A stretch of DNA of 64,000 bases from Melaminivora suipulveris (GTDB lineage Bacteria; Pseudomonadota; Gammaproteobacteria; Burkholderiales; Burkholderiaceae_C): NCBI RefSeq assembly GCF_003008575.1, contig NZ_CP027667.1, positions 1,864,501 to 1,928,500 on the forward strand, in the 5' to 3' direction. The notes under the pieces are model-generated. The model had not been told where the DNA came from. It saw nothing but the letters and a program-made list of their open reading frames with translations, and did not search any database. The translations under genes and the position numbers were made by a program. How positions within the stretch are numbered: the first letter of the stretch is position 1; every line of letters begins with the position of its first letter. Shown here one piece after another: positions 1-64,000 of this stretch.

Positions 1-486
1 CTTGAGCCGGCGCAGCTCGCTGCGCGCGGGCTCGGGCACTTCCTCGTCGCCCACGCGGATCAGGCACATGCCGAACGGCTGCATGACGATGCCGGCATAG
101 ACCTGCATGCACGCGCGCAGCTGCTCCAGCGCGTTGCCGCCGGCGGCGCGCGAGGCCTCGATGCCCGCCAGCGTCATGTCCAGCCCCTTGCTCACGCAGG
201 CCAGCAGGATCTCGTCCTTGTTCTTCACGTAGTAGTACAGCGTGGGCTTGGTCACGTGCAGCCGCGCGGCGATGTCGTCCAGCGAGGTGGCGTGAAAGCC
301 GCGCTCGTTGAAAAGCTCGGCGGCGGTGGTCAGCACGGCGTTGCGCTTGGCCTCGCGCTGGCGCTGGCGGTCGCCCGCGCCAGCCCAGGGGGAGGCGGCC
401 GCGGCGGGCGCGGCGTGCTTGCGCGCCGGCACCCTGGCAGCAGGCGCGCCGCCGCCGGCAGGCTGTCGGGGAGTGGTCGGTGCCAT
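1..486 (-). CDS. TetR/AcrR-family transcriptional regulator (3' end cut by window edge)
   Basis: The reverse-strand frame opens with an ATG at 486 and stays open to base 1, so 162 codons are visible and the C-terminus is missing. After about 45 Ala/Pro/Arg-rich residues comes a typical TetR helix-turn-helix (roughly residues 50-95, with the pattern AAELFNERGFHATSLDDIA and then KPTLYYYVKNKDEIL). This is followed by the start of the ligand-binding helical domain. It is divergent from the liv/acyl-CoA synthetase operon. The 132-bp shared gap holds two perfect palindromes, so it is probably the local repressor of that operon. In this context TetR regulators often sense acyl-CoA or a related acid; the ligand is inference. 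Confidence 0.88.
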   Translation of the reverse strand, partial: MAPTTPRQPAGGGAPAARVPARKHAAPAAAASPWAGAGDRQRQREAKRNAVLTTAAELFNERGFHATSLDDIAARLHVTKPTLYYYVKNKDEILLACVSKGLDMTLAGIEASRAAGGNALEQLRACMQVYAGIVMQPFGMCLIRVGDEEVPEPARSELRRLK

Positions 487-549
487 ATGGGTAACCCTGG
501 GTGGGCGGGTAAATCCCGATGCCGCCAGCGCACGGCAACCTCAAGAATC

Positions 550-583
550 TACTCCAGAGTAACCAGTTTACGCACCAGTAAAC
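550..583. promoter_or_regulatory. Paired palindromes in the tetR-livG divergent promoter
   Basis: Two perfect inverted repeats lie side by side between the divergent genes: TACTC-CA-GAGTA at 550-561 and GTTTAC-GCACCA-GTAAAC at 566-583. Size and place fit operator sites for the neighbouring TetR protein. Binding is inferred, not shown. Confidence 0.5.
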
Positions 584-618
584 ACAACCCGGTTGCGAAC
601 AAACCCGTAGAGGACACC

Positions 619-1497
619 ATGGAGACAAGCCCCGGCCGCGGCGTGCCGCCCGCCGCGCCGCCCCTGCTGCAGGTCGACGGCGTGACGCTGGCCTTCGGCG
701 GCGTGCGCGCGCTCTCGGGCGTGGGTTTTGGCGTGCAGCGCGGCTCCATCACCGCCGTCATCGGCCCCAACGGCGCGGGCAAGACCTCGCTGTTCAACAC
801 CATCTCGGGCTTTTATCGCCCCACGGCCGGCAGCATCCGCTTTCGCGGCCAGGACATCACCCGCACCCCGCCGCCCGAGCGCGCGCGGCTGGGCCTGGCG
901 CGCAGCTTCCAGAACATCGCGCTGTTTCGCGGCATGACGGTGCTGGACAACATCAAGCTGGGCCGCCACGCGCACCTGAAAACCAATGTGCTGGACGCCC
1001 TGTTCTACATGGGCCGCGCCCGGCGCGAAGAAGCCGAGCTGCGCCGCGACATCGAGGAACGCATCATCGACTTCCTGGAGATCGACCACATCCGCCACGC
1101 CCCTGTCGCCGCCCTGCCCTACGGTCTGCAAAAGCGCGTCGAGATGGCCCGGGCCCTGGCCATGCAGCCCGAGGTGCTGATGCTCGACGAGCCCGTCGCC
1201 GGCATGAACCGCGAGGAGACCGAGGACATGGCGCGCTTCATCCTGGACGTGCGCGCCGAGTGGGGCGTCACGGTGCTGATGGTCGAGCACGACATGGGCA
1301 TGGTCATGGACCTGTCGGACCACGTGGTGGTGCTGAACTTCGGCCAGGTCATCGCCCAGGGCACGCCGGGAGAAGTGCAGGCCGACCCGGAGGTGGCGCG
1401 CGCCTACCTCGGCTCGGGCGACGTGGGCGCGCTGCGCGCCAAGCTGCAGGCCGCCGCCGGGCGTGCGCCCGCGCCCGCTGAACAGGGGGCCGCATGA
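619..1497 (+). CDS. livG: Branched-chain-type ABC transporter ATP-binding protein (LivG-like)
   Basis: A 292-aa cytoplasmic ATPase of the hydrophobic amino acid uptake (HAAT) class. Walker A (GPNGAGKTS) is at about residues 49-57, the signature region reads LPYGLQKRVE, Walker B ends VLMLDEPVAGMN and the H-loop is VEHDMGMV. The ATG at 619 is preferred over the longer frame from 256, because the upstream part overlaps the divergent tetR gene and its promoter. It is the first gene of a livG-livH-livM-livK-livF-acyl-CoA synthetase run and overlaps livH by 4 bp, so it is translationally coupled. The substrate is more likely a carboxylic acid than leucine, given the downstream CoA ligase; that is inference. 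Confidence 0.93.
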   Translation: METSPGRGVPPAAPPLLQVDGVTLAFGGVRALSGVGFGVQRGSITAVIGPNGAGKTSLFNTISGFYRPTAGSIRFRGQDITRTPPPERARLGLARSFQNIALFRGMTVLDNIKLGRHAHLKTNVLDALFYMGRARREEAELRRDIEERIIDFLEIDHIRHAPVAALPYGLQKRVEMARALAMQPEVLMLDEPVAGMNREETEDMARFILDVRAEWGVTVLMVEHDMGMVMDLSDHVVVLNFGQVIAQGTPGEVQADPEVARAYLGSGDVGALRAKLQAAAGRAPAPAEQGAA

Positions 1498-2375
1498 TGG
1501 ATTGGGCCTATCTGTTCGAGATCAGCCTCACCGGCATCGCCAGCGGCGGGCTGTACGCGCTGGCGGCGCTGGCCTTCGTCATGGTCTACAAGGCCACGCG
1601 GGTGGTCAACATCGCCATCGGCGAGATGCTGATGGCCGGGGCCTATCTGTTCTTCACCTTCGCGGCCATGTGGTCGCTGCCGCTGTGGCTGGCCATTCCC
1701 GCTGCCGTGCTGGCCAGCGGGCTCTTGGGCGCCGTCATCGAGCGCACGATGATCCGCCCGCTGCTGGGCGAGCCGCCGATCTCGGCCTTCATGGTCACCG
1801 TGGGCCTGGGCTCGGTGCTGGTCGGGCTGGTGGAGATGATCTGGAGCGCCGACCAGCGCCGCCTGCCGGACTTCATGCCCACCAAGCCCATCATGATCGG
1901 CGACGCCTTCCTCGCGCCCAAGGTCTTTTGGGGCGCGGTGATCGCCGCCGTATTCATCGCCGCCGTGCTGCTGGTGTTTCGCTACTGGCGCGGCGGCGTG
2001 GCCCTGCGCGCCACCGCCAGCGACCAGGGGGCGGCGTACTCGGTAGGCATCAACGTGCCGCGCGTGTTCTCGCTGGCCTGGGTGGTCTCGGCCATGCTGG
2101 CCGCGGTGTCCGGGATCATCGTCGGCTCGATCGGCGGCATCTCGTCTTCCATGGGCGTGTTCGGCCTGTCGGTGCTGGTGGTCGTGATCGTCGGCGGGCT
2201 CGACAGCGTGCTGGGCGCGCTGGTCGCCGGCGTGCTGGTCGGCCTGGTGGAGGCGCTGGCCGGCGCCTACCTGGGCGGTGAATACAAGCTGCTGGCGACC
2301 TTCATCGTGCTGGTGGCCATCCTGATGGCACGGCCCTATGGCCTCTTCGGTACACGCGAAATAGAGAGGCTCTAG
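1494..2375 (+). CDS. livH: Branched-chain-type ABC transporter permease (LivH-like)
   Basis: A 293-aa, very hydrophobic inner-membrane permease with about eight membrane segments. It has the LivH hallmarks near the start (LTGIASGGLYALAALAF) and in the C-terminal half (VVVIVGGLDSVLGALVAGVLVG). It pairs with LivM to form the translocation channel. It starts at an ATGATG overlapping the livG stop. The stop TAG is directly followed by the livM ATG, with no gap. Confidence 0.93.
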   Translation: MMDWAYLFEISLTGIASGGLYALAALAFVMVYKATRVVNIAIGEMLMAGAYLFFTFAAMWSLPLWLAIPAAVLASGLLGAVIERTMIRPLLGEPPISAFMVTVGLGSVLVGLVEMIWSADQRRLPDFMPTKPIMIGDAFLAPKVFWGAVIAAVFIAAVLLVFRYWRGGVALRATASDQGAAYSVGINVPRVFSLAWVVSAMLAAVSGIIVGSIGGISSSMGVFGLSVLVVVIVGGLDSVLGALVAGVLVGLVEALAGAYLGGEYKLLATFIVLVAILMARPYGLFGTREIERL

Positions 2376-3413
2376 ATGCGCATCGGAACCTTCAAGGAAA
2401 GCTACGCCGCCGACGCCGCGCTGTTCGACTCGCGCACGCAGCACGTCTGGCTGGGCATCGCCGCCGCGCTGCTCGTCGCCTTCCCCTTCATCGCCAGCGA
2501 CTACTGGCTCTACCTGGCCTGCCTGATCGCCATCAATGTCGCCAGCAGCACGGGCCTGAACATCCTCACCGGCTACACCGGGCTGGTCAGCCTGGGGCAG
2601 GCGGCGTTCATGGGGCTGGGCGCGTACACGGTGGCGATCTTGCAGGCGCGCTGGGGCACGCCGCTGCTGCTGAACCTGTTGGCCGGGGGCTTCGTCGCCA
2701 TGCTGGGCGGCATGGTGGTGGGCATCCCCTCGCTGCGCGTCAAGGGGCTGTACCTGGCCATCGTGACCATCGCGGCGTCGTTCATCGCGCACTTTTTGTT
2801 CGCCAACTTCTCCATCACCGGCGGCACGGCGGGGCTGTCGATGCAGCCGGGCCAGATCTTCGGCGCCGTGCTCGACACCTCGTTTCGCCTGTACTGGCTG
2901 ATCGTGCCCACCGCCGTGCTGATGCTGCTGGGCGCGGCAAACCTGTTTCGCACGCGCATCGGCCGCGCCTTCATCGCGATTCGCGACCGCGACATCTCGG
3001 CCGAGGTGCTGGGCATTCCGCTCTTGCAATACAAGCTGCTGTCGTTCGGCCTGTCGTCGTTCTACGCCGGTGTGGCGGGCGGGCTGTGGGCGTACTTCTT
3101 CCGCGTGGTGACGCCCGAGAGCTTTCCGCTGTCGCTGTCGATCTTCTTCCTGGCCGCCATCATCGTCGGCGGCATGGGCTCGATCCTGGGCGGCGTGCTG
3201 GGCGCGGTGTTCATGACGCTGGTGCCCGAGATGCTCAAGCTGATCGTCGATCTGCTGCCCGGCGGCACGGATCTGACGGTGTTCCTCTCGCCCGTGCGCC
3301 TGGTGATCTTTGGCGCGCTGATCATCGGTTTTCTGGTGTTCGAGCCGCTGGGGCTCGCAGAAATGTGGCGCCGCACGCGCCGGTTCTTCCACCTGTGGCC
3401 CTTCCGCAATTGA
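2376..3413 (+). CDS. livM: Branched-chain-type ABC transporter permease (LivM-like)
   Basis: A 345-aa inner-membrane permease. It carries the LivM core (NILTGYTGLVSLGQAAFMGLG at about residues 62-82), the cytoplasmic coupling loop (IRDRDISAEVLGIP) and the family's GGMGSILGGVLGAVF near the end. It starts immediately after the livH stop, and the substrate-binding protein gene follows 26 bp downstream, so all belong to one transcript. Confidence 0.93.
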   Translation: MRIGTFKESYAADAALFDSRTQHVWLGIAAALLVAFPFIASDYWLYLACLIAINVASSTGLNILTGYTGLVSLGQAAFMGLGAYTVAILQARWGTPLLLNLLAGGFVAMLGGMVVGIPSLRVKGLYLAIVTIAASFIAHFLFANFSITGGTAGLSMQPGQIFGAVLDTSFRLYWLIVPTAVLMLLGAANLFRTRIGRAFIAIRDRDISAEVLGIPLLQYKLLSFGLSSFYAGVAGGLWAYFFRVVTPESFPLSLSIFFLAAIIVGGMGSILGGVLGAVFMTLVPEMLKLIVDLLPGGTDLTVFLSPVRLVIFGALIIGFLVFEPLGLAEMWRRTRRFFHLWPFRN

Positions 3414-3439
3414 CCCACCCCGCAAACCAGGAGACAGAC

Positions 3440-4627
3440 ATGGCACAGCAACGCATTTCCACCCGCCGCCGCAGCATCATGCTCGCGGCCGCAGCCACCG
3501 GCGCGGCAGCGCTCACCCAGCCGCTGTCGGTGCTGGCGCAGGGGGCCGAGGACATCGTCATCGGCGGCTCCATCCCCATGACGGGCGTGTTCGCCTTTGC
3601 CGGCGTGGGCATCAACGCCGGCATCCAGGACTACGTGAAGATCGTCAACGACGCTGGCGGCATCAAGGGCCGCAAGGTGAAATACGTGCCCGAGGACACC
3701 GGCTACAAGGTCGACGTCTCGGTGGCCGCGTTCAAGAAGATCACCAGCCAGAACAAGGTGAACCTCTACTACGGCGACTCCACGGGCTTTGCCAAGACCA
3801 TCAACCCCGAGCTGGACCGCAACGGCAACATCCTCATGGCCGGCGCCTCGTTCGCCACCGAGCTGAACGACCCGAAGAAGTACCCGCACCAGTTCCTGGT
3901 CGGGCCGGACTACACCGAGATGTTCGGCATCCTGCTCAAGCACATCGCCCGCGAAAAGCCTGGCGCCAAGGTGGCCTTCGTCTACTCCGACTCCGAGTTC
4001 GGCCGCGACCCCATCGACTCCAGCGAGGCGCTGGCGAAAAAGCTCGGCCTGTCGGTGCCCGTCAAGATCATGACGCCCGCCGGCAGCGTGGACGTGTCCA
4101 CCGAAGTCATCAAGCTGCGCCGCGCCGCGCCCGACTACACCATCTTCCACGGCTACATCCTGGCGCCCATCCCCGAGTTCATCACCCAGGGCAAGCAGCA
4201 GGGCATGACCAGCAAGTGGATGGGCACCTTCTGGACCATGGACAGCTCCACCGTCATGAAGATGGGCCCGGATGGCGACGGCTTCATGGGCGTGATGCCC
4301 TACCGCTACTACTACGACACGGACAAGGCGCCGATGCTGGAAAAAATCCGCGCCATGCGCCCGGAGTACCAGAGCACGGCCTACACCCAGGGCTTCCTGG
4401 CCGCGATGCTGTTCCTGGAGGCGGCCAAGCGCACGCTGGAGGCGAACAAGCCGCTCACGGGCGACAACATGAAGGCCGCGCTGAACTCCATCAAGGACTT
4501 CGACACCGGCGGCCTGATCGGTGTGCCGATCACCATCAGCGGCAACTCCATCCCCGTGGGACGCGTGTACCGCGCCGACATGAAGGCGCAGAAGATGGTC
4601 GCCGCCTCTGACTGGATAAAACTGTGA
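3440..4627 (+). CDS. Branched-chain-type ABC transporter periplasmic substrate-binding protein
   Basis: A 395-aa periplasmic binding protein of the LivJ/LivK type (Peripla_BP_6 fold). The N-terminus has a twin-arginine-like motif (STRRRSIML) and a hydrophobic, Ala-rich segment ending near SVLAQGA, so it is exported and possibly Tat-dependent. The mature part starts with the usual IVIGGSIPMTG strand. A good ribosome binding site (AGGAGA) precedes the ATG at 3440; the longer frame from 3086 only overlaps livM. Its sequence does not reveal the ligand. Confidence 0.9.
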   Translation: MAQQRISTRRRSIMLAAAATGAAALTQPLSVLAQGAEDIVIGGSIPMTGVFAFAGVGINAGIQDYVKIVNDAGGIKGRKVKYVPEDTGYKVDVSVAAFKKITSQNKVNLYYGDSTGFAKTINPELDRNGNILMAGASFATELNDPKKYPHQFLVGPDYTEMFGILLKHIAREKPGAKVAFVYSDSEFGRDPIDSSEALAKKLGLSVPVKIMTPAGSVDVSTEVIKLRRAAPDYTIFHGYILAPIPEFITQGKQQGMTSKWMGTFWTMDSSTVMKMGPDGDGFMGVMPYRYYYDTDKAPMLEKIRAMRPEYQSTAYTQGFLAAMLFLEAAKRTLEANKPLTGDNMKAALNSIKDFDTGGLIGVPITISGNSIPVGRVYRADMKAQKMVAASDWIKL

Positions 4628-4637
4628 ATTCGGACAA

Positions 4638-4744
4638 CCCCCTGAGCGGCTGCGCCGCTTCCCCCTTCTCTCGCCACGCTCCGCGCGTCGGGAAGGGGGA
4701 CGACGCCAGCGCTACGGGGCGGCCCTTGCGCGGCGTCTGCTGGC
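4638..4744. repeat. Structured intergenic repeat, copy A (CCCCCTGAG...CTGGC element)
   Basis: About 107 bp between the binding-protein gene and livF. It begins CCCCCTGAG, contains a small hairpin (AGCGGC-TGC-GCCGCT), then a larger CCCCCTT...AAGGGGG hairpin followed by GACGACGCCAGCG, and ends CTGCTGGC. A second copy lies at 62614-62714 and shows compensatory changes in the first stem. It may act as a terminator or mRNA-stability element inside the operon; its function is unknown. Confidence 0.75.
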
Positions 4745-4807
4745 AAGGCGCGCGCCCGCTTCGATCCGCGCGCCCAATGCCATGACACAGCTCTTTCAGC
4801 CGTCGCC

Positions 4808-5625
<818 letters not shown>

Positions 5626-5629
<4 letters not shown>

Positions 5630-7434
5630 GCAAACTCCCTGAACTCACCCTGCCGCAGATGCTGCGCCAGCGCGCGCAGCATGACGCGGCCCGCATCGCC
5701 ATCCGGCAAAAGGACTTCGGCATCTGGAAGCCCTTCACCTGGGCTGAGTACTACCGCCGCGCCAGCCACTTCGGCCAGGGCCTGCTGGCGCTGGGCCTGC
5801 CCCCCGGCGGCCACGTCGGCGTGATTGCCGAGAACCGCATCGAATGGGTCGTCGCGCAGATGGGCGCGGGCCTCGCGGGCGGCGTCACCGTGGGCGTCTA
5901 TCCGACCAGTCCCTCCCCGGAAGTCGCCTACGTGGTGGGCCATGCCGACATCGACATCATGGTCTGCGAGGACCAGGAGCAGACCGACAAGGTGCTGGAG
6001 GCGCTGCCCCAGCTGCCGCGCCTGAAGAAGATCATCGTCATGGAAACCAAGGGCCTGCGCAGCTACGCGCCCGCGCAGCGCGCCCTGATCGTGCCCTTTG
6101 CCGAAGTGGAAAAAATGGGCGAGGCGGCGCACAGTCAGGCGCGCATCGACGAGCTGCTGGCGCGGCAAAGGCTGGATGACATCGGCCTGATGATCTACAC
6201 CTCGGGCTCCACCGGGGCTCCGAAGGGCGCCATGATCTCCTGGCGCAACATGCGCGGCGTGGTGCCGGGCATCGCCGAGCGGCTGCAACTCTCGGGCGAC
6301 GCATCGCACCTGTCGTACCTGCCGCTGTGCCACGTGGCCGAGCAGATGCTGACCACCTTCGTGCCTATGTACCTGGGCTGCACGGTCAACTTCGGCGAGT
6401 CCATCCGCACCGTGCAGGAGGACCTGCGCGAGGTGGCGCCCAGCATGTTCCTGGGCGTGCCGCGCATCTGGGAAAAGCTGCACTCGTCCATCACCATCAA
6501 GATGCAGGAGACCGGCCGCCTGCGCCGCGCGCTGTACGCGCGCGCCCTGGCCGCCTGCGCGCCGCTGGCGGACAAGCCGCGCGAGGCGTGGTCGCTGCTT
6601 GAGCGCGCCCGCTACGGCGCGCACTACTGGCTGGTGCTGCGCGCGCTGCAGAACTTCATCGGCCTGCGCCGCGCGCGCGTGGCGCTGACCGGCGCCGCGC
6701 CGATTGCGCCCGAGGTGGTGCGCTTCTTTCGCACGCTGGGCGTGCCGCTGGTCGAGGTCTATGGCCTGACGGAATCGACCGGCATGGTGACGGGCCACCG
6801 GCTGTCCGCGGTCACCCCCGGCACCGTCGGCCCGGTGATCGAGGGCGTGCGCTTTCGCATCGCGCCGGACACGGGCGAATTCCAGATTCAGGGCGAGATG
6901 GTCTTTGCCGGCTACTACAAGAACCCGGAGGCCACCGCACAGACCATCCAGGACGGCTGGCTGCACACCGGCGACGTGGTGCGCGAGGAGGCCGGTGGCC
7001 AGCTCAAGATCGTCGACCGCCTGAAGGACATCATGATCACCGCCGGCGGCAAGAACCTGACGCCGTCCGAGATCGAGGGCGCCATGAAGGCCAGCCCCTT
7101 CATCAAGGAATGCATCGTCATTGCCGACGGGCGCAAGTTCGTCTCCGCCCTGGTGCAGATCGACCTGGAGACGGTGGGCAAGTGGGCCGAGGCGCGGCGC
7201 ATCGCGTTCACGCATTTCCGCTCGCTGGTCGAGACGCCCGAGGTGCGCGAGCTGATCGAGGGCGAGATCGCCGCCGGCAACGCCCGCCTGGCGCAGGTGG
7301 CGCAGATCCGCAAGTTCCATTTGCTGACCAAGGAGCTGGACCACGACGACGGCGAGGTGACAGCCACGATGAAGGTGCGCCGCAGCAGCATCTACAAGAC
7401 CTATGCCGACGAGATCAAGGCCATTTATGCATGA
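5626..7434 (+). CDS. AMP-dependent acyl-CoA synthetase (long-chain type)
   Basis: A 602-aa adenylate-forming enzyme that would activate a carboxylic acid with ATP and CoA. The P-loop-like motif IYTSGSTGAPKG is near residue 190; YGLTESTG, GWLHTGDV and the hinge/C-terminal KDIMITAGGKNLTPSEIE are all present. Its length and insertion pattern match long-chain (FadD15/ACSBG-like) synthetases rather than acetyl-CoA synthetase. Overlap with livF places it in the transporter operon, suggesting that the imported substrate is directly converted to its CoA thioester. The exact acid cannot be read from the sequence. Confidence 0.9.
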
Positions 7435-7492
7435 ATCCCCCGCAAGCCGGCATGGTTCAATGACATGCAGCTACAAAATATAGAGCGACGAC

Positions 7493-8275
7493 ATGCCTGA
7501 CACCCCGCCCCTGCTGATCCACCGCCACGGCTCCATCGTCACCCTGGAGTTCAACCGCCCGCAGGCGCTGAACGCGCTCGACTTGGCCCTGGCGCAGGCT
7601 TTTCTGGCAGCCATGCGCGGCATCGCGGCGGATGACAGCGTGCGCGCCGTGCTGCTCAAGGGCGCAGGCCGGGCCTTCATGGCCGGGGGCGACCTGGCGT
7701 CGATGCGCGATGACGTCGAGCAGGCCGCGCGCGAGCTCATCAGCACCATGAACCAGGCCCTGGCGCTGCTGCACGCGCTGGATGCGCCGGTGATTGCCCA
7801 GGTGCACGGCGCGGTAGCCGGCGGCGGCCTGTCGCTGGCGCTGATGTGCGACTTCGTGCTGGCGGCCGAGGGCACCAAGTTCAACATGGCCTACATCAAC
7901 CTGGGCACCAACAGCGACCTGGGCGGCTCCTGGGCCCTGCCGCGGCTGGTCGGCCTGCGCCGCGCGCTGGAGATTTCCATGCTGGGCGAGAGCTACGACG
8001 CGCAGCAGGCCTTGCAGATGGGCCTGATCAACCGCGTCGTGCCCGCGCAGGAACTGGACGCCACCTGCACGGCCCTGGCGACCCGCCTGGCCGCAGGCCC
8101 GACACGCGCCTACGGCCGCATGCGCCGCCTGATGCGCCAGAGCTTCGACCGCAGCCTGCCCGAGCAGCTGCAGGCCGAGCTGGACGGCTTTGCCGCGAGC
8201 GCCCGCACGGCGGACATGCAGGAGGGCATTGCGGCGTTCTTTGGCAAGAGGAAGGCGGAGTTTCAGGGGCGCTGA
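7493..8275 (+). CDS. Enoyl-CoA hydratase/isomerase family protein
   Basis: A 260-aa crotonase-fold protein. The oxyanion-hole segments GRAFMAGGDLASM and HGAVAGGGLSLALMCD are intact. The next segment reads GTNSDLGGSWALPRLVG, with an Asp as in PaaG-type isomerases rather than the double-Glu pattern of classic hydratases. It begins 58 bp after the acyl-CoA synthetase on the same strand, so it probably acts on the acyl-CoA made by that enzyme. Hydratase or isomerase activity remains open. Confidence 0.85.
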   Translation: MPDTPPLLIHRHGSIVTLEFNRPQALNALDLALAQAFLAAMRGIAADDSVRAVLLKGAGRAFMAGGDLASMRDDVEQAARELISTMNQALALLHALDAPVIAQVHGAVAGGGLSLALMCDFVLAAEGTKFNMAYINLGTNSDLGGSWALPRLVGLRRALEISMLGESYDAQQALQMGLINRVVPAQELDATCTALATRLAAGPTRAYGRMRRLMRQSFDRSLPEQLQAELDGFAASARTADMQEGIAAFFGKRKAEFQGR

Positions 8276-8284
8276 CGCCGCGCT

Positions 8285-8644
8285 TCAGGCATCACCGAAC
8301 CCGCCCGGCGCGCTTTTGCGAACGCGCGCCAGGGTGGCGGCCACGGCCTCGTCCGCAAAGCCTTCGGCGAACTGGATCATGCGGCGCAGGCTGCGCACGC
8401 CAAAGCCCTGACCGTACTCACGCACCAATTGTCGCGACACCGTCGCGACAATCTGCGCGCCATAGTCCGCCCGCCCATCCTGCAGCACCTCGCGCTGGAT
8501 GCGCGTGCCCACCCGCCAGTACAGCAAGGTCAGCGTGCTGTTGGCCGTCTGCGCGACGTGCTGGCGGGCCTGCGCGATCAGTTCGCGCAGCTCGCCCAGC
8601 AAGGCGGCTTCGGGGTGGCGATGGCCTAGGACATCGGTGGCCAC
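8285..8644 (-). pseudogene. DUF1016 (YhcG-like) N-terminal fragment
   Basis: The 119-aa product matches the DUF1016 N-terminal domain: ARQHVAQTANSTLTLLYWRVG, then REVLQDGRADYGAQIVATVS and FGVRSLRRMIQFAE. Full members are about 330-380 aa and end in a PD-(D/E)XK nuclease domain, absent here. The frame ends soon after the family's FxExFxDE segment with unrelated residues (RKSAPGGFGDA). It is therefore probably a remnant of a truncated gene; a short free-standing protein is less likely. Confidence 0.65.
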
Positions 8645-8716
8645 GATGGCAGCCCTCTCCTCACGTCTTGCCGCGGGCGACCGAAGCCGAGACGCCTGCC
8701 TGCGCCGGCGCGGCGT

Positions 8717-8977
8717 TCACTTGTAGAACGCCTCCACGCTCCCCTTCAGCTTGATCAAGAGCGGCTGCCCACGCCGGTCCAGCGCGCGGCCGGCGGGCAC
8801 CTTGATCCAGCCCTCGCTCACGCAGTACTCCTGCACGTCGAAGCGCTCCTTGCCGTTGAAGCGGATGCCGATCTCCACCGGCTGCGCAAAGATCGCCGCC
8901 GCGTGGTGCGGGCTGCGCGGGTCGATCGAGAGGTGGTCGGGCAGGGGCAGCAGGGCGCCGGGCTGGTCAGTGGTCAT
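8717..8977 (-). CDS. DUF3297 family protein
   Basis: A complete 86-aa small protein of the DUF3297 family. It has the characteristic LPDHLSIDPRSPHH start, GIRFNGKERFDVQEYCVSEGWIKV in the middle and an ending SVEAFYK. The function is unknown; it is usually a soluble cytoplasmic protein in proteobacteria. It stands alone between the DUF1016 fragment and the origin-like intergenic element. Confidence 0.85.
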   Translation of the reverse strand: MTTDQPGALLPLPDHLSIDPRSPHHAAAIFAQPVEIGIRFNGKERFDVQEYCVSEGWIKVPAGRALDRRGQPLLIKLKGSVEAFYK

Positions 8978-9040
8978 GGTGGCGAACGAAAAAAGGAGGG
9001 GAAAAACCGCTGGCGATTATCGGCCAGTTGCGCTGGCACT

Positions 9041-9092
9041 CATTTTTTCATAGCTAACTGTGCTTGATTGGCGCCGGCAAGAGGCGTTTTTC
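9041..9092 (+). repeat. Dispersed ATAGCT...GCCGGC...GGC-TTTTT repeat, copy 1
   Basis: Reads TTTTTTCATAGCTAACTG, then TGCTTGATTGGCGCCGGC, then AGAGGCGTTTTTC. It shares the order ATAGCT / GCTTGAT / GCCGGC / GGC-TTTTT with eight other copies in this window. Confidence 0.7.
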
Positions 9093-9117
9093 ACCCAAAA
9101 CGCCCCAAAACCCGTCC

Positions 9118-9342
9118 TGTGGACAACCCTGAGCAGCGTTGCAGGACAAGCCGCAGCTTATCCACAGACAGCGCGCATCCGCGCCCTTTGTCCCCAAAAC
9201 CGTGCGCCGCCGCACCTGCCCGGGCCCCCAGGCTTGTAGTGGGCACAAGTATTTGAAACAAAAAAGGAAACTTCACTTGTTCACAGCACGGCCGCTGCTC
9301 TACTACCACTACTAATTTGAAATATTGAAGTCAATGGATAAG
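9118..9342. other. Origin-like element A: DnaA boxes plus DnaA-trio-like triplets
   Basis: DnaA-box 9-mers: TTGTCCACA on the minus strand (9118-9126), perfect TTATCCACA on plus (9158-9166), TTGTCCCCA (9188-9196) and TTGTTCACA (9277-9285). A 14-bp GC-rich spacer (9286-9299) follows, then five in-phase triplets CTA CTA CCA CTA CTA (9300-9314) and an AT-rich stretch (9315-9342). This order (box, GC spacer, triplets, AT-rich DNA) is that of bacterial basal origin-unwinding modules. The same spacing recurs in element B. No dnaA gene is nearby. Confidence 0.6.
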
Positions 9343-9375
9343 AGTAGTGGCAGGCGCCCTGCCCGGCAGCGGGCC

Positions 9376-9400
9376 AAAAAAAGCGCCCGGGCCGGGCGCT
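9376..9400 (-). terminator. Rho-independent terminator of the spmAB-like gene
   Basis: On the minus strand, AGCGCCCG-GCC-CGGGCGCT (9400-9382) is followed by a T-run (9382-9376). It lies 29 bp after the stop of the 9429-10682 gene. Confidence 0.75.
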
Positions 9401-9428
9401 GTCATCCAGAAGAAAAAAACCGCTGCCC

Positions 9429-10682
9429 TCAGCGCAGCAGCGCATACCCCACGCCGATCGCCGCCACCAGCCCCACCGCGTCGGCAATCAGCGCGCAGGC
9501 CAGGGCGTGGCGCGTGTGCTTCACGCCCACGCTGCCGAAGTACACGGCCAGCACGTAGAACGTGGTCTCGGTCGAGCCCTGGATGATGGCCGCCAGCCGC
9601 GCGGGGAAGGAATCGACGCCGTGCGCCTGCATCACGTCCACCATCAGCGCCCGCGCGCCCGAGCCAGACAGCACCTTCATCAGCCCCACCGGCAGCGCCG
9701 GCAAAAAGCCGGTGTCCAGCCCCGCCGCCGCCACGGCGCGCGCCACCACGGCCAGGATCGCGTCCATGCAGCCGGCGGCGCGGAACACGCCGATGGCGGC
9801 CAGGATGGCCACCAGGTAGGGAATGATCTGCACCGCCACGCCAAAGCCGTCCTTGGCGCCCTCGATGAAAGCGTCGTAGACGTTGATGCGCCGCCAGGCG
9901 CCCGCCAGCACGAACATGAGCACGATGGCCAGGATGGCCGCCGCGCCCACGCTGCCGGTGATGCGCGCGGCCTGCGCCGCCGGCATGCGCGCGAACAGCG
10001 CCAGCACGCCGGCCAGGAGCGCGCAGGCGGCGGCCAGCGCCAGCAGCGGCCGGGGCCTGAGCAGCGGCAGGCGCTGCAGCCAGGCGACGGCCAGCACGCC
10101 CGCCAGCAGCGAGATCGCCGTGGCCAGCAGCGTCGGCAAAAAAATATCGGCGGCGTTGAAACCCGCGCCCAGGCCCTGCTGCATGGCCACGCTCTGGCGG
10201 ATGGCGATGACCGAGGTCGGGATCAGCGTCAGCCCGGCGGTGTTCATGACCACGAACATGATCTGCGCGTCGCTGGCCGTGCCGCCCGGCTCGCGGTTCA
10301 GCGTCTGCAGCTCGCGCATCGCCGCCAGGCCCAGCGGCGTGGCGGCGTTGTCCAGGCCCAGCAGGTTGGCCGAGACGTTCAGCGTCATGGCGCCCTGCGC
10401 CGGGTGGCCCTCGGGCACACCGGGGAACAGACGCCGCAAGAGCGGCGCGGCCGCGCGCGCCAGCGCCTGCACCATGCCCGCCTTCTCGCCCACGCGCATC
10501 AGGCCCAGCCACAGCGCCATGATGCCGGCCAGGCCCAGCGAGATCTCGAAGCCCGAGCGTGCGCCGTCGAACAGGGCCTTCAAGAGCGCGCCGAAGATTT
10601 CTGCCTCGCCCAGGGCGGCGCGCACCGCAGCGGTAGCGATGCCGGCCACCAGCAGGCCGATCCAGACCCAGTTCATGGCCAT
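9429..10682 (-). CDS. Fused SpmA-SpmB nucleoside-recognition membrane protein
   Basis: A 417-aa integral membrane protein. The first half matches SpmA (FDGARSGFEISLGLAGIMALWLG, then MTLNVSANLLGLDNAATPLG). The second half matches SpmB (EGAKDGFGVAVQIIPYLVAILAAIG). Both halves carry the 'Gate' nucleoside-recognition domain. In Bacillus the two are separate spore-maturation genes; this organism does not sporulate, so its role is unknown, possibly transport. It starts 22 bp after the rdgC stop on the same strand and may be co-transcribed with rdgC. Confidence 0.85.
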   Translation of the reverse strand: MAMNWVWIGLLVAGIATAAVRAALGEAEIFGALLKALFDGARSGFEISLGLAGIMALWLGLMRVGEKAGMVQALARAAAPLLRRLFPGVPEGHPAQGAMTLNVSANLLGLDNAATPLGLAAMRELQTLNREPGGTASDAQIMFVVMNTAGLTLIPTSVIAIRQSVAMQQGLGAGFNAADIFLPTLLATAISLLAGVLAVAWLQRLPLLRPRPLLALAAACALLAGVLALFARMPAAQAARITGSVGAAAILAIVLMFVLAGAWRRINVYDAFIEGAKDGFGVAVQIIPYLVAILAAIGVFRAAGCMDAILAVVARAVAAAGLDTGFLPALPVGLMKVLSGSGARALMVDVMQAHGVDSFPARLAAIIQGSTETTFYVLAVYFGSVGVKHTRHALACALIADAVGLVAAIGVGYALLR

Positions 10683-10704
10683 GGCGGGCTACGCCTGGGC
10701 GGGG

Positions 10705-11652
10705 TCAGAACGGGGCGTCGTCTGCGCTCGCCGCCGGCGCCGGCACGGCAGCGGGCGCGTTCGGCACACCGCGCCCCTCGCCGCCCAGCGCCAGCACCAG
10801 GTCGGCGATCAGGCGCGACAGCTCGCCGGTGGCGATCGCCACGTCGGCGTCGAAGCCACCGTCCTCGTCCTGGCCGTCCAGCACTGTATCGAGCAGCGCC
10901 ACTTTCTTCAGCTGCAGCCCCTCGGTCAGCACGAAGGACACGCGCTCGTCCCAGGTCATGGCCAGGCGCGTGGGCAGCTTGCCGGCCTCGATGTGCGCGC
11001 GCACCTCGTCGATATCGAGCGGGTGGCGTGCGTAGCGCACCACCGCCTTGTCCTCGGAGGCGCTTTTGAGCTCGCACTCGCGGTCCACGGCAAAGCCGGC
11101 CGGCGGCTCCTGTTCGCGCAACCAGTGCGCCATGGCGGCCTGCGGGCTGGTCTGGGTGTCGATGAGCGCCAGCGCCAGGCCGGGCAGCTGCTCGACCAGC
11201 GCGGTGGTGATCTCGTCGGCGCGGCCCTGGGCCCCGGCGTCGATGACCAGGGTGCGCGCCTCGCGGTCTATCCAGACCCAGGTGCTGCCCTGCTTGGTGA
11301 AGGCCATGGGCAGCAGGTCCAGCTTGGCCTCGTCCTTCAACTCGCGCGACTCCTTCTTGCCGGGCTTCCTGCCGGTCTGGCGCTCGATGGCCTCGGCCTT
11401 TTCCTTGACCTTGCGCGCCAGCACGCTGGCCGGCAGCACCTTGGCCTCGCTGTGCCAGCGCAGCACCCATTGGCCGGCCACGCTCTCGGCCAGGGCGCCG
11501 TGCGCCTCGCCGCGCGCCGGCACCCAGCCGGCCGAGCGCTCCTGCGTGGCGCCGCATTCGGCAAAGGGCAGGGCCGCCAGGGCCTCCTCGACCGCCGTCA
11601 GGTCGGGCTGCCAGCCTTCGGCAATGCGGTAGGCGATGATGTTCTTGAACAC
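10705..11652 (-). CDS. rdgC: Recombination-associated protein RdgC
   Basis: A 315-aa ring-forming, non-specific dsDNA-binding protein. The family's N-terminus (MFKNIIAYRIAEGW), the centre (LLPMAFTKQGSTWVWIDREA) and the C-terminal EGLQLKKVALLDTVLD are all clear. In E. coli RdgC limits RecA access to DNA and matters in recombination- and replication-stressed cells. Here it lies between the two DnaA-box elements. The upstream gap holds a copy of the dispersed repeat. Confidence 0.95.
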   Translation of the reverse strand: MFKNIIAYRIAEGWQPDLTAVEEALAALPFAECGATQERSAGWVPARGEAHGALAESVAGQWVLRWHSEAKVLPASVLARKVKEKAEAIERQTGRKPGKKESRELKDEAKLDLLPMAFTKQGSTWVWIDREARTLVIDAGAQGRADEITTALVEQLPGLALALIDTQTSPQAAMAHWLREQEPPAGFAVDRECELKSASEDKAVVRYARHPLDIDEVRAHIEAGKLPTRLAMTWDERVSFVLTEGLQLKKVALLDTVLDGQDEDGGFDADVAIATGELSRLIADLVLALGGEGRGVPNAPAAVPAPAASADDAPF

Positions 11653-11654
11653 TT

Positions 11655-11740
11655 CAATACTGCTTTCTTGCTATCAAAAAACGAGCTGACTGCGATTGAT
11701 CCACGCCGACTGAGGCCAGATTTGGCTTGAAATCAGCGGA
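11655..11740 (+). repeat. Dispersed intergenic repeat, copy 2
   Basis: Upstream of rdgC: TTGCTATCAAAAAACGAGCTGA, then GCGATTGATCCACGCCGACTGAGGC and a TTTGG segment. Same element order as the other copies. Confidence 0.65.
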
Positions 11741-11854
11741 AAACGCCGCACCAGCGGGCTGCAACTTTACACACGCGCAGCACTGCCACACGCAGGCGAT
11801 ACAGCGGCGCCGGACACTGCCTGTCATCGCAACGCAACCCTGGAAAGGAAAGCC

Positions 11855-12445
11855 ATGACCCGCACCACCCGCTCCACTCTCGTCGCCGGCGCCTGCGCCG
11901 CCCTGCTGGCACTGGCCGGCGCATCCGCCGCCGTGGCGCAGCAGCCCAGCTCGCCCGCGGCCGCCTTCGCCAATGCCGCCGCTGGCCAAAGCGCGCAGGA
12001 CGGCCACGCCCAGTGGCGCAGCATGACGCCCGAGCAGCGCCAGCAGGCCCGCCAGCAGCGCCATGCCCAAAAGGCCGCCGCGCTCAAGCAAAAGCTGGCC
12101 ATCACGCCCGACCAGGAAAACGCCTGGTCCAGCTTCCAGCAGGCCATGCAGCCCGCCGGTCAGGCCCGCGCGCACGGCCAGCGCCAGGACTGGAAGCAGC
12201 TCACCACGCCCGAACGCATCGACCGCATGCGCGAGCTGCGCACGCAGCGCATGGCCGAGCAGGACCGCCGCGGCGACGCCATCAAGGCCTTCTACGCCGC
12301 GCTCAAGCCCGAGCAGCAAAAGACTTTTGACGCTGAAGGCACACGCATGATGGGCGGCCACTTCGGCAACAAGAAAGGCGGGCACCACGGCGGCATGCGC
12401 CACGGCCAGCACTCCGGGGCGCAATCCGCGCCCGCGCAGCAGTAA
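11855..12445 (+). CDS. Spy/CpxP-like periplasmic (LTXXQ-type) protein
   Basis: A 196-aa exported protein. The signal peptide (about 30 residues) ends in ASAAVAQQ. The mature protein is Gln/Ala/Arg-rich and helical, with two LTxxQ-like segments (MTPEQRQQARQQRHAQK; then LTTPERIDRMRELRTQRM and FYAALKPEQQKTFD). The C-terminus is Gly/His-rich (GGHHGGMRHGQHSG), which could bind metal. Spy/CpxP proteins are ATP-independent chaperones or stress sensors of the cell envelope. The gene is monocistronic and divergent from rdgC. Chaperone function is inferred from the family. Confidence 0.8.
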   Translation: MTRTTRSTLVAGACAALLALAGASAAVAQQPSSPAAAFANAAAGQSAQDGHAQWRSMTPEQRQQARQQRHAQKAAALKQKLAITPDQENAWSSFQQAMQPAGQARAHGQRQDWKQLTTPERIDRMRELRTQRMAEQDRRGDAIKAFYAALKPEQQKTFDAEGTRMMGGHFGNKKGGHHGGMRHGQHSGAQSAPAQQ

Positions 12446-12534
12446 GCCCGCGCCGCTGACGCGCCGCGATCGCCGCCCGGCGCGGCGTTGCGGCGCCCGC
12501 CTACAGGGGGCGCCAGGGGGGCCGCTCTACAGTC

Positions 12535-12552
12535 GTTGCATATATTTGCAAC
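12535..12552. promoter_or_regulatory. Inverted repeat just upstream of pagL
   Basis: GTTGCA-TATATT-TGCAAC, a perfect 6-bp inverted repeat 12 bp before the pagL ATG. It could be an operator or a hairpin controlling translation. Confidence 0.35.
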
Positions 12553-12564
12553 TCCTGGCCCACC

Positions 12565-13182
12565 ATGCCCCTGCCTGCCCCTCACATCGTGCGCCGCCCG
12601 TTTGCCGTCACCGGCACGGGCGGCGCAGTCGCTTCCGCCCTCGCGCTGGCCTTGCTGGCCAGCCAGCCGGCGCTGGCGCAGCCGGCGCCACAGGCCGGAC
12701 AGGCTGACGGCCCTGCCCTGTACCTGCAGGCCGGCCGCGCACGCGGCGACACCGACGCGCTGACGCTGGGCGCCACCCTGCCCTGGAAATCCTTTCGCCA
12801 CGAACTATGGGGCAGCGAGCTGAGCGGGCACTGGGACCTGTATGTCAGCCGCTGGTCGTTCGACGCCCTGCCCGGCGGCAGCGGCCACAGCACGCTGCTG
12901 GGCGTCACGCCGGTGCTGCGCCTGACGCCTGAGCAGGGCCGCTCGGCCTTCTTCGTGGAGGCCGGCATCGGCGCGACGATCGCCGACAAGCGCTACCGCA
13001 CGCCCGAGCGCGAGTTCAGCACGCGCTTCAACTTCGCCTCGCACCTGGGCGCCGGCCTGCGCCTGGGCGCGCGGCGCCAGCACGAGGTGATGCTGCGCGT
13101 GCAGCACGTCTCCAACGCCGGCATCAAGCACCCCAACCCGGGCAACAACTTCGTGCAGCTGCGCTACGCGCTGCACTTCTGA
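12565..13182 (+). CDS. pagL: Lipid A 3-O-deacylase (PagL-like) outer-membrane protein
   Basis: A 205-aa outer-membrane beta-barrel with an N-terminal signal (ending near QPALAQPAP) and a C-terminal aromatic residue (ALHF). The PagL hallmark QHVSNAGIKHPNPGNNFVQLR (about residues 179-199) provides the catalytic His and Ser (HxS). PagL removes the 3-O-linked acyl chain from lipid A, reducing endotoxicity. The acidic third member of the triad, expected in the PNxG(x)E region, appears as Asn here, so activity should be treated with caution. Confidence 0.82.
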   Translation: MPLPAPHIVRRPFAVTGTGGAVASALALALLASQPALAQPAPQAGQADGPALYLQAGRARGDTDALTLGATLPWKSFRHELWGSELSGHWDLYVSRWSFDALPGGSGHSTLLGVTPVLRLTPEQGRSAFFVEAGIGATIADKRYRTPEREFSTRFNFASHLGAGLRLGARRQHEVMLRVQHVSNAGIKHPNPGNNFVQLRYALHF

Positions 13183-13200
13183 GCGCCGCCGCCGGCCGCC

Positions 13201-13420
13201 TGTGGACAAGTCTGGGGAGCCCGATCGTGCAACCCGACCCTTATCCACAGGCCGCCCGCCCACGCGCAAGTTGTGCCCAAACCGCAGACAGCGCGAAAGC
13301 AGGGTCGGGCACAGCCAGGCCCGAAGCGCAAGTGCCTGTCGGATATGAGAAAACCAGCCTTGTCCACAGGCGCGGCTCGGCTCTACTACTACCACTATGT
13401 ATTGATAAAGACTTGAAAGA
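13201..13420. other. Origin-like element B: DnaA boxes plus DnaA-trio-like triplets
   Basis: The spacing repeats element A: TTGTCCACA on minus (13201-13209), TTATCCACA on plus (13241-13249, +40), TTGTGCCCA (13271-13279, +70) and TTGTCCACA (13360-13368, +159). A 14-bp GC-rich spacer (13369-13382) follows, then CTA CTA CTA CCA CTA (13383-13397) and an AT-rich stretch. The sequence between boxes differs from element A while the spacing is the same, which argues for selection on the layout. Confidence 0.6.
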
Positions 13421-13466
13421 ACAACCAGGGACAAGGCGGGTGCCGTCGCGCGGCACCGCCGAGTTA

Positions 13467-13520
13467 TCGAAATTGATAGCTGGAAACCTTTATTCCACGC
13501 CGACTGAAGGCGTATTTCAT
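13467..13520 (+). repeat. Dispersed intergenic repeat, copy 3
   Basis: AATTGATAGCTGGAAACC, then TTCCACGCCGACTGAAGGCG and TATTTCA, just upstream of the SLC13 permease. Confidence 0.7.
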
Positions 13521-13573
13521 GCATATTTGCCGCTCAGCGGCCTGCGAAACCCCATCCCCGTGGATACCAGCGT

Positions 13574-15370
13574 ATGACCTTGCAGATCGCCCTCGTGCTG
13601 GGCATCGCCGCCGTGGCGATGTATTTGTTCATCAGCGAACGCCTGCGCATGGACGTGGTGGCACTGCTGGTGCTGCTGGCGCTGGCGCTCACCGGCCTGG
13701 TCACGCCGGGCGAAGCGCTGAGCGGCTTTTCCAACGACGCCACCATCACCGTGGCGGCGATGTTCATCCTGGCCGCGGGCATCGAGAACACCGGCGCGCT
13801 GTCGGCCGTCGGGCGGCTGCTGGCCAAGAGCCGCTCGCCCACGGTGTTTTTGCTGCTGCTGTTCGGCCTGCTGGCGCTGGTGGCGCCGTTTGTCAACAAC
13901 ACGGCGGTGGTGGCGGTGTTCATCCCCATCGTCATCAACGCCAGCATGAACATCGGCATGCCGCCGACCAAGGCGCTGATCCCGCTGTCCTACGTCTCGC
14001 AGATGACGGGGGTGTGGACGCTGATCGGCACCTCGACCAACCTGATCGTCAATTCGGTGGCCAAGGACCTGGGCTTTCGCGGCTTTTCCATGTTCGAGTT
14101 CCTGCCGCTGGGCCTGATCTGCTGGGTCGCCGGTTGTATCTACCTGCTGACCCTGGGCCGCTGGATGCTGCCAACCCAAGGCGATCTGGACCTGCCGGCG
14201 ACGCAGGAATCGGGCCACTACGTGACCGAGCTGGTGGTGGGCGAGGACTCCGGCGGCCTGGGCCAGACGCTGGAGGAGGCCGACATCACGCACAAGTACA
14301 AGGTCTACGTGCTGCAGCTGTGGCGCGGCGCCGAGCGCATGTGGTGGCCCAAGTCGGAAAAGCTCCAGCAGGGCGACGTGCTGCTGGTGCGCGGGCGCTG
14401 GCCGCGGCTGGAGAAGCTGCGCGAGGGCCTGGGCCTGCACTTTCAGGGCGAGGTCAGGCCGCGCGGGCGCGCGCCGGATGATGAGGAAGGCGAGCAGGCC
14501 GAGCGCGACAAGCAGGTCATGGTCGAGGTGATGATTCCCTCCAACTCGCCGCTGCTCTCGCGCAGCATCCAGGCCGTGGACCGGCGCCTGCCGCGGCACA
14601 ACTCGATCTTGGGCATACAGCGGCGCGGCCAGGTCATCCGCGAGCACCTGGACGGCGTGCGCCTGCGCGTGGGCGACATCCTGCTGGTGCTGATGCGCGA
14701 GGGCGAGGTCGGCCGGCTGCGCAACAACAACTCGATCATCGTGCTGTCCGAGCGCGCCGCGCCGCTGCCGCAGGGCTGGCGCGCGCCGTTCGCGCTGGCT
14801 GTCATGGCGGCGGTGGTGGCCAGCGCGGCCCTGGGGCTGGTCAGCATCTCGATTGCCGCCCTGGCCGGCGCCGTGGCCATGGTGCTGGCGCGCTGCATCG
14901 ACGTGGACAACCTGTACGACGCCATCGACGGGCGCATCCTGCTGATGATGGCCGGCCTGCTGCCCCTGGGCACGGCGGTCAACAACAGTGGCGCGGCGCA
15001 GTTCATCGTGGACCACACCATCGGCCTGGTCAGCGGGTACGGTCCGCACGTGGTGCTGGCGGTGCTGTACCTGATCGCGCTGCTGCTCAGCGAGATGATG
15101 AGCCACGCGGCCGCGGCGGTGCTGCTCACGCCGATCGCCATGTCGGTGGCGCGCCTGATGAGCGCCGACCCCACGCCGTTTCTGATCGCCGTGATGTTCT
15201 CGGCCTCGACCAGCTTTCTGACCCCCGTGGGCTACCAGACCAACACCATGGTCTACAGCGCCGGGGGCTACAGGTTCGCGGATTTCCTGAAGGTGGGCAC
15301 GCCCTTGAATCTGATCTTCTGGATCGCCGGCGTGGTCTTCATCCCGATGTTCTGGCCGTTCAACCCTTGA
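13574..15370 (+). CDS. SLC13/DASS-type permease with two RCK_C domains
   Basis: A 598-aa inner-membrane transporter. Two membrane halves flank a cytoplasmic insert of about 200 residues (about 205-395) that looks like two TrkA_C/RCK_C regulatory domains (ELVVGEDSGGLGQTL; VEVMIPSNSPLLSRSIQ). The family signatures are present: VNNTAVVAVFIPIVIN and GTSTNLIVNS in the first half, TSFLTPVGYQTNTMVY in the second. Members carry anions such as sulfate or dicarboxylates with Na+; the substrate is not evident. Its stop overlaps by 11 bp with the convergent signalling gene. Confidence 0.88.
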   Translation: MTLQIALVLGIAAVAMYLFISERLRMDVVALLVLLALALTGLVTPGEALSGFSNDATITVAAMFILAAGIENTGALSAVGRLLAKSRSPTVFLLLLFGLLALVAPFVNNTAVVAVFIPIVINASMNIGMPPTKALIPLSYVSQMTGVWTLIGTSTNLIVNSVAKDLGFRGFSMFEFLPLGLICWVAGCIYLLTLGRWMLPTQGDLDLPATQESGHYVTELVVGEDSGGLGQTLEEADITHKYKVYVLQLWRGAERMWWPKSEKLQQGDVLLVRGRWPRLEKLREGLGLHFQGEVRPRGRAPDDEEGEQAERDKQVMVEVMIPSNSPLLSRSIQAVDRRLPRHNSILGIQRRGQVIREHLDGVRLRVGDILLVLMREGEVGRLRNNNSIIVLSERAAPLPQGWRAPFALAVMAAVVASAALGLVSISIAALAGAVAMVLARCIDVDNLYDAIDGRILLMMAGLLPLGTAVNNSGAAQFIVDHTIGLVSGYGPHVVLAVLYLIALLLSEMMSHAAAAVLLTPIAMSVARLMSADPTPFLIAVMFSASTSFLTPVGYQTNTMVYSAGGYRFADFLKVGTPLNLIFWIAGVVFIPMFWPFNP

Positions 15371-18300
15371 GGGCCGGCATTTTTTGCTCCAGCAGCCCCT
15401 CCAGCTGGTCCACCGGCAGCGGCCGGCTGAACAGATAGCCCTGGAACTGCGTGCAGCCGGCCGCGGCCAGCCAGTCGCGCTGCTCGGCCGTCTCCACGCC
15501 CTCGGCGACGGCCTGCAGGTCCAGGCTGGCGGCCAGCGCGATGATGGTCCGCACGATGGCCGCGTCGCTCTCGTCCTGCAGCAGGTCGCGCACGAAGCTC
15601 TGGTCGATCTTGAGCTGCGCCAGCGGCATGCGCTTGAGGTACGCCAGCGACGAGTAGCCGGTGCCGAAATCGTCCAGCGAAAAGCCCACGCCGTGCGCGC
15701 GCAGCGCCTCCATGGTGGCGATGGTCGCCTGCATGTCCTCGACCAGCAGGCTCTCGGTCAACTCCAGCTTGAGCTGCTGCGCCGGTGCGCCGGTCTCGGC
15801 CAGCGCGCGCACCACGTCCTGCACGAAACCCACGTCGCGGAACTGCCGCGAGCTGACGTTCACCGCCACCGTCAGGTGCGCCCAGGCCGGCACGCGCTGC
15901 CAGGCGGCCAGCAGCGCGCAGGCGGAGCGCAGCACCCAACGGCCCAGCGGCAGGATCAGCCCGGTCTCCTCGGCCAGCGGGATGAAGGTGGCCGGCGAGA
16001 CCATGCCGCGGCGCGGATGCGCCCAGCGCGCCAGCGCCTCCACGCCCAGCACGGCGCCGGCGTCGTCCACCACCGGTTGGTAGACCAGCAAAAACTCGTT
16101 CTGCGCCAGCGCCTCGCGCAGCTCGGACTCCAGCTGCGCGCGCTCGGCCACGGCGCGCTGCATGGCTGGATCGAAAAAGCGCAGTGTGTTGCGCCCGGCC
16201 ATCTTGGCCTCGTACATGGCCATGTCGCCCTGCTTGAGCACCTCGCCCACCGTGGTCGGGTCGTCGCCATACAGCGCGATGCCGACGCTGGGCGTGCTGC
16301 GCACCTGGTAGCCGCCGGTCAGCGCGTAGGGCGCGCCCAGCGTGGCCAGCACCTTCTCGCCCAGGGCGCGCGCGGCCTCCCGGCGCGCCTCTTGCGCGCC
16401 GCCCAGCGCGGGCGCCAGCACCACGAACTCGTCGCCGCCCAGGCGCGCCACGGTGCCGCTGGCGCCCACGCAGGCCAGCAGGCGCTGGGCGACGATCTGC
16501 AGCAACTGGTCGCCCTTGTCGTGGCCCAGGGTGTCGTTGAGCGTCTTGAAGTTGTCCAGGTCGATGAACAGCAGCGCGCCGCCGCTGCCGGCGCCGCGCG
16601 CGGCCAGCAGCGCGTCGCCCATGTGTTCGAGCAGCTGCAGCCGGTTGGGCAGGCCGGTCAGCGTGTCGAAGAACGCCAGGCGCTGGATCTCGCGCTCGTT
16701 GGCCTTGCGTTCGGCGATGTCGGAGTTGATGGCCAGCACCGCCTCGGGCTCGCCCGACTCGCTGCGCACCAGCGTCCAGCGGCCCTCGACTTCGAGCGGC
16801 TGGCCACCCCGCGCGTACTGCACGATCTCGCCGCTCCAGCCACCCTCGCGCAGCACGGTGGCCATGGCGCGCTCGAAGGCGGCGGTCTCGCGGTACAGCA
16901 GCTCGGCCACGTCGCGGCCCAGCGCCTCGTCGCTGCGCCAGCCGTACAGACGCTCGGCGCCATGGTTCCAGTAGGTCACGCGCTGGTGCATGTCGCGCAC
17001 CACGATGGCGTCGCGCGCCTCGTCCAGCAGCGACGCCTGGCGCCGGATGTGGCTGTCGGCCTGCTGGCGCTGCAACTCGGCGCTGACGCGCGCGGCGAAG
17101 ATCTGCAGCATGTGCACGATGAACTGCGCGTCCTCCAGCGCCTCGGTGAAGGCCACGAACAGCACGCCCAGCAGGCGCCCGTGGCTGTCGGTGAGCTGCT
17201 GGCCGACGTAGCTGCGCGCGCCGGCGTGCCGCAGGATGGGCGCCTGCGGGTACAGCTCGGCCGCGCGGTCGGCGACGACGAACTGCCGGTGCGCCAGCAA
17301 CTGCTGGCTGGGCGTGCCGGCCAGTGCGTAATCGCCGTTGGGCTGCACCTGGCCCTGGCTGACATAGGACAGCGTGCGCGCCCGCGCGGGCTGGCCTGGC
17401 GGGCCGTCGATCAGCCGCGCCACGCAGGCGATCTGTGCGCCCAGCGCCTGCGCCATGTGCTCGGCCAGCTGGTCGAAGAACTGCATGCCCACGCCGGCCG
17501 ACACCGCCGAGGCCACCTTCAAAAGCGCCGACTGCAGGCGCTGCTGCTCGGCGCGCGCGCGCAGGCTCTGGATGCCGTAGGCGACGTCGGTGGCCAGGGC
17601 TTCGAGCAGCTGCGTCTCCTCGGGCCCGACGTGCAGCACCTGGGGCGCGTACAGGTACAGCAGCCCGAAGGTGTGATCGGCGTTCTTCAGCGGCAGGCAC
17701 ACCACGGCGTGCATGCCCAGGCGCGCCAGCTCGGCGGCGCGCGGGTGGAAGCCTTCGCCGCCGGCCAGGTCGCGCACGATCACGGTCTGGCCGCTGCGCG
17801 CGGCCTTGCCGGCCAGGCCGTGGCCTTCGCGGCGCGCGTGCGACCAGGTCAGGTGCGCGTGGTCCAGATGGTCGGCGTGGCGCCCGGCGCGTGCCGCCAC
17901 GGTGATGCGCCGGCCCTCGTCGTGGCGCAGCATGCCGGCCCAGGCCAGCACGTAGCCGCCGACGTCCAGCGCCATGCGGCAGATGGCGTCCAAAAATTCC
18001 TGCTCGCCCCTGGCGCGTATCAGCACCTGGCTGCAGGCGCTGAGCAGGCGCCGCGCGCGGCTGATGCGCGCCAGCTCGGCCTCCATGCGCAGGCGCTCGC
18101 CCACGTCGCTGGCCAGCACCTGCCAGGCCGCTCGGCCTTCGAAGGTGGTCTCGCCGAGCACGGCCTCGATGTCCAGCGGCGCGCCGGCCCTCGTCGCGTG
18201 GCGCCACAGCACCGGCGCGCGCGTCCGCCCCGCCTGGGCCACGGCGGCGTCCACACCGCCCCGTTGCGCGGCAGGCCACAGCGCGCGCATGTCCAGGGCC

Positions 18301-19706
18301 AGCAGCTCGTCCTCGCGCCAGCCGTACAGGCGCGCCATCGCCCGGTTGACGGCCAGCAGGCGCAGGCTGCCCTGCTCGCAGACCCACATGGGCTGGGCGT
18401 GCTCGGCAAACAGCGCGCGGTACTGGCGCTCCGAGGCGTGCAGCCTCGCATCGGTGCGATGCAACTGGATCAGGGCGGCGATGGAGCCGGCCAGGATGTG
18501 CAGGTGCTCCAGCCGGTAGGGCGCCAATCCCTGCCCTGGCGGCGCCAGCACGCGCAACAGGCCCAGCGCCTGCCCGTTGACCACCAGCGGGGTGGCGACG
18601 ACACCGTCGCTGACAGCGAGCACGCCATGCATCTGCACTGGCTCCGGCGCGCCCTGCAGGCGCCGCCATAGGGGGTGCGCGTCGAGCGCGCAGGTGCTGC
18701 CCAGGGCGGGCACTGGCCCGTCTCCGGATCGCGCCGCCACGCGCAGCAGTTCGCCCTCGCGCAACTCCAGCAGAGCCACAGCGGCGCCGGTGAGCTGGCA
18801 CGCGACCTGCGCCGCGCCCTGCAGCGCCTGCTCCAGTGGCTGCTGTTGCAACGTGATCTGGCGCTGCACCTGCAGCAGCAGGGCGTGCGCGTGCGCCTCG
18901 GCCTGCGCCTGCGCCTGCGCCTGCTTCTTGGCGCTGATGTCGGTCATGCTGCCCACCATGCGCCACGCCTGGCCCTGGGCGTCGCGCAGCAGGTAGCCCC
19001 GGTCGCTGACCCACAGGTGGCTGCCGTCGGCACAGCGAAAGCGGTATTCGTCGCTCCAGTGCCGGGCGCTGCCGGCGATGGCCGCCTGGACGCCCTGCAG
19101 CACGCGCGGCGCGTCCTCAGGGTGCAGGTAGGCGGTCCAGGAGCGGCTGTCCAGCGCAAGCTGCCCGCGCGCCCAGCCGAACAGCGTGGGCATGCCGTCG
19201 TTCCACCACAGGGTGTCGGTCTGCAGGTCCCAGTCCCAGATGGCGTCCGACGAGGCGCGCGCGACGAGCGCATAGCGCTCCTCGTCCTCGCGCACTTCCC
19301 GCAAGGTGCCCAGCAAGTGGGTGATGCGGCCGTCCACATCGCGCTGCGCCTGGCCGGTCAGGTGCACGACGCGGGCCCTGGCGCCCAGCGGCTGCAACTG
19401 CTCGAGCAAGTCCAGCGGCGTGCCAGCCTGCGCGCACTGCGCCAGCGCCTGGCGCACGCGCTCCCGCGAGTCGGGCGCGAACTGGCCGAGGGCTTGCTCC
19501 AGCGACAGCTCCTGCTGCGGCCAGCCCAGCAGCTGCACCGCCTCGGGCGCGGCATGAATGCGCGCGGGCATGCCGTCCGCCGCCACGTCGGCCTGCCAGC
19601 CGGCGATGCGCAGCATGCGCGCCGCCACCTGCAGGGTGTGCGCCGGCAGCTGCGCCGAAACGGGCGCCAGCGCGCCGCCCTTGCTGGCGCCGCGGCGCCG
19701 GCTCAT
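15360..19706 (-). CDS. Multi-PAS/GAF sensor with GGDEF and EAL domains
   Basis: A protein of about 1448 aa. In order it has an N-terminal PAS-like region, a PAS_3 domain (about 150-270, DAIWDWDLQTDTLWWND), GAF (about 275-425), PAS (about 425-535), two further GAF domains (about 540-880), PAS (about 890-1000), GGDEF (about 1005-1145, motif RLGGDEF intact) and EAL (about 1180-1445, with GVEALARW, LELTESLLVED and DDFGTGYSSL intact). It could both make and degrade cyclic di-GMP under control of several sensed signals. No membrane segment is obvious, so it is probably cytoplasmic. The start at 19706 is preferred over 19943, which would read through a dispersed intergenic repeat. Confidence 0.9.
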   Translation of the reverse strand: MSRRRGASKGGALAPVSAQLPAHTLQVAARMLRIAGWQADVAADGMPARIHAAPEAVQLLGWPQQELSLEQALGQFAPDSRERVRQALAQCAQAGTPLDLLEQLQPLGARARVVHLTGQAQRDVDGRITHLLGTLREVREDEERYALVARASSDAIWDWDLQTDTLWWNDGMPTLFGWARGQLALDSRSWTAYLHPEDAPRVLQGVQAAIAGSARHWSDEYRFRCADGSHLWVSDRGYLLRDAQGQAWRMVGSMTDISAKKQAQAQAQAEAHAHALLLQVQRQITLQQQPLEQALQGAAQVACQLTGAAVALLELREGELLRVAARSGDGPVPALGSTCALDAHPLWRRLQGAPEPVQMHGVLAVSDGVVATPLVVNGQALGLLRVLAPPGQGLAPYRLEHLHILAGSIAALIQLHRTDARLHASERQYRALFAEHAQPMWVCEQGSLRLLAVNRAMARLYGWREDELLALDMRALWPAAQRGGVDAAVAQAGRTRAPVLWRHATRAGAPLDIEAVLGETTFEGRAAWQVLASDVGERLRMEAELARISRARRLLSACSQVLIRARGEQEFLDAICRMALDVGGYVLAWAGMLRHDEGRRITVAARAGRHADHLDHAHLTWSHARREGHGLAGKAARSGQTVIVRDLAGGEGFHPRAAELARLGMHAVVCLPLKNADHTFGLLYLYAPQVLHVGPEETQLLEALATDVAYGIQSLRARAEQQRLQSALLKVASAVSAGVGMQFFDQLAEHMAQALGAQIACVARLIDGPPGQPARARTLSYVSQGQVQPNGDYALAGTPSQQLLAHRQFVVADRAAELYPQAPILRHAGARSYVGQQLTDSHGRLLGVLFVAFTEALEDAQFIVHMLQIFAARVSAELQRQQADSHIRRQASLLDEARDAIVVRDMHQRVTYWNHGAERLYGWRSDEALGRDVAELLYRETAAFERAMATVLREGGWSGEIVQYARGGQPLEVEGRWTLVRSESGEPEAVLAINSDIAERKANEREIQRLAFFDTLTGLPNRLQLLEHMGDALLAARGAGSGGALLFIDLDNFKTLNDTLGHDKGDQLLQIVAQRLLACVGASGTVARLGGDEFVVLAPALGGAQEARREAARALGEKVLATLGAPYALTGGYQVRSTPSVGIALYGDDPTTVGEVLKQGDMAMYEAKMAGRNTLRFFDPAMQRAVAERAQLESELREALAQNEFLLVYQPVVDDAGAVLGVEALARWAHPRRGMVSPATFIPLAEETGLILPLGRWVLRSACALLAAWQRVPAWAHLTVAVNVSSRQFRDVGFVQDVVRALAETGAPAQQLKLELTESLLVEDMQATIATMEALRAHGVGFSLDDFGTGYSSLAYLKRMPLAQLKIDQSFVRDLLQDESDAAIVRTIIALAASLDLQAVAEGVETAEQRDWLAAAGCTQFQGYLFSRPLPVDQLEGLLEQKMPALKG

Positions 19707-19875
19707 GCGCACGACCGTGCCCCTCGCGGAAGGCACGGGACGGTGGCTTGGCGGGACGTGGGGCAAGGCATGGCAGGCGGGCGGGACGGCGCACCACAGG
19801 GGCTGCGCCGGGCGGCGGCCATGGTACACCGCATGGGAGGCGCCGGAGGTTTTGCCTGGGCACCCGCAGCACCCG

Positions 19876-19939
19876 TTTTTTGCTATCTTAAAAATAGCAA
19901 TAAGATTAGCAAGTAAGCCGGCTGAAGGCCTTTTTTGTT
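19876..19939 (+). repeat. Dispersed intergenic repeat, copy 4
   Basis: TTTGCTATCTTAAAAATAGC, then AGCAAGTAAGCCGGCTGAAGGC followed by TTTTTTG. It lies upstream of the GGDEF/EAL gene. Confidence 0.7.
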
Positions 19940-20096
19940 CCAAAGAAGCGATGCGCAGCAGCCGGTGCGCGGCCTTCGCGCCAGCGCGAGCGGCTGCGAA
20001 GATCGCTCCGACGCCATGGACACGCCAGTGACCAGTGCGTCCACGACATCGGCCCGGCCGGAGGCGCTCTAGACTGCCCTACAAGGAGACACGACC

Positions 20097-20897
20097 ATGA
20101 CATTCGACACGATCAGGGTGCGGGAGCACGGCGCGGTGCGCCGCATCCTGCTGGCGCGCGAGGCCCAGCGCAACGCGCAGAACCGCCAGATGCTCGACGA
20201 GCTGATGCGGGCCTTCGACGACGCGCGCGCCGACGAACAGGTACGCGTGGTGGTGCTGGGCGGCGAGGGCGCGCATTTCTCGGCCGGGCACGACCTCAAG
20301 CAGGCCCAGGCCGAGCGCGCCGATTTCACCGTGGAGCAGCGCTGGGCGTTCGAGGAGCTGCGCTACTTCGACTACTCGATGCGCATCTGGGACTTCCCCA
20401 AGCCGACCATCGCCCAGGTGCAGGGCGCCTGCGTGGCCGGCGGCTTCATGATCGCCAACATGTGCGACCTGGTGGTCGCCGGCGAGTCGGCGTACTTCTC
20501 CGACCCGGTGGGCCACACGCTGGGCGCGGCCGCCACCGAGGTGCTGATCCACCCCTGGGTCATGGGCGCGCGCAAGGCCAAGGAGCTGCTGTTCACAGGC
20601 GAGCGGCTCAGCGCACAGGAGGCGCACGCCATCGGCATGGTCAACCGCGTGGTGCCCGATGCCGATCTGGACGAGGCCACGCTGGCGCTGGCCCAGGGCA
20701 TTGCCAAGGCGCCGCCCTTCGGCCTGCGCCTGATCAAGCGCTCGATCAACCGCAGCCTGGACGCGCAGGGCCTGCGCGCGGCGCTGGCGGCGCACTTCGA
20801 CACGCACCAGCTGTCGCACCTGAGCGATGGCTTTTTGAATGCGCGCGACGGCGGCCTGTCCAACGCCATCCAGAAAACCCGCGAGGCGGCCAGCTGA
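20097..20897 (+). CDS. Enoyl-CoA hydratase family protein
   Basis: A 266-aa crotonase-fold protein. The oxyanion-hole motifs are EGAHFSAGHDLKQAQ and QGACVAGGFMIANMCDLVV; the HDLK after SAG fits the family. A strong ribosome binding site (AAGGAGA) lies 8 bp before the ATG. The substrate is unknown. It is monocistronic, converging with DAHP synthase 16 bp downstream, and is not closely similar to the copy at 7493-8275. Confidence 0.87.
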   Translation: MTFDTIRVREHGAVRRILLAREAQRNAQNRQMLDELMRAFDDARADEQVRVVVLGGEGAHFSAGHDLKQAQAERADFTVEQRWAFEELRYFDYSMRIWDFPKPTIAQVQGACVAGGFMIANMCDLVVAGESAYFSDPVGHTLGAAATEVLIHPWVMGARKAKELLFTGERLSAQEAHAIGMVNRVVPDADLDEATLALAQGIAKAPPFGLRLIKRSINRSLDAQGLRAALAAHFDTHQLSHLSDGFLNARDGGLSNAIQKTREAAS

Positions 20898-20913
20898 TGC
20901 GCGCCTTGGTGAG

Positions 20914-22017
20914 CTAAGTGGCGCGCCGCGCACGCACGGCGGCCGCCAACTCGCGCAGCAGCGGCTCGGTCTGCGCGAAGCTGATGCACGCGTCCGTCAC
21001 CGACACGCCGGCTTTGAGCGGCTGGCCCGGCACGATGTCCTGGCGGCCCTCCTCCAGGTGGCTTTCGATCATCACGCCGGTGATGCGCGCGTCGCCCGCG
21101 GCGATTCGCGCAGCCACGTCGCGGCCGACCTCGATCTGGCGCGCGTGCTGCTTGCTGCTGTTGGCGTGCGACAGGTCGACCATGACCTGTTCGCGCAGGC
21201 CGCTCGCCGCCAGCAACTCGCACGCTGCCTGCACGTGCGCGGCGTCGTAGTTGGGCGCCTTGCCGCCGCGCAGGATGACGTGGCAGTCCCGGTTGCCGCG
21301 CGTCTCGAAGATGGCGGCCTGGCCCATCTTGGTCATGCCCATGAAGGCGTGCGGCGCCTGCGCGGCGAGCATCGCGTCGGCAGCGACTTTCACACCGCCG
21401 TCGGTGCCGTTCTTGAAGCCCACCGGGCACGACAGGCCGCTGGCCAGTTGCCGGTGGCTCTGGCTTTCCGTGGTGCGCGCGCCGATGGCGCCCCAGCTGA
21501 CCAGGTCGCTGATGAACTGCGGGCTGAGCAGGTCCAGAAATTCCGTGCCCACCGGCAGGCCCAGCGCCAGGACGTCCAGCAAGAGCGCCCGTGCCCGCTC
21601 CAGCCCCTCGTTGATGGCAAAGCTGCCATCCAGGTGCGGATCGTTGATGTAACCCTTCCAGCCCACCGTGGTGCGCGGCTTCTCGAAGTACACGCGCATG
21701 ACGATCAGCAGCTCATCCGCCAGCGCGTCGGCCTGGGCCTTCAGGTGGCGCGCATACGCCAGCGCTTCGCCATGGTCGTGGATGGAGCAGGGGCCGACGA
21801 CGACGATCAGCCGGTCGTCCTGCCCGGCCAGCACGCTCGCGATGGCGGCGCGGCTGTCCTCGACGAGCTGCTGCGCGGCCGGCGGCGTGGGCAGCCATTC
21901 CTGCAGCAGCGCCGGCGTGATGAGCGGGCGCACGGCGGCGATGCGCAGGTCGTCGATGCGGGTGGTGTCCAGGGTGCCGCTCTCGGCGGCGGACGGGCGG
22001 GGGGTGTGGGTGGTCAT
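20914..22017 (-). CDS. aroG: 3-deoxy-7-phosphoheptulonate (DAHP) synthase, class I-alpha
   Basis: A 367-aa enzyme condensing phosphoenolpyruvate with erythrose 4-phosphate, the first step of aromatic amino acid synthesis. Diagnostic segments are VVGPCSIHDHGEALAYA, FEKPRTTVGWKGYIND, GTEFLDLLSPQFISDLVSWGAIGARTTESQ and the C-terminal SVTDACIS. The ATG at 22017 gives a normal AroF/G/H length; another ATG 12 bp upstream is possible. Which aromatic amino acid inhibits it cannot be told safely, so the symbol aroG is generic. The NlpC/P60 gene ends 35 bp upstream on the same strand. Confidence 0.92.
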   Translation of the reverse strand: MTTHTPRPSAAESGTLDTTRIDDLRIAAVRPLITPALLQEWLPTPPAAQQLVEDSRAAIASVLAGQDDRLIVVVGPCSIHDHGEALAYARHLKAQADALADELLIVMRVYFEKPRTTVGWKGYINDPHLDGSFAINEGLERARALLLDVLALGLPVGTEFLDLLSPQFISDLVSWGAIGARTTESQSHRQLASGLSCPVGFKNGTDGGVKVAADAMLAAQAPHAFMGMTKMGQAAIFETRGNRDCHVILRGGKAPNYDAAHVQAACELLAASGLREQVMVDLSHANSSKQHARQIEVGRDVAARIAAGDARITGVMIESHLEEGRQDIVPGQPLKAGVSVTDACISFAQTEPLLRELAAAVRARRAT

Positions 22018-22052
22018 GGTGGGCGGCATTGTCGCGTGCCCACGGCCACGGC

Positions 22053-22547
22053 TCAGGGCCGGCGAAAGCGCGCGTTCTGCTGCGCCCAATGGCGTGATTG
22101 CAAATGGTCCAGCCGCACCGCGCCGCCGCTGGAGGGCGCGTGCACGAAGCGGCCCTGGCCGACGTAGATGCCGGCATGCGTGGGCGCGCCGCGGCCGAAG
22201 ATGACCAGGTCGCCGGTGCGCAGCTCGCCGGAGTCCACCGGCGCGCCGAAGCCGCTGAGCTGCGCCACGGTGCGCGGTGGAGGCGCGCCAGCGCGGCTGC
22301 CGTAGACGTAGCCGATCAGGCCGCTGCAGTCAAAACCACCCTCGGGCGTGTTGCCGCCATAGCGGTAGGGCGTGCCGACCAGGCCCAGTGCGTGAATGGC
22401 GATGTCGCTGGACTGCTCGGGCGACAGGCGCGAGACCTGCGCCGGCGCCCGGCCGGATCCGGGCGGGGCAGACGCGCAGCCGGCCAGCACGAGCGCGGCG
22501 GCCAGCAGCGCGGCGGCGCTGGCAGGGCGGAGCGGGGAGCTGTGCAT
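22053..22547 (-). CDS. NlpC/P60-family lipoprotein, probable peptidoglycan endopeptidase
   Basis: A 164-aa protein with a lipoprotein signal: hydrophobic stretch then LVLAGC, with the lipid-modified Cys at about residue 24. The NlpC/P60 domain has catalytic Cys in FDCSGLIGYVY, His in PTHAGIYVG and a further His in FVHAPSSGG. It also has the usual GTPYRYGGNTPEGG entry motif. It should cleave cell-wall peptides from the periplasmic side of a membrane. It is in the same direction as aroG. Confidence 0.9.
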   Translation of the reverse strand: MHSSPLRPASAAALLAAALVLAGCASAPPGSGRAPAQVSRLSPEQSSDIAIHALGLVGTPYRYGGNTPEGGFDCSGLIGYVYGSRAGAPPPRTVAQLSGFGAPVDSGELRTGDLVIFGRGAPTHAGIYVGQGRFVHAPSSGGAVRLDHLQSRHWAQQNARFRRP

Positions 22548-22584
22548 GGCGCCCGAGTCTGGCACACCGCCGCGCGCTGCACGG

Positions 22585-22947
22585 CTACAGCGTCACCTGC
22601 GACTCGGCCTCCAGCAGCTTGCGCCGGGCCATCGCCAGGTTGGAGCGCGAGCGGTCCAGCACGTAGTACAGGAACAGGCCGTCGTGCTTTTCCAGCGGGC
22701 GGATGATGTGGTATTGGCGGTGCAGCGAAATCAGGATGTCCTCGATGTCGTCGTTGAGGTTGAGCGACTTCATGGTCTTCATCTTGGCGCGCACCACCTC
22801 GGTGTTGCCGGCCGCGGCCAGCTCCAGGTCCAGGCCGCTGCCGACGGACTCCAGCAGCATGCCGCTGTTGTAGTCGACCAGCGCGGCGCACATCGCGCCC
22901 TCGGTCTGCATGAGCTGGTTCAAAAGTTCTTTGGGCGAAAGCGCCAT
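22585..22947 (-). CDS. Small Roadblock/LC7-like protein
   Basis: A 120-aa protein whose fold-level pattern fits the Roadblock/LC7 superfamily: an N-terminal helix (SPKELLNQLMQTEGAMCAALVD), the strand pair NSGMLLESVG, a helix (NTEVVRAKMKTMKSL) and the strand segment DDIEDILISLHRQYHIIRPL. It is the last gene of a four-gene minus-strand run with a second Roadblock protein and a small GTPase. In MglB-type systems, Roadblock proteins act as GTPase-activating partners. Confidence 0.72.
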   Translation of the reverse strand: MALSPKELLNQLMQTEGAMCAALVDYNSGMLLESVGSGLDLELAAAGNTEVVRAKMKTMKSLNLNDDIEDILISLHRQYHIIRPLEKHDGLFLYYVLDRSRSNLAMARRKLLEAESQVTL

Positions 22948-22968
22948 GGTCGTTCTCCTTGCGGGATT

Positions 22969-23442
22969 TCAGGAATCCGCCGTCGCCGGCGGGGAGGATG
23001 CATGGGAATGGGTGTCGTGGCGCGCGCATTCGCACAGCGCCTGGGCGGCGGCGTTGCAGCTCCACAGCAGCTTGCCCAGCAGCGCCGACGGGTCGGCGAC
23101 GACGGCCAGCACCATCTCGCCGGTGGCGGCTGGGACGCTCATGGCGACGATGCGCCCGTCGCTGGATTCGAGGATCACGCGCTCGGGCGTCTCGTGCCCG
23201 GTCTCGCGCGTCAGCGCGCCGGCCAGCGCGCTGATGGAGCCGGACATGGCGGCGATGCGGTCGGCCTCCTGGCTGCGCGAGAGCGTGGAGGCGATGGTCA
23301 GCCCGTCGGTGCTGGCCAGCGTGGCGCTGAGCACGCCGGGCGTGTCCTGGCGCAGGCGCCTGAGCGCGTCCGAGAACTGCGTGATGGTCAGCAGCCGCAG
23401 CGGAGCGGCGCCCATCTCGGGGTGGCTCAAGGGATCAAGCAT
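22969..23442 (-). CDS. Roadblock/LC7 domain protein (MglB-like)
   Basis: A 157-aa protein. Its central Roadblock/LC7 domain has GVLSATLASTDGLTIAST, then RIAAMSGSISALAGALTRET and ILESSDGRIVAMSVPA, the classic beta-alpha-beta order. The C-terminus is His/Ser-rich. It overlaps the GTPase gene upstream by 8 bp, so the two are translated together. This is the likely regulatory partner of that GTPase. Confidence 0.82.
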   Translation of the reverse strand: MLDPLSHPEMGAAPLRLLTITQFSDALRRLRQDTPGVLSATLASTDGLTIASTLSRSQEADRIAAMSGSISALAGALTRETGHETPERVILESSDGRIVAMSVPAATGEMVLAVVADPSALLGKLLWSCNAAAQALCECARHDTHSHASSPPATADS

Positions 23443-23995
23443 GTTCCATCTCCACCATGCTCACCAGCACGGAAAGCAGCACGCGCACGTCCTCGGCGCG
23501 GCGCGCGTCGGCGTCGATCACCGGCACCTGGGCAAAGCCGTGGCGCGCCAGGTGCGCGCAATACTCGTCCAGCCCCGGCGCCGCGGGGCTGTGCAGCCGG
23601 CCCACGCCGACCACCATGCGCCGCGCCGGCAGGTGCGGCGCGAAAGCCTGCAGGTAGTGCAGCGTCTGCGCCAGCGGCTCGCCCTGGGAGTTGTCAGCCA
23701 GCACGACCACGCCGAAGGCGCCGCGCGCCAGGATGTCCCACATGAAACGAAAGCGCTCCTGCCCTGGCGTGCCAAAGAGCTTGAGCACCAGGCCCTCGCC
23801 CAGCGCGCACTCACCGTAATCCAGCCCGACGGTGGTGAAGCGCTTGTCGCCCTGCGCGCCCTGGCTGATGGGCACTTCGGTGGACAGGGTCTGCCCCTGG
23901 CTGATTCCCCGGATGGCGGTGGTCTTGCCCGCGCCCATGGGGCCGGTGAAGACCACCTTCAGATCCGGCATTCGCGCGGCGCTGGCATTCACCAT
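23435..23995 (-). CDS. MglA-like small GTPase (COG2229-type)
   Basis: A 186-aa Ras-fold GTPase. The P-loop is GPMGAGKTTAIRGIS (about residues 18-32), G2 lies in EVPISQ, and switch II reads LFGTPGQERFRFMW. The canonical G4 motif NKxD is absent; the equivalent strand reads VVGVGRLHS, a variation I recall from this bacterial family. It overlaps the downstream Roadblock gene by 8 bp and the upstream unknown gene by 7 bp. A start at the internal Met (MPDLKVVF) is also possible. It probably works with the two Roadblock proteins in spatial or signalling control. Confidence 0.85.
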   Translation of the reverse strand: MVNASAARMPDLKVVFTGPMGAGKTTAIRGISQGQTLSTEVPISQGAQGDKRFTTVGLDYGECALGEGLVLKLFGTPGQERFRFMWDILARGAFGVVVLADNSQGEPLAQTLHYLQAFAPHLPARRMVVGVGRLHSPAAPGLDEYCAHLARHGFAQVPVIDADARRAEDVRVLLSVLVSMVEMEHA

Positions 23996-24936
23996 AGCTT
24001 GAGTCTTTCACGCAGCATGCCCAGCCAGCCGGGCGCGGCGGAGGCAGGAGAGGGTCGGGCCGGTGCGGCGGGCGCCGCCGCCGGGCGGCCTGCCTCCTGC
24101 GCCGCCAGGCCCAGCGCCAGGCAGGCCTGCATGAAGCGCTGCACCCGCGCGGCGGACAGCTCGGCGCCGGCGGCGGCTTGCTCCAGCGTCAGTGCGCGGT
24201 TGGTGAACAAGGCGGCCAGGCGCGGGTGGCCGGCAATCGCCAGGCCGGTGGCCTCGGGCCAGCGGCGCAGGCGGTAGCGCGTGCCCGGCGGCAGGACGCC
24301 CTCGCCGGCCGCAACTTCGCTGGCCGCCAGCGCGCCCACGATCTGCCACAGGACGGCGCGCAGATCGTGGGCGGGGGCGGCGCGCGCCAGTTCTTCTTCC
24401 ACCGGGGTGACGCGCTGTGGCGTGCCCAGGCGGTAGTGGCCGGCAAGGAGGTCGGCCAGTGGCAGGGCGGTGTGCAGGCGCCGCTGCTGGAAATCCAGCA
24501 CCAGCGGGCCGGCCGCGCCGATGGGCACCACGCTGCGGCGCTGCTCGTGGCTGGACAGGCCGTCGCAGATGATGCGCAGCAGCCCGTCCAGTGCTTGGTG
24601 CGGGTCGGACGCGCCCTGTGCCTGGAACAGCCGCTGCGCCGCCGTCTGCAATGCGGCCAGCACATTGCTCATGCGCAGCGGCGCGACGATCAGCAGATCC
24701 CCGTCCGGCGCCGCGCCGCCGGCATCGCCGGGCTGCGCCACGCGCACCACGACGCAGGCGCGCGGACAGGTGTGGTGCCCGGCCGCAGGCACGAAGAGGA
24801 CGTTGCACAGCGTCGGTGCAACGCTGAACTCCAGCCCGTTGCCCAGGCTGTTGCCCAGCACGCGCACCAGGGCGCGCAGCACCGTCTGGTCCCTGTCGGC
24901 CAGACCGACGCAGCCGATGGCCAGGGTGTCGGCCAT
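23989..24936 (-). CDS. Unknown protein of the Roadblock-GTPase operon
   Basis: A 315-aa protein with no family I recognise. The first 120 residues look like an alpha/beta receiver-like domain (TLAIGCVGLADRDQTVLRALV; DLLIVAPLRMSNVLAALQTA). A middle region (SVVPIGAAGPLVLDFQQRRLH) and a winged-helix-like C-terminal part (FTNRALTLEQAAAGAELSAARVQRFMQACLALGL) precede a Pro/Ala tail. It overlaps the GTPase gene by 7 bp and is the first gene of the operon, so it is likely a partner or effector. A TTG start at 24972 is possible. Confidence 0.7.
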   Translation of the reverse strand: MADTLAIGCVGLADRDQTVLRALVRVLGNSLGNGLEFSVAPTLCNVLFVPAAGHHTCPRACVVVRVAQPGDAGGAAPDGDLLIVAPLRMSNVLAALQTAAQRLFQAQGASDPHQALDGLLRIICDGLSSHEQRRSVVPIGAAGPLVLDFQQRRLHTALPLADLLAGHYRLGTPQRVTPVEEELARAAPAHDLRAVLWQIVGALAASEVAAGEGVLPPGTRYRLRRWPEATGLAIAGHPRLAALFTNRALTLEQAAAGAELSAARVQRFMQACLALGLAAQEAGRPAAAPAAPARPSPASAAPGWLGMLRERLKLW

Positions 24937-24958
24937 GGGGCGCCTCGCGTTCGAGTCG

Positions 24959-25021
24959 TCAGCCGCGCTCAAGACGCGGGACGACCAGGCACCCGGCGAT
25001 CGGGCAGGAAACAGTTGACAT
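24959..25021 (-). CDS. Candidate 20-aa leader ORF upstream of the Roadblock-GTPase operon
   Basis: ATG at 25021 with a strong Shine-Dalgarno GGAGG (25032-25028, 6-nt spacing) encodes MSTVSCPIAGCLVVPRLERG and stops at 24959. It overlaps the TTG that begins the in-frame extension of the next gene. It might be a leader peptide or be translationally coupled to the operon. Only the ribosome binding site and position support it. The rest of the gap up to 25284 shows nothing else I can name. Confidence 0.3.
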   Translation of the reverse strand: MSTVSCPIAGCLVVPRLERG

Positions 25022-25284
25022 ACGGCACCTCCAGTACGGCAAGGGTTCTTGCAACTGAGACGGCGCCTGCACGAGGAAGGGGCGGGGCATCAAAGGCGGC
25101 TCCGCTGTCATGGCGCCATTCGGGGGCGCTTTAGACCGGTGGCTTTGCGTTCCTGTCTTTCGCTCAGGGTTGCCGTTTCAGAGGAGGGCAGTATAGGAGG
25201 TTGCCAAAGTGTTTCAGGTGTGAGGTAAACACCGATGGAGAACGCCGTGCGCAGCCGGCATGGCCCGCCGCGCAACGGCGGCCT

Positions 25285-25482
25285 TCAGAACTTGTCCATG
25301 TTGGTGCCGCGGCGCTCCATGGGTTCGTTGTCGCTGCCGATGTTGTTTTCCAGGTCGCGGCGCTGGGCCGATTCCTTGTTGTTGGTCTGCAGGGTTTCGT
25401 CCTGCTCCAGGCGTTCGGTCTCGCGGCCCTTGCCGGTGGTGGCGTCGACGTCCTTGTCGGTGTCGGTGTTTTGCGGATGCAT
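25285..25482 (-). CDS. Small hydrophilic protein of unknown function
   Basis: A 65-aa, highly charged protein rich in Asp, Glu, Asn, Thr and Arg with no hydrophobic core, probably disordered. It has a textbook ribosome binding site (AGGAGGAC) 6-8 bp before the ATG. It sits 33 bp downstream of the PPOX-family stress gene on the same strand and may be expressed with it. I recognise no family; such proteins are often stress-associated. Confidence 0.65.
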   Translation of the reverse strand: MHPQNTDTDKDVDATTGKGRETERLEQDETLQTNNKESAQRRDLENNIGSDNEPMERRGTNMDKF

Positions 25483-25515
25483 GAAAAAGTCCTCCTGTGG
25501 TGATGGATGGGGTGG

Positions 25516-26019
25516 TCAGAGATTGACCTCGCGGTGTTCGCCCAGCTCCTTGGGCCGCTCGCCGGTCATGGCGGCGGTGGCCATCTTGTAGAGCTGTGTC
25601 AGCTTGCTTTCCTGCACGTCCCAGTACTCGGCGTGCTGGATGTGCACGGCCAGCAGCACCAGGTTCGGATCGCCCGGGCCGTCGGGGAACCAGGCCTTGG
25701 CCATGGGCGTCCACAAGTCCTCCTTGCGCGCCGCGTCCTCGATGAAGGCGGCCGTGCCGGAGACCGACACGTAGCAGTCTTCCTTGGGCTTGGCGTAGCT
25801 CACGGCGACCTGGCTGTCGGCCGCCAGGCGCTCGTGCAGCTCGCTGCCGCGCGGGATGAAGAAGTACAGCTGCGCCTGCGCGTCGATGTCCTGGTTCAGC
25901 GTGGTCAGCGGGTGGGCGTGCAGCATGCCCTGGCCGTCGCGGTGCGTCAGCATGCCGAAGCGGATGTCCTTGATGCGCGCAAACAGCGCTTCGCGGTCGG
26001 GATGGTTGTCGGTGGTCAT
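25516..26019 (-). CDS. Pyridoxamine 5'-phosphate oxidase-fold protein (general stress protein 26-like)
   Basis: A 167-aa flavin-binding split-barrel protein. Family features are LFARIKDIRFGMLTHRDGQG, HPLTTLNQDID, LYFFIPRGSELHERL and YVSVSGTAAFIED. It lacks the residues typical of true PdxH, so it is classed with the GsiB/GSP26-like PPOX group that binds FMN or FAD. The ATG at 26019, preceded by AGGAGA, gives the right length; the longer frame to 26388 only overlaps the helicase gene. Confidence 0.87.
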   Translation of the reverse strand: MTTDNHPDREALFARIKDIRFGMLTHRDGQGMLHAHPLTTLNQDIDAQAQLYFFIPRGSELHERLAADSQVAVSYAKPKEDCYVSVSGTAAFIEDAARKEDLWTPMAKAWFPDGPGDPNLVLLAVHIQHAEYWDVQESKLTQLYKMATAAMTGERPKELGEHREVNL

Positions 26020-26134
26020 CGGGTGGTCTCCTGCCTTGGAAAAGGTGAAAGGCCACTCTAGGTGCGCGCCGGCGCCCGCCGGGTCGGTGCGGCTGCCGCG
26101 CGGCTGTGGGGGCTGTCCGACGCGCGCCGTGCCC

Positions 26135-28306
26135 TCAGATGGCGGCGCTGCGCTGCAGGGTGAACGGCGGCAGGCCGGCCAGCAGCCGCTGGCCGTAGCC
26201 AGTACGCACCAGGCGCTTGTCGTAGCAGTAGACGTGCGCGCGGTCGTCCTCGGTGCGAATGGCCCGGCCGACCCACTGCGCCAGGCGGATGGCGGTGGCC
26301 GGCACCACCAGCTCGCTGAACGGATCGCGTCCCGCCGTGCGCAGCCACTCGGCGCGCGCCTCGCCCACCGGGTCGTCGGGTGGGGCAAAGGGCAGCTTGG
26401 TGATGAACAGCGATTCGCACAGCCGGCCCGGCAGGTCCAGCCCCTCGCCGAAGGACTGCATGCCGAAGATGATGGAGGGCTGGCCGGCCGCTACGCTGCT
26501 GCGGTGGCGCGCCAGCAGCTCGCGCCGCGGCAGCTGGCCCTGCACCAGCACGGCCGCGCGCAGCACGGTGGGCAGTTCGTCGACGGCGCGGCGCATCTGC
26601 TCGCGCGAGGTGAACAGCACCAGCGCGCCGGCCTCGACGCGCGCCAGATCGGTCAGCAGCGCATCGACCATCTCGCTGGTGAAGGTCTGCACGTCGCGCG
26701 GCTCGGCGCGCGTCTCGCGCGCCACCAGCGTGCCCTGCAGGGCGTAGTCGAAGGGGCTGTCCACGGACAGCGTCTGCACGGCCTCGTCGCCGGCCAGGCC
26801 CGATTCGCGCAGGAAGAAATCGAACTGGCCGCAACTGGTCAGCGTGGCCGAGGTCAGCACCGCGCCGCGCACCGCGCTCCACAGATGCTGGCGCAGCGCA
26901 TTGCCCGGCAGCACCGGCGAGGCATGCGCGCGAATGACGGCGTAGTCGCCCTGCACGGCGAGGGTGAACCATTTGGCCGCCGGCACCGCGCCCTCGGGCG
27001 CGTCCTGCAGCAGCAGCTGCGCGCAGGCGTGCACGCCCTCCAGCCGCGGCGCCAGCGCACCCACTTGGGCGTACAGCTGCGACAGCCGGCGCGACTCGTC
27101 GGGGTTGTCGCGCATGGCCGCGCGCAGCGCCTTGGAGATTGCGCGCAGCGCCGTCGCGAAACCCTCGGCGTGCTGCACGGCCTGGCCGAAGGGCTCGACC
27201 AGCTCCTCGGGCAGCGCCCCGCCGGCCACCCGCGCACGCGTCGGCTGCCCGGCGGCGCTGCCAAAGCGCGGTGCGGCTTTCAGGCCCTGGCCGTAGACGT
27301 CCATGACCAGGCGCGCCGCATCCTGCAGCGCCGCGCGCAGGCGCGCCGCGTGGTTCGGGATGTCGGCAATCTCCTCGACCTCCAGCGTCTGCCCCACGCG
27401 CAGCGCGCGGCTGGCCAGCTTGTCGATCCAGCCCAGGTGCGACAGATCGGCCTCGCAGGCGAACTGCGAAAGCGCCGTGCCCGGCAGGTGGTGCGCCTCG
27501 TCGATGATCAGGAGGCAGTTGTCCAGCTCGGGCAGCAGTCGTGCACCGATGGAGGACAGCAGCAGATCGTGGTTGGCGACGATGACCTGCGCGGCCACCA
27601 GCTCCTTGCGCCGCTCGTAGTAGGTGCAGCGCGAAAACAGCGGGCAGTGCTTGCCGGTGCACGAGTGCGCCTCGGCGGCGACGGGCGACCAGGCCTCCGC
27701 TTCAGGCGGCGTAGCCAGGGTGTCGCGGTCGCCGTCCCACTCGCCCGAGGTCAGCGCATCGGCCATGCTGGCGTAAAACTTCACGCGCGCCTGGGCGGTC
27801 TGGCGCGCGGCGGGCTGGCTCGATTCGGCCGGGCTGAACAGGTCGCCCTCGCCGCTCCACTCGTCGTCCTCGTCGCTGCCGCCCCCGGCCAGGCGCTCCA
27901 GCTTGAGCTTGCAGACGTAGCGCCCGCGCCCCTTGGCCAAGGCGAAGCGCACGGGCTGCTCCAGGTGCTCGGCCAGCGCCGGCAGGTCCTTGTGCACCAG
28001 CTGCTCCTGCAGCGCCACGGTGGCGGTGGAGATCAGCACGCGCGTGCCGCGCGCCAGCGCCAGCGCCACGGCGGGCGCGCTGTAGGCCAGCGATTTGCCC
28101 ACGCCGGTGCCGGCCTGGATGACGGCGATGGCGCGCTGCGGCTCGTGGTCTTCGCCCTCGGCCTTGCCCAGCTCGGCGGCGGCAAAGGTCTGCGCCACCT
28201 GGCCGGCCATGCGCCGCTGGCCTTCGCGCGCACGAAAGCCGGCGGTGGACTGCACCACCGCCTCGAAGCTGTGCAGGGCCTCGTCGGCCCATTGCTGCGC
28301 GGACAT
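26135..28306 (-). CDS. dinG: DinG-type ATP-dependent DNA helicase (XPD-like, Fe-S)
   Basis: A 723-aa superfamily 2 helicase. Walker A is in IQAGTGVGKSLAYSAP, the DEAH box in LIIDEAHHLPG, and the late motifs are FGMQSFGEGLDLPG and RLAQWVGRAIRTEDDRA. Four cysteines between motifs Ia and II (VCKLKLERL; CTGKHCPLFSRCTYY) fit the [4Fe-4S] cluster of the XPD/DinG group. It unwinds DNA-RNA hybrids and other structures. The start at MSAQQW (28306) is chosen over 28339. Whether it is DinG or a YoaA-like paralogue is not decided. Confidence 0.88.
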   Translation of the reverse strand: MSAQQWADEALHSFEAVVQSTAGFRAREGQRRMAGQVAQTFAAAELGKAEGEDHEPQRAIAVIQAGTGVGKSLAYSAPAVALALARGTRVLISTATVALQEQLVHKDLPALAEHLEQPVRFALAKGRGRYVCKLKLERLAGGGSDEDDEWSGEGDLFSPAESSQPAARQTAQARVKFYASMADALTSGEWDGDRDTLATPPEAEAWSPVAAEAHSCTGKHCPLFSRCTYYERRKELVAAQVIVANHDLLLSSIGARLLPELDNCLLIIDEAHHLPGTALSQFACEADLSHLGWIDKLASRALRVGQTLEVEEIADIPNHAARLRAALQDAARLVMDVYGQGLKAAPRFGSAAGQPTRARVAGGALPEELVEPFGQAVQHAEGFATALRAISKALRAAMRDNPDESRRLSQLYAQVGALAPRLEGVHACAQLLLQDAPEGAVPAAKWFTLAVQGDYAVIRAHASPVLPGNALRQHLWSAVRGAVLTSATLTSCGQFDFFLRESGLAGDEAVQTLSVDSPFDYALQGTLVARETRAEPRDVQTFTSEMVDALLTDLARVEAGALVLFTSREQMRRAVDELPTVLRAAVLVQGQLPRRELLARHRSSVAAGQPSIIFGMQSFGEGLDLPGRLCESLFITKLPFAPPDDPVGEARAEWLRTAGRDPFSELVVPATAIRLAQWVGRAIRTEDDRAHVYCYDKRLVRTGYGQRLLAGLPPFTLQRSAAI

Positions 28307-28536
28307 GGAAGAAAGGAACAGGCTGGAAGTCGGCAGCACGGCAGGGGCGGGGAAGTGGCCCGAACTACTGTGCTTTCATCCAGGTATGGTAGACCAGTGC
28401 GCGAAGCCTGTGGCCTATGGGGTCAACCGGCTGCGGCCTACGCGGGCGCGGCGGGCGCAAAGCCTAGCATGCCCCGAAGCGCTGCCGCCCTGTGCGGCGA
28501 TTGCCAGTTGCCACCCAGATGAAAAAGAGGTCCGCC

Positions 28537-28812
28537 ATGCCCGCCAAACCCCCCGTTCCCACATCGCCGCAAAGACGCGACCCGCCCGGTCGGCCGGCCG
28601 ACGTGCGCGGCATCGACTTGAACGCCCCCGCCAAGCCCGACGCCGAACCCACCGAGCCGCATCTGCCGCACGAGCGTGACCAAAGCAAGGATATGACCGG
28701 CGGCGAGCCTGATGCCAACGTCCAGCAGGGCTGGCGCGACCTGGAGCGCGGCCTGAAGGACACGGACGAAGGCCTGCGCGCGCACCGCGTCGAGGACAAG
28801 GATCGGCAATGA
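28537..28812 (+). CDS. Small hydrophilic hypothetical protein
   Basis: A 91-aa, Pro/Asp/Glu-rich soluble protein (PAKPPVPTSPQRRDPPGRPAD at the start; GWRDLERGLKDTDEGLRAH near the end). The ATG at 28537 is preceded by AGAGG at suitable spacing; an in-frame ATG at 28519 is an alternative. No known family is recognised. It is divergent from the DinG-type helicase. Confidence 0.55.
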   Translation: MPAKPPVPTSPQRRDPPGRPADVRGIDLNAPAKPDAEPTEPHLPHERDQSKDMTGGEPDANVQQGWRDLERGLKDTDEGLRAHRVEDKDRQ

Positions 28813-28826
28813 GTGCGAGTGGCTGC

Positions 28827-28890
28827 AACTTCTATAGCTACTCACGCTTGATCCACGCCGGCTGAGGACGATTTTTGCTGTTAATAAGCC
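28827..28890 (+). repeat. Dispersed intergenic repeat, copy 5
   Basis: CTTCTATAGCTACTCACGC, then TTGATCCACGCCGGCTGAGGAC and GATTTTTG. It overlaps the 3' end of the convergent ACT-like gene. Confidence 0.7.
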
Positions 28891-29225
28891 TGGGGCGCCC
28901 GCCCCTGTGGCTGCGGCCGGCAATGCACGGCCGCGCCGGTGGCCGAGCGCAGCCCGGCCAGCGCCGCCTGCACCAGCACTTCGGGTGCGGCGGCGGTCAC
29001 GAGCAACAACTCGGGCGCGCCGCAGCCCTCCGCCCCCGCCATCCACGCGCGCTGCACCACGCGCAACCCCGAGCGCGCCAGCAGCCGCACGGCAGTCGCC
29101 TCGCACAAGCCGCGCGACGCGCGCAGGTGCCACAGTTGCGGCACGGCCTGCGCCGGCGCTGTCGCACCGCGAGGCCGCGATGCCCCAACGTGAGCCTGTG
29201 ATTCAAGAGCCGGTTCAGCCAGCAT
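28881..29225 (-). CDS. Small ACT-domain-like protein behind an attenuator
   Basis: A 114-aa protein. After about 30 linker residues, the segment QLWHLRASRGLCEATAVRLL, SGLRVVQRAWMA, PELLLVTAAAPEVLVQAALA and GAAVHC follows the beta-alpha-beta-beta-alpha-beta order of an ACT domain, resembling small regulatory subunits such as IlvM. A strong AAGGAGAG ribosome binding site precedes the ATG at 29225. Upstream lies a leader-peptide/terminator arrangement. No biosynthetic enzyme is adjacent, so it is an orphan. ACT assignment is by pattern, not by a search. Confidence 0.55.
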   Translation of the reverse strand: MLAEPALESQAHVGASRPRGATAPAQAVPQLWHLRASRGLCEATAVRLLARSGLRVVQRAWMAGAEGCGAPELLLVTAAAPEVLVQAALAGLRSATGAAVHCRPQPQGRAPQAY

Positions 29226-29281
29226 GGAAACTCTCCTTGTCAGATCGACCTCGGGCAGCCGGCACGGCCGCCCATAACGAA

Positions 29282-29307
29282 AAAACCCAGCGGCCGGGCT
29301 GGGTTTT
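29282..29307 (-). terminator. Attenuator-type intrinsic terminator
   Basis: On the minus strand, AAAACCCAGC (29307-29298), a 6-nt loop (CCGGCC) and GCTGGGTTTT (29291-29282) with further T residues. It lies 57 bp before the ACT-like gene rather than after a gene, and its loop contains GGCC able to pair with the preceding hairpin. Confidence 0.7.
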
Positions 29308-29338
29308 CGTTCGTCGGGAGAGAGAAGGAAAGTCACCA

Positions 29339-29358
29339 GTGGCCGCCTTTGCGGCCAC
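29339..29358 (-). promoter_or_regulatory. Pause/anti-terminator hairpin of the leader
   Basis: Perfect 8-bp stem GTGGCCGC-AAAG-GCGGCCAC read on the minus strand, between the leader peptide and the terminator. Its GCGGCC arm is complementary to GGCCGC in the terminator loop, allowing mutually exclusive structures. Confidence 0.55.
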
Positions 29359-29368
29359 CTCACACGCG

Positions 29369-29404
29369 TCAGGGGGCCGCGGTGGTCATGGTGGTAATCA
29401 TCAT
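29369..29404 (-). CDS. Thr-rich leader peptide MMITTMTTAAP
   Basis: ATG at 29404, stop TGA at 29371-29369: 11 residues with four Thr and one Ile. It is followed by an 8-bp hairpin and an intrinsic terminator ahead of the ACT-like gene, the arrangement of amino-acid attenuators such as the thr and ilv leaders. The ribosome binding site is weak, which tempers confidence. Confidence 0.5.
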   Translation of the reverse strand: MMITTMTTAAP

Positions 29405-29519
29405 GCGTGCCTGCTGCGCACGAACGACGCTCGCCGCGCCTGGGAAGGCGGGATGAGCGTTGGGCAGCAGCGGGCACGGCATGGCGATCAGTGTAGCGCA
29501 GGCCCAGGTCTCGGCGTTT

Positions 29520-29584
29520 TGATTCTAAAAAGATAGCAAACTATCGTTCAGGTACGCCGACTGAAGGCCTTTTTCGCTGGAAAT
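29520..29584 (+). repeat. Dispersed intergenic repeat, copy 6
   Basis: TCTAAAAAGATAGCAAACT, then GTACGCCGACTGAAGGCC and TTTTTCGC, next to the osmC stop. Confidence 0.7.
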
Positions 29585-30022
29585 TCAGTTTTTCAGCATC
29601 GCCTGCAGCGTGATTTCGGGCACGGCGGCCAGCGCCTTGGACAGCGGGCAGTTGCGCTTGGCCTCCTCGGCGATCTGCTGGAATTGCTTGTCCTCCATGC
29701 CCGGCACGGTGGCCTCCAGCGTCAGGGCGATGCGGTCGATCTTGAAGCCGTCGCCGTCCTTGGCCAGACGCACGCGGGCCGTGGTGTCCAGCGTGCGCGT
29801 GGCAAAGCCGGCCTTGTCGCAGGCGAACGAGACGGCCATGGTGAAGCACGCCGCATGCGCCGCGCCCAGGATCTCCTCGGGGTTGGTGCCCTTGCGGTCG
29901 TCGCCGAAGCGGCTGGCAAAGCCGTAGGGGTACTTTTGCAGCGCGCCGGTCTCGGTGCTGACCTGGCCCTGGCCGGCCTTGCCGGCGCCTTCCCAGTGGA
30001 CGGATGCGGATTTTTCGCTCAT
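29585..30022 (-). CDS. osmC: OsmC-family peroxidase
   Basis: A 145-aa thiol-dependent organic-peroxide reductase. The two redox cysteines are in HAACFTMAVSFA (about residue 60) and KRNCPLSKAL (about residue 124). TNPEEILGAAHAACF and the C-terminal EITLQAMLKN are typical of the OsmC branch. OsmC dimers are cytoplasmic and detoxify hydroperoxides. The ATG at 30022 is chosen because upstream codons overlap the divergent acylphosphatase region. Confidence 0.92.
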   Translation of the reverse strand: MSEKSASVHWEGAGKAGQGQVSTETGALQKYPYGFASRFGDDRKGTNPEEILGAAHAACFTMAVSFACDKAGFATRTLDTTARVRLAKDGDGFKIDRIALTLEATVPGMEDKQFQQIAEEAKRNCPLSKALAAVPEITLQAMLKN

Positions 30023-30193
30023 GTGCGGCTCCTCAGGTGGTGGTGTGGGCGGGTGGCGGGCAGCGCGCACCCGGTGCGAGCGGCGATCACAGCACGCGCC
30101 CGCCGCGCGGCCTGTCGGCCTGCATCGCCTGGGCGCCGGCTGGCTCGGCCTACATGCAGCGCGCAGGGGCCTGCGTTCGCTACAGTGCGCGCC

Positions 30194-30529
30194 ATGCCCG
30201 ATAGCCTTTCTGCCCCTGCCCACCCGCCCGGCCCGGACCTGCCCGCGCCCATCGCCCGCCACCTGCGCATCCACGGCACGGTGCAGGGCGTGTACTACCG
30301 CCAGTCCACCGTCGAGACCGCTCAGCGCCTGGGCGTGGCCGGCTGGGTGCGCAACCGCAGTGACGGCAGCGTGGAGGCGCTGGCCGTGGGCCCGGCGCAC
30401 GCCGTGCAGCAGTTGATCGACTGGGCGCACCAGGGGCCGCGCGCGGCGCGCGTGGAACGCGTCGAGGTGGGCGAGCAGGCGCTGCCCGAGCCGGCGCCGC
30501 ACGGCTTCGTGCAGCGCGAGACGCTGTGA
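30194..30529 (+). CDS. Acylphosphatase
   Basis: A 111-aa protein hydrolysing acyl-phosphates. The signature IHGTVQGVYYRQST contains the catalytic Arg, and GWVRNRSDGSVE the catalytic Asn. It is about 20 residues longer than the usual 90 at the N-terminus (Pro/Ala-rich, probably disordered). It is divergent from osmC and convergent with the PaiB-like gene 7 bp downstream. Confidence 0.9.
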   Translation: MPDSLSAPAHPPGPDLPAPIARHLRIHGTVQGVYYRQSTVETAQRLGVAGWVRNRSDGSVEALAVGPAHAVQQLIDWAHQGPRAARVERVEVGEQALPEPAPHGFVQRETL

Positions 30530-30536
30530 CTGCTTT

Positions 30537-31163
30537 TCAGCCGCGGCGCATCGCGCCGGCCAGGTCCTGCCGATCGCGCGAGTGCAGCTGCCCGATCACG
30601 CCGTCCCGGTCGGCGGCGCTGCGGTTCTGGCTCAGCTTGCGTTTGCCCTCGATGCGCATGATGGCGACCTCGATGCCGACGATGGCGCGCAGCATCTCGT
30701 CCAGGTAGTCGCGCGGCGCGTCGCCCATCTTCCAGGGCTGCGGTTCGCTCGCCTCGTACTGGCGCGTCAGCCGCGCGACCACGCCGCGTACGTGGCGCTC
30801 GTCGTCATGCACGGAGAGCTGGCCATGCACGTGCACCGCCTCGTAGTTCCAGGTGGGCACGGCGCGGTGCGTCTCGTGCTTGGACGGGTACCAGTTGGGC
30901 GAGACATAGCCGGCCGCGCCGCGAAACACCACCAGCACTGGCAGCCCGCCGCCCGCCGGCACTTCGCGCCACAGCGCGTTGGCGCGTGCCACGTGCGCCA
31001 CCAGCGTGCCGTGCGGGCCACGGTCAGCGTCCAGCAGGAAGGGCAGGTGGTCGGCGTCCAGGCCGCTTGCCCCCGTGCGGCACAGCATGCCCAGGGGGTG
31101 CTCGCAGATCAGGCGGTGCAGCTCATCGGGACGTTGCTCGTGGAAATGCTCAGGCAGATACAT
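30537..31163 (-). CDS. FMN-binding negative transcriptional regulator (PaiB-like)
   Basis: A 208-aa protein of the PaiB/FMN-bind_2 family: MYLPEHFHEQRPDELHRLIC at the start, DADHLPFLLD, HVARANALWRE and GYVSPNWYPSKHETHRAVPTWNYEAVHVHG in the middle. It has a PPOX-like flavin-binding fold. In Bacillus, PaiB affects sporulation and protease genes; its role here is unknown. It follows the YkgJ gene by 26 bp on the same strand. Confidence 0.88.
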   Translation of the reverse strand: MYLPEHFHEQRPDELHRLICEHPLGMLCRTGASGLDADHLPFLLDADRGPHGTLVAHVARANALWREVPAGGGLPVLVVFRGAAGYVSPNWYPSKHETHRAVPTWNYEAVHVHGQLSVHDDERHVRGVVARLTRQYEASEPQPWKMGDAPRDYLDEMLRAIVGIEVAIMRIEGKRKLSQNRSAADRDGVIGQLHSRDRQDLAGAMRRG

Positions 31164-31189
31164 GGCGGGCCTTGTTTGTAGCGCGCGGA

Positions 31190-31603
31190 TCAGTTGTATG
31201 CCGCCGGCTTCACGCTGAAAGCGCACCAGCCGGGGCGCGGGCTCTTCTTTTGCGGATGCAGCCGGCAAGTCTCGGGACGACGTTCATACACCGTGCAGCG
31301 GCGCGTATCGGCGTGCAGGAACTGGCAGTCGCCGCTGGCGCGCCGAGCCAGGGTGAACAGCAGGTTTTTCGGGCTGAAGTGGTCGATCAACCGCGCTTTA
31401 GAGAGGCGCCGGGCGATCAGGCGCGGCTCGACGTGGTCCGCTTCGAACGCTTCGACCAGGCCCAGGCGCACCAGGTCGGGCAGCTGCACTTCGAGCGGCA
31501 TGGTGCAGCAGTTGGCGTTGCAGGACTCGCACAGGCCGGCGCGGTGGCGTGTCCAGGTGCCCGGGCGGTCGACGTCGACGAGGGGGATGGTGCGGGGGGG
31601 CAT
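31190..31603 (-). CDS. YkgJ-family cysteine-cluster protein
   Basis: A 137-aa protein of the YkgJ/CxxCxxCC group: CESCNANCC near residue 26, then GDCQFLHADTRRCTVYERRPETCRLHP and a last Cys in PGWCAF. The cysteines suggest a metal or Fe-S cluster; the function is unknown. The start at 31603 is preferred, since the frame upstream runs toward the regulatory region of the CRISPR locus. It is the nearest gene to the candidate Cas-regulating RNA, which points toward it. Confidence 0.85.
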   Translation of the reverse strand: MPPRTIPLVDVDRPGTWTRHRAGLCESCNANCCTMPLEVQLPDLVRLGLVEAFEADHVEPRLIARRLSKARLIDHFSPKNLLFTLARRASGDCQFLHADTRRCTVYERRPETCRLHPQKKSPRPGWCAFSVKPAAYN

Positions 31604-31626
31604 GGGAGGGTGTCGTGAAGACGGAA

Positions 31627-31653
31627 GAAAGGGGGAGCCTCGCCCCACCTTTC
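31627..31653 (-). terminator. Hairpin terminator downstream of the pseudo-spacer
   Basis: On the minus strand GAAAGG-T-GGGG ... CTCCCC-CCTTTC forms a stem of about 10 bp with one mismatch, followed by TTCCGTCTTC. It begins 25 nt after the start of the pseudo-spacer, so it could end a short CreR-like RNA. The T-tract is poor. Confidence 0.45.
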
Positions 31654-31709
31654 TCGTCCTGTCAACCAACGTTTCTAGCTTTCAATCCACGCTTTCGCGA
31701 GACGGGATC
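31654..31709 (-). ncRNA. Candidate Cas-regulating RNA (CreR/CreA-like): degenerate repeat plus pseudo-spacer
   Basis: Read on the minus strand, 31709-31679 is a degenerate CRISPR repeat: it keeps CCCGTC and the 13-mer GCGTGGATTGAAA of the array repeat, with a CGC-GAAA-GCG hairpin. The pseudo-spacer starts at 31678 with CTAGAAACGTTGGTTG. A site at 31749-31734 reads CTAGATACGTTAGTTG, differing only at positions 6 and 12, and is preceded by TTC (31752-31750), the type I-C PAM. In type I Cascade every sixth crRNA base is flipped out and unpaired. This fits an autoregulatory crRNA-like RNA that parks Cascade on the cas promoter region. Confidence 0.6.
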
Positions 31710-31736
31710 ATAAAAGCGTCAGGGGAAACCATGCAA
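31707..31736 (-). promoter_or_regulatory. Candidate promoter of the Cas-regulating RNA
   Basis: On the minus strand, TTGCAT (31736-31731) and TATGAT (31712-31707) are separated by 18 bp. Transcription would begin near 31700, inside the degenerate repeat. The -35 box lies within the sequence matched by the pseudo-spacer, so binding would also repress this RNA. Confidence 0.45.
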
Positions 31737-31752
31737 CTAACGTATCTAGGAA
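31729..31752 (-). promoter_or_regulatory. Candidate Cascade target site in the cas3 promoter region
   Basis: TTC PAM at 31752-31750, then a protospacer-like sequence from 31749. It matches the pseudo-spacer at 14 of the first 16 positions, with mismatches only at 6 and 12, and loses similarity from position 17. Such seed-only matching would favour binding without cleavage. It lies 67-90 bp before the cas3 ATG. Confidence 0.55.
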
Positions 31753-31771
31753 GAAGTTAAGGTGCGTCCAC

Positions 31772-31784
31772 CGACATATTGTCG
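31772..31784. promoter_or_regulatory. Palindrome upstream of cas3
   Basis: CGACA-TAT-TGTCG, a perfect 5-bp inverted repeat 35 bp before the cas3 start; a candidate operator for a host regulator of the cas operon. Confidence 0.35.
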
Positions 31785-31818
31785 ACACACCTTCACAACC
31801 CCAGCAAGTCCCCAGACC

Positions 31819-34341
31819 ATGCCTGCAGAAGACGCCGCCCCGCCCTTCGCTGCCCACCACCGTCTGTCTGATGGCGCCTGGCAGCCGCTTGAGGACCATT
31901 TGGAGGGCGTGGCAGCCCTGGCCGCCCGGTTCGCCGGCAAGCTGGGCTTGCAAGACCTGGGTGAAGTGCTCGGACTGTTGCACGACCTGGGCAAATTCAG
32001 CCCCGCCTTTCAGGCCTACCTGAAATCGGCCATCGGCGCGCTGAACCAGGACGAGGACGAGGACTGGGTCGACGCCAAAAGCCTGAAAGGCAAGATCGAC
32101 CATTCCACGGCCGGCGCGCAATTCGCCTGGCGGTTCATGAGCCGGGGCAGCCTGATGGAGCAGTTCGCCGGCCAGGTGCTGGCGCTGTGCATCGCCTCTC
32201 ATCATTCGGGCTTGATTGATTGCGTGGGCGCGGCCCCGGCCAGCTTTGGCGAGGATCTTTTCACCCGCCGCATGCACAAGGCGACGCAGCAGACGCACCT
32301 CGATGAGGTGCAGCGCCTGGCCAGTCCGAAGCTGCTGCAGCGCTGCACCGATCTGCTCGGCGGCGGGGGCTTCGTCCGTCGGCTGGAAGAGCAGCTGAGG
32401 GGGATCGAACAGCTCAACCAGGGCGACGCGCAGCACGGCCCCGTCAGTGCCCAGCAGCTCGGCCTGCTGGTGCGCTTCATCTTCAGTTGCCTGATCGATG
32501 CCGACCGCATCGATACAGCGGACTTCGAGCGCCAGCGCCAAGGTCGCACGCGGCCCAAGGGAAGCTACGCGGATTGGCCTTTCCTGATCGAACGGCTCGA
32601 ACTGCACCTCAGCCGCCTGGCGCCAACTCGCCCCGTGGACCGCCAGCGGCAGGAGATTTCTCGCCAATGCCGGCAGGCCGCTGCACGCCCCGGCGGCATC
32701 TACACCTTGTCCGTCCCCACGGGCGGAGGCAAGACGCTGGCCAGCCTGCGTTTTGCCCTGCACCACGCCCAGCAGCACGGGCTGGACCGGGTCGTCTATG
32801 TCATCCCCTTCACGTCCATCATCGACCAGAACGCCAAGGTCGTGCGCGGCGTGCTGGAGCCTGCGGACGCCGCGCCGGATGCAGGCCGCATCGTGCTGGA
32901 GCACCACGGCAGCCTGACGCCCGAGCAGCAGACCTGGCGCGAGAAGATGCTGTGCGAGAACTGGGACGCGCCTGTCATCTACACCACGATGGTCCAGTTC
33001 CTGGAAGCCTTGTTCGGCTCCGGAACGCGCGGCGCACGGCGTATGCACCAGCTCGCGCGCTCGGTGCTGATCTTCGACGAGGTCCAGACGCTGCCCCTCA
33101 AGTGCGCGCACCTGTTCAACAACGCGGTCAATTTTCTGGTCGGGCACTGTGGCGCGACCGTCGTGCTGTGCACCGCCACGCAGCCGCTGCTGCACGAGGT
33201 TGATGCGCGTAAGGGTGCGATCCGGCTGGCTTGCGCTCACGATCATGAGCTGTTCCGGGGCGATACCACCCTGTTTCAACAGCGCGTCAGCGTGCGGGAC
33301 CAGCGCAAGGCCGGTGGTTGGTCCGACCAGGAGGTAGCCGACCTGGCGCTGGACGAGGTGCAACGCAGCGCGAGCTGCCTGGTCATCGTCAACACCAAGG
33401 CCTCGGCGCGGCGTATCTTCGAGATCTGCGCCGTGAACAGCGCGGAGCAAGGCATCTTTCACCTCAGCACGGACATGTGCCCCGCCCATCGCAAGATGCA
33501 ACTGCAAGCGATGATCGAACGCCTGGGCAGCGGGCTGCCCACGCTTTGCGTCAGCACGCAATTGATCGAGGCCGGGGTGGACGTGGACTTTGGCGCCGTC
33601 ATCCGTTTCGTGGCCGGGCTGGACTCGATTGCCCAGGCTGCGGGCCGGTGCAACCGCAACGGCGCGCGGGCCAGCGGCACGGTGCACGTGGTCAATCCGC
33701 AGAAAGAAAACCTGGAGCGGTTGCCGAACATCCTCCTGGGGCGCAACGCGGCCTTGCGGGTGCTGGATGAATTCAAACAGAACCCGGCGCGCTTCCAGGA
33801 CGACCTGCTTGGAGTCCAAGCGTTGCGTGCGTACTACCGCTACTACTTCTTCGACCGCGCCGCAGACATGGGCTACCCGGTGGCGCCTGATGAAACAGCG
33901 CAGGCCGACAGCCTGCTCAATCTTCTGTCATTCAACCAAGGCGCAGTGGACGAGCATGGACGCCGGCACGGCGCGAAGCCCCCCATCCTCCTGCGCCAGG
34001 CCTTCATGACGGCAGCCAAAGCATTTCGCGCCATCGATTCCGCCACGCAGGCCGTCATCGTGCCCTTTGGCCCGGCCGGGAAGAAACTGGTGGCCGATCT
34101 GTATGCAGCCTACGACGTGCAGCGCGAGATCGATCTGCTCCGCCAGGCCCAGCAATACAGCGTCAACGTTTTCCCCCATGTGCTGAAAAAGCTGCATGCC
34201 GCGGGCGCCTTGCACGAGGTCAAACCAGACACCCGCATCCTGTGCCTGAATGAGTGCTACTACAGCCCTCTTTTTGGCCTTGCCACTGAACCCGTTTCGC
34301 CCCAGGAGATTTTGTATGTCGGCTCCGAGACGCAGCATTGA
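31819..34341 (+). CDS. cas3: Type I-C CRISPR-associated helicase/nuclease Cas3
   Basis: An 840-aa fusion of an N-terminal HD nuclease and a superfamily 2 helicase. The HD domain has DHLEG (residues 26-30), LLHDLGKF with the HD pair at 55-56, and ASHHSGL. The helicase has Walker A SVPTGGGKTLAS (about 301), motif II LIFDEVQTLP (about 418, DEVQ), motif III LCTATQPLL and motif VI AQAAGRCNRNG. Cas3 is recruited by Cascade to nick and degrade foreign DNA. The ATG at 31819 is preferred over 31762, which would read from the regulatory palindrome. The cas5 start lies within its last 26 bp. Confidence 0.95.
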   Translation: MPAEDAAPPFAAHHRLSDGAWQPLEDHLEGVAALAARFAGKLGLQDLGEVLGLLHDLGKFSPAFQAYLKSAIGALNQDEDEDWVDAKSLKGKIDHSTAGAQFAWRFMSRGSLMEQFAGQVLALCIASHHSGLIDCVGAAPASFGEDLFTRRMHKATQQTHLDEVQRLASPKLLQRCTDLLGGGGFVRRLEEQLRGIEQLNQGDAQHGPVSAQQLGLLVRFIFSCLIDADRIDTADFERQRQGRTRPKGSYADWPFLIERLELHLSRLAPTRPVDRQRQEISRQCRQAAARPGGIYTLSVPTGGGKTLASLRFALHHAQQHGLDRVVYVIPFTSIIDQNAKVVRGVLEPADAAPDAGRIVLEHHGSLTPEQQTWREKMLCENWDAPVIYTTMVQFLEALFGSGTRGARRMHQLARSVLIFDEVQTLPLKCAHLFNNAVNFLVGHCGATVVLCTATQPLLHEVDARKGAIRLACAHDHELFRGDTTLFQQRVSVRDQRKAGGWSDQEVADLALDEVQRSASCLVIVNTKASARRIFEICAVNSAEQGIFHLSTDMCPAHRKMQLQAMIERLGSGLPTLCVSTQLIEAGVDVDFGAVIRFVAGLDSIAQAAGRCNRNGARASGTVHVVNPQKENLERLPNILLGRNAALRVLDEFKQNPARFQDDLLGVQALRAYYRYYFFDRAADMGYPVAPDETAQADSLLNLLSFNQGAVDEHGRRHGAKPPILLRQAFMTAAKAFRAIDSATQAVIVPFGPAGKKLVADLYAAYDVQREIDLLRQAQQYSVNVFPHVLKKLHAAGALHEVKPDTRILCLNECYYSPLFGLATEPVSPQEILYVGSETQH

Positions 34342-35041
34342 ATTCAAGGTATCCGGACGACACGCCCTGTTCACCGATCCCTTGAGCAAGGTGGGCGGCG
34401 AGAAATGCACCTACCACGTGCCTACCTACGAAGCCCTGAAGGGCGTGGCCAAATCCATCTACTGGAAGCCCACGCTGATCTGGGTGATCGACGAAGTGCG
34501 GGTGATGAAGCGCATCCGCACCCAGACCAAGGGCACCAAGCCGCTGGATATGGGTGGCGGCAACAGCCTGGCGATCTACACCTTCCTGTCCGATGTGGAG
34601 TACCAGGTCCGCGCGCACTTCGAATGGAACGAGCATCGTCCCGAGTTGAGCGCCGACCGTATCGAGGGCAAGCACCATGCCATTGCCCGCAGGATGGTCG
34701 AGCGCGGCGGGCGCCAGGATATTTTTCTTGGCACGCGCGACTGCCAGGGATACGTTGAAGCCTGTGAATTTGGCTCAGGGCCTGGCGAACTGGATGCGGA
34801 CGGGGAACTCGCAATGGGCCTCATGTTCCACGGCTTCGACTACCCGGATGAGACGGGCGGCGACGCGCTGCATGCGCGTTTTTGGCGGCCCACTATGGTC
34901 AACGGAGTCATCCGCTTTCCGCGTCCGCAGGACTGCACGGAGCGCAGGTTCGTCCGCGCGATGACCGTGAAGCCCTTTGGCGCGCCCCAGACACTCAAAT
35001 CGGTGGAAACGGAAGCCCAAGAGCTGGGAGTGTCGGCATGA
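34316..35041 (+). CDS. cas5c: Type I-C Cas5 (Cas5c), crRNA-processing Cascade subunit
   Basis: A 241-aa RAMP-fold protein. The I-C family pattern is clear: EFKVSGRHALFTDPLSKVGGEKCTYHVPTYEALKGVAKSIYWKP, then FLGTRDCQGYVE and MLFHGFDYPD-like segments. Type I-C lacks Cas6; Cas5c cuts the repeat hairpin and keeps the 5' handle. A ribosome binding site (AGGAGA) lies inside the cas3 end, and the stop overlaps the cas8c start (ATGA). Confidence 0.94.
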   Translation: MSAPRRSIEFKVSGRHALFTDPLSKVGGEKCTYHVPTYEALKGVAKSIYWKPTLIWVIDEVRVMKRIRTQTKGTKPLDMGGGNSLAIYTFLSDVEYQVRAHFEWNEHRPELSADRIEGKHHAIARRMVERGGRQDIFLGTRDCQGYVEACEFGSGPGELDADGELAMGLMFHGFDYPDETGGDALHARFWRPTMVNGVIRFPRPQDCTERRFVRAMTVKPFGAPQTLKSVETEAQELGVSA

Positions 35042-36954
35042 GCTGGCTACCCAAACTCCTTCAAACCTATGACCAGTGCACAGGCAGGGAGCCCGAAGGC
35101 TCCGCGCCGTTGATGCCCATCTGCCACAGCACGCAGCTTGCCCATATCGAAATCGTGCTGGATGCCGTCGGGCAATTCAGGCGGGCGCTCGTGGTTGAGA
35201 AGACGTACGGCGTCACCCTCATCCCCTGCACTGAAGGCTCGGCGGGGCGCAGCGGGATCCGGCCAGGCAATCATCCGCTGCATGACAAGCTGCAATACCT
35301 CGCAGGCGATTTTCAGGAATTCGGCGGCGAGGTCACATCCGGTTTTTCCAAAGACCCGCAAGAGCCGCATCGGGACTACCTGAAATTCCTGTCCGACTGG
35401 ATCGGCGCCGATCCGCATCCCAAGCTTCTTGCCATCCAGACCTACGTGCAGCGCGGCCGGGTCATGGGCGATCTGGTGCAGGCAGGCATTCTTCCCGTGG
35501 ACGACGAGGGCAAGCTCCAGAAGACGTGGGCGGGAGAAAAATCCGACGCCCCCGCCATTTTCAAGGTGCTTGCGCCGCAGCAGGCGCCGGGCGATGCCTT
35601 CGTCCGCTGGCGGGTGGAGGTGGATGGCGACCCCAATTCGGCCCCGTGGACCGACGCGGCGTTGATTGCTTCCTGGATCCGGCACTACCAGAGTAGCCAG
35701 GCCAAGCAGGGCTTTTGCATGGCGACCGGGCAGCACACCGCGCTGGCGGTGCAGCACCCCGCCAAGATTCGCCATGGAGGCGACAAGGCCAAGCTGATCT
35801 CGGCCAACGACAGCTCCGGTTTCACCTACCGGGGCCGGTTCGCCAGTGAGGACGAGGCGCTGGAGGTCGGCTTCGTCGCGACGCAGAAAGCGCACAACGC
35901 CCTGCGCTGGCTCATCGAACGGCAGGGTTATCGCAATGGCGACCAGGTCTTCGTTGCGTGGGAACCAGCGTCGGCAAAGCCAGTGCCAGACCTTTTTCGT
36001 GCCACGTTCGAAGCATTTACCGGTGGCTCATCGGCGTGGGAGACTGACAGCACGCCTGCCGACGCCGGCCAGGCTTTCGCGCTGCAACTGCGCAAAGCCA
36101 TCGCCGGCTATACAAGTCGGCTTGATCCCAGGGACGAGGTCGTCGTGCTGGGCCTCGACTCCGCCACGCCGGGACGCATGGCCATCGTCTTTTACCGCGA
36201 GATCAAAAGCTCGGAATTTTTAGCGCGCCTTGAAGCCTGGCATCTGGATTTCGCGTGGATGCAGAACTACGGCAAGGAGCGCAGATTCATCGGCGCCCCA
36301 GCGCCCCGCGATATTGCCGAAGCCGCGTTTGGCAGCCGGCTCGATGACAAATTGCGCGCCGCAACGGTCGAGCGGTTGCTGCCCTGCATCGTGGATGATG
36401 CGCCGCTTCCTGTGGACCTGCTCAGGTCGGCAGTACGCCGCGCGTCCAACCGCACCGGCCTTGATCCGTGGGAGTGGGAGCGATGCCTGGGCATTGCCTG
36501 CGCCCTGTTCAGGGGTTATTTCAAGGAAAGGAGTTACCGCATGGCATTGGAGCAAGAGCGAACCAGCCGGGATTACTTGTTCGGGCGCCTGCTGGCTGTC
36601 GCGGAGGACATTGAGAGCTACGCCTTGTTCGTGGCGGGAGAAAAACCGCGCGATACCAACGCGGCCCGGCTGATGCAGCGTTTTGCGGATCGGCCGGTTT
36701 CCACATGGAAAGTCCTCGCGGGACGCTTGCCTCCTTACATCTCACGGTTGCGTGCCAACCGGCCGGGAGTTCTGTACCGCAAGGAAAGGTTGCTCGACGA
36801 GATCATGGCTCTGTTCAAAACAGAGGAATTCCTTCTGAATACGCCCCTCAGCGGCGAATACCTCCTTGGCTACCACTGCCAGCGCCAGGTGCTGCGCGCA
36901 CGCGAAGACACCACCGAAACCAGCCAAGCAACCCCTTCAGGAGAACCCGCATGA
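35038..36954 (+). CDS. cas8c: Type I-C Cas8c (Csd1), Cascade large subunit
   Basis: A 638-aa protein of the Csd1 family: MSWLPKLLQTYDQC at the start, GNHPLHDKLQYLAGDFQ, LISANDSSGFTYRGRF and QKAHNALRWLIERQGY in the middle, and the C-terminal YLLGYHCQRQVL. It recognises the PAM (5'-TTC in studied I-C systems) and starts R-loop formation. It is coupled by 4-bp overlaps to both cas5c and cas7. An internal start for a Cas11c small subunit is expected in type I-C; the Met at 36541 (MALEQERTSRDYLFGRLLAV) is a candidate, 6-8 bp after AAGGAAAGGAG. Confidence 0.94.
   Translation: MSWLPKLLQTYDQCTGREPEGSAPLMPICHSTQLAHIEIVLDAVGQFRRALVVEKTYGVTLIPCTEGSAGRSGIRPGNHPLHDKLQYLAGDFQEFGGEVTSGFSKDPQEPHRDYLKFLSDWIGADPHPKLLAIQTYVQRGRVMGDLVQAGILPVDDEGKLQKTWAGEKSDAPAIFKVLAPQQAPGDAFVRWRVEVDGDPNSAPWTDAALIASWIRHYQSSQAKQGFCMATGQHTALAVQHPAKIRHGGDKAKLISANDSSGFTYRGRFASEDEALEVGFVATQKAHNALRWLIERQGYRNGDQVFVAWEPASAKPVPDLFRATFEAFTGGSSAWETDSTPADAGQAFALQLRKAIAGYTSRLDPRDEVVVLGLDSATPGRMAIVFYREIKSSEFLARLEAWHLDFAWMQNYGKERRFIGAPAPRDIAEAAFGSRLDDKLRAATVERLLPCIVDDAPLPVDLLRSAVRRASNRTGLDPWEWERCLGIACALFRGYFKERSYRMALEQERTSRDYLFGRLLAVAEDIESYALFVAGEKPRDTNAARLMQRFADRPVSTWKVLAGRLPPYISRLRANRPGVLYRKERLLDEIMALFKTEEFLLNTPLSGEYLLGYHCQRQVLRAREDTTETSQATPSGEPA
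36541..36954 (+). CDS. cas11c: Candidate internal Cas11c small subunit within cas8c
   Basis: Type I-C Cascade contains a small subunit translated from an internal start in cas8c. Here an in-frame ATG at 36541 follows a purine-rich AAGGAAAGGAG (36523-36533) and would give a protein of about 137 aa covering the helical C-terminus (MALEQERTSRDYLFG to the end). The size matches reported Cas11c products. This is inferred from family behaviour plus the ribosome binding site. Confidence 0.5.
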   Translation: MALEQERTSRDYLFGRLLAVAEDIESYALFVAGEKPRDTNAARLMQRFADRPVSTWKVLAGRLPPYISRLRANRPGVLYRKERLLDEIMALFKTEEFLLNTPLSGEYLLGYHCQRQVLRAREDTTETSQATPSGEPA

Positions 36955-37793
36955 GTGCCTTGCAAAACAAGATCGATTTCGCCGTCGTGCTGCGCGTGAA
37001 GAATGCCAATCCGAATGGCGATCCGCTCAACGGCAACCGGCCGCGCACCGACTATGGCGGGTTTGGCGAGATCACCGATGTCTGCCTGAAGCGCAAGCTG
37101 CGCGACCGTTTGCTGGAGTCGGGCCATGCCATCTTCGTGCAGTCCGATGACCGCAAGGTGGACGGTGAAACCAGCCTGCGCAACCGCGCCGAGTCGGCAA
37201 CTAACGGCCTGGGCAAGGATGCCTTCAAGAAAAGCGCCAATCGGGACGCCACGGCCAAGCTTGCCTGCGCCAAGTGGTACGACGTGCGCTCCTTCGGCCA
37301 GGTTTTCGCCTTTGCCAGCGGGGCCGACGCGGGCGGGGTGTCGATCCCGATCCGCGGCCCGGTCACCATCCAGTCGGCTTTCAGCCTGGAGCCGGTGTCC
37401 GTCACCAGCACGCAGATCACCAAGAGCGTCAGCGGTGAAGGCGACGGCAGCAAGCGCGGCTCCGACACCATGGGCATGAAGCACCGCGTGGACAGCGGCA
37501 TTTACCGCACCTTTGGCAGCATCAACCCGCAACTGGCCGAGCGCACGGGCTTCAGCGATGCCGATGCGCAGGCACTCAAGGCCGTGCTGCCCAGGATGTT
37601 TGAAAACGACGCCTCGTCGGCGCGCCCTGACGGCAGCATGGAAGTCCTGTCCGTCATCTGGTGGCAGCACAATTGCAAGGCGGGGCAGTATTCGTCGGCC
37701 AAGGTGCATGGCTCGCTGACGGTCGCTGCGGATGGAAGCATCAGCCTTGCGCCCCTGGAAGGGTTGGAAGCCGAAGTACTCGACGGCTTTTGA
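36951..37793 (+). CDS. cas7c: Type I-C Cas7 (Csd2), Cascade backbone
   Basis: A 280-aa RAMP protein coating the crRNA. Family signatures are FAVVLRVKNANPNGDPLNGNRPRTDYGGFGEITDVCLKRKLRD near the start, ACAKWYDVRSFGQVFA, GPVTIQSAFSLEPV and MGMKHRVDSGIYRTFGSINP. It starts in a 4-bp overlap with cas8c. A 53-bp gap separates it from the dinD-like gene, the only real gap before cas4. Confidence 0.95.
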   Translation: MSALQNKIDFAVVLRVKNANPNGDPLNGNRPRTDYGGFGEITDVCLKRKLRDRLLESGHAIFVQSDDRKVDGETSLRNRAESATNGLGKDAFKKSANRDATAKLACAKWYDVRSFGQVFAFASGADAGGVSIPIRGPVTIQSAFSLEPVSVTSTQITKSVSGEGDGSKRGSDTMGMKHRVDSGIYRTFGSINPQLAERTGFSDADAQALKAVLPRMFENDASSARPDGSMEVLSVIWWQHNCKAGQYSSAKVHGSLTVAADGSISLAPLEGLEAEVLDGF

Positions 37794-37846
37794 TTGCGGG
37801 AACGGTGAGGCAGATCGCGACAGATTTACACCTTGAGGTACAGCCC

Positions 37847-38719
37847 ATGAAAGTGCTGCCCACTGACTTCGAAGGCCAGTCCATCCGCCGCATCTATGAC
37901 GAGGCCACCGAAACCTGGTGGTTCTCCGTCATTGACATCGTGCAGGTGCTGACCGGTACGAGCAATGCGCGCAGGTATTGGTCGGATCTCAAGCGCAAAC
38001 TGGCGCGCGAGGCCGGGTCGGAGCAACCGTACGCGGAAATCGTACAGTTGAAACTCACGGCGCCGGATGGCAGGAAGCGCGAGACCGACTGCGCCACGGC
38101 GGCAACGCTGCTGCGCATCGTCCAGTCCATCCCCAGCCCCAAGGCCGAGCCCATCAAACTCTGGCTCGCCAAAGTCGGCTACGAGCGCATGCAGGAGATC
38201 GCCGACCCGGCCCTGTCGCTGGACCGTGCCCGCCAGACCTGGCAGCAGCAGGGCCGCAGCGACAAGTGGATCCAGCAGCGCATGACCGGGCAGGAGACGC
38301 GCAACAAGCTCACCGACTACTGGGGCGAGCACGGCATCCAGCAGGGGCGCGAGTTCGCCATCCTCACCAGCCTGATCCACCAGGAATGGTCGGGCCTGTC
38401 CGTGGCCGAGCACAAGGACGCCAAGGGTTTGACCAGCCACAACCTGCGCGACCACATGAGCGAGGCCGAGCTCATCTTCACCGCGCTGGCCGAGCTGTCC
38501 ACCCGCCAGATCGCCGAGCGCCAGCAGGCCACCGGCATGGCCGAGAACAAGAGCGCCGCGCAGGCCGGCGGGCGCATCGCCGGCCAGGCGCGCCGGCAGC
38601 TGGAGAGCCAGACCGGCCAGCCGGTGGTGTCGGCATCGAACTACCTGCCGCCCGATGCCCGGCCCCCGGCCCGCCTGCCGCGCAAGCCCGCGCCCAAAGG
38701 TGGCAAGCGCCAGGGCTGA
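37847..38719 (+). CDS. Bro-N/DinD-like protein embedded in the cas operon
   Basis: A 290-aa protein. The N-terminus is a Bro-N-type domain (TWWFSVIDIVQVLTGTSNARRYW ... SDLKRKL). The remainder matches DinD (DNA damage-inducible protein D): KPIKLWLAKVGYERMQEI-like segment, TDYWGEHGIQQGREFAILTSLIH, KGLTSHNLRDHMSEAELIFTALAELSTRQIA and an ending GQPVVSASNYLPP. E. coli DinD inhibits RecA filaments in vitro. Here it lies between cas7 and cas4, 3 bp before the cas4 ATG and on the same strand, so it is co-expressed with the adaptation genes. No LexA box was seen in the 53-bp gap. It could be an accessory factor or a passenger. Confidence 0.82.
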   Translation: MKVLPTDFEGQSIRRIYDEATETWWFSVIDIVQVLTGTSNARRYWSDLKRKLAREAGSEQPYAEIVQLKLTAPDGRKRETDCATAATLLRIVQSIPSPKAEPIKLWLAKVGYERMQEIADPALSLDRARQTWQQQGRSDKWIQQRMTGQETRNKLTDYWGEHGIQQGREFAILTSLIHQEWSGLSVAEHKDAKGLTSHNLRDHMSEAELIFTALAELSTRQIAERQQATGMAENKSAAQAGGRIAGQARRQLESQTGQPVVSASNYLPPDARPPARLPRKPAPKGGKRQG

Positions 38720-38722
38720 GCC

Positions 38723-39364
38723 ATGGTCGATGCGCCCGACCCCGTCCCGCTGTCGGCGCTGCAACACTGGTGCTACTGCCCGCGCCAGTGCGGCCTGATC
38801 CACCTGGAGCAGGCGTTCGACGACAACCTGCATACCCTGCGCGGCCAGGCCGTGCACGCGCGCACCGACCAGCCCGGCGTCGAGACCGCCCGCGGCGTGC
38901 GCGTGGAGCGCGCGCTGCCGCTGTGGCATGACGCGCTGGGGCTGGTGGGCAAATCCGACGTGGTCGAATTCATGCCCGGCGGCGCGCCCTACCCGGTCGA
39001 ATACAAGCACGGCAGCCGCCACAAGGCGCCCGACATCGCCGCCTGCGACGACCTGCAACTGGCCGCACAGGCGCTGTGCCTGGAGCACATGACCGGCCAG
39101 CCCGTACCCGAGGGCGCGCTGTACTACGCCAGCTCGCGCCGGCGCCGGGTGGTGGCCATCGGTGCCGAGCTGCGCGCGCAGGTCGTCGCCACTGCGCAGG
39201 CCATCCGGCAGATGCTGGCCAGTGGCGAGTTGCCACCGCCGCTGGCAGGCGAGCAGGCCGCACGGCGCTGCAAGGGCTGTTCGCTCATCGACCGCTGCCA
39301 GCCGCTGGCCACCCGCGCCGGCCTGGATGCTGCCCGCCAAACGCTGTTCGACCCCGACGCATAA
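38723..39364 (+). CDS. cas4: Type I-C Cas4 Fe-S exonuclease
   Basis: A 213-aa RecB-like nuclease that selects and trims prespacers with the correct PAM. The iron-sulfur cysteines are CYCPRQC near residues 17-23 and CKGCSLIDRC near 183-192. The nuclease core includes GKSDVVEF and PVEYKHG (D and E-x-K). The 3-bp gap from the dinD-like stop and 28-bp gap to cas1 place it in the same transcript. Confidence 0.94.
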   Translation: MVDAPDPVPLSALQHWCYCPRQCGLIHLEQAFDDNLHTLRGQAVHARTDQPGVETARGVRVERALPLWHDALGLVGKSDVVEFMPGGAPYPVEYKHGSRHKAPDIAACDDLQLAAQALCLEHMTGQPVPEGALYYASSRRRRVVAIGAELRAQVVATAQAIRQMLASGELPPPLAGEQAARRCKGCSLIDRCQPLATRAGLDAARQTLFDPDA

Positions 39365-39392
39365 CGCCGCCGCCCCGGCGCAGGAGATCAGC

Positions 39393-40421
39393 ATGCAATT
39401 GCTCAACACCCTGTACGTCACCCTGGAGGGCGCCTGGCTGCGGCTGGACAACGACACGCTGCGCGTGGAGGTCGAGCGCGAAACGCGGCTGCGCGTGCCG
39501 CTGCACCACCTGAGCGCGGTGGTGTGCTTTGGCCACGTCGGCCTGTCCGCGCCGCTGATGCACCGGCTGGCCGATGAGGGCATCGCCCTGGTGCTGCTGG
39601 ACGACAACGGCCGCTACAAGGCGCGCCTGGAGGGCGCGATGAGCGGCAACGTGCTGCTGCGCCAGGCGCAGTTCCAGCGACTGGCGGATGCGACCTTCAC
39701 GCTGGACACGGCGCGCGCCTGCGTGGCCGGCAAGATCAAGAACTGTCGGCAGGTCCTGCAGCGGGGCGCGCGCGAGGCCAAATCGGAACAGGAGGCCGCC
39801 GCGCTGACCCGGCTGGCCGACGACCTGGCCGCCAGCCTGCGCGCCCTGCCCGCTGCCGACAGCCTGGACGCCCTGCGCGGCGTGGAGGGCGAAGCCGCGC
39901 GGCAGTATTTCAGCGGCCTGAATCTCCTGGTGCGCCCCGACCAGCGCGCCGCCTTCACCATGGACGGCCGCACCCGCCGCCCGCCGCGCGACCGCTTCAA
40001 CGCCCTGTTGTCTTTTCTGTACGCCATGTGGATGAACGATTGCCGCAGTGCGCTGGAGGCCGCGGGGCTGGATCCGCAAGCGGGCTTTTTGCACGCGCTG
40101 CGCCCAGGACGCGCCGCCCTGGCCCTGGACCTGATGGAGGAGTTCCGCCCCTGGGCGGATCGCCTGGCGCTCACCCTCATCAATCGCAGCCAGTTGAACA
40201 CTCACGACTTTGCGGTGCGCGAGGGCGGCGCCGTGACCCTTGCGCCAGACGCGCGCAAGACCGTGGTCGTTGCCTTCCAGGAGCGCAAGAAGGATGAAAT
40301 CAGCCATCCGCTGTTGGCGCAGACACTGCCCCTGGGACTGGTGCCGCTGGTGCAGGCCCGGCTGATGGCGCGCGCCGTGCGCGATAGCGCTGCGCCCTAC
40401 ATCCCGTTCGTGACCAAATAG
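39393..40421 (+). CDS. cas1: Type I-C Cas1 integrase
   Basis: A 342-aa integrase of the adaptation complex. Typical segments are MQLLNTLYVTLEGAWLRLDND at the start, NALLSFLYAMWMNDC, GFLHALRPGRAALALDLMEEFRPWADRL (catalytic His and acidic residues) and LINRSQL. The ATG at 39393 follows AGGAGA; the longer frame from 39162 overlaps cas4. cas2 begins 12 bp downstream. Confidence 0.95.
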   Translation: MQLLNTLYVTLEGAWLRLDNDTLRVEVERETRLRVPLHHLSAVVCFGHVGLSAPLMHRLADEGIALVLLDDNGRYKARLEGAMSGNVLLRQAQFQRLADATFTLDTARACVAGKIKNCRQVLQRGAREAKSEQEAAALTRLADDLAASLRALPAADSLDALRGVEGEAARQYFSGLNLLVRPDQRAAFTMDGRTRRPPRDRFNALLSFLYAMWMNDCRSALEAAGLDPQAGFLHALRPGRAALALDLMEEFRPWADRLALTLINRSQLNTHDFAVREGGAVTLAPDARKTVVVAFQERKKDEISHPLLAQTLPLGLVPLVQARLMARAVRDSAAPYIPFVTK

Positions 40422-40433
40422 GAGGGGGCTGCC

Positions 40434-40724
40434 ATGCTGGTGCTGGTCTGCTACGACGTCAACACCGAAACCAAGGCCGGCCGGCGCCGCCTGCGCCGCG
40501 TCGCCAAGGTATGCGAAAGCACAGGGCAGCGGGTACAGAAGTCGGTGTTTGAATGCCAAGTGGACGTGGCGCGCTTCGAGGAGCTGGAGCGCCGCCTGTT
40601 GGCAGAAATCGACCCCGCGCAGGACTGCCTGCGGATGTACCGCATCCCGGGCACCCGTGGCTTTGAGGTGCTGGAGCACGGCATGTTCAAGGCGACGGAT
40701 TTCGACGCGCCGCTGGTGCTGTAG
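40434..40724 (+). CDS. cas2: Cas2
   Basis: A 96-aa ferredoxin-fold protein bridging Cas1 dimers. It opens [40 protein letters not shown], typical of type I-C Cas2. It is the last cas gene; the array leader starts right after its stop. Confidence 0.95.
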
Positions 40725-40950
40725 CCAAGCGCCGGCCGACCCCAGGCACTGCACGCCCGTGCTATGGTGCCTTTCGAGAACCCCAAGTGATGCTCTTCAC
40801 TGCAGAGGGTTCGCGCTCTTCATAAGCCTTTGTTTTTGAAACGTTTTGCCTTTTTGCCAATGCGCGTGGCGCAAGAAAACCGCTTGGAACATCTACGTTC
40901 GCGCAAGTCGGAGAAAAAACTGTGTAGAGGCAAGGGCTTGGCAATGAAGA
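40725..40950 (+). promoter_or_regulatory. CRISPR leader
   Basis: 226 bp between cas2 and the first repeat, noticeably more AT-rich than its surroundings, with T- and A-runs (TTTGTTTTTGAAACG, GAGAAAAAACTG). It should hold the array promoter and the signals for Cas1-Cas2 integration. The degenerate repeat at the far end confirms this side as leader-proximal. Confidence 0.8.
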
Positions 40951-41702
40951 GCTTCGCCCGTCAGCAATGGCGGGCGTGGATTGAAACAGGCCCAGCGTCT
41001 TGTTTTCCACGCCGGCAATGCCGCTTCGCCCGTCAGCAATGGCGGGCGTGGATTGAAACGTGAGTTGCTTCAATTTCGCTCGGTACTCGTCCCGCTTCGC
41101 CCGTCAGCAATGGCGGGCGTGGATTGAAACTTTGGCGATGGCCACCACGAATGACGAGCCGAATGCTTCGCCCGTCAGCAATGGCGGGCGTGGATTGAAA
41201 CGCGGCATCGTCCGGGCGTAGGGCTATCCCCAGCTCGCTTCGCCCGTCAGCAATGGCGGGCGTGGATTGAAACGCCTCGATGCAGTTCGACGTAGACATT
41301 TTGAAGCGCTTCGCCCGTCAGCAATGGCGGGCGTGGATTGAAACATCGTGCGATCCAGGTCAACCCAGGTGCTGACCTTGGCTTCGCCCGTCAGCAATGG
41401 CGGGCGTGGATTGAAACATCGGGCATCGGCGAGGCGATGCGCGGCGTGTACGCTTCGCCCGTCAGCAATGGCGGGCGTGGATTGAAACACCAACAATAAA
41501 GGCGTGGTGCTGTCGCTGGACGCGCTTCGCCCGTCAGCAATGGCGGGCGTGGATTGAAACTTCCTGCGTAAAGCTCGCTACGGCGCGCGACAGGGCTTCG
41601 CCCGTCAGCAATGGCGGGCGTGGATTGAAACAACGTCGTCGACGTCAGTGGCATGGCTGGCGGCGGCCTCGCCAGCTAGGAATGGCGAGCTGAATAAGAA
41701 AT
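40951..41702 (+). CRISPR. Type I-C CRISPR array, 10 spacers
   Basis: Ten identical 37-bp repeats start at 40951, 41023, 41094, 41165, 41237, 41308, 41381, 41452, 41524 and 41595; each begins GCTTCGCCCGTCAGCAATGG and ends GCGTGGATTGAAAC. An internal CGCCCG/CGGGCG inverted repeat makes the hairpin cut by Cas5c. An eleventh, degenerate repeat (41666-41702) ends the array; it keeps the stem by paired changes (TCGCCA/TGGCGA). Spacers are 34-36 bp. No sequence search was possible, so targets are unknown. Confidence 0.98.
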
Positions 41703-41912
41703 CCTTGCTCCAGCGCAAATATCTCCGCGCCGTCGCGCCAGCATTTCAAGAGTTGTAGAACCAGCAGAGCTGTTGGCGGCGTGTGAAGGGACTGCCCTGA
41801 GGCGTTTTGCGAGAGATGTTTTTCCGGAGTGCGCGCGGATACGAAGGCTGTGCTTGCGGATGGTCAAAAGCACGGGCAAACCGTATCCGCGTGTTGTTCT
41901 CACCCCTGGGCA
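41703..41912. other. Spacer region between the array and the DUF350 operon
   Basis: 210 bp with no gene, repeat or terminator that I can recognise. The upstream operon normally continues with further genes in other bacteria, so this may be the insertion border of the CRISPR locus. Confidence 0.4.
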
Positions 41913-42134
41913 TCAATGAATCGCCGCCGCCACAATGATGCTGATCCCCAAACACATCGCCGCCACCACCATCCCCAGCGCGCGGTTTTGCTTCTCGACG
42001 ATCTCGGCCCACAGGTCGTGCGGGGTGATCTTGTCGATCAGCACGAAGCACAGCCAGAAGATGACCACGCCGATCAGCGCGTACAGGATGGACCCGAGAA
42101 AGGCCGCGGGCCGGAGCCATTCGATTCCCATCAT
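41913..42134 (-). CDS. DUF350 (UPF0719) membrane protein
   Basis: A 73-aa inner-membrane protein with two hydrophobic segments (FLGSILYALIGVVIFWLCFVL and ALGMVVAAMCLGISIIVAAAI) joined by a polar loop (IDKITPHDLWAEIVEKQNRA), characteristic of DUF350. Such genes occur with DUF4178 and SPFH/PspA-type genes in predicted membrane-stress operons. It follows the DUF4178 gene by 58 bp on the same strand. Confidence 0.85.
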   Translation of the reverse strand: MMGIEWLRPAAFLGSILYALIGVVIFWLCFVLIDKITPHDLWAEIVEKQNRALGMVVAAMCLGISIIVAAAIH

Positions 42135-42192
42135 GGCGTTTGCTCCTTGCGAGTGAGATAAGAGATAAAAGGAAGCGGGTTGCGGCGGATAT

Positions 42193-43701
42193 TCACTTGT
42201 GCCCCCCGCCCGAGGTGTAGCCGCCCATGGAGCCGCCCGAGCTGCGGTAGCTGCCGCCCGAGTCGCCCGAGCAGTTGCTCATCAGGATCAGCAGGATCAC
42301 CAGCACGATGAACAGCATGACCACAGTGCCGCAGCCCATGCTGGCGACGTTGCCCACCGGACCGGCGTCCTGGCGGCGAAACAGCCCGGCCTTGGCGTCC
42401 AGCTTGAAAGCACTGGCCACGGCGGCACTGTCCAGGCGCTGGCCGTATGACCAGGTGACCTCGCCCGGCGCCTGCTCGCGCGACAGGATGCCCTTGCCAT
42501 CGACGGCGGCGAAGTCGGCGTTGCTGGTCACCTGCCCGCTGTGCACCGGCCAATAAAACTCGCCGGCGACAAAACCGGTCTCGGCGCGGTAGCGCGACGT
42601 CAGCCGGTAGCTGCGCCCCAGGTATTGCGCCAGCGGCGTGCCGTCCTTGTAGCTGGGCGCGCCGCTGGCCGGGCGCACCAGGCTCCAGCCGTCGCTGGCG
42701 TCGACCAGGAAGACGAAACCGCGCTCGCGGTTGTAGAGCAGGTATTCCTCCCAGCCGAAGGATTCCTCCTCCTCGTCGCCCGCCTCCACGCCCATGCGAT
42801 GCTGAAAACCCACGACCTGCCAGGAGGCGCCCTCGAACTGCCCCACGCTGCCCAGCGGGATCAGCGGGCTGATGGGGTTGCGCTGCTCGGCATGACGCAG
42901 CTCGCCGCCGACGCCGGCGGTCAGGTCGATGACGCTGTGGCAGGACGGACAGGTGCAGCTCTTGCTGCTGTCCAGTTGCACGGCCACCGGCGCGCCGCAG
43001 TTGGGGCAGTCGAACTGGCGCGCCGCCTCCTCGCGCACGGACTCGTCCCTCAGGCCCTGCAGCGCCAGGTCCTGCAGCGCGATGGCGCGCCCGCGCGTGA
43101 CCTGCGGCGGCGCGCTGCCGTAGTCGATGGACAGCACCTCGCCATCGGCGCTGCGCAGCTCGACCACGGTGAAGGGCTGGCCCAGTGGCGCCAGCTGGGG
43201 CAGCTCGCCCTCGGCCGCCACCAGTTGCGCCTGCAGGTTGGCGGCGACGCTGAAGGGTTTGCCGGCAACCGAAGTCGCCAAGCCCACCGGCAGGCGCTCG
43301 GGCGGGGGCAGCTCGCGGCCGGTGGCCGGGCGCGTCAGAACATAGGAGCCGTTGTCCTCGCTCAGGGTGACACGGCCGTCCTCGGCGTCGCCACCCGGCA
43401 GCGCGATCCACTCGGCCCAGCGGCCCTGCGGGCCCTGGTACTGCAGCCGGCCGATCAGCGTGAAGCGCTGGCCGCCCTCGGCTTCGGGCAGGCGGCCGCT
43501 CGCGCCCAGTTGCAGCGGGCTGTGGTCGTCGAAGACCTCGGCCATGCGGCCCACGCGCTGCAGCACCTCGCCGCTGCGCACCACCGTGCTCTGGCAATAG
43601 GGGCAGACGGCATAGGTCGACTGCGCGCTCTTGAACTCCACCGGCGCGCCGCAGCCAGGGCAGGGGGCGCGGTAGACGCGCTGCGGGGCGCTGCTGGCCA
43701 T
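42193..43701 (-). CDS. DUF4178 protein with two zinc-ribbon motifs
   Basis: A 502-aa protein. Zinc-ribbon-like Cys pairs lie at CPGCGAP/CPYCQS (about residues 15-36) and CPNCGAP/CPSCHS (about 216-240). Each precedes a DUF4178 domain (about 55-160 and 260-400). One membrane segment (MGCGTVVMLFIVLVILLILM) precedes a Ser/Gly-rich tail ending SGGGHK. The function is unknown; gene-neighbourhood studies link DUF4178 with membrane-associated stress systems. Confidence 0.8.
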   Translation of the reverse strand: MASSAPQRVYRAPCPGCGAPVEFKSAQSTYAVCPYCQSTVVRSGEVLQRVGRMAEVFDDHSPLQLGASGRLPEAEGGQRFTLIGRLQYQGPQGRWAEWIALPGGDAEDGRVTLSEDNGSYVLTRPATGRELPPPERLPVGLATSVAGKPFSVAANLQAQLVAAEGELPQLAPLGQPFTVVELRSADGEVLSIDYGSAPPQVTRGRAIALQDLALQGLRDESVREEAARQFDCPNCGAPVAVQLDSSKSCTCPSCHSVIDLTAGVGGELRHAEQRNPISPLIPLGSVGQFEGASWQVVGFQHRMGVEAGDEEEESFGWEEYLLYNRERGFVFLVDASDGWSLVRPASGAPSYKDGTPLAQYLGRSYRLTSRYRAETGFVAGEFYWPVHSGQVTSNADFAAVDGKGILSREQAPGEVTWSYGQRLDSAAVASAFKLDAKAGLFRRQDAGPVGNVASMGCGTVVMLFIVLVILLILMSNCSGDSGGSYRSSGGSMGGYTSGGGHK

Positions 43702-43707
43702 GTTTTG

Positions 43708-43775
43708 GGCGTTTTAGGGCTTCAGTCGGCGTGAAATAAGCGCGGGTAGCTATATTTTCAGGAGCTTCAGACGAG
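43708..43775 (-). repeat. Dispersed intergenic repeat, copy 7
   Basis: On the minus strand: AATATAGCTACCCGCGC, TTATTTCACGCCGACTGAAGCC and CTAAAAC, between the SPFH and DUF4178 genes. Confidence 0.7.
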
Positions 43776-44819
43776 TTTTTTCAGCAGTTCGGCCTTCTTG
43801 GCGTCGAACTCTTCCTGTGTCAGGATGCCCTTGGCCTTGAGCTCGCCGAGCTTTTCCAGCGTCGCCATCACGTCCTCGGGCTTGATGGCGCCCGCCGCCG
43901 CTGGCGCGGGCTGGGCGTTGGCGGCCTGGCCACCGCCGCCGCCTTGCAAGCCCTGCTGCAGGTTTTGCGCCATCACCTGGCCCAGCGCCACTCCCGCGCC
44001 CAGGCCCATGGCGTCGCCGGCCAGGCCGCTGCCGCCTCCCGCGCCTTCGGCGAACTTGGGGATGGCCTGCGCCGTCTGGTACTGCATGAACTTGCCCATG
44101 TCGTTGCCGACCATGCCCATGCCGATCTTCTGGTCCAGCACTTTCTGCAGCTCCTCGGGCAGCGACAGGTTCTGCACCGTGAGGTTCTCCAGCTTCAGCC
44201 CGATGCGCGCGAACGCCGGCTGCAGCGCCTGCACCAGCGCGTCGGCGAACATCAGCTGGTTCGCCGCCAGATCGAGGAAGGGCACGCCGCTGGAGGCGAT
44301 GGCGTTGCTGATGTTTTGCAGCACCAGGCCGCGCAGTTGACCGTCCAGGTCGGCCACGGTGTACTCGCCGCGCGTGCCCGAGATCTCGCTGTGGAACAGC
44401 TTGGGCTCGGCGACCCGGTAGGCGTAGTTGCCGAAGGCGCGCAGCCGCACGGCGCCGAAGTCCTGGTCGCGGATGGTGATGGGCTGGGGCGTGCCCCACT
44501 TCTGGTCCACCTGCTGGCGCGTGCTGAAAAAATACACGTCGCTCTTGAACGGCGACTGGAACAATTTGTCCCAGTTGCGCAGATAGGTCAGCACCGGCAG
44601 GGTCTGCGTGGTCAGCTTGTAGGTGCCGGGGCCGAACACGTCGGCCACCTGGCCCTCGTTGACGAACACCGCCATCTGCGACTCGCGCACCACCAGCGCG
44701 GCGCCGTTCTGGATCTCCATGTCCTGCATGGGGAAGCGCCAGGCCAGCGTGCCGTCGCCGCTTTCCGTCCACTGCAGGATGTCGATGAACTGTTTCTTGA
44801 TGAAGTCCATGAGGGCCAT
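43767..44819 (-). CDS. SPFH-domain protein with C-terminal SHOCT domain (YdjI-like)
   Basis: A 350-aa protein. Residues about 1-210 form the SPFH-like 'virion core' domain (IQNGAALVVRESQMAVFVNEG; FSTRQQVDQKWGTPQPI). A Gly/Ala-rich linker follows, and the end is a SHOCT helix hairpin (DVMATLEKLGELKAKGILTQ). YdjI-type proteins are membrane-associated stress scaffolds. It is the first gene of the SPFH-DUF4178-DUF350 run. Confidence 0.87.
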   Translation of the reverse strand: MALMDFIKKQFIDILQWTESGDGTLAWRFPMQDMEIQNGAALVVRESQMAVFVNEGQVADVFGPGTYKLTTQTLPVLTYLRNWDKLFQSPFKSDVYFFSTRQQVDQKWGTPQPITIRDQDFGAVRLRAFGNYAYRVAEPKLFHSEISGTRGEYTVADLDGQLRGLVLQNISNAIASSGVPFLDLAANQLMFADALVQALQPAFARIGLKLENLTVQNLSLPEELQKVLDQKIGMGMVGNDMGKFMQYQTAQAIPKFAEGAGGGSGLAGDAMGLGAGVALGQVMAQNLQQGLQGGGGGQAANAQPAPAAAGAIKPEDVMATLEKLGELKAKGILTQEEFDAKKAELLKKLV

Positions 44820-44938
44820 GTGCGCTCCGGGTAGTGGAAGAAAAAGGGCCGTGCCAACCAGCCGGCCATGATAGCCACGCGCATGTCTGCGGGCGACGGC
44901 TATGAAGCGGGTGGAAAAAACCGATTGGCGGTATTAAA

Positions 44939-44953
44939 TGAGAATGAATATCA
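44939..44953. promoter_or_regulatory. Fur-box-like operator upstream of the DUF2061 gene
   Basis: TGAGAATGAATATCA matches the 7-1-7 Fur consensus TGATAATnATTATCA at 12 of the 14 defined positions and lies within a wider imperfect palindrome (AAATGA...TCATTT, 44937-44957). It ends 28 bp before the ATG. Suggests iron-responsive repression. Confidence 0.6.
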
Positions 44954-44981
44954 TTTAACTACTCTTTACCTGGAGCCCGCC

Positions 44982-45260
44982 ATGAGCCGCATCCGCGTCG
45001 TCCTGCACCACAACCGTCTGACCCTGATGAAGACGGCCAGTTACTACGTCATCCATATTTGCGTGGCCGCCACCGTGGCCTATCTGGTCACGGGCAACCT
45101 GCTGGCCTCGCTCACGCTGAGCCTGCTGGAGCCCACGGTGCAGGCCTTTGCCTTCTTCTTCCACGAAAAGACCTGGGAGCGGGCGCTGCGCCGGCGCGCG
45201 GCCGCCCCCGTGCGGGCGGCTCAGGCGCGCTCGTCGAGCAGCGTGCCGGTGATGTCCTGA
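44982..45260 (+). CDS. DUF2061 membrane protein
   Basis: A 92-aa inner-membrane protein: TLMKTASYYVIHICVAATVAYLVTG and LASLTLSLLEPTVQAFAFFFHEKTWER are the DUF2061 core with two membrane helices. The C-terminus is Arg/Ala/Ser-rich. The function is unknown. A Fur-box-like site overlaps its promoter. The ATG at 44982 is chosen because it starts the conserved region; the frame from 44868 would read through the Fur box. Confidence 0.82.
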   Translation: MSRIRVVLHHNRLTLMKTASYYVIHICVAATVAYLVTGNLLASLTLSLLEPTVQAFAFFFHEKTWERALRRRAAAPVRAAQARSSSSVPVMS

Positions 45261-45523
45261 GCGGTGCGCAGCACCAGCACGCTGGCCTTGAAGGCGTAGG
45301 CGGCGGCGATCTGCTCCACCGCCTCGCCCTCCAGCGCCACGCCCGGCTGCGCCGCCTGGCCGCTCTGCGCCTGCACCCCGTTCAGGGCCGGCGCGGCCTG
45401 CTGGGCGACCTCGCTGCGATGAAAGCCCGCCGTGCCGGCGTTGGCCACGTTGTGCGCGCTGGCGGCCAGGCGCAGCTGCGCGGCCTGCAGGCCCGAGGAA
45501 GCGGTGGTGACGATGGAGGTCAT
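45221..45523 (-). CDS. Small flagellar basal-body-rod-like protein
   Basis: A 100-aa protein. The N-terminus (SSGLQAAQLRLAASAHNVANAGTAGFHR) is the Flg_bb_rod signature of rod/hook proteins, and the end (AAAYAFKASVLVLRTAQDITGTLLDE) resembles the C-terminal rod helix. It is shorter than FlgB or FlgC (about 130-140 aa) and no flagellar cluster is adjacent. It could be a stand-alone rod-like protein or a reduced relic. Its 3' end overlaps the convergent DUF2061 gene. Confidence 0.68.
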   Translation of the reverse strand: MTSIVTTASSGLQAAQLRLAASAHNVANAGTAGFHRSEVAQQAAPALNGVQAQSGQAAQPGVALEGEAVEQIAAAYAFKASVLVLRTAQDITGTLLDERA

Positions 45524-45596
45524 GGTGGACTGGTTATCGGCCCGAAGGACAGGAACTGAAGTGGGCGCTGTTGCGTAGTTTGACCCGAAGTCGAAT

Positions 45597-45616
45597 TGGC
45601 GCTAAAAACAGCGCCA
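45597..45616. promoter_or_regulatory. Palindrome upstream of the toxin-antitoxin pair
   Basis: TGGCGCT-AAAAAC-AGCGCCA, a perfect 7-bp inverted repeat 29 bp before the antitoxin ATG; a plausible operator for autoregulation by the antitoxin. Confidence 0.5.
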
Positions 45617-45645
45617 TATTTCGTGCTTTTTGGAGCAACCGCCAC

Positions 45646-45897
45646 ATGGACAACATCTACGCCGACTATTCCATCAGCATGTCCGAGTTCAAGAAGAATC
45701 CGGCCCAGGTGCTGCGCACGGCCGGAGAAAAGCCCGTGGCCGTGCTCAATCACAACCGGCCGGCGTTCTACATGGTGACGCCACAGCTGTTCGAGGCCCT
45801 CGTCGAGCAGCTGGCCGATCAGGATCTGGTCGCCGTGGCCCGCCAGCGCCTGGAGCGCAAGCACCTGGCCGTCGAGGTGGACGTTGACAGCCTCTGA
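45646..45897 (+). CDS. Phd/YefM-type antitoxin
   Basis: An 83-aa protein. The N-terminal DNA-binding part (SISMSEFKKNPAQVLRTAGEKPVAVLNHNRPAFYMVTP) is the Phd/YefM/StbD pattern; the C-terminal helix (RQRLERKHLAVEVDVDSL) should wrap the toxin. The toxin gene overlaps its end by 14 bp. The ATG at 45646 gives the usual length. Confidence 0.85.
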   Translation: MDNIYADYSISMSEFKKNPAQVLRTAGEKPVAVLNHNRPAFYMVTPQLFEALVEQLADQDLVAVARQRLERKHLAVEVDVDSL

Positions 45898-46213
45898 GCC
45901 CGCGCCCGGCTCGCCGCGCTACCGCCTCCAGTTCCTGCCCGAAGCCCTGGACGAGTGGAATGCGCTGGATGGCAGCGTGAAGGACGTGCTGCGCAAGCTG
46001 CTGAAAAAGCGTTTGCTGCAACCCCACGTGCCCGGCGCCCGGCTGCACGCGGACTTGCGCGGCTGCTACAAGATCAAACTGCGCCAGCAGGGCTGGCGCC
46101 TGGTGTACCAGGTCGAGGACGACGTGCTCGTCGTGCTGGTGCTGGCCGTGTCCAAACGCGAAGGCATGGCGGCCTACCGCGCGGCCGTTGACCGCCTGCT
46201 GGGCGGCTCATGA
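45884..46213 (+). CDS. RelE/ParE-family toxin
   Basis: A 109-aa protein: YRLQFLPEALDEWNALDGSVKDVLRKLLKKRL, then LHADLRGCYKIKLRQQGWRLVYQVEDD and VLAVSKREGMAAYRAA, the RelE fold order with the basic and aromatic residues used for ribosome-dependent mRNA cleavage. The start is probably TTG at 45884, preceded by GAGGTGG. It overlaps the antitoxin, as is usual for such pairs. Confidence 0.85.
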   Translation: MTASEPAPGSPRYRLQFLPEALDEWNALDGSVKDVLRKLLKKRLLQPHVPGARLHADLRGCYKIKLRQQGWRLVYQVEDDVLVVLVLAVSKREGMAAYRAAVDRLLGGS

Positions 46214-46216
46214 ACG

Positions 46217-47155
46217 TCAGAACGCATGCGCCTGCACCAGGCATTGCTGGAACAGCTGCGCCGCGCGCGGCGCCTGTGGCGGGCGGCGCATGATGCTGAC
46301 GAAGCGGCAGTCGTAGCGAAACAGCTCGGGCCGCACCGCCTGCAGGCGGCCGCGCTGCTCGAAGCCCGCGGCGTAGTGGTCGGGCAGAAAGCCCAGGAAT
46401 CGCCCCGACAGCACCAGCGTGGCGATAGATTCCTGGTCGAACCCCGTGGCGCTGCGCGCCAGCTGCGCCTGATGGCTCAGCTCCATGTTGGGCGAGTGGT
46501 AACCCAGCCCTGCAAAGGGGTGGCGGCGCAGCGCGTCCCAGGTGAGCGCGTCATGCGCGGCGCCGAACAGCGGGTGGCCGGCGCCGCAGTACAGCAGCAT
46601 GGTCTCGCCGAACAGATCGGCGTAGTCCAGGCTTTGCGAGTTGCGGTGCGCCGGCACGATGCCTAGGTGAAAGCTGCCGTCCATCACCCCGCGCTCGATG
46701 GCCGGCAGTGCGCCCACGTGCAGCTGCAATTGCACGTGCGGCGCCTGAGTGTTGAAGGCGGCGATCGCCGCGTCGATGCGCGCGGCCGGGTTGCTGGCGG
46801 TCTTGTCGAACACCGCCACGGCCAGCTGGCCGCCCATGCGCGCGTGGATGTCGTCCACGCTGGCCAGAAAGCCGCGCACCGAGGCCAGCAGGCGCAGCGT
46901 TTCCTCGTACACGCGCTGGCCCTCGGGCGTGAGCGCAAAACCGGCGCGGCCACGCCGGCACAGCGTCAGGCCCAGGCGCGTCTCCAGGTCCTTCACATGG
47001 CGGCTCACGGTGCTGGTGCCGATGTTCAGCTCCAGCTCGGCCGCCGCCATGCCGCCGCACTCGACCACGGCCTTGAAGACCTGCAGCAGGCGCAGATCCA
47101 TGTCGGACAGCTGGCCCAGCACGGCGCGCGGGCGCGGGGGTTTGGATACTTGCAT
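46217..47155 (-). CDS. LysR-family transcriptional regulator
   Basis: A 312-aa LysR protein. The winged helix-turn-helix spans about residues 17-75 (DLRLLQVFKAVVECGGMAAAELELNIGTSTVSRHVKDLETRLG) and the effector-binding domain about 100-300. It is divergent from the aminotransferase gene, which it probably controls. A short palindrome (AACGT-GG-ACGTT, 47169-47180) lies in the shared promoter. Confidence 0.92.
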   Translation of the reverse strand: MQVSKPPRPRAVLGQLSDMDLRLLQVFKAVVECGGMAAAELELNIGTSTVSRHVKDLETRLGLTLCRRGRAGFALTPEGQRVYEETLRLLASVRGFLASVDDIHARMGGQLAVAVFDKTASNPAARIDAAIAAFNTQAPHVQLQLHVGALPAIERGVMDGSFHLGIVPAHRNSQSLDYADLFGETMLLYCGAGHPLFGAAHDALTWDALRRHPFAGLGYHSPNMELSHQAQLARSATGFDQESIATLVLSGRFLGFLPDHYAAGFEQRGRLQAVRPELFRYDCRFVSIMRRPPQAPRAAQLFQQCLVQAHAF

Positions 47156-47168
47156 GCAAGCTCAAGTG

Positions 47169-47180
47169 AACGTGGACGTT
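47169..47180. promoter_or_regulatory. Palindrome in the lysR-aminotransferase promoter
   Basis: AACGT-GG-ACGTT, perfect 5-bp arms, in the 105-bp divergent promoter; a candidate LysR binding site. Confidence 0.35.
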
Positions 47181-47260
47181 TGTTGCTTCGTGAATTTAAC
47201 AGCCCGGCCCACAATGGCGCCTTCTCTGCCCTCATTCACCCCGCACCCGAGGAGATCGCC

Positions 47261-48625
47261 ATGACCTTTGCCGTGATCGACGACCAGCCCGCCACCGCCG
47301 GCGCCCCGCGCATGGATGCCGCCTGGCTGGACGCCCACTGGATGCCCTTTACCGGCAACCGCAACTTCAAGGCCAAGCCGCGCATGGTGGTCTCGGGCGA
47401 GGGCGCCTACTACACCGACGCGGAAGGCCGCAAGATCTTCGATGGCCTGTCGGGCCTGTGGTGCTCGGGTCTGGGCCATGGCCGGCAGGACGTCGCCCAG
47501 GCCATCGGCCGCGCTGCCGCCACGCTGGACTACGCCCCGGCCTTCCAGTTCGGCCATCCGGCGTCGTTCGAGCTGGCCAACCGCATCAAGGCCTTGACGC
47601 CCGAGGGGCTGGACCACGTGTTCTTCACCTCGTCGGGCTCGGAGGCGGCGGACACCTCGCTCAAGATGGCGCGCGCCTACTGGCGCGCCAAGGGCCAAGC
47701 CGGCAAGACGCGCCTGATCGGCCGCGAGAAGGGCTACCACGGCGTGAACTTCGGCGGCGTGTCGGTGGGCGGCATGGTGGGCAACCGCAAGACCTTTGGC
47801 CAGGGCATCGAGGCCGACCACATCCCGCACACCCAGCCGCCGCTGGGCTCTTTCCACCGCGGCATGCCTGACACCGATGGGCGCGCTCTGGCCGACAAGC
47901 TGCTGGACGTCATCAACCTGCACGACGCGAGCAACATCGCCGCCGTCATCGTCGAGCCGTTCTCGGGCTCGGCCGGCGTGGTCATCCCGCCGCAGGGCTA
48001 CCTGCAGCGCCTGCGCGAGATCTGCACGCAAAACAACATCCTGCTGATCTTCGACGAGGTCATCACCGCCTTTGGCCGCATCGGCGCCTGGACGGGCGCG
48101 GAGGTCTTCGGCGTGACGCCGGACATCATGAACTTCGCCAAGCAGGTGACCAACGGCGCGCAGCCCCTGGGCGGCTGCATTGCCAGCAAGGACATCTACG
48201 ACACCTTCATGGCGGCGGGCGGCCCCGAGTATCTGGTGGAGTTCCCGCACGGCTACACCTACTCGGCGCACCCGGTGGCCTGCGCGGCCGGCAACGCGGT
48301 GCTGGACGTGCTGCAGCGGGAGGACATGCCGGCGCGCGTCAAGGCGCTGGCACCGATGTTTGAAGACGCCGTGCATGGCCTCAAGGGCGCCAAGCACGTG
48401 CTGGACATCCGCAACCTCGGGCTGGCCGCCGGCTTCACCATCGCCTCGCTGCCCGGCGAGCCCGCGCGCCGGCCCTACGAGATCGCCATGAAGTGCTGGG
48501 ACAAGGGCTTTTACGTGCGCTACGGCGGCGACACCATCCAGCTGGCGCCGCCGTTCATCAGCACTGAGGCCGAACTGGAGCGGCTGGTGAGTGCGTTGGG
48601 GGATGCGCTGCACGAGACTGCCTGA
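47261..48625 (+). CDS. Omega-amino acid:pyruvate aminotransferase (class III)
   Basis: A 454-aa PLP enzyme. Features are MPFTGNRNFKAKPRMVV near the start, FTSSGSEAADTSLKMARAYW (phosphate binding), LIFDEVITAFGRIG (Asp to the pyridine N) and NFAKQVTNGAQPLGG with the PLP lysine. It is closest in pattern to beta-alanine:pyruvate aminotransferase (BauA), which yields malonate semialdehyde. The dehydrogenase 79 bp downstream supports that. GGAG precedes the ATG at 47261. Confidence 0.9.
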   Translation: MTFAVIDDQPATAGAPRMDAAWLDAHWMPFTGNRNFKAKPRMVVSGEGAYYTDAEGRKIFDGLSGLWCSGLGHGRQDVAQAIGRAAATLDYAPAFQFGHPASFELANRIKALTPEGLDHVFFTSSGSEAADTSLKMARAYWRAKGQAGKTRLIGREKGYHGVNFGGVSVGGMVGNRKTFGQGIEADHIPHTQPPLGSFHRGMPDTDGRALADKLLDVINLHDASNIAAVIVEPFSGSAGVVIPPQGYLQRLREICTQNNILLIFDEVITAFGRIGAWTGAEVFGVTPDIMNFAKQVTNGAQPLGGCIASKDIYDTFMAAGGPEYLVEFPHGYTYSAHPVACAAGNAVLDVLQREDMPARVKALAPMFEDAVHGLKGAKHVLDIRNLGLAAGFTIASLPGEPARRPYEIAMKCWDKGFYVRYGGDTIQLAPPFISTEAELERLVSALGDALHETA

Positions 48626-48627
48626 TC

Positions 48628-48695
48628 GCCCTCAAAAGCTACATTTTTAATAGCTGCCTGCGCCCTGGAATCAAGGGCAGGCAGCTTTTTTATAC
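48628..48695 (+). terminator. Terminator formed by a dispersed repeat, copy 8
   Basis: AAAGCTACATTTTTAATAGC, then a long stem (AGCTGCCTG...CAGGCAGCT, with CGCCCT/AGGG inside) followed by TTTTTT. It lies just after the aminotransferase stop, so this repeat copy probably works as a terminator or attenuator before mmsA. Confidence 0.65.
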
Positions 48696-48704
48696 CCAAA
48701 TGCC

Positions 48705-50222
48705 ATGCACCACGACCCCTCCGTCACCCACACCGTCGGCCATCTGATCGACGGCCAGATCGTTGCCGATGCCGAACGCACGCAGCCGGTGTTCGACCCC
48801 GCCACCGGCCAGGCCACGCGCAGTGTCGCGCTGGCCAGCAAGGCCACGGTGGAGGCCGCCATCGCCTCGGCCGAGGCTGCCTTCCCGGCCTGGCGCAATA
48901 CGCCGCCGCTCAAGCGCGCGCGCGTGATGAGCAGGCTCAAGGTGCTGCTGGAAGAACACGCCGACCAGATCGCCGAACTGATCACCGCCGAGCACGGCAA
49001 GGTGCTGGCCGATGCCCATGGCGAACTGCAGCGCGGCATCGAGAACGTCGAGTACGCCAGCTACGCGCCCGAGCTGCTCAAGGGCGAGTACAGCCGCAAC
49101 GTCGGCCCCGGCATCGACTCCTGGGCCGAGCACCAGGCGCTGGGCGTCACGGCGGGCATCACGCCGTTCAATTTCCCGGCCATGGTGCCGCTGTGGATGT
49201 GGCCCATGGCGGTGGCCTGCGGCAACACCTTTGTGCTGAAACCCTCCGAGCGCGACCCCAGCAGCACCCTGCTCATCGCCCAGCTGGCGCTGCAGGCCGG
49301 CCTGCCGCCGGGCGTGCTCAACGTGGTCAACGGCGACAAGCTGGCTGTCGATACCCTGCTGCAGGATGCGCGCGTCAAGGCGGTGAGCTTCGTCGGCTCG
49401 ACGCCGATCGCCGAGTACGTCTACACCGAGGGCTGCCGCCACGGCAAGCGCGTACAGGCGCTGGGCGGCGCCAAGAACCACGCCGTGCTGATGCCCGATG
49501 CCGACATCGCCAACGCCGTGAACGCCCTGATGGGCGCGGCCTTCGGCTCGTGCGGCGAGCGCTGCATGGCCATCCCGCTGGTGGTGGCCGTGGGCGATGC
49601 GGCAGCCGACGCGGTAGTGGCGGGCCTGAAGACGGCCATCGCCGCCATGAAGGTCGGCCCCGGCACGGACAACGGCAACGACATGGGGCCGCTGGTGAGC
49701 CGGCCGCACTTCGAGAAAGTGCGCGCCTATGTGGACAGCGGCGTGGCCGAGGGCGCCACGCTGGTGGTCGACGGGCGCAGCCTGCAGGTGCCGGGCCACG
49801 AGGAAGGCTACTTCGTGGGCGCCTGCCTGTTCGACCACGTCAGGCCCGGCATGAAGATCTACCAGGAGGAGATTTTCGGCCCGGTGCTGGGCGTGGTGCG
49901 CGTGCAGAGCCTGCAGGAGGCGATGCGCCTCATCGACGAGCACGAGTACGGCAACGGCACCTGCATCTTCACGCGCGACGGCGAGGCCGCGCGCTATTTC
50001 ACCGATCACATCCAGGTGGGCATGGTGGGGGTCAATGTGCCACTGCCTGTGCCGGTGGCCTACCACTCGTTCGGCGGCTGGAAGCGCTCGCTGTTCGGCG
50101 ACCTGCACGCCTACGGGCCGGACGCGGTGCGCTTCTATACCAAGCGCAAGACCGTGACGCAGCGCTGGCCGTCGGCTGGCGTGCGCGAGGGCGCGGCGTA
50201 CAGCTTCCCCAGCAGCCGCTGA
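48705..50222 (+). CDS. mmsA: CoA-acylating methylmalonate/malonate-semialdehyde dehydrogenase
   Basis: A 505-aa aldehyde dehydrogenase family 6 enzyme. PFNFPAMVPLWMWP and FGSCGERCMAIP (catalytic Cys) are typical, and the general-base Glu of hydrolysing ALDHs is absent, as expected for the CoA-dependent group. It would convert malonate semialdehyde to acetyl-CoA, or methylmalonate semialdehyde to propionyl-CoA. Together with the upstream aminotransferase it completes beta-alanine (or valine-type) catabolism. Confidence 0.93.
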   Translation: MHHDPSVTHTVGHLIDGQIVADAERTQPVFDPATGQATRSVALASKATVEAAIASAEAAFPAWRNTPPLKRARVMSRLKVLLEEHADQIAELITAEHGKVLADAHGELQRGIENVEYASYAPELLKGEYSRNVGPGIDSWAEHQALGVTAGITPFNFPAMVPLWMWPMAVACGNTFVLKPSERDPSSTLLIAQLALQAGLPPGVLNVVNGDKLAVDTLLQDARVKAVSFVGSTPIAEYVYTEGCRHGKRVQALGGAKNHAVLMPDADIANAVNALMGAAFGSCGERCMAIPLVVAVGDAAADAVVAGLKTAIAAMKVGPGTDNGNDMGPLVSRPHFEKVRAYVDSGVAEGATLVVDGRSLQVPGHEEGYFVGACLFDHVRPGMKIYQEEIFGPVLGVVRVQSLQEAMRLIDEHEYGNGTCIFTRDGEAARYFTDHIQVGMVGVNVPLPVPVAYHSFGGWKRSLFGDLHAYGPDAVRFYTKRKTVTQRWPSAGVREGAAYSFPSSR

Positions 50223-50269
50223 GCGGCGCTTTCAGCGCAGGCCGGGGCCACCGGCCGCTCGGAAGCCAG

Positions 50270-50301
50270 GCCCCCACATCGCACGATGGCGGGGGCTTTT
50301 T
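50270..50301 (+). terminator. Rho-independent terminator between mmsA and gntR
   Basis: GCCCCC-A-CATCG-CA-CGATG-GC-GGGGGC followed by TTTTT: a strong two-part stem 47 bp after the mmsA stop. Confidence 0.9.
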
Positions 50302-50323
50302 GCGGCAGGGCGCCGGCCTGCGC

Positions 50324-51184
50324 TCAGGCCGCACCGCCAGTGTCCGCCGCCGGCTTGCGCGTGCGCCTGGCGGGCGCAGACGCGGCTTTGGGCGCCGCAC
50401 GCGGGCGGCGCAGCGCGTCCGCGTCCAGGATCAGGCGGCCCTGCAGCCGCCCCTTCATGCGCTTGACGCTGCTGGCCGCATCCCGCATGTGCTGCGCCAT
50501 CAGCGCGCGCACCGCCTCTGCGTCGCGTGCGCGCGCGGCCTGCACGATGTCGCGATGGAACTGGGCGTTGGCTTCGCCGAAGCGGCGGTGCTCGGCCTGC
50601 GGCGTGCGGTTGCCGAACACGATCAGCTGGCGAATCATCTCGTTGATCAGCTCGCAGGAAAACCGCAGGAACGGATTGGGGTTGGCCGCGGCCAGGATGT
50701 CGTGGAAATTCACATCCTCGCGCCGCTGCGTGACCAGGTCCTCGCGGCTTTGCGTCGGGTCGCAGCAGCTGATGCTGTGCTCCAGCGCCTCGAAGTCGGC
50801 CTCGGTCAGGTGCGGAACGGCGCCGGCGGCCAGTTCCGGCTCCAGCATCTGGCGCACGGTGTAGATGTCGTCGATCGTCACTTCCTGGAAGAACAGGTAG
50901 TTCTGCATGAACTGCAGCGTGCGCTCCAGCGGCACTTCGACGATGGTGCCGCCCCCGCTGGGTCCGGTGGAGATGGTGACCAGGCCCTGCACTTCCAGCG
51001 ACTTGAGCGCCTCGCGGATGGTGCCCTTGCTGACCTGGAACTGCTCCTGCAGCTCGCCCTCGCGCGGCAGGCGGTCGCCGGGGCTCAGGTTCTTCTGCGT
51101 GATCAGGCGCTTGACCTCCTGGGCGACGAGGTCCGAGCGCTTGAGTTGCTTGATTGCCTGAGCAGCGGGTGGTCTGGTGGTCAT
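50324..51184 (-). CDS. FadR/GntR-family regulator (FCD domain)
   Basis: A 286-aa regulator. The winged helix is at about residues 15-85 (GDRLPREGELQEQFQVSKGTIREALKSLEVQGLV) and the all-helical FCD ligand domain at about 100-240 with metal-type His (AQFHRDIVQAA). It has a basic C-terminal tail (AARRTRKPAAD-like). It is divergent from the second liv-type transporter, which it probably represses. Ligands of this group are often organic acids. Confidence 0.92.
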   Translation of the reverse strand: MTTRPPAAQAIKQLKRSDLVAQEVKRLITQKNLSPGDRLPREGELQEQFQVSKGTIREALKSLEVQGLVTISTGPSGGGTIVEVPLERTLQFMQNYLFFQEVTIDDIYTVRQMLEPELAAGAVPHLTEADFEALEHSISCCDPTQSREDLVTQRREDVNFHDILAAANPNPFLRFSCELINEMIRQLIVFGNRTPQAEHRRFGEANAQFHRDIVQAARARDAEAVRALMAQHMRDAASSVKRMKGRLQGRLILDADALRRPRAAPKAASAPARRTRKPAADTGGAA

Positions 51185-51264
51185 GCCGGTATTTTTCCCC
51201 CAACCGTGGCGCAGCGGGCTGGCGGCCGGGCCTGACCAGGGTTTGTACTTGTCCTATTTATCCA

Positions 51265-51280
51265 ATTTATCACTATAAAT
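51265..51280. promoter_or_regulatory. AT-rich palindrome in the gntR-transporter promoter
   Basis: ATTTAT-CACT-ATAAAT, perfect 6-bp arms, partly overlapping a direct repeat of ATTTATC (51256-51271). Candidate operator for the divergent GntR protein. Confidence 0.4.
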
Positions 51281-51392
51281 CGCTCCAAGGAGCAAGGCCA
51301 CACCCAATGCATGGCTGGCGCGCCGCGAAGCCGCCTGCTCCCGCGCCCGCACCGGGCCGTCCACCCCGTGTTCCACCCACCGGAGCTCTCTC

Positions 51393-52598
51393 ATGCAACG
51401 TCGCCATCTCCTGCAACTGTCCGCGCTCGGCGCGCTGCCCTCGTCCCTGTCGCTGGCCGCCAGCGCCTGGGCGCAGGCCAAGGACGTCATCCAGTTCGGC
51501 TGCCCCGTACCCATGTCGGGCGCGTTCGCGGCCAACGGCAAGTTCGCCGACCTGGGAATGAAGCTGGCCATCGAGCAGTACGGCAAGGTGCTGAACCGCC
51601 CGCTGGCCTACACGCTGCTGGACACCGAGGGCAAGCCGGCCACGGCGGTGCGCAAGGTGCAGGACGCGGCCCAGCAGCAGGGCGCGCGCTTCTTCGCCGG
51701 CGGCATCCTGTCGTCCGAGGCGCTGGCCATGGGCAAGGAGGCCGAGAAGGTCGGCGGCATCTTCATCACCACCGCAGGCGCCGACGAGATCACCGGCAAG
51801 GACTGCAACAGCGCCACCTTCCGCTGGTCGGTGCCCACCTTCGGCGCCATCGAGCAGACCGTGCGCCCGCTGATCGAGGCCATGCCGAAGGCCAAGCGCT
51901 GGTACACCATCACGCCGCAATACGTGTTCGGCGATGGCCTGCTGGGCGCCGCCAAGAACATCTTCAAGGAAAAGGGCCTGGAGCATGTGGGCAACAGCTA
52001 CCACTCGCTGACCGAAAAGGAGTTCAGCGGCTACCTGACCAACGCCGCCGCCGCCAAGCCCGACGTGCTGCTGCTGCTGAACTTCGGCGCGCAGTCGTCG
52101 GACACGCTGCGCCAGGCGGTGAGCTTCGGCATGCACAAGAACATGACCATCCTGATCGCCTGGGCCTCGGGGCTGGAGCAGTTCGAGTCGCTCGGCGCAG
52201 ACCTGTGCGACGGCGTGTACTTCGGCGCCCAGTACTGGCACACGGTCGATGCGCCGCTGAACCAGGAGCTGGTCAAGCGCTGCCAGGACAAGTTCAAGTC
52301 CAACCCCAATTACAGCCTGGCCGGCTCCTACATCTGCACCAAGCTGCTGATCGACGCCATCGCCAAGGCTGGCAGCGCCGACCAAAAAGCCGTGATCGCC
52401 GCATTGGAGGGCATGAAATACCAGGGCCTGACGGGTGATGAGGAGGTGCGCAAGGCCGACCACCAGGTGCTCAAGAACTACTACCTGCTCAAGGGCAAGG
52501 CCAAGTCCAAGATGAAGAACAAGGACGACTACGTGGACGTGGTCAGCTCCGGCAAGTCCTTCCTGGCGCCTGACCAGACCGGCTGCAAGCTGACCTGA
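51393..52598 (+). CDS. Branched-chain-type ABC transporter substrate-binding protein (second system)
   Basis: A 401-aa periplasmic binding protein with a signal peptide (MQRRHLLQLSALG ... ASAWAQA). The mature part begins IQFGCPVPMSGAFAANGKFADLG, the Peripla_BP_6 start. It is the first gene of the second liv-type operon. Its low similarity to the first system's binding protein suggests a different ligand. Confidence 0.9.
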   Translation: MQRRHLLQLSALGALPSSLSLAASAWAQAKDVIQFGCPVPMSGAFAANGKFADLGMKLAIEQYGKVLNRPLAYTLLDTEGKPATAVRKVQDAAQQQGARFFAGGILSSEALAMGKEAEKVGGIFITTAGADEITGKDCNSATFRWSVPTFGAIEQTVRPLIEAMPKAKRWYTITPQYVFGDGLLGAAKNIFKEKGLEHVGNSYHSLTEKEFSGYLTNAAAAKPDVLLLLNFGAQSSDTLRQAVSFGMHKNMTILIAWASGLEQFESLGADLCDGVYFGAQYWHTVDAPLNQELVKRCQDKFKSNPNYSLAGSYICTKLLIDAIAKAGSADQKAVIAALEGMKYQGLTGDEEVRKADHQVLKNYYLLKGKAKSKMKNKDDYVDVVSSGKSFLAPDQTGCKLT

Positions 52599-52661
52599 GC
52601 CGCCTGCGCGCCGCAGCTCGGCCTGGAGCGGGCGCGCCCTCCTCTTCCTGGACTCCGCTGT

Positions 52662-53522
52662 ATGAGCATCTACCTGCTACAGACCATCAACGGAATCGGC
52701 ATCGGCATGCTGTATTTCCTGTTGGCCGTGGGCCTGTCCATCGTCTTCGGCCTGCTGCGCTTCGTGAACTTCGCGCACGGCGCGTTCTACCTGTTTGGCG
52801 CGTATTTCTGCTACCAGATGACGCGCTGGGGCTGGAGCTTCTGGTGGTCGCTGCTGCTCGCGCCCCTGGCCGTGGGCGCCATCGGCTGGGCGACAGAGAA
52901 GCTGCTGCTGCGCCACGTGTACGCCAAGCCGCACGAGTTCCACATCCTGGTCACCGTGGGCCTGGCGCTGGTGGTGCAGGAGCTGGTGATCCTGCAGTGG
53001 GGCCCGCTGGGCGACAGCGTGGCCACGCCCGAGCTGCTGCAGGGCGTGGTCATGTGGGGCAGCTTCGTCTACCCGAAATACCGGCTGTTCGTGATCGGCT
53101 TCACCGCCGTGCTGGCGGTGCTGCTGTGGTGGCTGCTGGAGGGCACGCGCCTGGGCAGCGCGGTGCGCGCGGGCAGTGAATCGACCGAGATGGTGTCGCT
53201 TTTGGGCATGAACGTGTTCGCCATCTTCAGCCTGGTGTTCGCCCTGGGCGCGGCCACGGCGGCACTGGCCGGCGTGCTGGCGGCGCCGATCCGCGGCGCC
53301 GAACCCTTCATGGGCATCGAGGCGCTGGGCGTGGCCTTCGTGATCGTCGTGGTCGGCGGGCTGGGCAGCTTCAGCGGCGCGCTGGTCGGCGGACTGCTCA
53401 TCGGCATCGTGCAGAGCGTGATGAGCACGCTGTGGCCGGAGGGCGCGCGCATCATGATCTACGTGGCCATGGCCGCTGTGCTGCTGCTGCGCCCCCATGG
53501 CCTGCTGGGCCGCAAAGGATGA
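52662..53522 (+). CDS. livH: Branched-chain-type ABC transporter permease (LivH-like, second system)
   Basis: A 286-aa inner-membrane permease: NGIGIGMLYFLLAVGLSIVFGLLRFVNFAHG at the start and VVVGGLGSFSGALVGGLLIG near the end are LivH signatures. Its stop overlaps the livM ATG (ATGA). Confidence 0.93.
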   Translation: MSIYLLQTINGIGIGMLYFLLAVGLSIVFGLLRFVNFAHGAFYLFGAYFCYQMTRWGWSFWWSLLLAPLAVGAIGWATEKLLLRHVYAKPHEFHILVTVGLALVVQELVILQWGPLGDSVATPELLQGVVMWGSFVYPKYRLFVIGFTAVLAVLLWWLLEGTRLGSAVRAGSESTEMVSLLGMNVFAIFSLVFALGAATAALAGVLAAPIRGAEPFMGIEALGVAFVIVVVGGLGSFSGALVGGLLIGIVQSVMSTLWPEGARIMIYVAMAAVLLLRPHGLLGRKG

Positions 53523-54532
53523 CCGCCATGACCCGCCACTCCCACCTCCTGCTGGCGCTGGCCATCGTGCTGGCCATGCCGCTGTTCATGCAATCCGGCT
53601 CGCTCGCCAGCGAAGTGCTGATCTACGCGCTGGCCGCCATGGGGTGCAACCTGCTGCTGGGCTACACCGGGCTGCTGTCGTTCGGCCAGGGCATCTTCTT
53701 CGGCCTGGGCAGCTACACCATCGCCCTGCTGCTGACGCGCTGGCCGCTGCCCATGCCGCTGGCGCTGCTGGCGGCGGTCGCCATGGGCTCGGCCGGCGCC
53801 GCCGTGGTGGGCTGGATCGCCATCCGCCAGCGCGGCACCTACTTCGTCATGCTGACGCTGGCATTCGCGCAGATGTTCTATTTCATCGCCTACTCGCTGC
53901 CCGGCCTCACCGGCGGCGACAACGGTCTGCTGGACGTCCCGCGCCCATCGCTGGCCATCGCCGGGCACACGTTGTGGCCGCTGGCCTCGCCCTGGCAGTA
54001 CTACGGCTTCGTCGCCGCGCTGTTCCTGCTGACCTTCTGGCTGCTGCGGCGGGTGTGCGATTCGGTGTTCGGCCGCACCCTGCTGGCAGTGCGCGACAAC
54101 GAGGAGCGCGCCGCCGCCGTGGGCTACGACCTGCGCCTGCTGAAGCTCCAGGCGTTCGTGATCTCTGGCGCCGTCACCGGCCTGGCCGGCGCGCTGCACG
54201 CCATGATGACCGGCATCGCGCCGCTGTCCAACGTCGAGTACCACACCAGCGAGATGATCATCGTGATCACCGTGATCGGCGGCACCGGCAACCTGCTGGC
54301 CTCGGTGCTGGGCGCGGCGTTCTACGTGCTGCTGGGCGATTGGCTGTCCACGCTGTGGCCGCGCTGGCTGCTGCTGCTGGGCGTGGTGCTGATGGTCGTC
54401 AGCCTGGGGCTGCAGCGTGGCCTGTGGGGCCTGGGCGAGAGCCTGTGGGCGCTGCTGCGCCGCAAGGACGCGGCGCCCGCCACACCCGCGGCCGAACCCG
54501 GCGCCGCCGCACCGAATGGAGGCCAGGCATGA
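53519..54532 (+). CDS. livM: Branched-chain-type ABC transporter permease (LivM-like, second system)
   Basis: A 337-aa permease with NLLLGYTGLLSFGQGIFFGLG, the coupling-loop region VRDNEERAAAVGYD and VIGGTGNLLASVLGAAF. It starts in a 4-bp overlap with livH (an ATG 9 bp later is an alternative) and ends in a 4-bp overlap with livG. Confidence 0.93.
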   Translation: MTAMTRHSHLLLALAIVLAMPLFMQSGSLASEVLIYALAAMGCNLLLGYTGLLSFGQGIFFGLGSYTIALLLTRWPLPMPLALLAAVAMGSAGAAVVGWIAIRQRGTYFVMLTLAFAQMFYFIAYSLPGLTGGDNGLLDVPRPSLAIAGHTLWPLASPWQYYGFVAALFLLTFWLLRRVCDSVFGRTLLAVRDNEERAAAVGYDLRLLKLQAFVISGAVTGLAGALHAMMTGIAPLSNVEYHTSEMIIVITVIGGTGNLLASVLGAAFYVLLGDWLSTLWPRWLLLLGVVLMVVSLGLQRGLWGLGESLWALLRRKDAAPATPAAEPGAAAPNGGQA

Positions 54533-55317
54533 GCGCCACCACCGCATCCGGGCGCCCCGTGCTGCTGCGCGCCGAGGGCGTGACCAAGCACTACGGCAAG
54601 TTCGTCGCGCTGGGCGGCGTCGACCTGCAGGTGCGCGCCAACACCGTGCACTCGGTGATCGGCCCGAACGGCGCCGGCAAGACCACGCTGTTCCACATGC
54701 TCACCGGCAACAAGACGGTGAGCGGCGGGCGCATCGTGTTCGACGGGCATGACGTGACGCGCGAGCCCGACCACCGGCGCGTGCGCCGCGGCATGGCGCG
54801 CTCGTTCCAGGTCACCAGCCTGTTTTTGACGCTGCCGGTGCGTGAGAACCTGCGCCTGGCTGCGCAGGGCGTTGCGCCGGCCAAGGCGCTGGACTGCTGG
54901 AACGCCCCGCTGGGTGCGCGCTCGTGCGCCGACACCGTCGCGCAGGTGCTGGAGCGCGTGGGCCTGGCGCGCCACGCCGGCACGCCGGCGGGCAACCTGT
55001 CGCACGGCCAACAGCGGCGCCTGGAAGTGGGCATGGCGCTGGCCGCACGGCCCAAGGCCATCTTCCTGGACGAGCCGACTTCGGGCATGGGCATCGACGA
55101 CCTGGACGACATGAAGCGCCTGATCCAGGGCCTGAAGGACGAGCACACCGTGGTGCTCATCGAGCACAACATGGGCATCGTCATGGACATCTCCGACACC
55201 ATCACCGTGATGCAGCTGGGCCGCGTGCTGGCCGAGGGCGTGCCCGACCAGATCCGCGGCGACGAGCGCGTGCGCAGCGCCTACCTGGGCAACATGATCA
55301 CCGGAGGCAAGGCATGA
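54529..55317 (+). CDS. livG: Branched-chain-type ABC transporter ATP-binding protein (LivG-like, second system)
   Basis: A 262-aa ATPase. Walker A GPNGAGKTT is near residue 45, the signature is NLSHGQQRRLEVGMALA, Walker B AIFLDEPTSGMG, and the H-loop IEHNMGIVMD. It is coupled by 4-bp overlaps to livM and livF. Confidence 0.94.
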   Translation: MSATTASGRPVLLRAEGVTKHYGKFVALGGVDLQVRANTVHSVIGPNGAGKTTLFHMLTGNKTVSGGRIVFDGHDVTREPDHRRVRRGMARSFQVTSLFLTLPVRENLRLAAQGVAPAKALDCWNAPLGARSCADTVAQVLERVGLARHAGTPAGNLSHGQQRRLEVGMALAARPKAIFLDEPTSGMGIDDLDDMKRLIQGLKDEHTVVLIEHNMGIVMDISDTITVMQLGRVLAEGVPDQIRGDERVRSAYLGNMITGGKA

Positions 55318-56069
55318 ACACCGTCGCCGCAACCGCGCGTACCCAAGGCGCGCCCTTGAGCGCCACCCCGCTGCTGTCCCTGGACGACGTGCACGCCCAC
55401 TACGGCAAGAGCCACGTGCTGCAAGGCGTGTCGCTGCAGGTGCGCGAGGGCGAGCTGGTCACCCTGCTGGGCCGCAACGGTGCGGGCAAGACCACCACGC
55501 TCAAGGCGATCGCCGGCGTCGTACCGGCCACCCGCGGGCAGCTGCACTTCGGCGGGCAGCCGCTGCAGCGCATGGCCACGCACCAGGTCGCGCAGCGCGG
55601 CGTCTGCCTGGTGCCCGAGCACCGCGGCATCTTCAAGCTGCTCACGGTGGAAGAAAACCTGCTGCTGGCCCAGCGCAAGAAGTCCCCGTGGCAGCTGCCG
55701 GACGTGTACCGCATCTTCCCGCGCCTGCAGGAGCGGCGCCTGAACGGCGGCGGCCAGCTGTCCGGCGGCGAGCAGCAGATGCTGGCCATAGGCCGCGCGC
55801 TGATGAACGCACCGCGCCTGCTGATGCTGGACGAGCCGGTCGAGGGCCTGGCGCCGGTCATCGTCGAGGAGATCGTGGCGCAGCTCAAGACCATCAAGGC
55901 CGCCGGGGTCACCATCCTGCTGGTCGAGCAGAACCTGGAAGTTTGCACCCAGCTGGCCGATCGGCACTACATCATCGAGCAAGGCTGCATCGTGCACGAG
56001 GCGTACAACGCCGAGTTCCTGCGCGACGAGGCCGTCAAGGACCGCTACCTCGGCGTTGGCCTGGTCTAG
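55314..56069 (+). CDS. livF: Branched-chain-type ABC transporter ATP-binding protein (LivF-like, second system)
   Basis: A 251-aa ATPase with Walker A GRNGAGKTT, signature QLSGGEQQMLAIGRAL, Walker B LLMLDEPVEGLAP and the LVEQNLEVC switch segment. It overlaps livG by 4 bp; the amidohydrolase gene follows after 23 bp, so transport and hydrolysis appear co-expressed. Confidence 0.94.
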   Translation: MNTVAATARTQGAPLSATPLLSLDDVHAHYGKSHVLQGVSLQVREGELVTLLGRNGAGKTTTLKAIAGVVPATRGQLHFGGQPLQRMATHQVAQRGVCLVPEHRGIFKLLTVEENLLLAQRKKSPWQLPDVYRIFPRLQERRLNGGGQLSGGEQQMLAIGRALMNAPRLLMLDEPVEGLAPVIVEEIVAQLKTIKAAGVTILLVEQNLEVCTQLADRHYIIEQGCIVHEAYNAEFLRDEAVKDRYLGVGLV

Positions 56070-56092
56070 CCCGCTCAGCCTGGAAGAAACCC

Positions 56093-57355
56093 ATGTCGCT
56101 TCAATCCATTTCCCCCTCGGCGGCCGCGCTGCGCACCGACGGCGCGCGCCTGTGGCAATCGCTCATGGACCTGGCCCGCATCGGCGCCACCCTCAAGGGC
56201 GGCGTGTGCCGCATCGCCCTCACCGACCTGGACGGCCAGGGGCGCGACCTGTTCGTGCGCTGGGCGCAGGAGGCCGGCTGCAGCATCCGCGTCGATGCCA
56301 TCGGCAACATCTTCGCGCGCCGCGCGGGCGCAGATGACAGCCTGCCGCCCGTGATGACGGGCAGCCACATCGACACCCAGCCCACCGGCGGCAAGTTCGA
56401 CGGCAACTATGGCGTGCTGGCCGGGCTGGAGGTGCTGCGCACGCTCGATGCCGCTGGCGTGCGCACGCGTGCCCCGCTGGAGGTGGCCGTCTGGACGAAT
56501 GAGGAGGGCTCGCGCTTCGTGCCGGTGATGATGGGCTCGGGCGTGTTTTGCGGCGCCTTCACGCTGGAGCACGCGCTGGACCAGCGCGACGCCCAGGGCG
56601 TGAGCGTGGGCGAGGCGCTGGCGCAGATCGGCTACGCCGGCGCCGCCGGCCCGGCGCCGGCGGTGGGCGCGTACTTCGAGGCGCACATCGAGCAGGGCCC
56701 GGTGCTGGAGAACCACGGGCGGGTGATCGGCGTGGTCACGGCCGCGCTGGGCCAGCGCTGGTACGACGTATCGGTGCAGGGCATGGAGGCGCACGCCGGC
56801 CCCACGCCCATGGAGCTGCGCCGCGACGCGCTGCTGGCCGCCAGCGAGCTGGTGCTGGAGATCAACCGCATCGCCACCGAGCGCCGCCCGCACGCGCGCA
56901 GCACCGTGGGCACGATCGAGGTGTTCCCGAACTCGCGCAACGTGATCCCGGGCCGGGCGCGCTTCAGCGTGGACCTGCGCGCGCCCGACGATGCCCAGCT
57001 GCTGGACATGGACGCGGCGCTACGCACGGCCTGCGCACGCGTGGCCGCCGAGCGCGGGCTGCAGATCGACATCGAGCAGGTGGTGTACTTCCCGCCCCAG
57101 CCGTTCATGCCGCAGCTGACCGAGGCCGTGCGCGCCAACGCCGAAGACCTGGGCTACAGCCACATGGACGTGGTCAGCGGCGCCGGCCACGACGCCGTGT
57201 ACCTGGCGCGCGTGGCGCCGGCGGCGATGATCTTCGTGCCCTGCGCCGACGGCATCAGCCACAACGAAGTCGAGAGCGCCGAGCCGGCGCACCTGGAGGC
57301 CGGCTGCAACGTGCTGCTGCGCGCCATGCTGGCCGCGGCCGGGGTGGCGCCGTGA
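56093..57355 (+). CDS. M20-family Zn-dependent amidohydrolase (carbamoylase/allantoate amidohydrolase type)
   Basis: A 420-aa enzyme of the hydantoinase/carbamoylase group. The metal ligands are in TGSHIDTQPTGGKFDGNYG, NEEGSRF, EAHIEQGPVLE and SGAGHDAVY...SHNEVE. Members hydrolyse N-carbamoyl-amino acids, allantoate or N-carbamoyl-beta-alanine. Genes for beta-alanine transamination and semialdehyde oxidation lie upstream, so a beta-ureidopropionase-like role is attractive but unproven. The GTG of the next gene overlaps its stop. Confidence 0.88.
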   Translation: MSLQSISPSAAALRTDGARLWQSLMDLARIGATLKGGVCRIALTDLDGQGRDLFVRWAQEAGCSIRVDAIGNIFARRAGADDSLPPVMTGSHIDTQPTGGKFDGNYGVLAGLEVLRTLDAAGVRTRAPLEVAVWTNEEGSRFVPVMMGSGVFCGAFTLEHALDQRDAQGVSVGEALAQIGYAGAAGPAPAVGAYFEAHIEQGPVLENHGRVIGVVTAALGQRWYDVSVQGMEAHAGPTPMELRRDALLAASELVLEINRIATERRPHARSTVGTIEVFPNSRNVIPGRARFSVDLRAPDDAQLLDMDAALRTACARVAAERGLQIDIEQVVYFPPQPFMPQLTEAVRANAEDLGYSHMDVVSGAGHDAVYLARVAPAAMIFVPCADGISHNEVESAEPAHLEAGCNVLLRAMLAAAGVAP

Positions 57356-58818
57356 AGGCCCTGATCGCCCGCCTGAACCACGAGACCAACACCTTCTCGC
57401 CCGTGCCCACGCCGCTGGAAGCATTCGCACCCACCTACGGCGAGCAGGCCTGGCAAGCCAACAAGGGCATGCGCACTGCCATGGCGGCGTTCATCGACCT
57501 GGCCGAACAATGGGGCGCGAGCCTGGTCACGCCGGTCTCGGCCATGGCCAACCCCAGCGGCCCGGTCGATGCCGGTGCCTACGCGCAGCTGACGCAGCGC
57601 ATCGTCGACGCGGCGCCCGGCTGCGACGCCATCCTGTTGGATCTGCACGGCGCCATGGTGGCCGAGGGCAGCGACGACGGCGAGGGCGACCTGCTGGCGC
57701 GCCTACGCGCCGCCGCGCCGGGCGTGCCGCTGGCCGTCGCGCTGGACCTGCACGGCAACATCACCGAGAAAATGGTACGCAACGCCGACGTGATGGTGGG
57801 CTTCAAGACCTATCCGCACGTCGACATGTACGAAACCGGCGAGCACGCGGGCCGGCTGCTGGGGCAGATGCTGCGCGGCGAGGCGCGCTTCCAAGTCTGC
57901 TGGCGCCAGCTGCCCCTGATGAGCCATACGCTGCGCAGTACCACGCTGGAAGGCGCGATGCGGGATGCGGTGGACGCTGCGCGCGCGCTGGAGGCCGGCG
58001 GCCTGCCTGCGGCGACGGTGTTCGCCGGCTTCTCGCTGGCCGACATCGCCGCTCCCTGCGTGAGCGTGGTCGCCACCTGCCGCGCCGAGGCGCTCGAATC
58101 GGCCCAGGCCGCGGTGGACGCGCTGGCGCAGCAGATCTGGCAGCGGCGCAGCGGCTACGTCTACCGCAGCGAGCCACTGGCCGACTCGCTGCGCCGCGCG
58201 GCCGGGCTGGCACGCGGCGCGACGCGGCCGGTGCTGCTGCTGGACCACGGCGACAACTGCATGTCCGGCGGTACCTGCGACACCATGGACGTGCTGCAGG
58301 CGGCGCTGGCGCAAGGGCTCTCCGGCATCGCCGTGGGGCCGGTGTGCGACCCGCAGGCGGTGGCGCAGCTCATCGCGGCCGGCGAAGGCGCGCAGGTCGA
58401 GATCGCGCTGGGCAACAAGGTGGCGCTGCAGCGCATCGGTCTGCACAAGCAGCCCCTGGTGCTGCGCGGCACGGTAGGCGCGGTAAGCGATGGCAGCTAC
58501 ACCGTCACCGGCCCGATCTACACCGGCCAGCGCTGCCACATGGGCCGCAGCGTGCGCCTGGACACGGACGCCGCGCAGATCGTGGTGACCGAGCAGACGC
58601 ACGAGCCCTGGGATCTGGGCGTGTTTCACTGCGTCGGGCTGGACCCGACGCAGGCGCGCTTCGTGCTGCTGAAGTCGCGCATGTACTGCCGGCCGGTGTT
58701 CGTGCCGCTGTCGGCGGGCCTGGTGGAGTGCGACAGCCCCGGCGTGACCACCTCGGACTACGGCCGCTTCCCGTTCGAGCACGTGCGCCGGCCGGTCTAT
58801 CCGCTGGATGCGCTTTGA
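57352..58818 (+). CDS. M81-family metallopeptidase (MlrC-like)
   Basis: A 488-aa protein. The N-terminal DUF1485 part has IARLNHETNTFSPVPTPLEAF, LLDLHGAMVAEG and VALDLHGNITEKMV; the C-terminal MlrC part has LLLDHGDNCMSGGTCD. These contain the probable zinc ligands. It was first known from microcystin breakdown (MlrC), but most relatives occur beside ABC transporters and amidohydrolases and have unknown substrates. It starts at GTG 57352 in a 4-bp overlap with the amidohydrolase. Confidence 0.9.
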   Translation: MKALIARLNHETNTFSPVPTPLEAFAPTYGEQAWQANKGMRTAMAAFIDLAEQWGASLVTPVSAMANPSGPVDAGAYAQLTQRIVDAAPGCDAILLDLHGAMVAEGSDDGEGDLLARLRAAAPGVPLAVALDLHGNITEKMVRNADVMVGFKTYPHVDMYETGEHAGRLLGQMLRGEARFQVCWRQLPLMSHTLRSTTLEGAMRDAVDAARALEAGGLPAATVFAGFSLADIAAPCVSVVATCRAEALESAQAAVDALAQQIWQRRSGYVYRSEPLADSLRRAAGLARGATRPVLLLDHGDNCMSGGTCDTMDVLQAALAQGLSGIAVGPVCDPQAVAQLIAAGEGAQVEIALGNKVALQRIGLHKQPLVLRGTVGAVSDGSYTVTGPIYTGQRCHMGRSVRLDTDAAQIVVTEQTHEPWDLGVFHCVGLDPTQARFVLLKSRMYCRPVFVPLSAGLVECDSPGVTTSDYGRFPFEHVRRPVYPLDAL

Positions 58819-58865
58819 CGTGGCTTGCGCAATTGTGTCTGTCGTGATCACAACTCCTTCACCAC

Positions 58866-58892
58866 GTAGGACTGGACCTAGGCCAGTCCTAC
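58866..58892. promoter_or_regulatory. Perfect 10-bp inverted repeat upstream of maeB
   Basis: GTAGGACTGG-ACCTAGG-CCAGTCCTAC. It is not followed by a T-run, so an operator or 5'-UTR structure seems more likely than a terminator. It lies about 90 bp before the malic enzyme start. Confidence 0.5.
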
Positions 58893-58980
58893 AATCATTT
58901 TCCCCCACGCATCGCTGACGGGGCGCAAGGGCTCCATGCCGCCGCGTCGGCATGCTTTCTCTGCAGCCTGGAGATCCCCG

Positions 58981-61290
<2,310 letters not shown>

Positions 61291-61322
61291 TCCCGCACCA
61301 CAAAAGGGCCTGCGGACAACAG

Positions 61323-61349
61323 GCATCTGCCCATAATTTGGGCAGATGC
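61323..61349. promoter_or_regulatory. Perfect 11-bp inverted repeat between maeB and the RNase gene
   Basis: GCATCTGCCCA-TAATT-TGGGCAGATGC. No T-run follows. It may be an operator for the RNase-barstar unit or a maeB 3' stem. Confidence 0.5.
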
Positions 61350-61388
61350 TTGCGTTTGCGCGCCCTTTTTGTCACACTTGCGCGTCGA

Positions 61389-61411
61389 AATTTCGGGTAA
61401 ACCCGAGATTT
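61389..61411 (+). terminator. Short hairpin with T-run upstream of the RNase gene
   Basis: AAAT-T-TCGGGT-AA-ACCCGA-G-ATTTTT: a compact stem extended by A/T pairs and followed by T residues, 17 bp before the RNase ATG. It could end maeB transcription or attenuate the RNase gene. Confidence 0.45.
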
Positions 61412-61427
61412 TTGAAAGGTATCGTGG

Positions 61428-61847
61428 ATGTTCAAGGCTGGCTCCCTTGCCGCATGCAAGGCTTTCGCGGCGTGCGTTGTGGCTGCCGCGGCCTTGCTGG
61501 CGCCGGCCGCTTGCGTGTCGGCGCGCACCTGGTCGGACAGCCCGCCGCCCTCTGCCAGCTCCCCCATCGCCCTTGCCGATCTGCCCGCCCAGGGACGCGC
61601 CACCTATGCGCTGATCCTCTCCGGCGGGCCTTTTCCTTATGACAAGGACGGGGCGGTGTTTGGCAACCGCGAGCGGCTGCTGCCCCTGCAGCGGCGCGGC
61701 TATTGGCGCGAGTACACGGTGCGCACCCCCGGCGTGCGCCACCGCGGCGCGCGGCGCATCGTCTGCGGCGGCGCCGCGCCCCAGCTGCCCGAGGTCTGCT
61801 ATTACAGCGGCGACCACTACGCCAGCTTTCGGGTCATAGCGCCATGA
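61428..61847 (+). CDS. Secreted barnase-like ribonuclease (N1/T1 family)
   Basis: A 139-aa protein with an N-terminal signal (about 30 residues, ending in the AACVSA region). The RNase core is LILSGGPFPYDKDGAVFGNRERLLP, YWREYTVRTPGVRHRGARRIVCGG and YYSGDHYASFRVI; the Glu in REYTV, Arg in GARRIV and His in GDHYASF correspond to the barnase catalytic triad. Mature size is about 105 aa. The barstar gene overlaps its stop (ATGA), so toxin and inhibitor are made together. Confidence 0.92.
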   Translation: MFKAGSLAACKAFAACVVAAAALLAPAACVSARTWSDSPPPSASSPIALADLPAQGRATYALILSGGPFPYDKDGAVFGNRERLLPLQRRGYWREYTVRTPGVRHRGARRIVCGGAAPQLPEVCYYSGDHYASFRVIAP

Positions 61848-62407
61848 CGGACGCTGTGCGCTACCCGGCAGTCGAGGGCCGGCCGCTGTGGCCGCCCGAA
61901 TCTTTCTCCTCCACGCGCGTCGGTCCTGCGCGCGCTGGCGGACATCCGTTTCTTGAACCTTTGAATGAAAGAGCTACGCAGATGCAAACGCCACCTCGCA
62001 AGGACCAGGACAGCCTGCTGCGTGGCGTGCGCCCCAACATCGTGCAGTCGATCCGCGCCTTCAGCGCGCACGAGCTGCAGGAGAGCGCACGCAACCTGGG
62101 CCACCACTTCCTGTACGCCAATCTGGCGCACGCCCAGACCCGCCAGGACATCCTGGAACTGATCGCGCTGCAGTTCACCTTCCCGGCGCACTTCGGCAAG
62201 AACTTCGACGCGCTGTACGACTGCCTGACCGACCCGCTGCACAAGTGCGGCCCGCAGCCGGGCTTCGTGGTGGTGCTGGAGCAGATTCCGGTCACGCCGA
62301 AGTTCGACAAGGAAGTGCGCGAGCAGCTGCTGGACGTGTTCCGCGAGGCGGCCGATTACTGGGCCGACCGCAAGATCGCCTTCCGGTGCTTCTATTCTTT
62401 TCTGTAG
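61844..62407 (+). CDS. Barstar-family ribonuclease inhibitor with N-terminal extension
   Basis: A 187-aa protein from the ATG at 61844; the barstar domain lies in the C-terminal 120 residues (HHFLYANLAHAQTRQDILELIALQFTFPAHFGKNFDALYDCLTD). Classic barstar is about 90 aa, so 45 or more extra N-terminal residues are present; a start at 61982 (MQTPPRKD) gives 141 aa and is equally possible. It binds the cytosolic RNase to protect the cell. Confidence 0.88.
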   Translation: MTDAVRYPAVEGRPLWPPESFSSTRVGPARAGGHPFLEPLNERATQMQTPPRKDQDSLLRGVRPNIVQSIRAFSAHELQESARNLGHHFLYANLAHAQTRQDILELIALQFTFPAHFGKNFDALYDCLTDPLHKCGPQPGFVVVLEQIPVTPKFDKEVREQLLDVFREAADYWADRKIAFRCFYSFL

Positions 62408-62475
62408 CCCGTTCCGCAACCACCGGCCAGGTGGAACGGGCCAGCGAGGCGCCCCAAGGCGCCGCGCCCCAGGCC

Positions 62476-62601
62476 ATGAGCATCGAGATCGTCCCGGCGG
62501 GCGAGGAAAAAATGCCCACCGACGTGCTGGTGGACGTCTCGCCACTGGCGCTGCGCATGAGCAGCCCCTTCAACACCGGCTACTGGCTGTCTGCGGCATA
62601 A
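62476..62601 (+). CDS. Candidate 41-aa ORF after barstar
   Basis: ATG at 62476 to TAA at 62601: MSIEIVPAGEEKMPTDVLV then DVSPLALRMSSPFNTGYWLSAA. The composition is protein-like, but there is no clear ribosome binding site and no known family. It may be a tiny gene or chance. Confidence 0.25.
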   Translation: MSIEIVPAGEEKMPTDVLVDVSPLALRMSSPFNTGYWLSAA

Positions 62602-62613
62602 CACTCGGTACAT

Positions 62614-62714
62614 CCCCCTGAGGCGCTTCGCGCCTTCCCCCTTCCCTGGCGCTTCGCTTGGAAGGGGGACGACGCCAGCGGCCTGGCGAAGCCAGATCCG
62701 CGGCGCCCGCTGGC
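62614..62714. repeat. Structured intergenic repeat, copy B (CCCCCTGAG...CTGGC element)
   Basis: About 101 bp: CCCCCTGAGGCGC-TTC-GCGCCT, then CCCCCTT...AAGGGGG, GACGACGCCAGCG and an ending CCGCTGGC. The first stem differs from copy A (4638-4744) by paired substitutions, indicating a selected structure. Lies between the barstar region and rsmA. Confidence 0.75.
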
Positions 62715-62755
62715 CTGGCGCGCGCTGGAGCTGGTGCTTGGGTCAAAACAGGCGT

Positions 62756-62812
62756 CAGCCGGCGTCCAGCAAGCGCAAACAGCTCTTATTTTTATAGTAA
62801 TACCTGGGCCAG
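62756..62812 (-). repeat. Dispersed intergenic repeat, copy 9
   Basis: On the minus strand: ACTATAAAAATAAGAGCTG, then TTTGCGCTTGCTGGACGCCGGCTGACGCC. It follows the rsmA stop. Confidence 0.65.
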
Positions 62813-63592
62813 GGCCACGTATTCGGCCACGGGCACTTCCTCTGCGCGGCGTTGCAGGTCGAAGCCGCCGGACGCTTCGCGGGCGCTCAGCCAGGCGCCC
62901 AGGGTGTGGCGCAGCAGCTTGCGGCGCTGGCTGAAGGCGACTTGCACCAGTTCCGACAGCAGCTGCACGTCCACTTCCGGCGGCTGGGCCAGCGGGACCA
63001 TGCGCACCACGGCGCTGTCCACGCGCGGCGGCGGCTCGAAGGCCTCGGGCGGCACGAACAGCACGTCTTCCATCGCATAGCGCCACTGCAGCATGACCGA
63101 CAGCCGGCCGTAGGCGGCGCTGGCCGGCGGCGCCACCATCCGGTCGATGACCTCCTTTTGCAGCATGAAGTGCTGGTCCTCGACGACGTGCACGTACTGC
63201 AGCAGGTGGAACAGGATGGGCGTGGAGATGTTGTAGGGCAGATTGCCCACGACTCTGATTTTTGTAGCGCCAAGCCTTTGCGCCACGCCGGCAAAGTCCA
63301 CTTTCAATACATCGGATTCGATCACGTCGAGCTGGCCGTGGCCGCGCAAGCGCGCGGCCAGGTCGCGGTCCAGCTCGATCACCGCCAGGCGGCCCAGGCG
63401 TTCGACCAGCGGCTGCGTCAGCGCCGCCAGGCCGGGGCCGATCTCCACCATGGGCTGGCCGGCGCGCGGCGCGATGGCGCGCACGATGGCGTCGATGATG
63501 GCCGGATCCGACAGGAAGTGTTGGCCGAAACGCTTGCGCGCCACGTGCGGCGCGCGACCGCCTGCGCCTGGCTTACCGTGGCCCTGGCTCAC
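62792..63592 (-). CDS. rsmA: 16S rRNA (adenine1518/1519-N6)-dimethyltransferase RsmA (KsgA)
   Basis: A 266-aa Rossmann methyltransferase. [19 protein letters not shown] is the family start, [14 protein letters not shown] binds S-adenosylmethionine, and [15 protein letters not shown] is the catalytic NLPY motif. It dimethylates two adenines in helix 45 of 16S rRNA during ribosome assembly. It starts at GTG 63592, overlapping the surA stop by 3 bp, the usual surA-rsmA order. Confidence 0.96.
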
Positions 63593-64000
63593 AGCTGCGG
63601 CGGCTCGCGGTACTCGACGTAGGCGCGCGCGCGCGCGTCGCGCAGCCAGTCGGCAAAGGCCTCGTCGAGCTTTTTCTCGCGCACCGTCTCGCGCACCATG
63701 TCGCGCTGCTGGCGCTGGCTCAGCTTGACCTCGCGGCGCTCCAGCAGCTGGATCAGGTGCACGCCGAAGCGCGACACCACGGGATGGCCGATCTCGCCCG
63801 GTGCCAGGCTGTTCAAGGCCTGCTCGAACTCGGGCACGAAGCGGCCGGGCAGCGCCCAGCCCAGGTCGCCGCCGTCCTTGGCGCTGCCGTCCTGCGAATG
63901 CTCGCGCGCCAGCTGCGCGAAGTCGGCCTGGCCGCCCACGACGCGGCTGCGCAGCTCCTCCAGGCGTTCGGCCGCCTGGCGCTCGGTGGTGCCCGGCTGG
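63589..64000 (-). CDS. surA: Peptidyl-prolyl isomerase / outer-membrane chaperone SurA (5' end cut by window edge)
   Basis: The last 136 codons or so are visible. [41 protein letters not shown] and [20 protein letters not shown] form the second parvulin domain; the C-terminal helix is [26 protein letters not shown]. The periplasmic chaperone delivers outer-membrane proteins. The gene continues beyond base 64000; the frame passes through the apparent start at 63939, which is a GTG valine codon. Confidence 0.93.

Follow-up and report, generated by a model that had tools for sequence, protein, structure and literature searches.

A lone degenerate CRISPR repeat (psi-repeat) and the pseudo-spacer that follows it, upstream of the type I-C cas operon in the 64-kb window (the whole stretch of DNA analysed here), probably form a CreR-like guide which would lead the type I-C Cascade to a site upstream of cas3 and so repress its own operon; we put the probability of this reading at roughly 0.84. 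At the level of the sequence it is supported by the type of the operon, the repeat remnant, the seed match, the PAM, the position, a terminator-like hairpin and the occurrence of such pairs in 17 other I-C loci. The original prediction had proposed an element like CreR or CreA, and the I-C operon, the very low likelihood of chance, the 17 other I-C loci and co-variation between congeners all support this, narrowed to CreR.

The psi-repeat (31679-31709, minus strand) shares 13 consecutive identities (GCGTGGATTGAAA) with the array repeat GCTTCGCCCGTCAGCAATGGCGGGCGTGGATTGAAAC in a script test, and its final base is G where the array repeat has C. In a base-by-base comparison, the pseudo-spacer read from 31678 and the site read from 31749 were identical at nt 1-5, 7-11 and 13-16, with mismatches within nt 1-16 at nt 6 and 12 only and with further differences at nt 17-19. 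The three bases immediately 5' of the target site (31752-31750, minus strand) read 5'-TTC, which is the I-C PAM in Xanthomonas according to the available text of PMC8406640, and the target lies approximately 70 bp upstream of cas3 in a complete type I-C operon. The original prediction had thus described correctly the repeat remnant with its 13-mer, the 16-nt match interrupted at nt 6 and 12, the TTC and the end of the match after nt 16; the observed psi-repeat, guide, target and PAM are confirmed as real (Table 1).

Table 1 Positions of the element, the cas genes and their neighbours in the window, and of the candidate peptide ORFs in other loci
Feature	Position	Strand	Evidence or remark
Target, 16-nt partial match CTAGATACGTTAGTTG	31734..31749	-	mismatches solely at nt 6 and 12; full protospacer would extend to about 31716
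PAM 5'-TTC	31750..31752	-	sequence test
-35-like TTGCAT of presumed creR promoter	31731..31736	-	sequence; 3 of 6 bases of TTGACA
-10-like TATGAT	31707..31712	-	sequence; 18 bp from the -35-like box
Psi-repeat	31679..31709	-	hairpin CGC-GAAA-GCG (31690-31699), then 11-nt tag TGGATTGAAAG (31679-31689)
Pseudo-spacer (guide)	31655..31678	-	CTAGAAACGTTGGTTG + 8 nt as far as the hairpin
Terminator-like hairpin, putative 3' end of guide RNA	31625..31654	-	hairpin scan and fold
Divergent CxxCxxCC (YkgJ-like) gene, outside the system	31190..31606	-	similarity to congeners stops about its start codon
cas3 (HD + helicase), first gene of the operon	31819..34341	+	GTG 31762 is an in-frame alternative start
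cas5c, predicted crRNA/CreR processing enzyme	34250..35041 (ORF limits)	+	TIGR01876, match from residue 32
cas8c	34882..36954 (ORF limits)	+	TIGR01863, match from residue 59
cas7c	36705..37793 (ORF limits)	+	TIGR02589, match from residue 89
BRO-N domain ORF, bystander, between cas7c and cas4	37661..38719	+	domain match
cas4	38723..39364	+	profile match
cas1c	39162..40421 (ORF limits)	+	TIGR03640, match from residue 79
cas2	40434..40724	+	profile match
CRISPR array, 10 repeats of 37 nt	40951..41632	+	array detection
ORFs of the ~40-residue peptides	L155:9500-9619; L111:3969-4091; L150 ~5337-5468 (minus); L211 between target and cas5c		

Nowhere else in the 64-kb window did a sequence agree with the guide at as many as 12 of the 14 seed bases counted. 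Across the whole 3.75-Mb genome (one contig), the 16-mer with up to two mismatches was found only at the element and the target; as a backwards-read control pattern of the 16-mer also had two genome matches, it is the 71-bp spacing of the two matches that carries weight and not their genome-wide rarity. The 12-mer CGTGGATTGAAA has 13 copies in the genome, comprising 10 in the array, 2 elsewhere and the psi-repeat.

The operon has the order cas3, cas5c, cas8c, cas7c, cas4, cas1c and cas2, and was typed as I-C in a profile search by TIGR01876, TIGR01863 and TIGR03640. Homologues of the BRO-N gene were also seen in several further I-C loci (L154, L045, L050, L079, L062, L055 and L075). Between target and cas3 there is a perfect palindrome, CGACATATTGTCG (31772-31784), present in a single copy in the window; a similar site, TGTCGACA...TGTCGACA, lies beside the same neighbour gene in the congener G001 (L205).

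The original prediction had also placed a -35/-10 pair ahead of the guide RNA, with the -35 box inside the target. Both boxes are present at a distance of 18 bp, but the TTGCAT agrees with the consensus at only three of six bases and a sigma-70 consensus scan recognised no promoter ahead of either cas3 or the guide RNA; likewise, the -35-like box falls wholly within the footprint of a full-length protospacer but shares only 3 nt with the 16-nt match. The hairpin expected after about 25 nt was found, beginning at pseudo-spacer nt 25. In 13 of the 14 elements compared, the best 3' hairpin begins at guide nt 13-37, with a mean of -20.7 kcal/mol in elements vs -13.5 (sd 4.7) in random windows; taken singly, those of L153, L156, L109 and L197 do not stand out, being equalled by 18-79% of random windows.

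Type I-C systems are without Cas6, and Cas5d/Cas5c leaves an 11-nt 5' handle (available text of PMC5965380). In I-C crRNA maturation this tag comes after a hairpin; the window has the 11-nt tag, and the hairpin ahead of it is of only 3 bp. In its tag-ending form this psi-repeat hairpin scores 3.5, a value equalled by 36% of random positions, and computed folds favour other pairings; the fold of the whole guide RNA is no better than that of shuffled sequences (z -0.96). When nine elements were folded at the tag boundary, six others had scores equalled by at most 5% of random positions and two others by 7% and 9%, this control being a moderate one only. Because the hairpin has only 3 bp and the whole-RNA fold is no better than shuffles, processing by Cas5c is the least certain step of the proposed mechanism.

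In that mechanism, transcription of the guide RNA would begin near 31700, driven by a promoter at 31707-31736, and would stop at the hairpin at 31625-31654; Cas5c would cleave the RNA at the foot of the psi-repeat hairpin, leaving the 11-nt tag, and the product would then be loaded into Cascade. With Cascade bound at 31734-31752, the cas promoter would be blocked and cas3-cas5-cas8-cas7 repressed; because the full target footprint covers the -35-like box, the guide's own promoter may be repressed too. Since no pairing extends past nt 16, binding would not be followed by cleavage by Cas3; an I-C Cascade engineered to act without Cas3 is able to repress transcription (available text of PMC10865793). 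Expression would be expected to rise once array crRNAs titrate Cascade or anti-CRISPR proteins block it, as for CreR elsewhere.

We compared the element with known systems, as described in the portions of the cited papers that were available. CreR has been reported for types I-B, I-E and V-A (PMC13131331) and has been termed widespread in type I and V-A (PMC12737573). The original prediction had given this locus as not known to be described, and we found no earlier account for this subtype: there was no type I-C CreR or CreTA and no I-C autoregulation among the matches listed, prediction in an original paper or a supplement being possible, and neither "type I-C" nor "I-C" is mentioned in the available portions of PMC12737573, PMC9458426 and PMC8501985. 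The window resembles CreR (Liu et al. 2023 Cell Host Microbe; via PMC13131331, PMC12737573 and PMC12948488), a mini-CRISPR RNA beside the cas genes without a toxin gene, with partial complementarity to the cas promoter and the Cas effector acting as repressor. It has a crRNA-like gene with a degenerate repeat beside the cas operon, a guide that would pair in part with a PAM-flanked site in the putative promoter region of its own operon (-70 from cas3) and no coupled toxin gene. It differs in its predicted guide maturation by Cas5c, without Cas6, and in having a single psi-repeat plus a terminator-like hairpin. Because the window types as I-C and CreR has been demonstrated in I-B, I-E and V-A, we file the element as a variant and not as a member of the demonstrated CreR group.

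The closest architectural parallel described in these sources is the type I-F CreTA module of Acinetobacter (PMC10097628), which lies in a gap of approximately 400 bp after cas3, has a PAM-flanked partial match, and has its guide divergent from the regulated mini-ORF and its target upstream of that mini-ORF. However, the I-F module has two psi-repeats, Csy4, a CC PAM and a toxic small RNA with a mini-ORF, whereas the window has no mini-ORF. The type I-B CreTA of Haloarcula and Halobacterium (PMC8501985) shares with the window the pairing of seed nt 1-5 and 7-11 with nt 6 and 12 unpaired, the TTC PAM and, in H. hispanica, a form with one psi-repeat and a terminator, but it is archaeal, processed by Cas6 and represses an RNA toxin. 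In CrePA a protein toxin is under CRISPR repression (PMC12737573); several relatives, though not the window, have a small ORF in the corresponding place, but these ORFs have 30-61 codons, several encode hydrophobic peptides, they belong to type I-C and they are candidate toxins.

To determine how far the pattern recurs, we collected type I-C loci in a sample of relatives (14 of 149 genomes with a Cas3 match), an order sample (26 of 399 genomes), a phylum sample (30 of 398 genomes by Cas3 and 32 of 398 by the Cas5c family, all 34 loci being used), a further sample of 80 named contigs, which were the best 80 of 92, and a plasmid sample of 16 records picked from 56 among the matches listed, 15 of which were scanned (L192 was omitted as a copy of L191). 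The promoter scan covered 185 regions from 161 loci, 156 of them distinct (the doubled contigs are L162/L095, L047/L017, L050/L004, L063/L020 and L115/L003), and accepted only TTC-flanked partners with no more than one mismatch in the seed. In L158 and L068 the upstream sequence was too short to be scanned. It should be noted that the counts for position, gap and palindrome still contain the doubled contigs, none of which is positive. The scan yielded 15 pairs in 14 loci. A TTC-flanked, seed-matched partner was found near 13 of the 22 positions with a repeat tail score of 9-10, near one accepted position (L009) among the 83 with a score of 8, and in 205 pairs among the 182,562 positions with scores of 0-5 (approximately 0.1%). 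Six control PAMs gave no pairs at tail scores of 9-10 in the promoter scan, and the guides of nine loci, tried on other loci, gave 0 matches in 1551 tests.

We also scanned whole loci without regard to the PAM (149 loci, 1.94 Mb, arrays masked, full seed identity, repeat tail at least 8/10). Among the 19 pairs found with a tail score of at least 8, TTC preceded the target in all 10 of those inside cas promoter regions and in none of the 9 outside them, where eight other trinucleotides stood. An independent set was then assembled by Cas5c searches (4/53, 7/22 and 17/87 genomes), which gave 29 loci; 24 were new, after the known positives L208, L212 and L232 and the known negatives L213 and L214 were dropped, and in each a stretch of 1.6 kb upstream of cas5c was scanned, coding sequence included. 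In these 24 loci, tails scoring at least 9 were paired in 4/4 cases (L211, L221, L227 and L233), with TTC and no more than one seed mismatch, and tails scoring 8 were paired in 0/33.

Altogether, a pair of this kind is present in 18 of 180 distinct loci, the window counted, and the guide sequences are unrelated between most positive loci. The positives include metagenome-assembled genomes of Methylococcales (L109) and Gammaproteobacteria (L111) and two plasmids, Tistrella mobilis pTM3 (L186) and Paenibacillus amylolyticus pY5S7-1 (L197); the remaining 13 plasmid records (Zymomonas, Nitratidesulfovibrio vulgaris, Acidisoma, Leptolinea, Thermus and others) were without the element. The L197 pair has one seed mismatch and pairs little past the seed; with it the device would reach beyond Pseudomonadota into Bacillota. 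The pair of L040 sits between cas3 and cas5.

No accepted partner was found for nine of the 22 tails scoring 9-10. Lone tails near cas3 for which none was accepted are those of L044, L058, L077, L079, L080, L097, L183, L021 and L024; the first seven of these also had none when searched within 3 kb with one seed mismatch, L077 and L080 having less than 170 bp of contig ahead of the tail. Four of these target-less lone tails (L044:9921, L058:9890, L077:165 and L080:157) lie on the operon strand, 60-160 bp before cas3; such tails could be Cas5c cut sites in the leader of the cas mRNA. A further pair, in L157/L121 (G849), has a tail score of 10 and a TTC partner 232 bp away with one seed mismatch; it was left uncounted because the automatic promoter region was misplaced by a cas3-like fragment (L157:13401-13595) upstream of the intact cas3.

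Between the target and the cas gene, at least 10 loci (L152, L153, L109, L111, L150, L155, L026, L211, L221 and L227) have a small ORF, 30-61 codons long, with a sequence resembling a ribosome-binding site. The ORF lies between target and guide in L152, L153, L221 and L227, and after the guide in L109. Those of L111, L155, L150 and L211 encode a family of approximately 40 residues with one hydrophobic stretch (M-DWK-LxREFRLLL-QLP--RFW); three were aligned, at 49-51% identity to the first, and L211 was added by reading. Three members of this family turned up among 5.8 billion proteins searched, and one of the three contains the L150 peptide. The ORF of L109 (L109:12829-13008), between the Cascade target and cas5c in the Methylococcales genome, matches a ParD-like antitoxin family, and the other five ORFs tested had no match above Pfam cut-offs. 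The peptides of ~40 residues behind the Cascade target are candidates for guarded toxins, and the ORF-bearing loci are candidate CreTA/CrePA-like modules; the small ORFs of these relatives suggest that the same device there may restrain a small hydrophobic-peptide toxin.

These ORFs are an argument for supposing that in the window, too, the guide chiefly restrains a toxin, either a mini-ORF RNA or a small protein, and makes Cascade addictive, as in CreTA/CrePA. We consider this unlikely: the window has no separate ORF in the 66 nt between PAM and cas3, and no toxin gene or mini-ORF downstream of the target. The only ATG there is cas3's own, the GTG at 31762 is in frame with cas3 and the TTG at 31779 opens just an overlapping frame of 30 codons. 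The divergent CxxCxxCC gene is also found in congeners without this cas insert. As it has no ORF of its own between target and cas3, the window is taken as CreR-like, with putative direct control of cas, and the same is taken to apply to L154 and L032.

We take the match profile across loci as a signature of R-loop pairing. In the 15 promoter-scan pairs, guide and target agree in 14-15 of 15 at nt 1-5 and 7-11, which were selected positions, in 1 at nt 6 and 2 at nt 12, in 11, 12, 9 and 9 at nt 13-16 and in 4 at nt 18; positions 6 and 12-18 played no part in the selection of pairs. With the four new pairs added, agreement is 2/19 at nt 6 and 4/19 at nt 12, the exceptions being L221, which matches at both, and L026, which matches nt 6 and fails nt 7. 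For CreA it has been shown experimentally that nt 6 and 12 are unpaired and that nt 1-5 plus 7-11 are sufficient (available text of PMC8501985).

The original prediction had proposed looking for joint change of pseudo-spacer and target in related loci, and this was found in the congeners G417 (L155, identical to L212) and G234 (L211), in which the gaps between cas3 and cas5 can be aligned. Three seed positions of the guide, nt 2, 7 and 8, differ between them (C/T, T/A and T/G) and the target has the same three differences; one more difference, at target nt 11, is uncompensated. The psi-repeat stems beside the tag differ yet stay paired (alignment by eye).

These results bear on whether the element could be a non-functional remnant, that is a decayed mini-array whose spacer came from neighbouring DNA in an old self-targeting acquisition. 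The repeat is indeed degenerate outside the tag and the match ends at nt 16, as a remnant might show. However, decay would not preserve an identical seed with its mismatches at nt 6 and 12, a TTC and a place in the cas promoter in 18 loci whose guides are mostly unrelated, nor would it change guide and target jointly between congeners, and we regard a remnant as improbable.

We also examined the origin of the region. The divergent CxxCxxCC gene was found in four of the five genus genomes searched, the window's own counted, and similarity upstream of it stops within approximately 10 nt of its start codon (alignment by eye). Beyond this gene G003 and G001 have different sequence, and G004 has a cas locus at the same place. 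Since similarity between congeners ends at the start of the CxxCxxCC gene and other sequence or a cas locus follows, guide and target most likely belong to the cas insert. The locus of the sister species G004 (L154, 7519-16268) differs in its interference module and carries a guide/target pair of its own, located between cas3 and cas5; identity to the window is 94% for cas4, 93% for cas1 and 97% for cas2, and 37% for cas3 and 32% for cas7c. Judged by these identities, the interference module is swapped within one locus between sister species, with cas4-cas1-cas2 retained.

Absence of the pair from close relatives which keep the cas operon, which the original prediction had named as evidence against itself, was found in part: the Cas3 relatives at 62-72% identity (L041, L045, L106 and L116) are without an element upstream of cas3, and the trait is sporadic among type I-C loci. 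Conservation by descent, assessed through aligned close relatives, was not usable there as these four have no element, and recurrence of the pattern was used instead. Three of the four carry an operator-like palindrome instead.

Solitary repeat units are known from viral genomes as Racrs (available text of PMC10651486), and the lone repeat of the window might similarly be an anti-CRISPR RNA decoy left by a mobile element. We think this very improbable, as the window's lone repeat stands within the cas insert and has a spacer with a PAM-flanked target, which a decoy does not need, and the three upstream neighbour genes that were searched match no phage family in Pfam. A chance origin of the pairs is very unlikely across the loci, and for the window a chance similarity within the 210-bp intergenic region is scarcely credible: such a genome should contain about two matches to a 16-mer at two mismatches (control: 2), but TTC-flanked partners with one seed mismatch or none occur at only about 0.1% of positions without a repeat tail, and in the window the tail, the PAM, 14/14 pairing positions and the location all coincide.

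Two layouts were found among the elements. The guide is divergent from the operon and upstream of the target in the window, L111, L150, L154, L155, L032, L026, L197, L211 and L233, and it is on the operon strand and downstream of the target in L152, L153, L109, L186, L009, L221 and L227. L156 (3748-3893) has one guide and two TTC targets, one directly before a TTGACA box on the guide strand and one on the operon side, which makes dual autoregulation possible. An element was present in 8/12 of the cas3-cas5 gaps longer than 300 bp (those without are L007, L008, L173 and L038), in 1/5 of those of 150-300 bp and in 0/8 of those of 60-150 bp; it was present in 2/111 loci with gaps of up to 60 bp, there upstream of cas3, and in 3/142 regions upstream of cas3.

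A palindrome, GCTCA-N5-TGAGC (CAGGCTCA-N5-TGAGCCTG), occurs in the promoter regions of 27/149 loci (one contig double), approximately ten times above the background of 12/745 random windows. It lies near cas3, for example in L041, L042, L106 and L118, and is possibly the site of a further cas regulator in type I-C. It was present in 1/12 guide-bearing loci of that set, where about two would be expected under independence; that protein repressor and guide are alternative controls is only a suggestion.

Beyond the CreR-like reading of the window, we lean slightly towards the view that type I-C has an overlooked class of regulatory guides made by Cas5c, each with a single psi-repeat, a TTC target and a terminator, which would serve self-repression of cas in some loci and restraint of a small membrane-peptide toxin in others, guide and target co-evolving amid complete turnover of sequence. 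Type I-C is among the commonest subtypes (PMC7684278) and the creTA genes known before PMC10097628 all surround cas6, according to the available text of that paper; since I-C lacks cas6 (PMC5965380), elements in this common subtype could have been missed. Applied near cas3 or cas5, a rule made up of the repeat tail, TTC and seed nt 1-5 and 7-11 picks out elements which share little other sequence, and it explains the majority of the long cas3-cas5 gaps that were examined. With this rule one can test whether I-C Cascade monitors its own abundance and attack by anti-CRISPR proteins, and it names new candidates for Cascade-guarded peptides.
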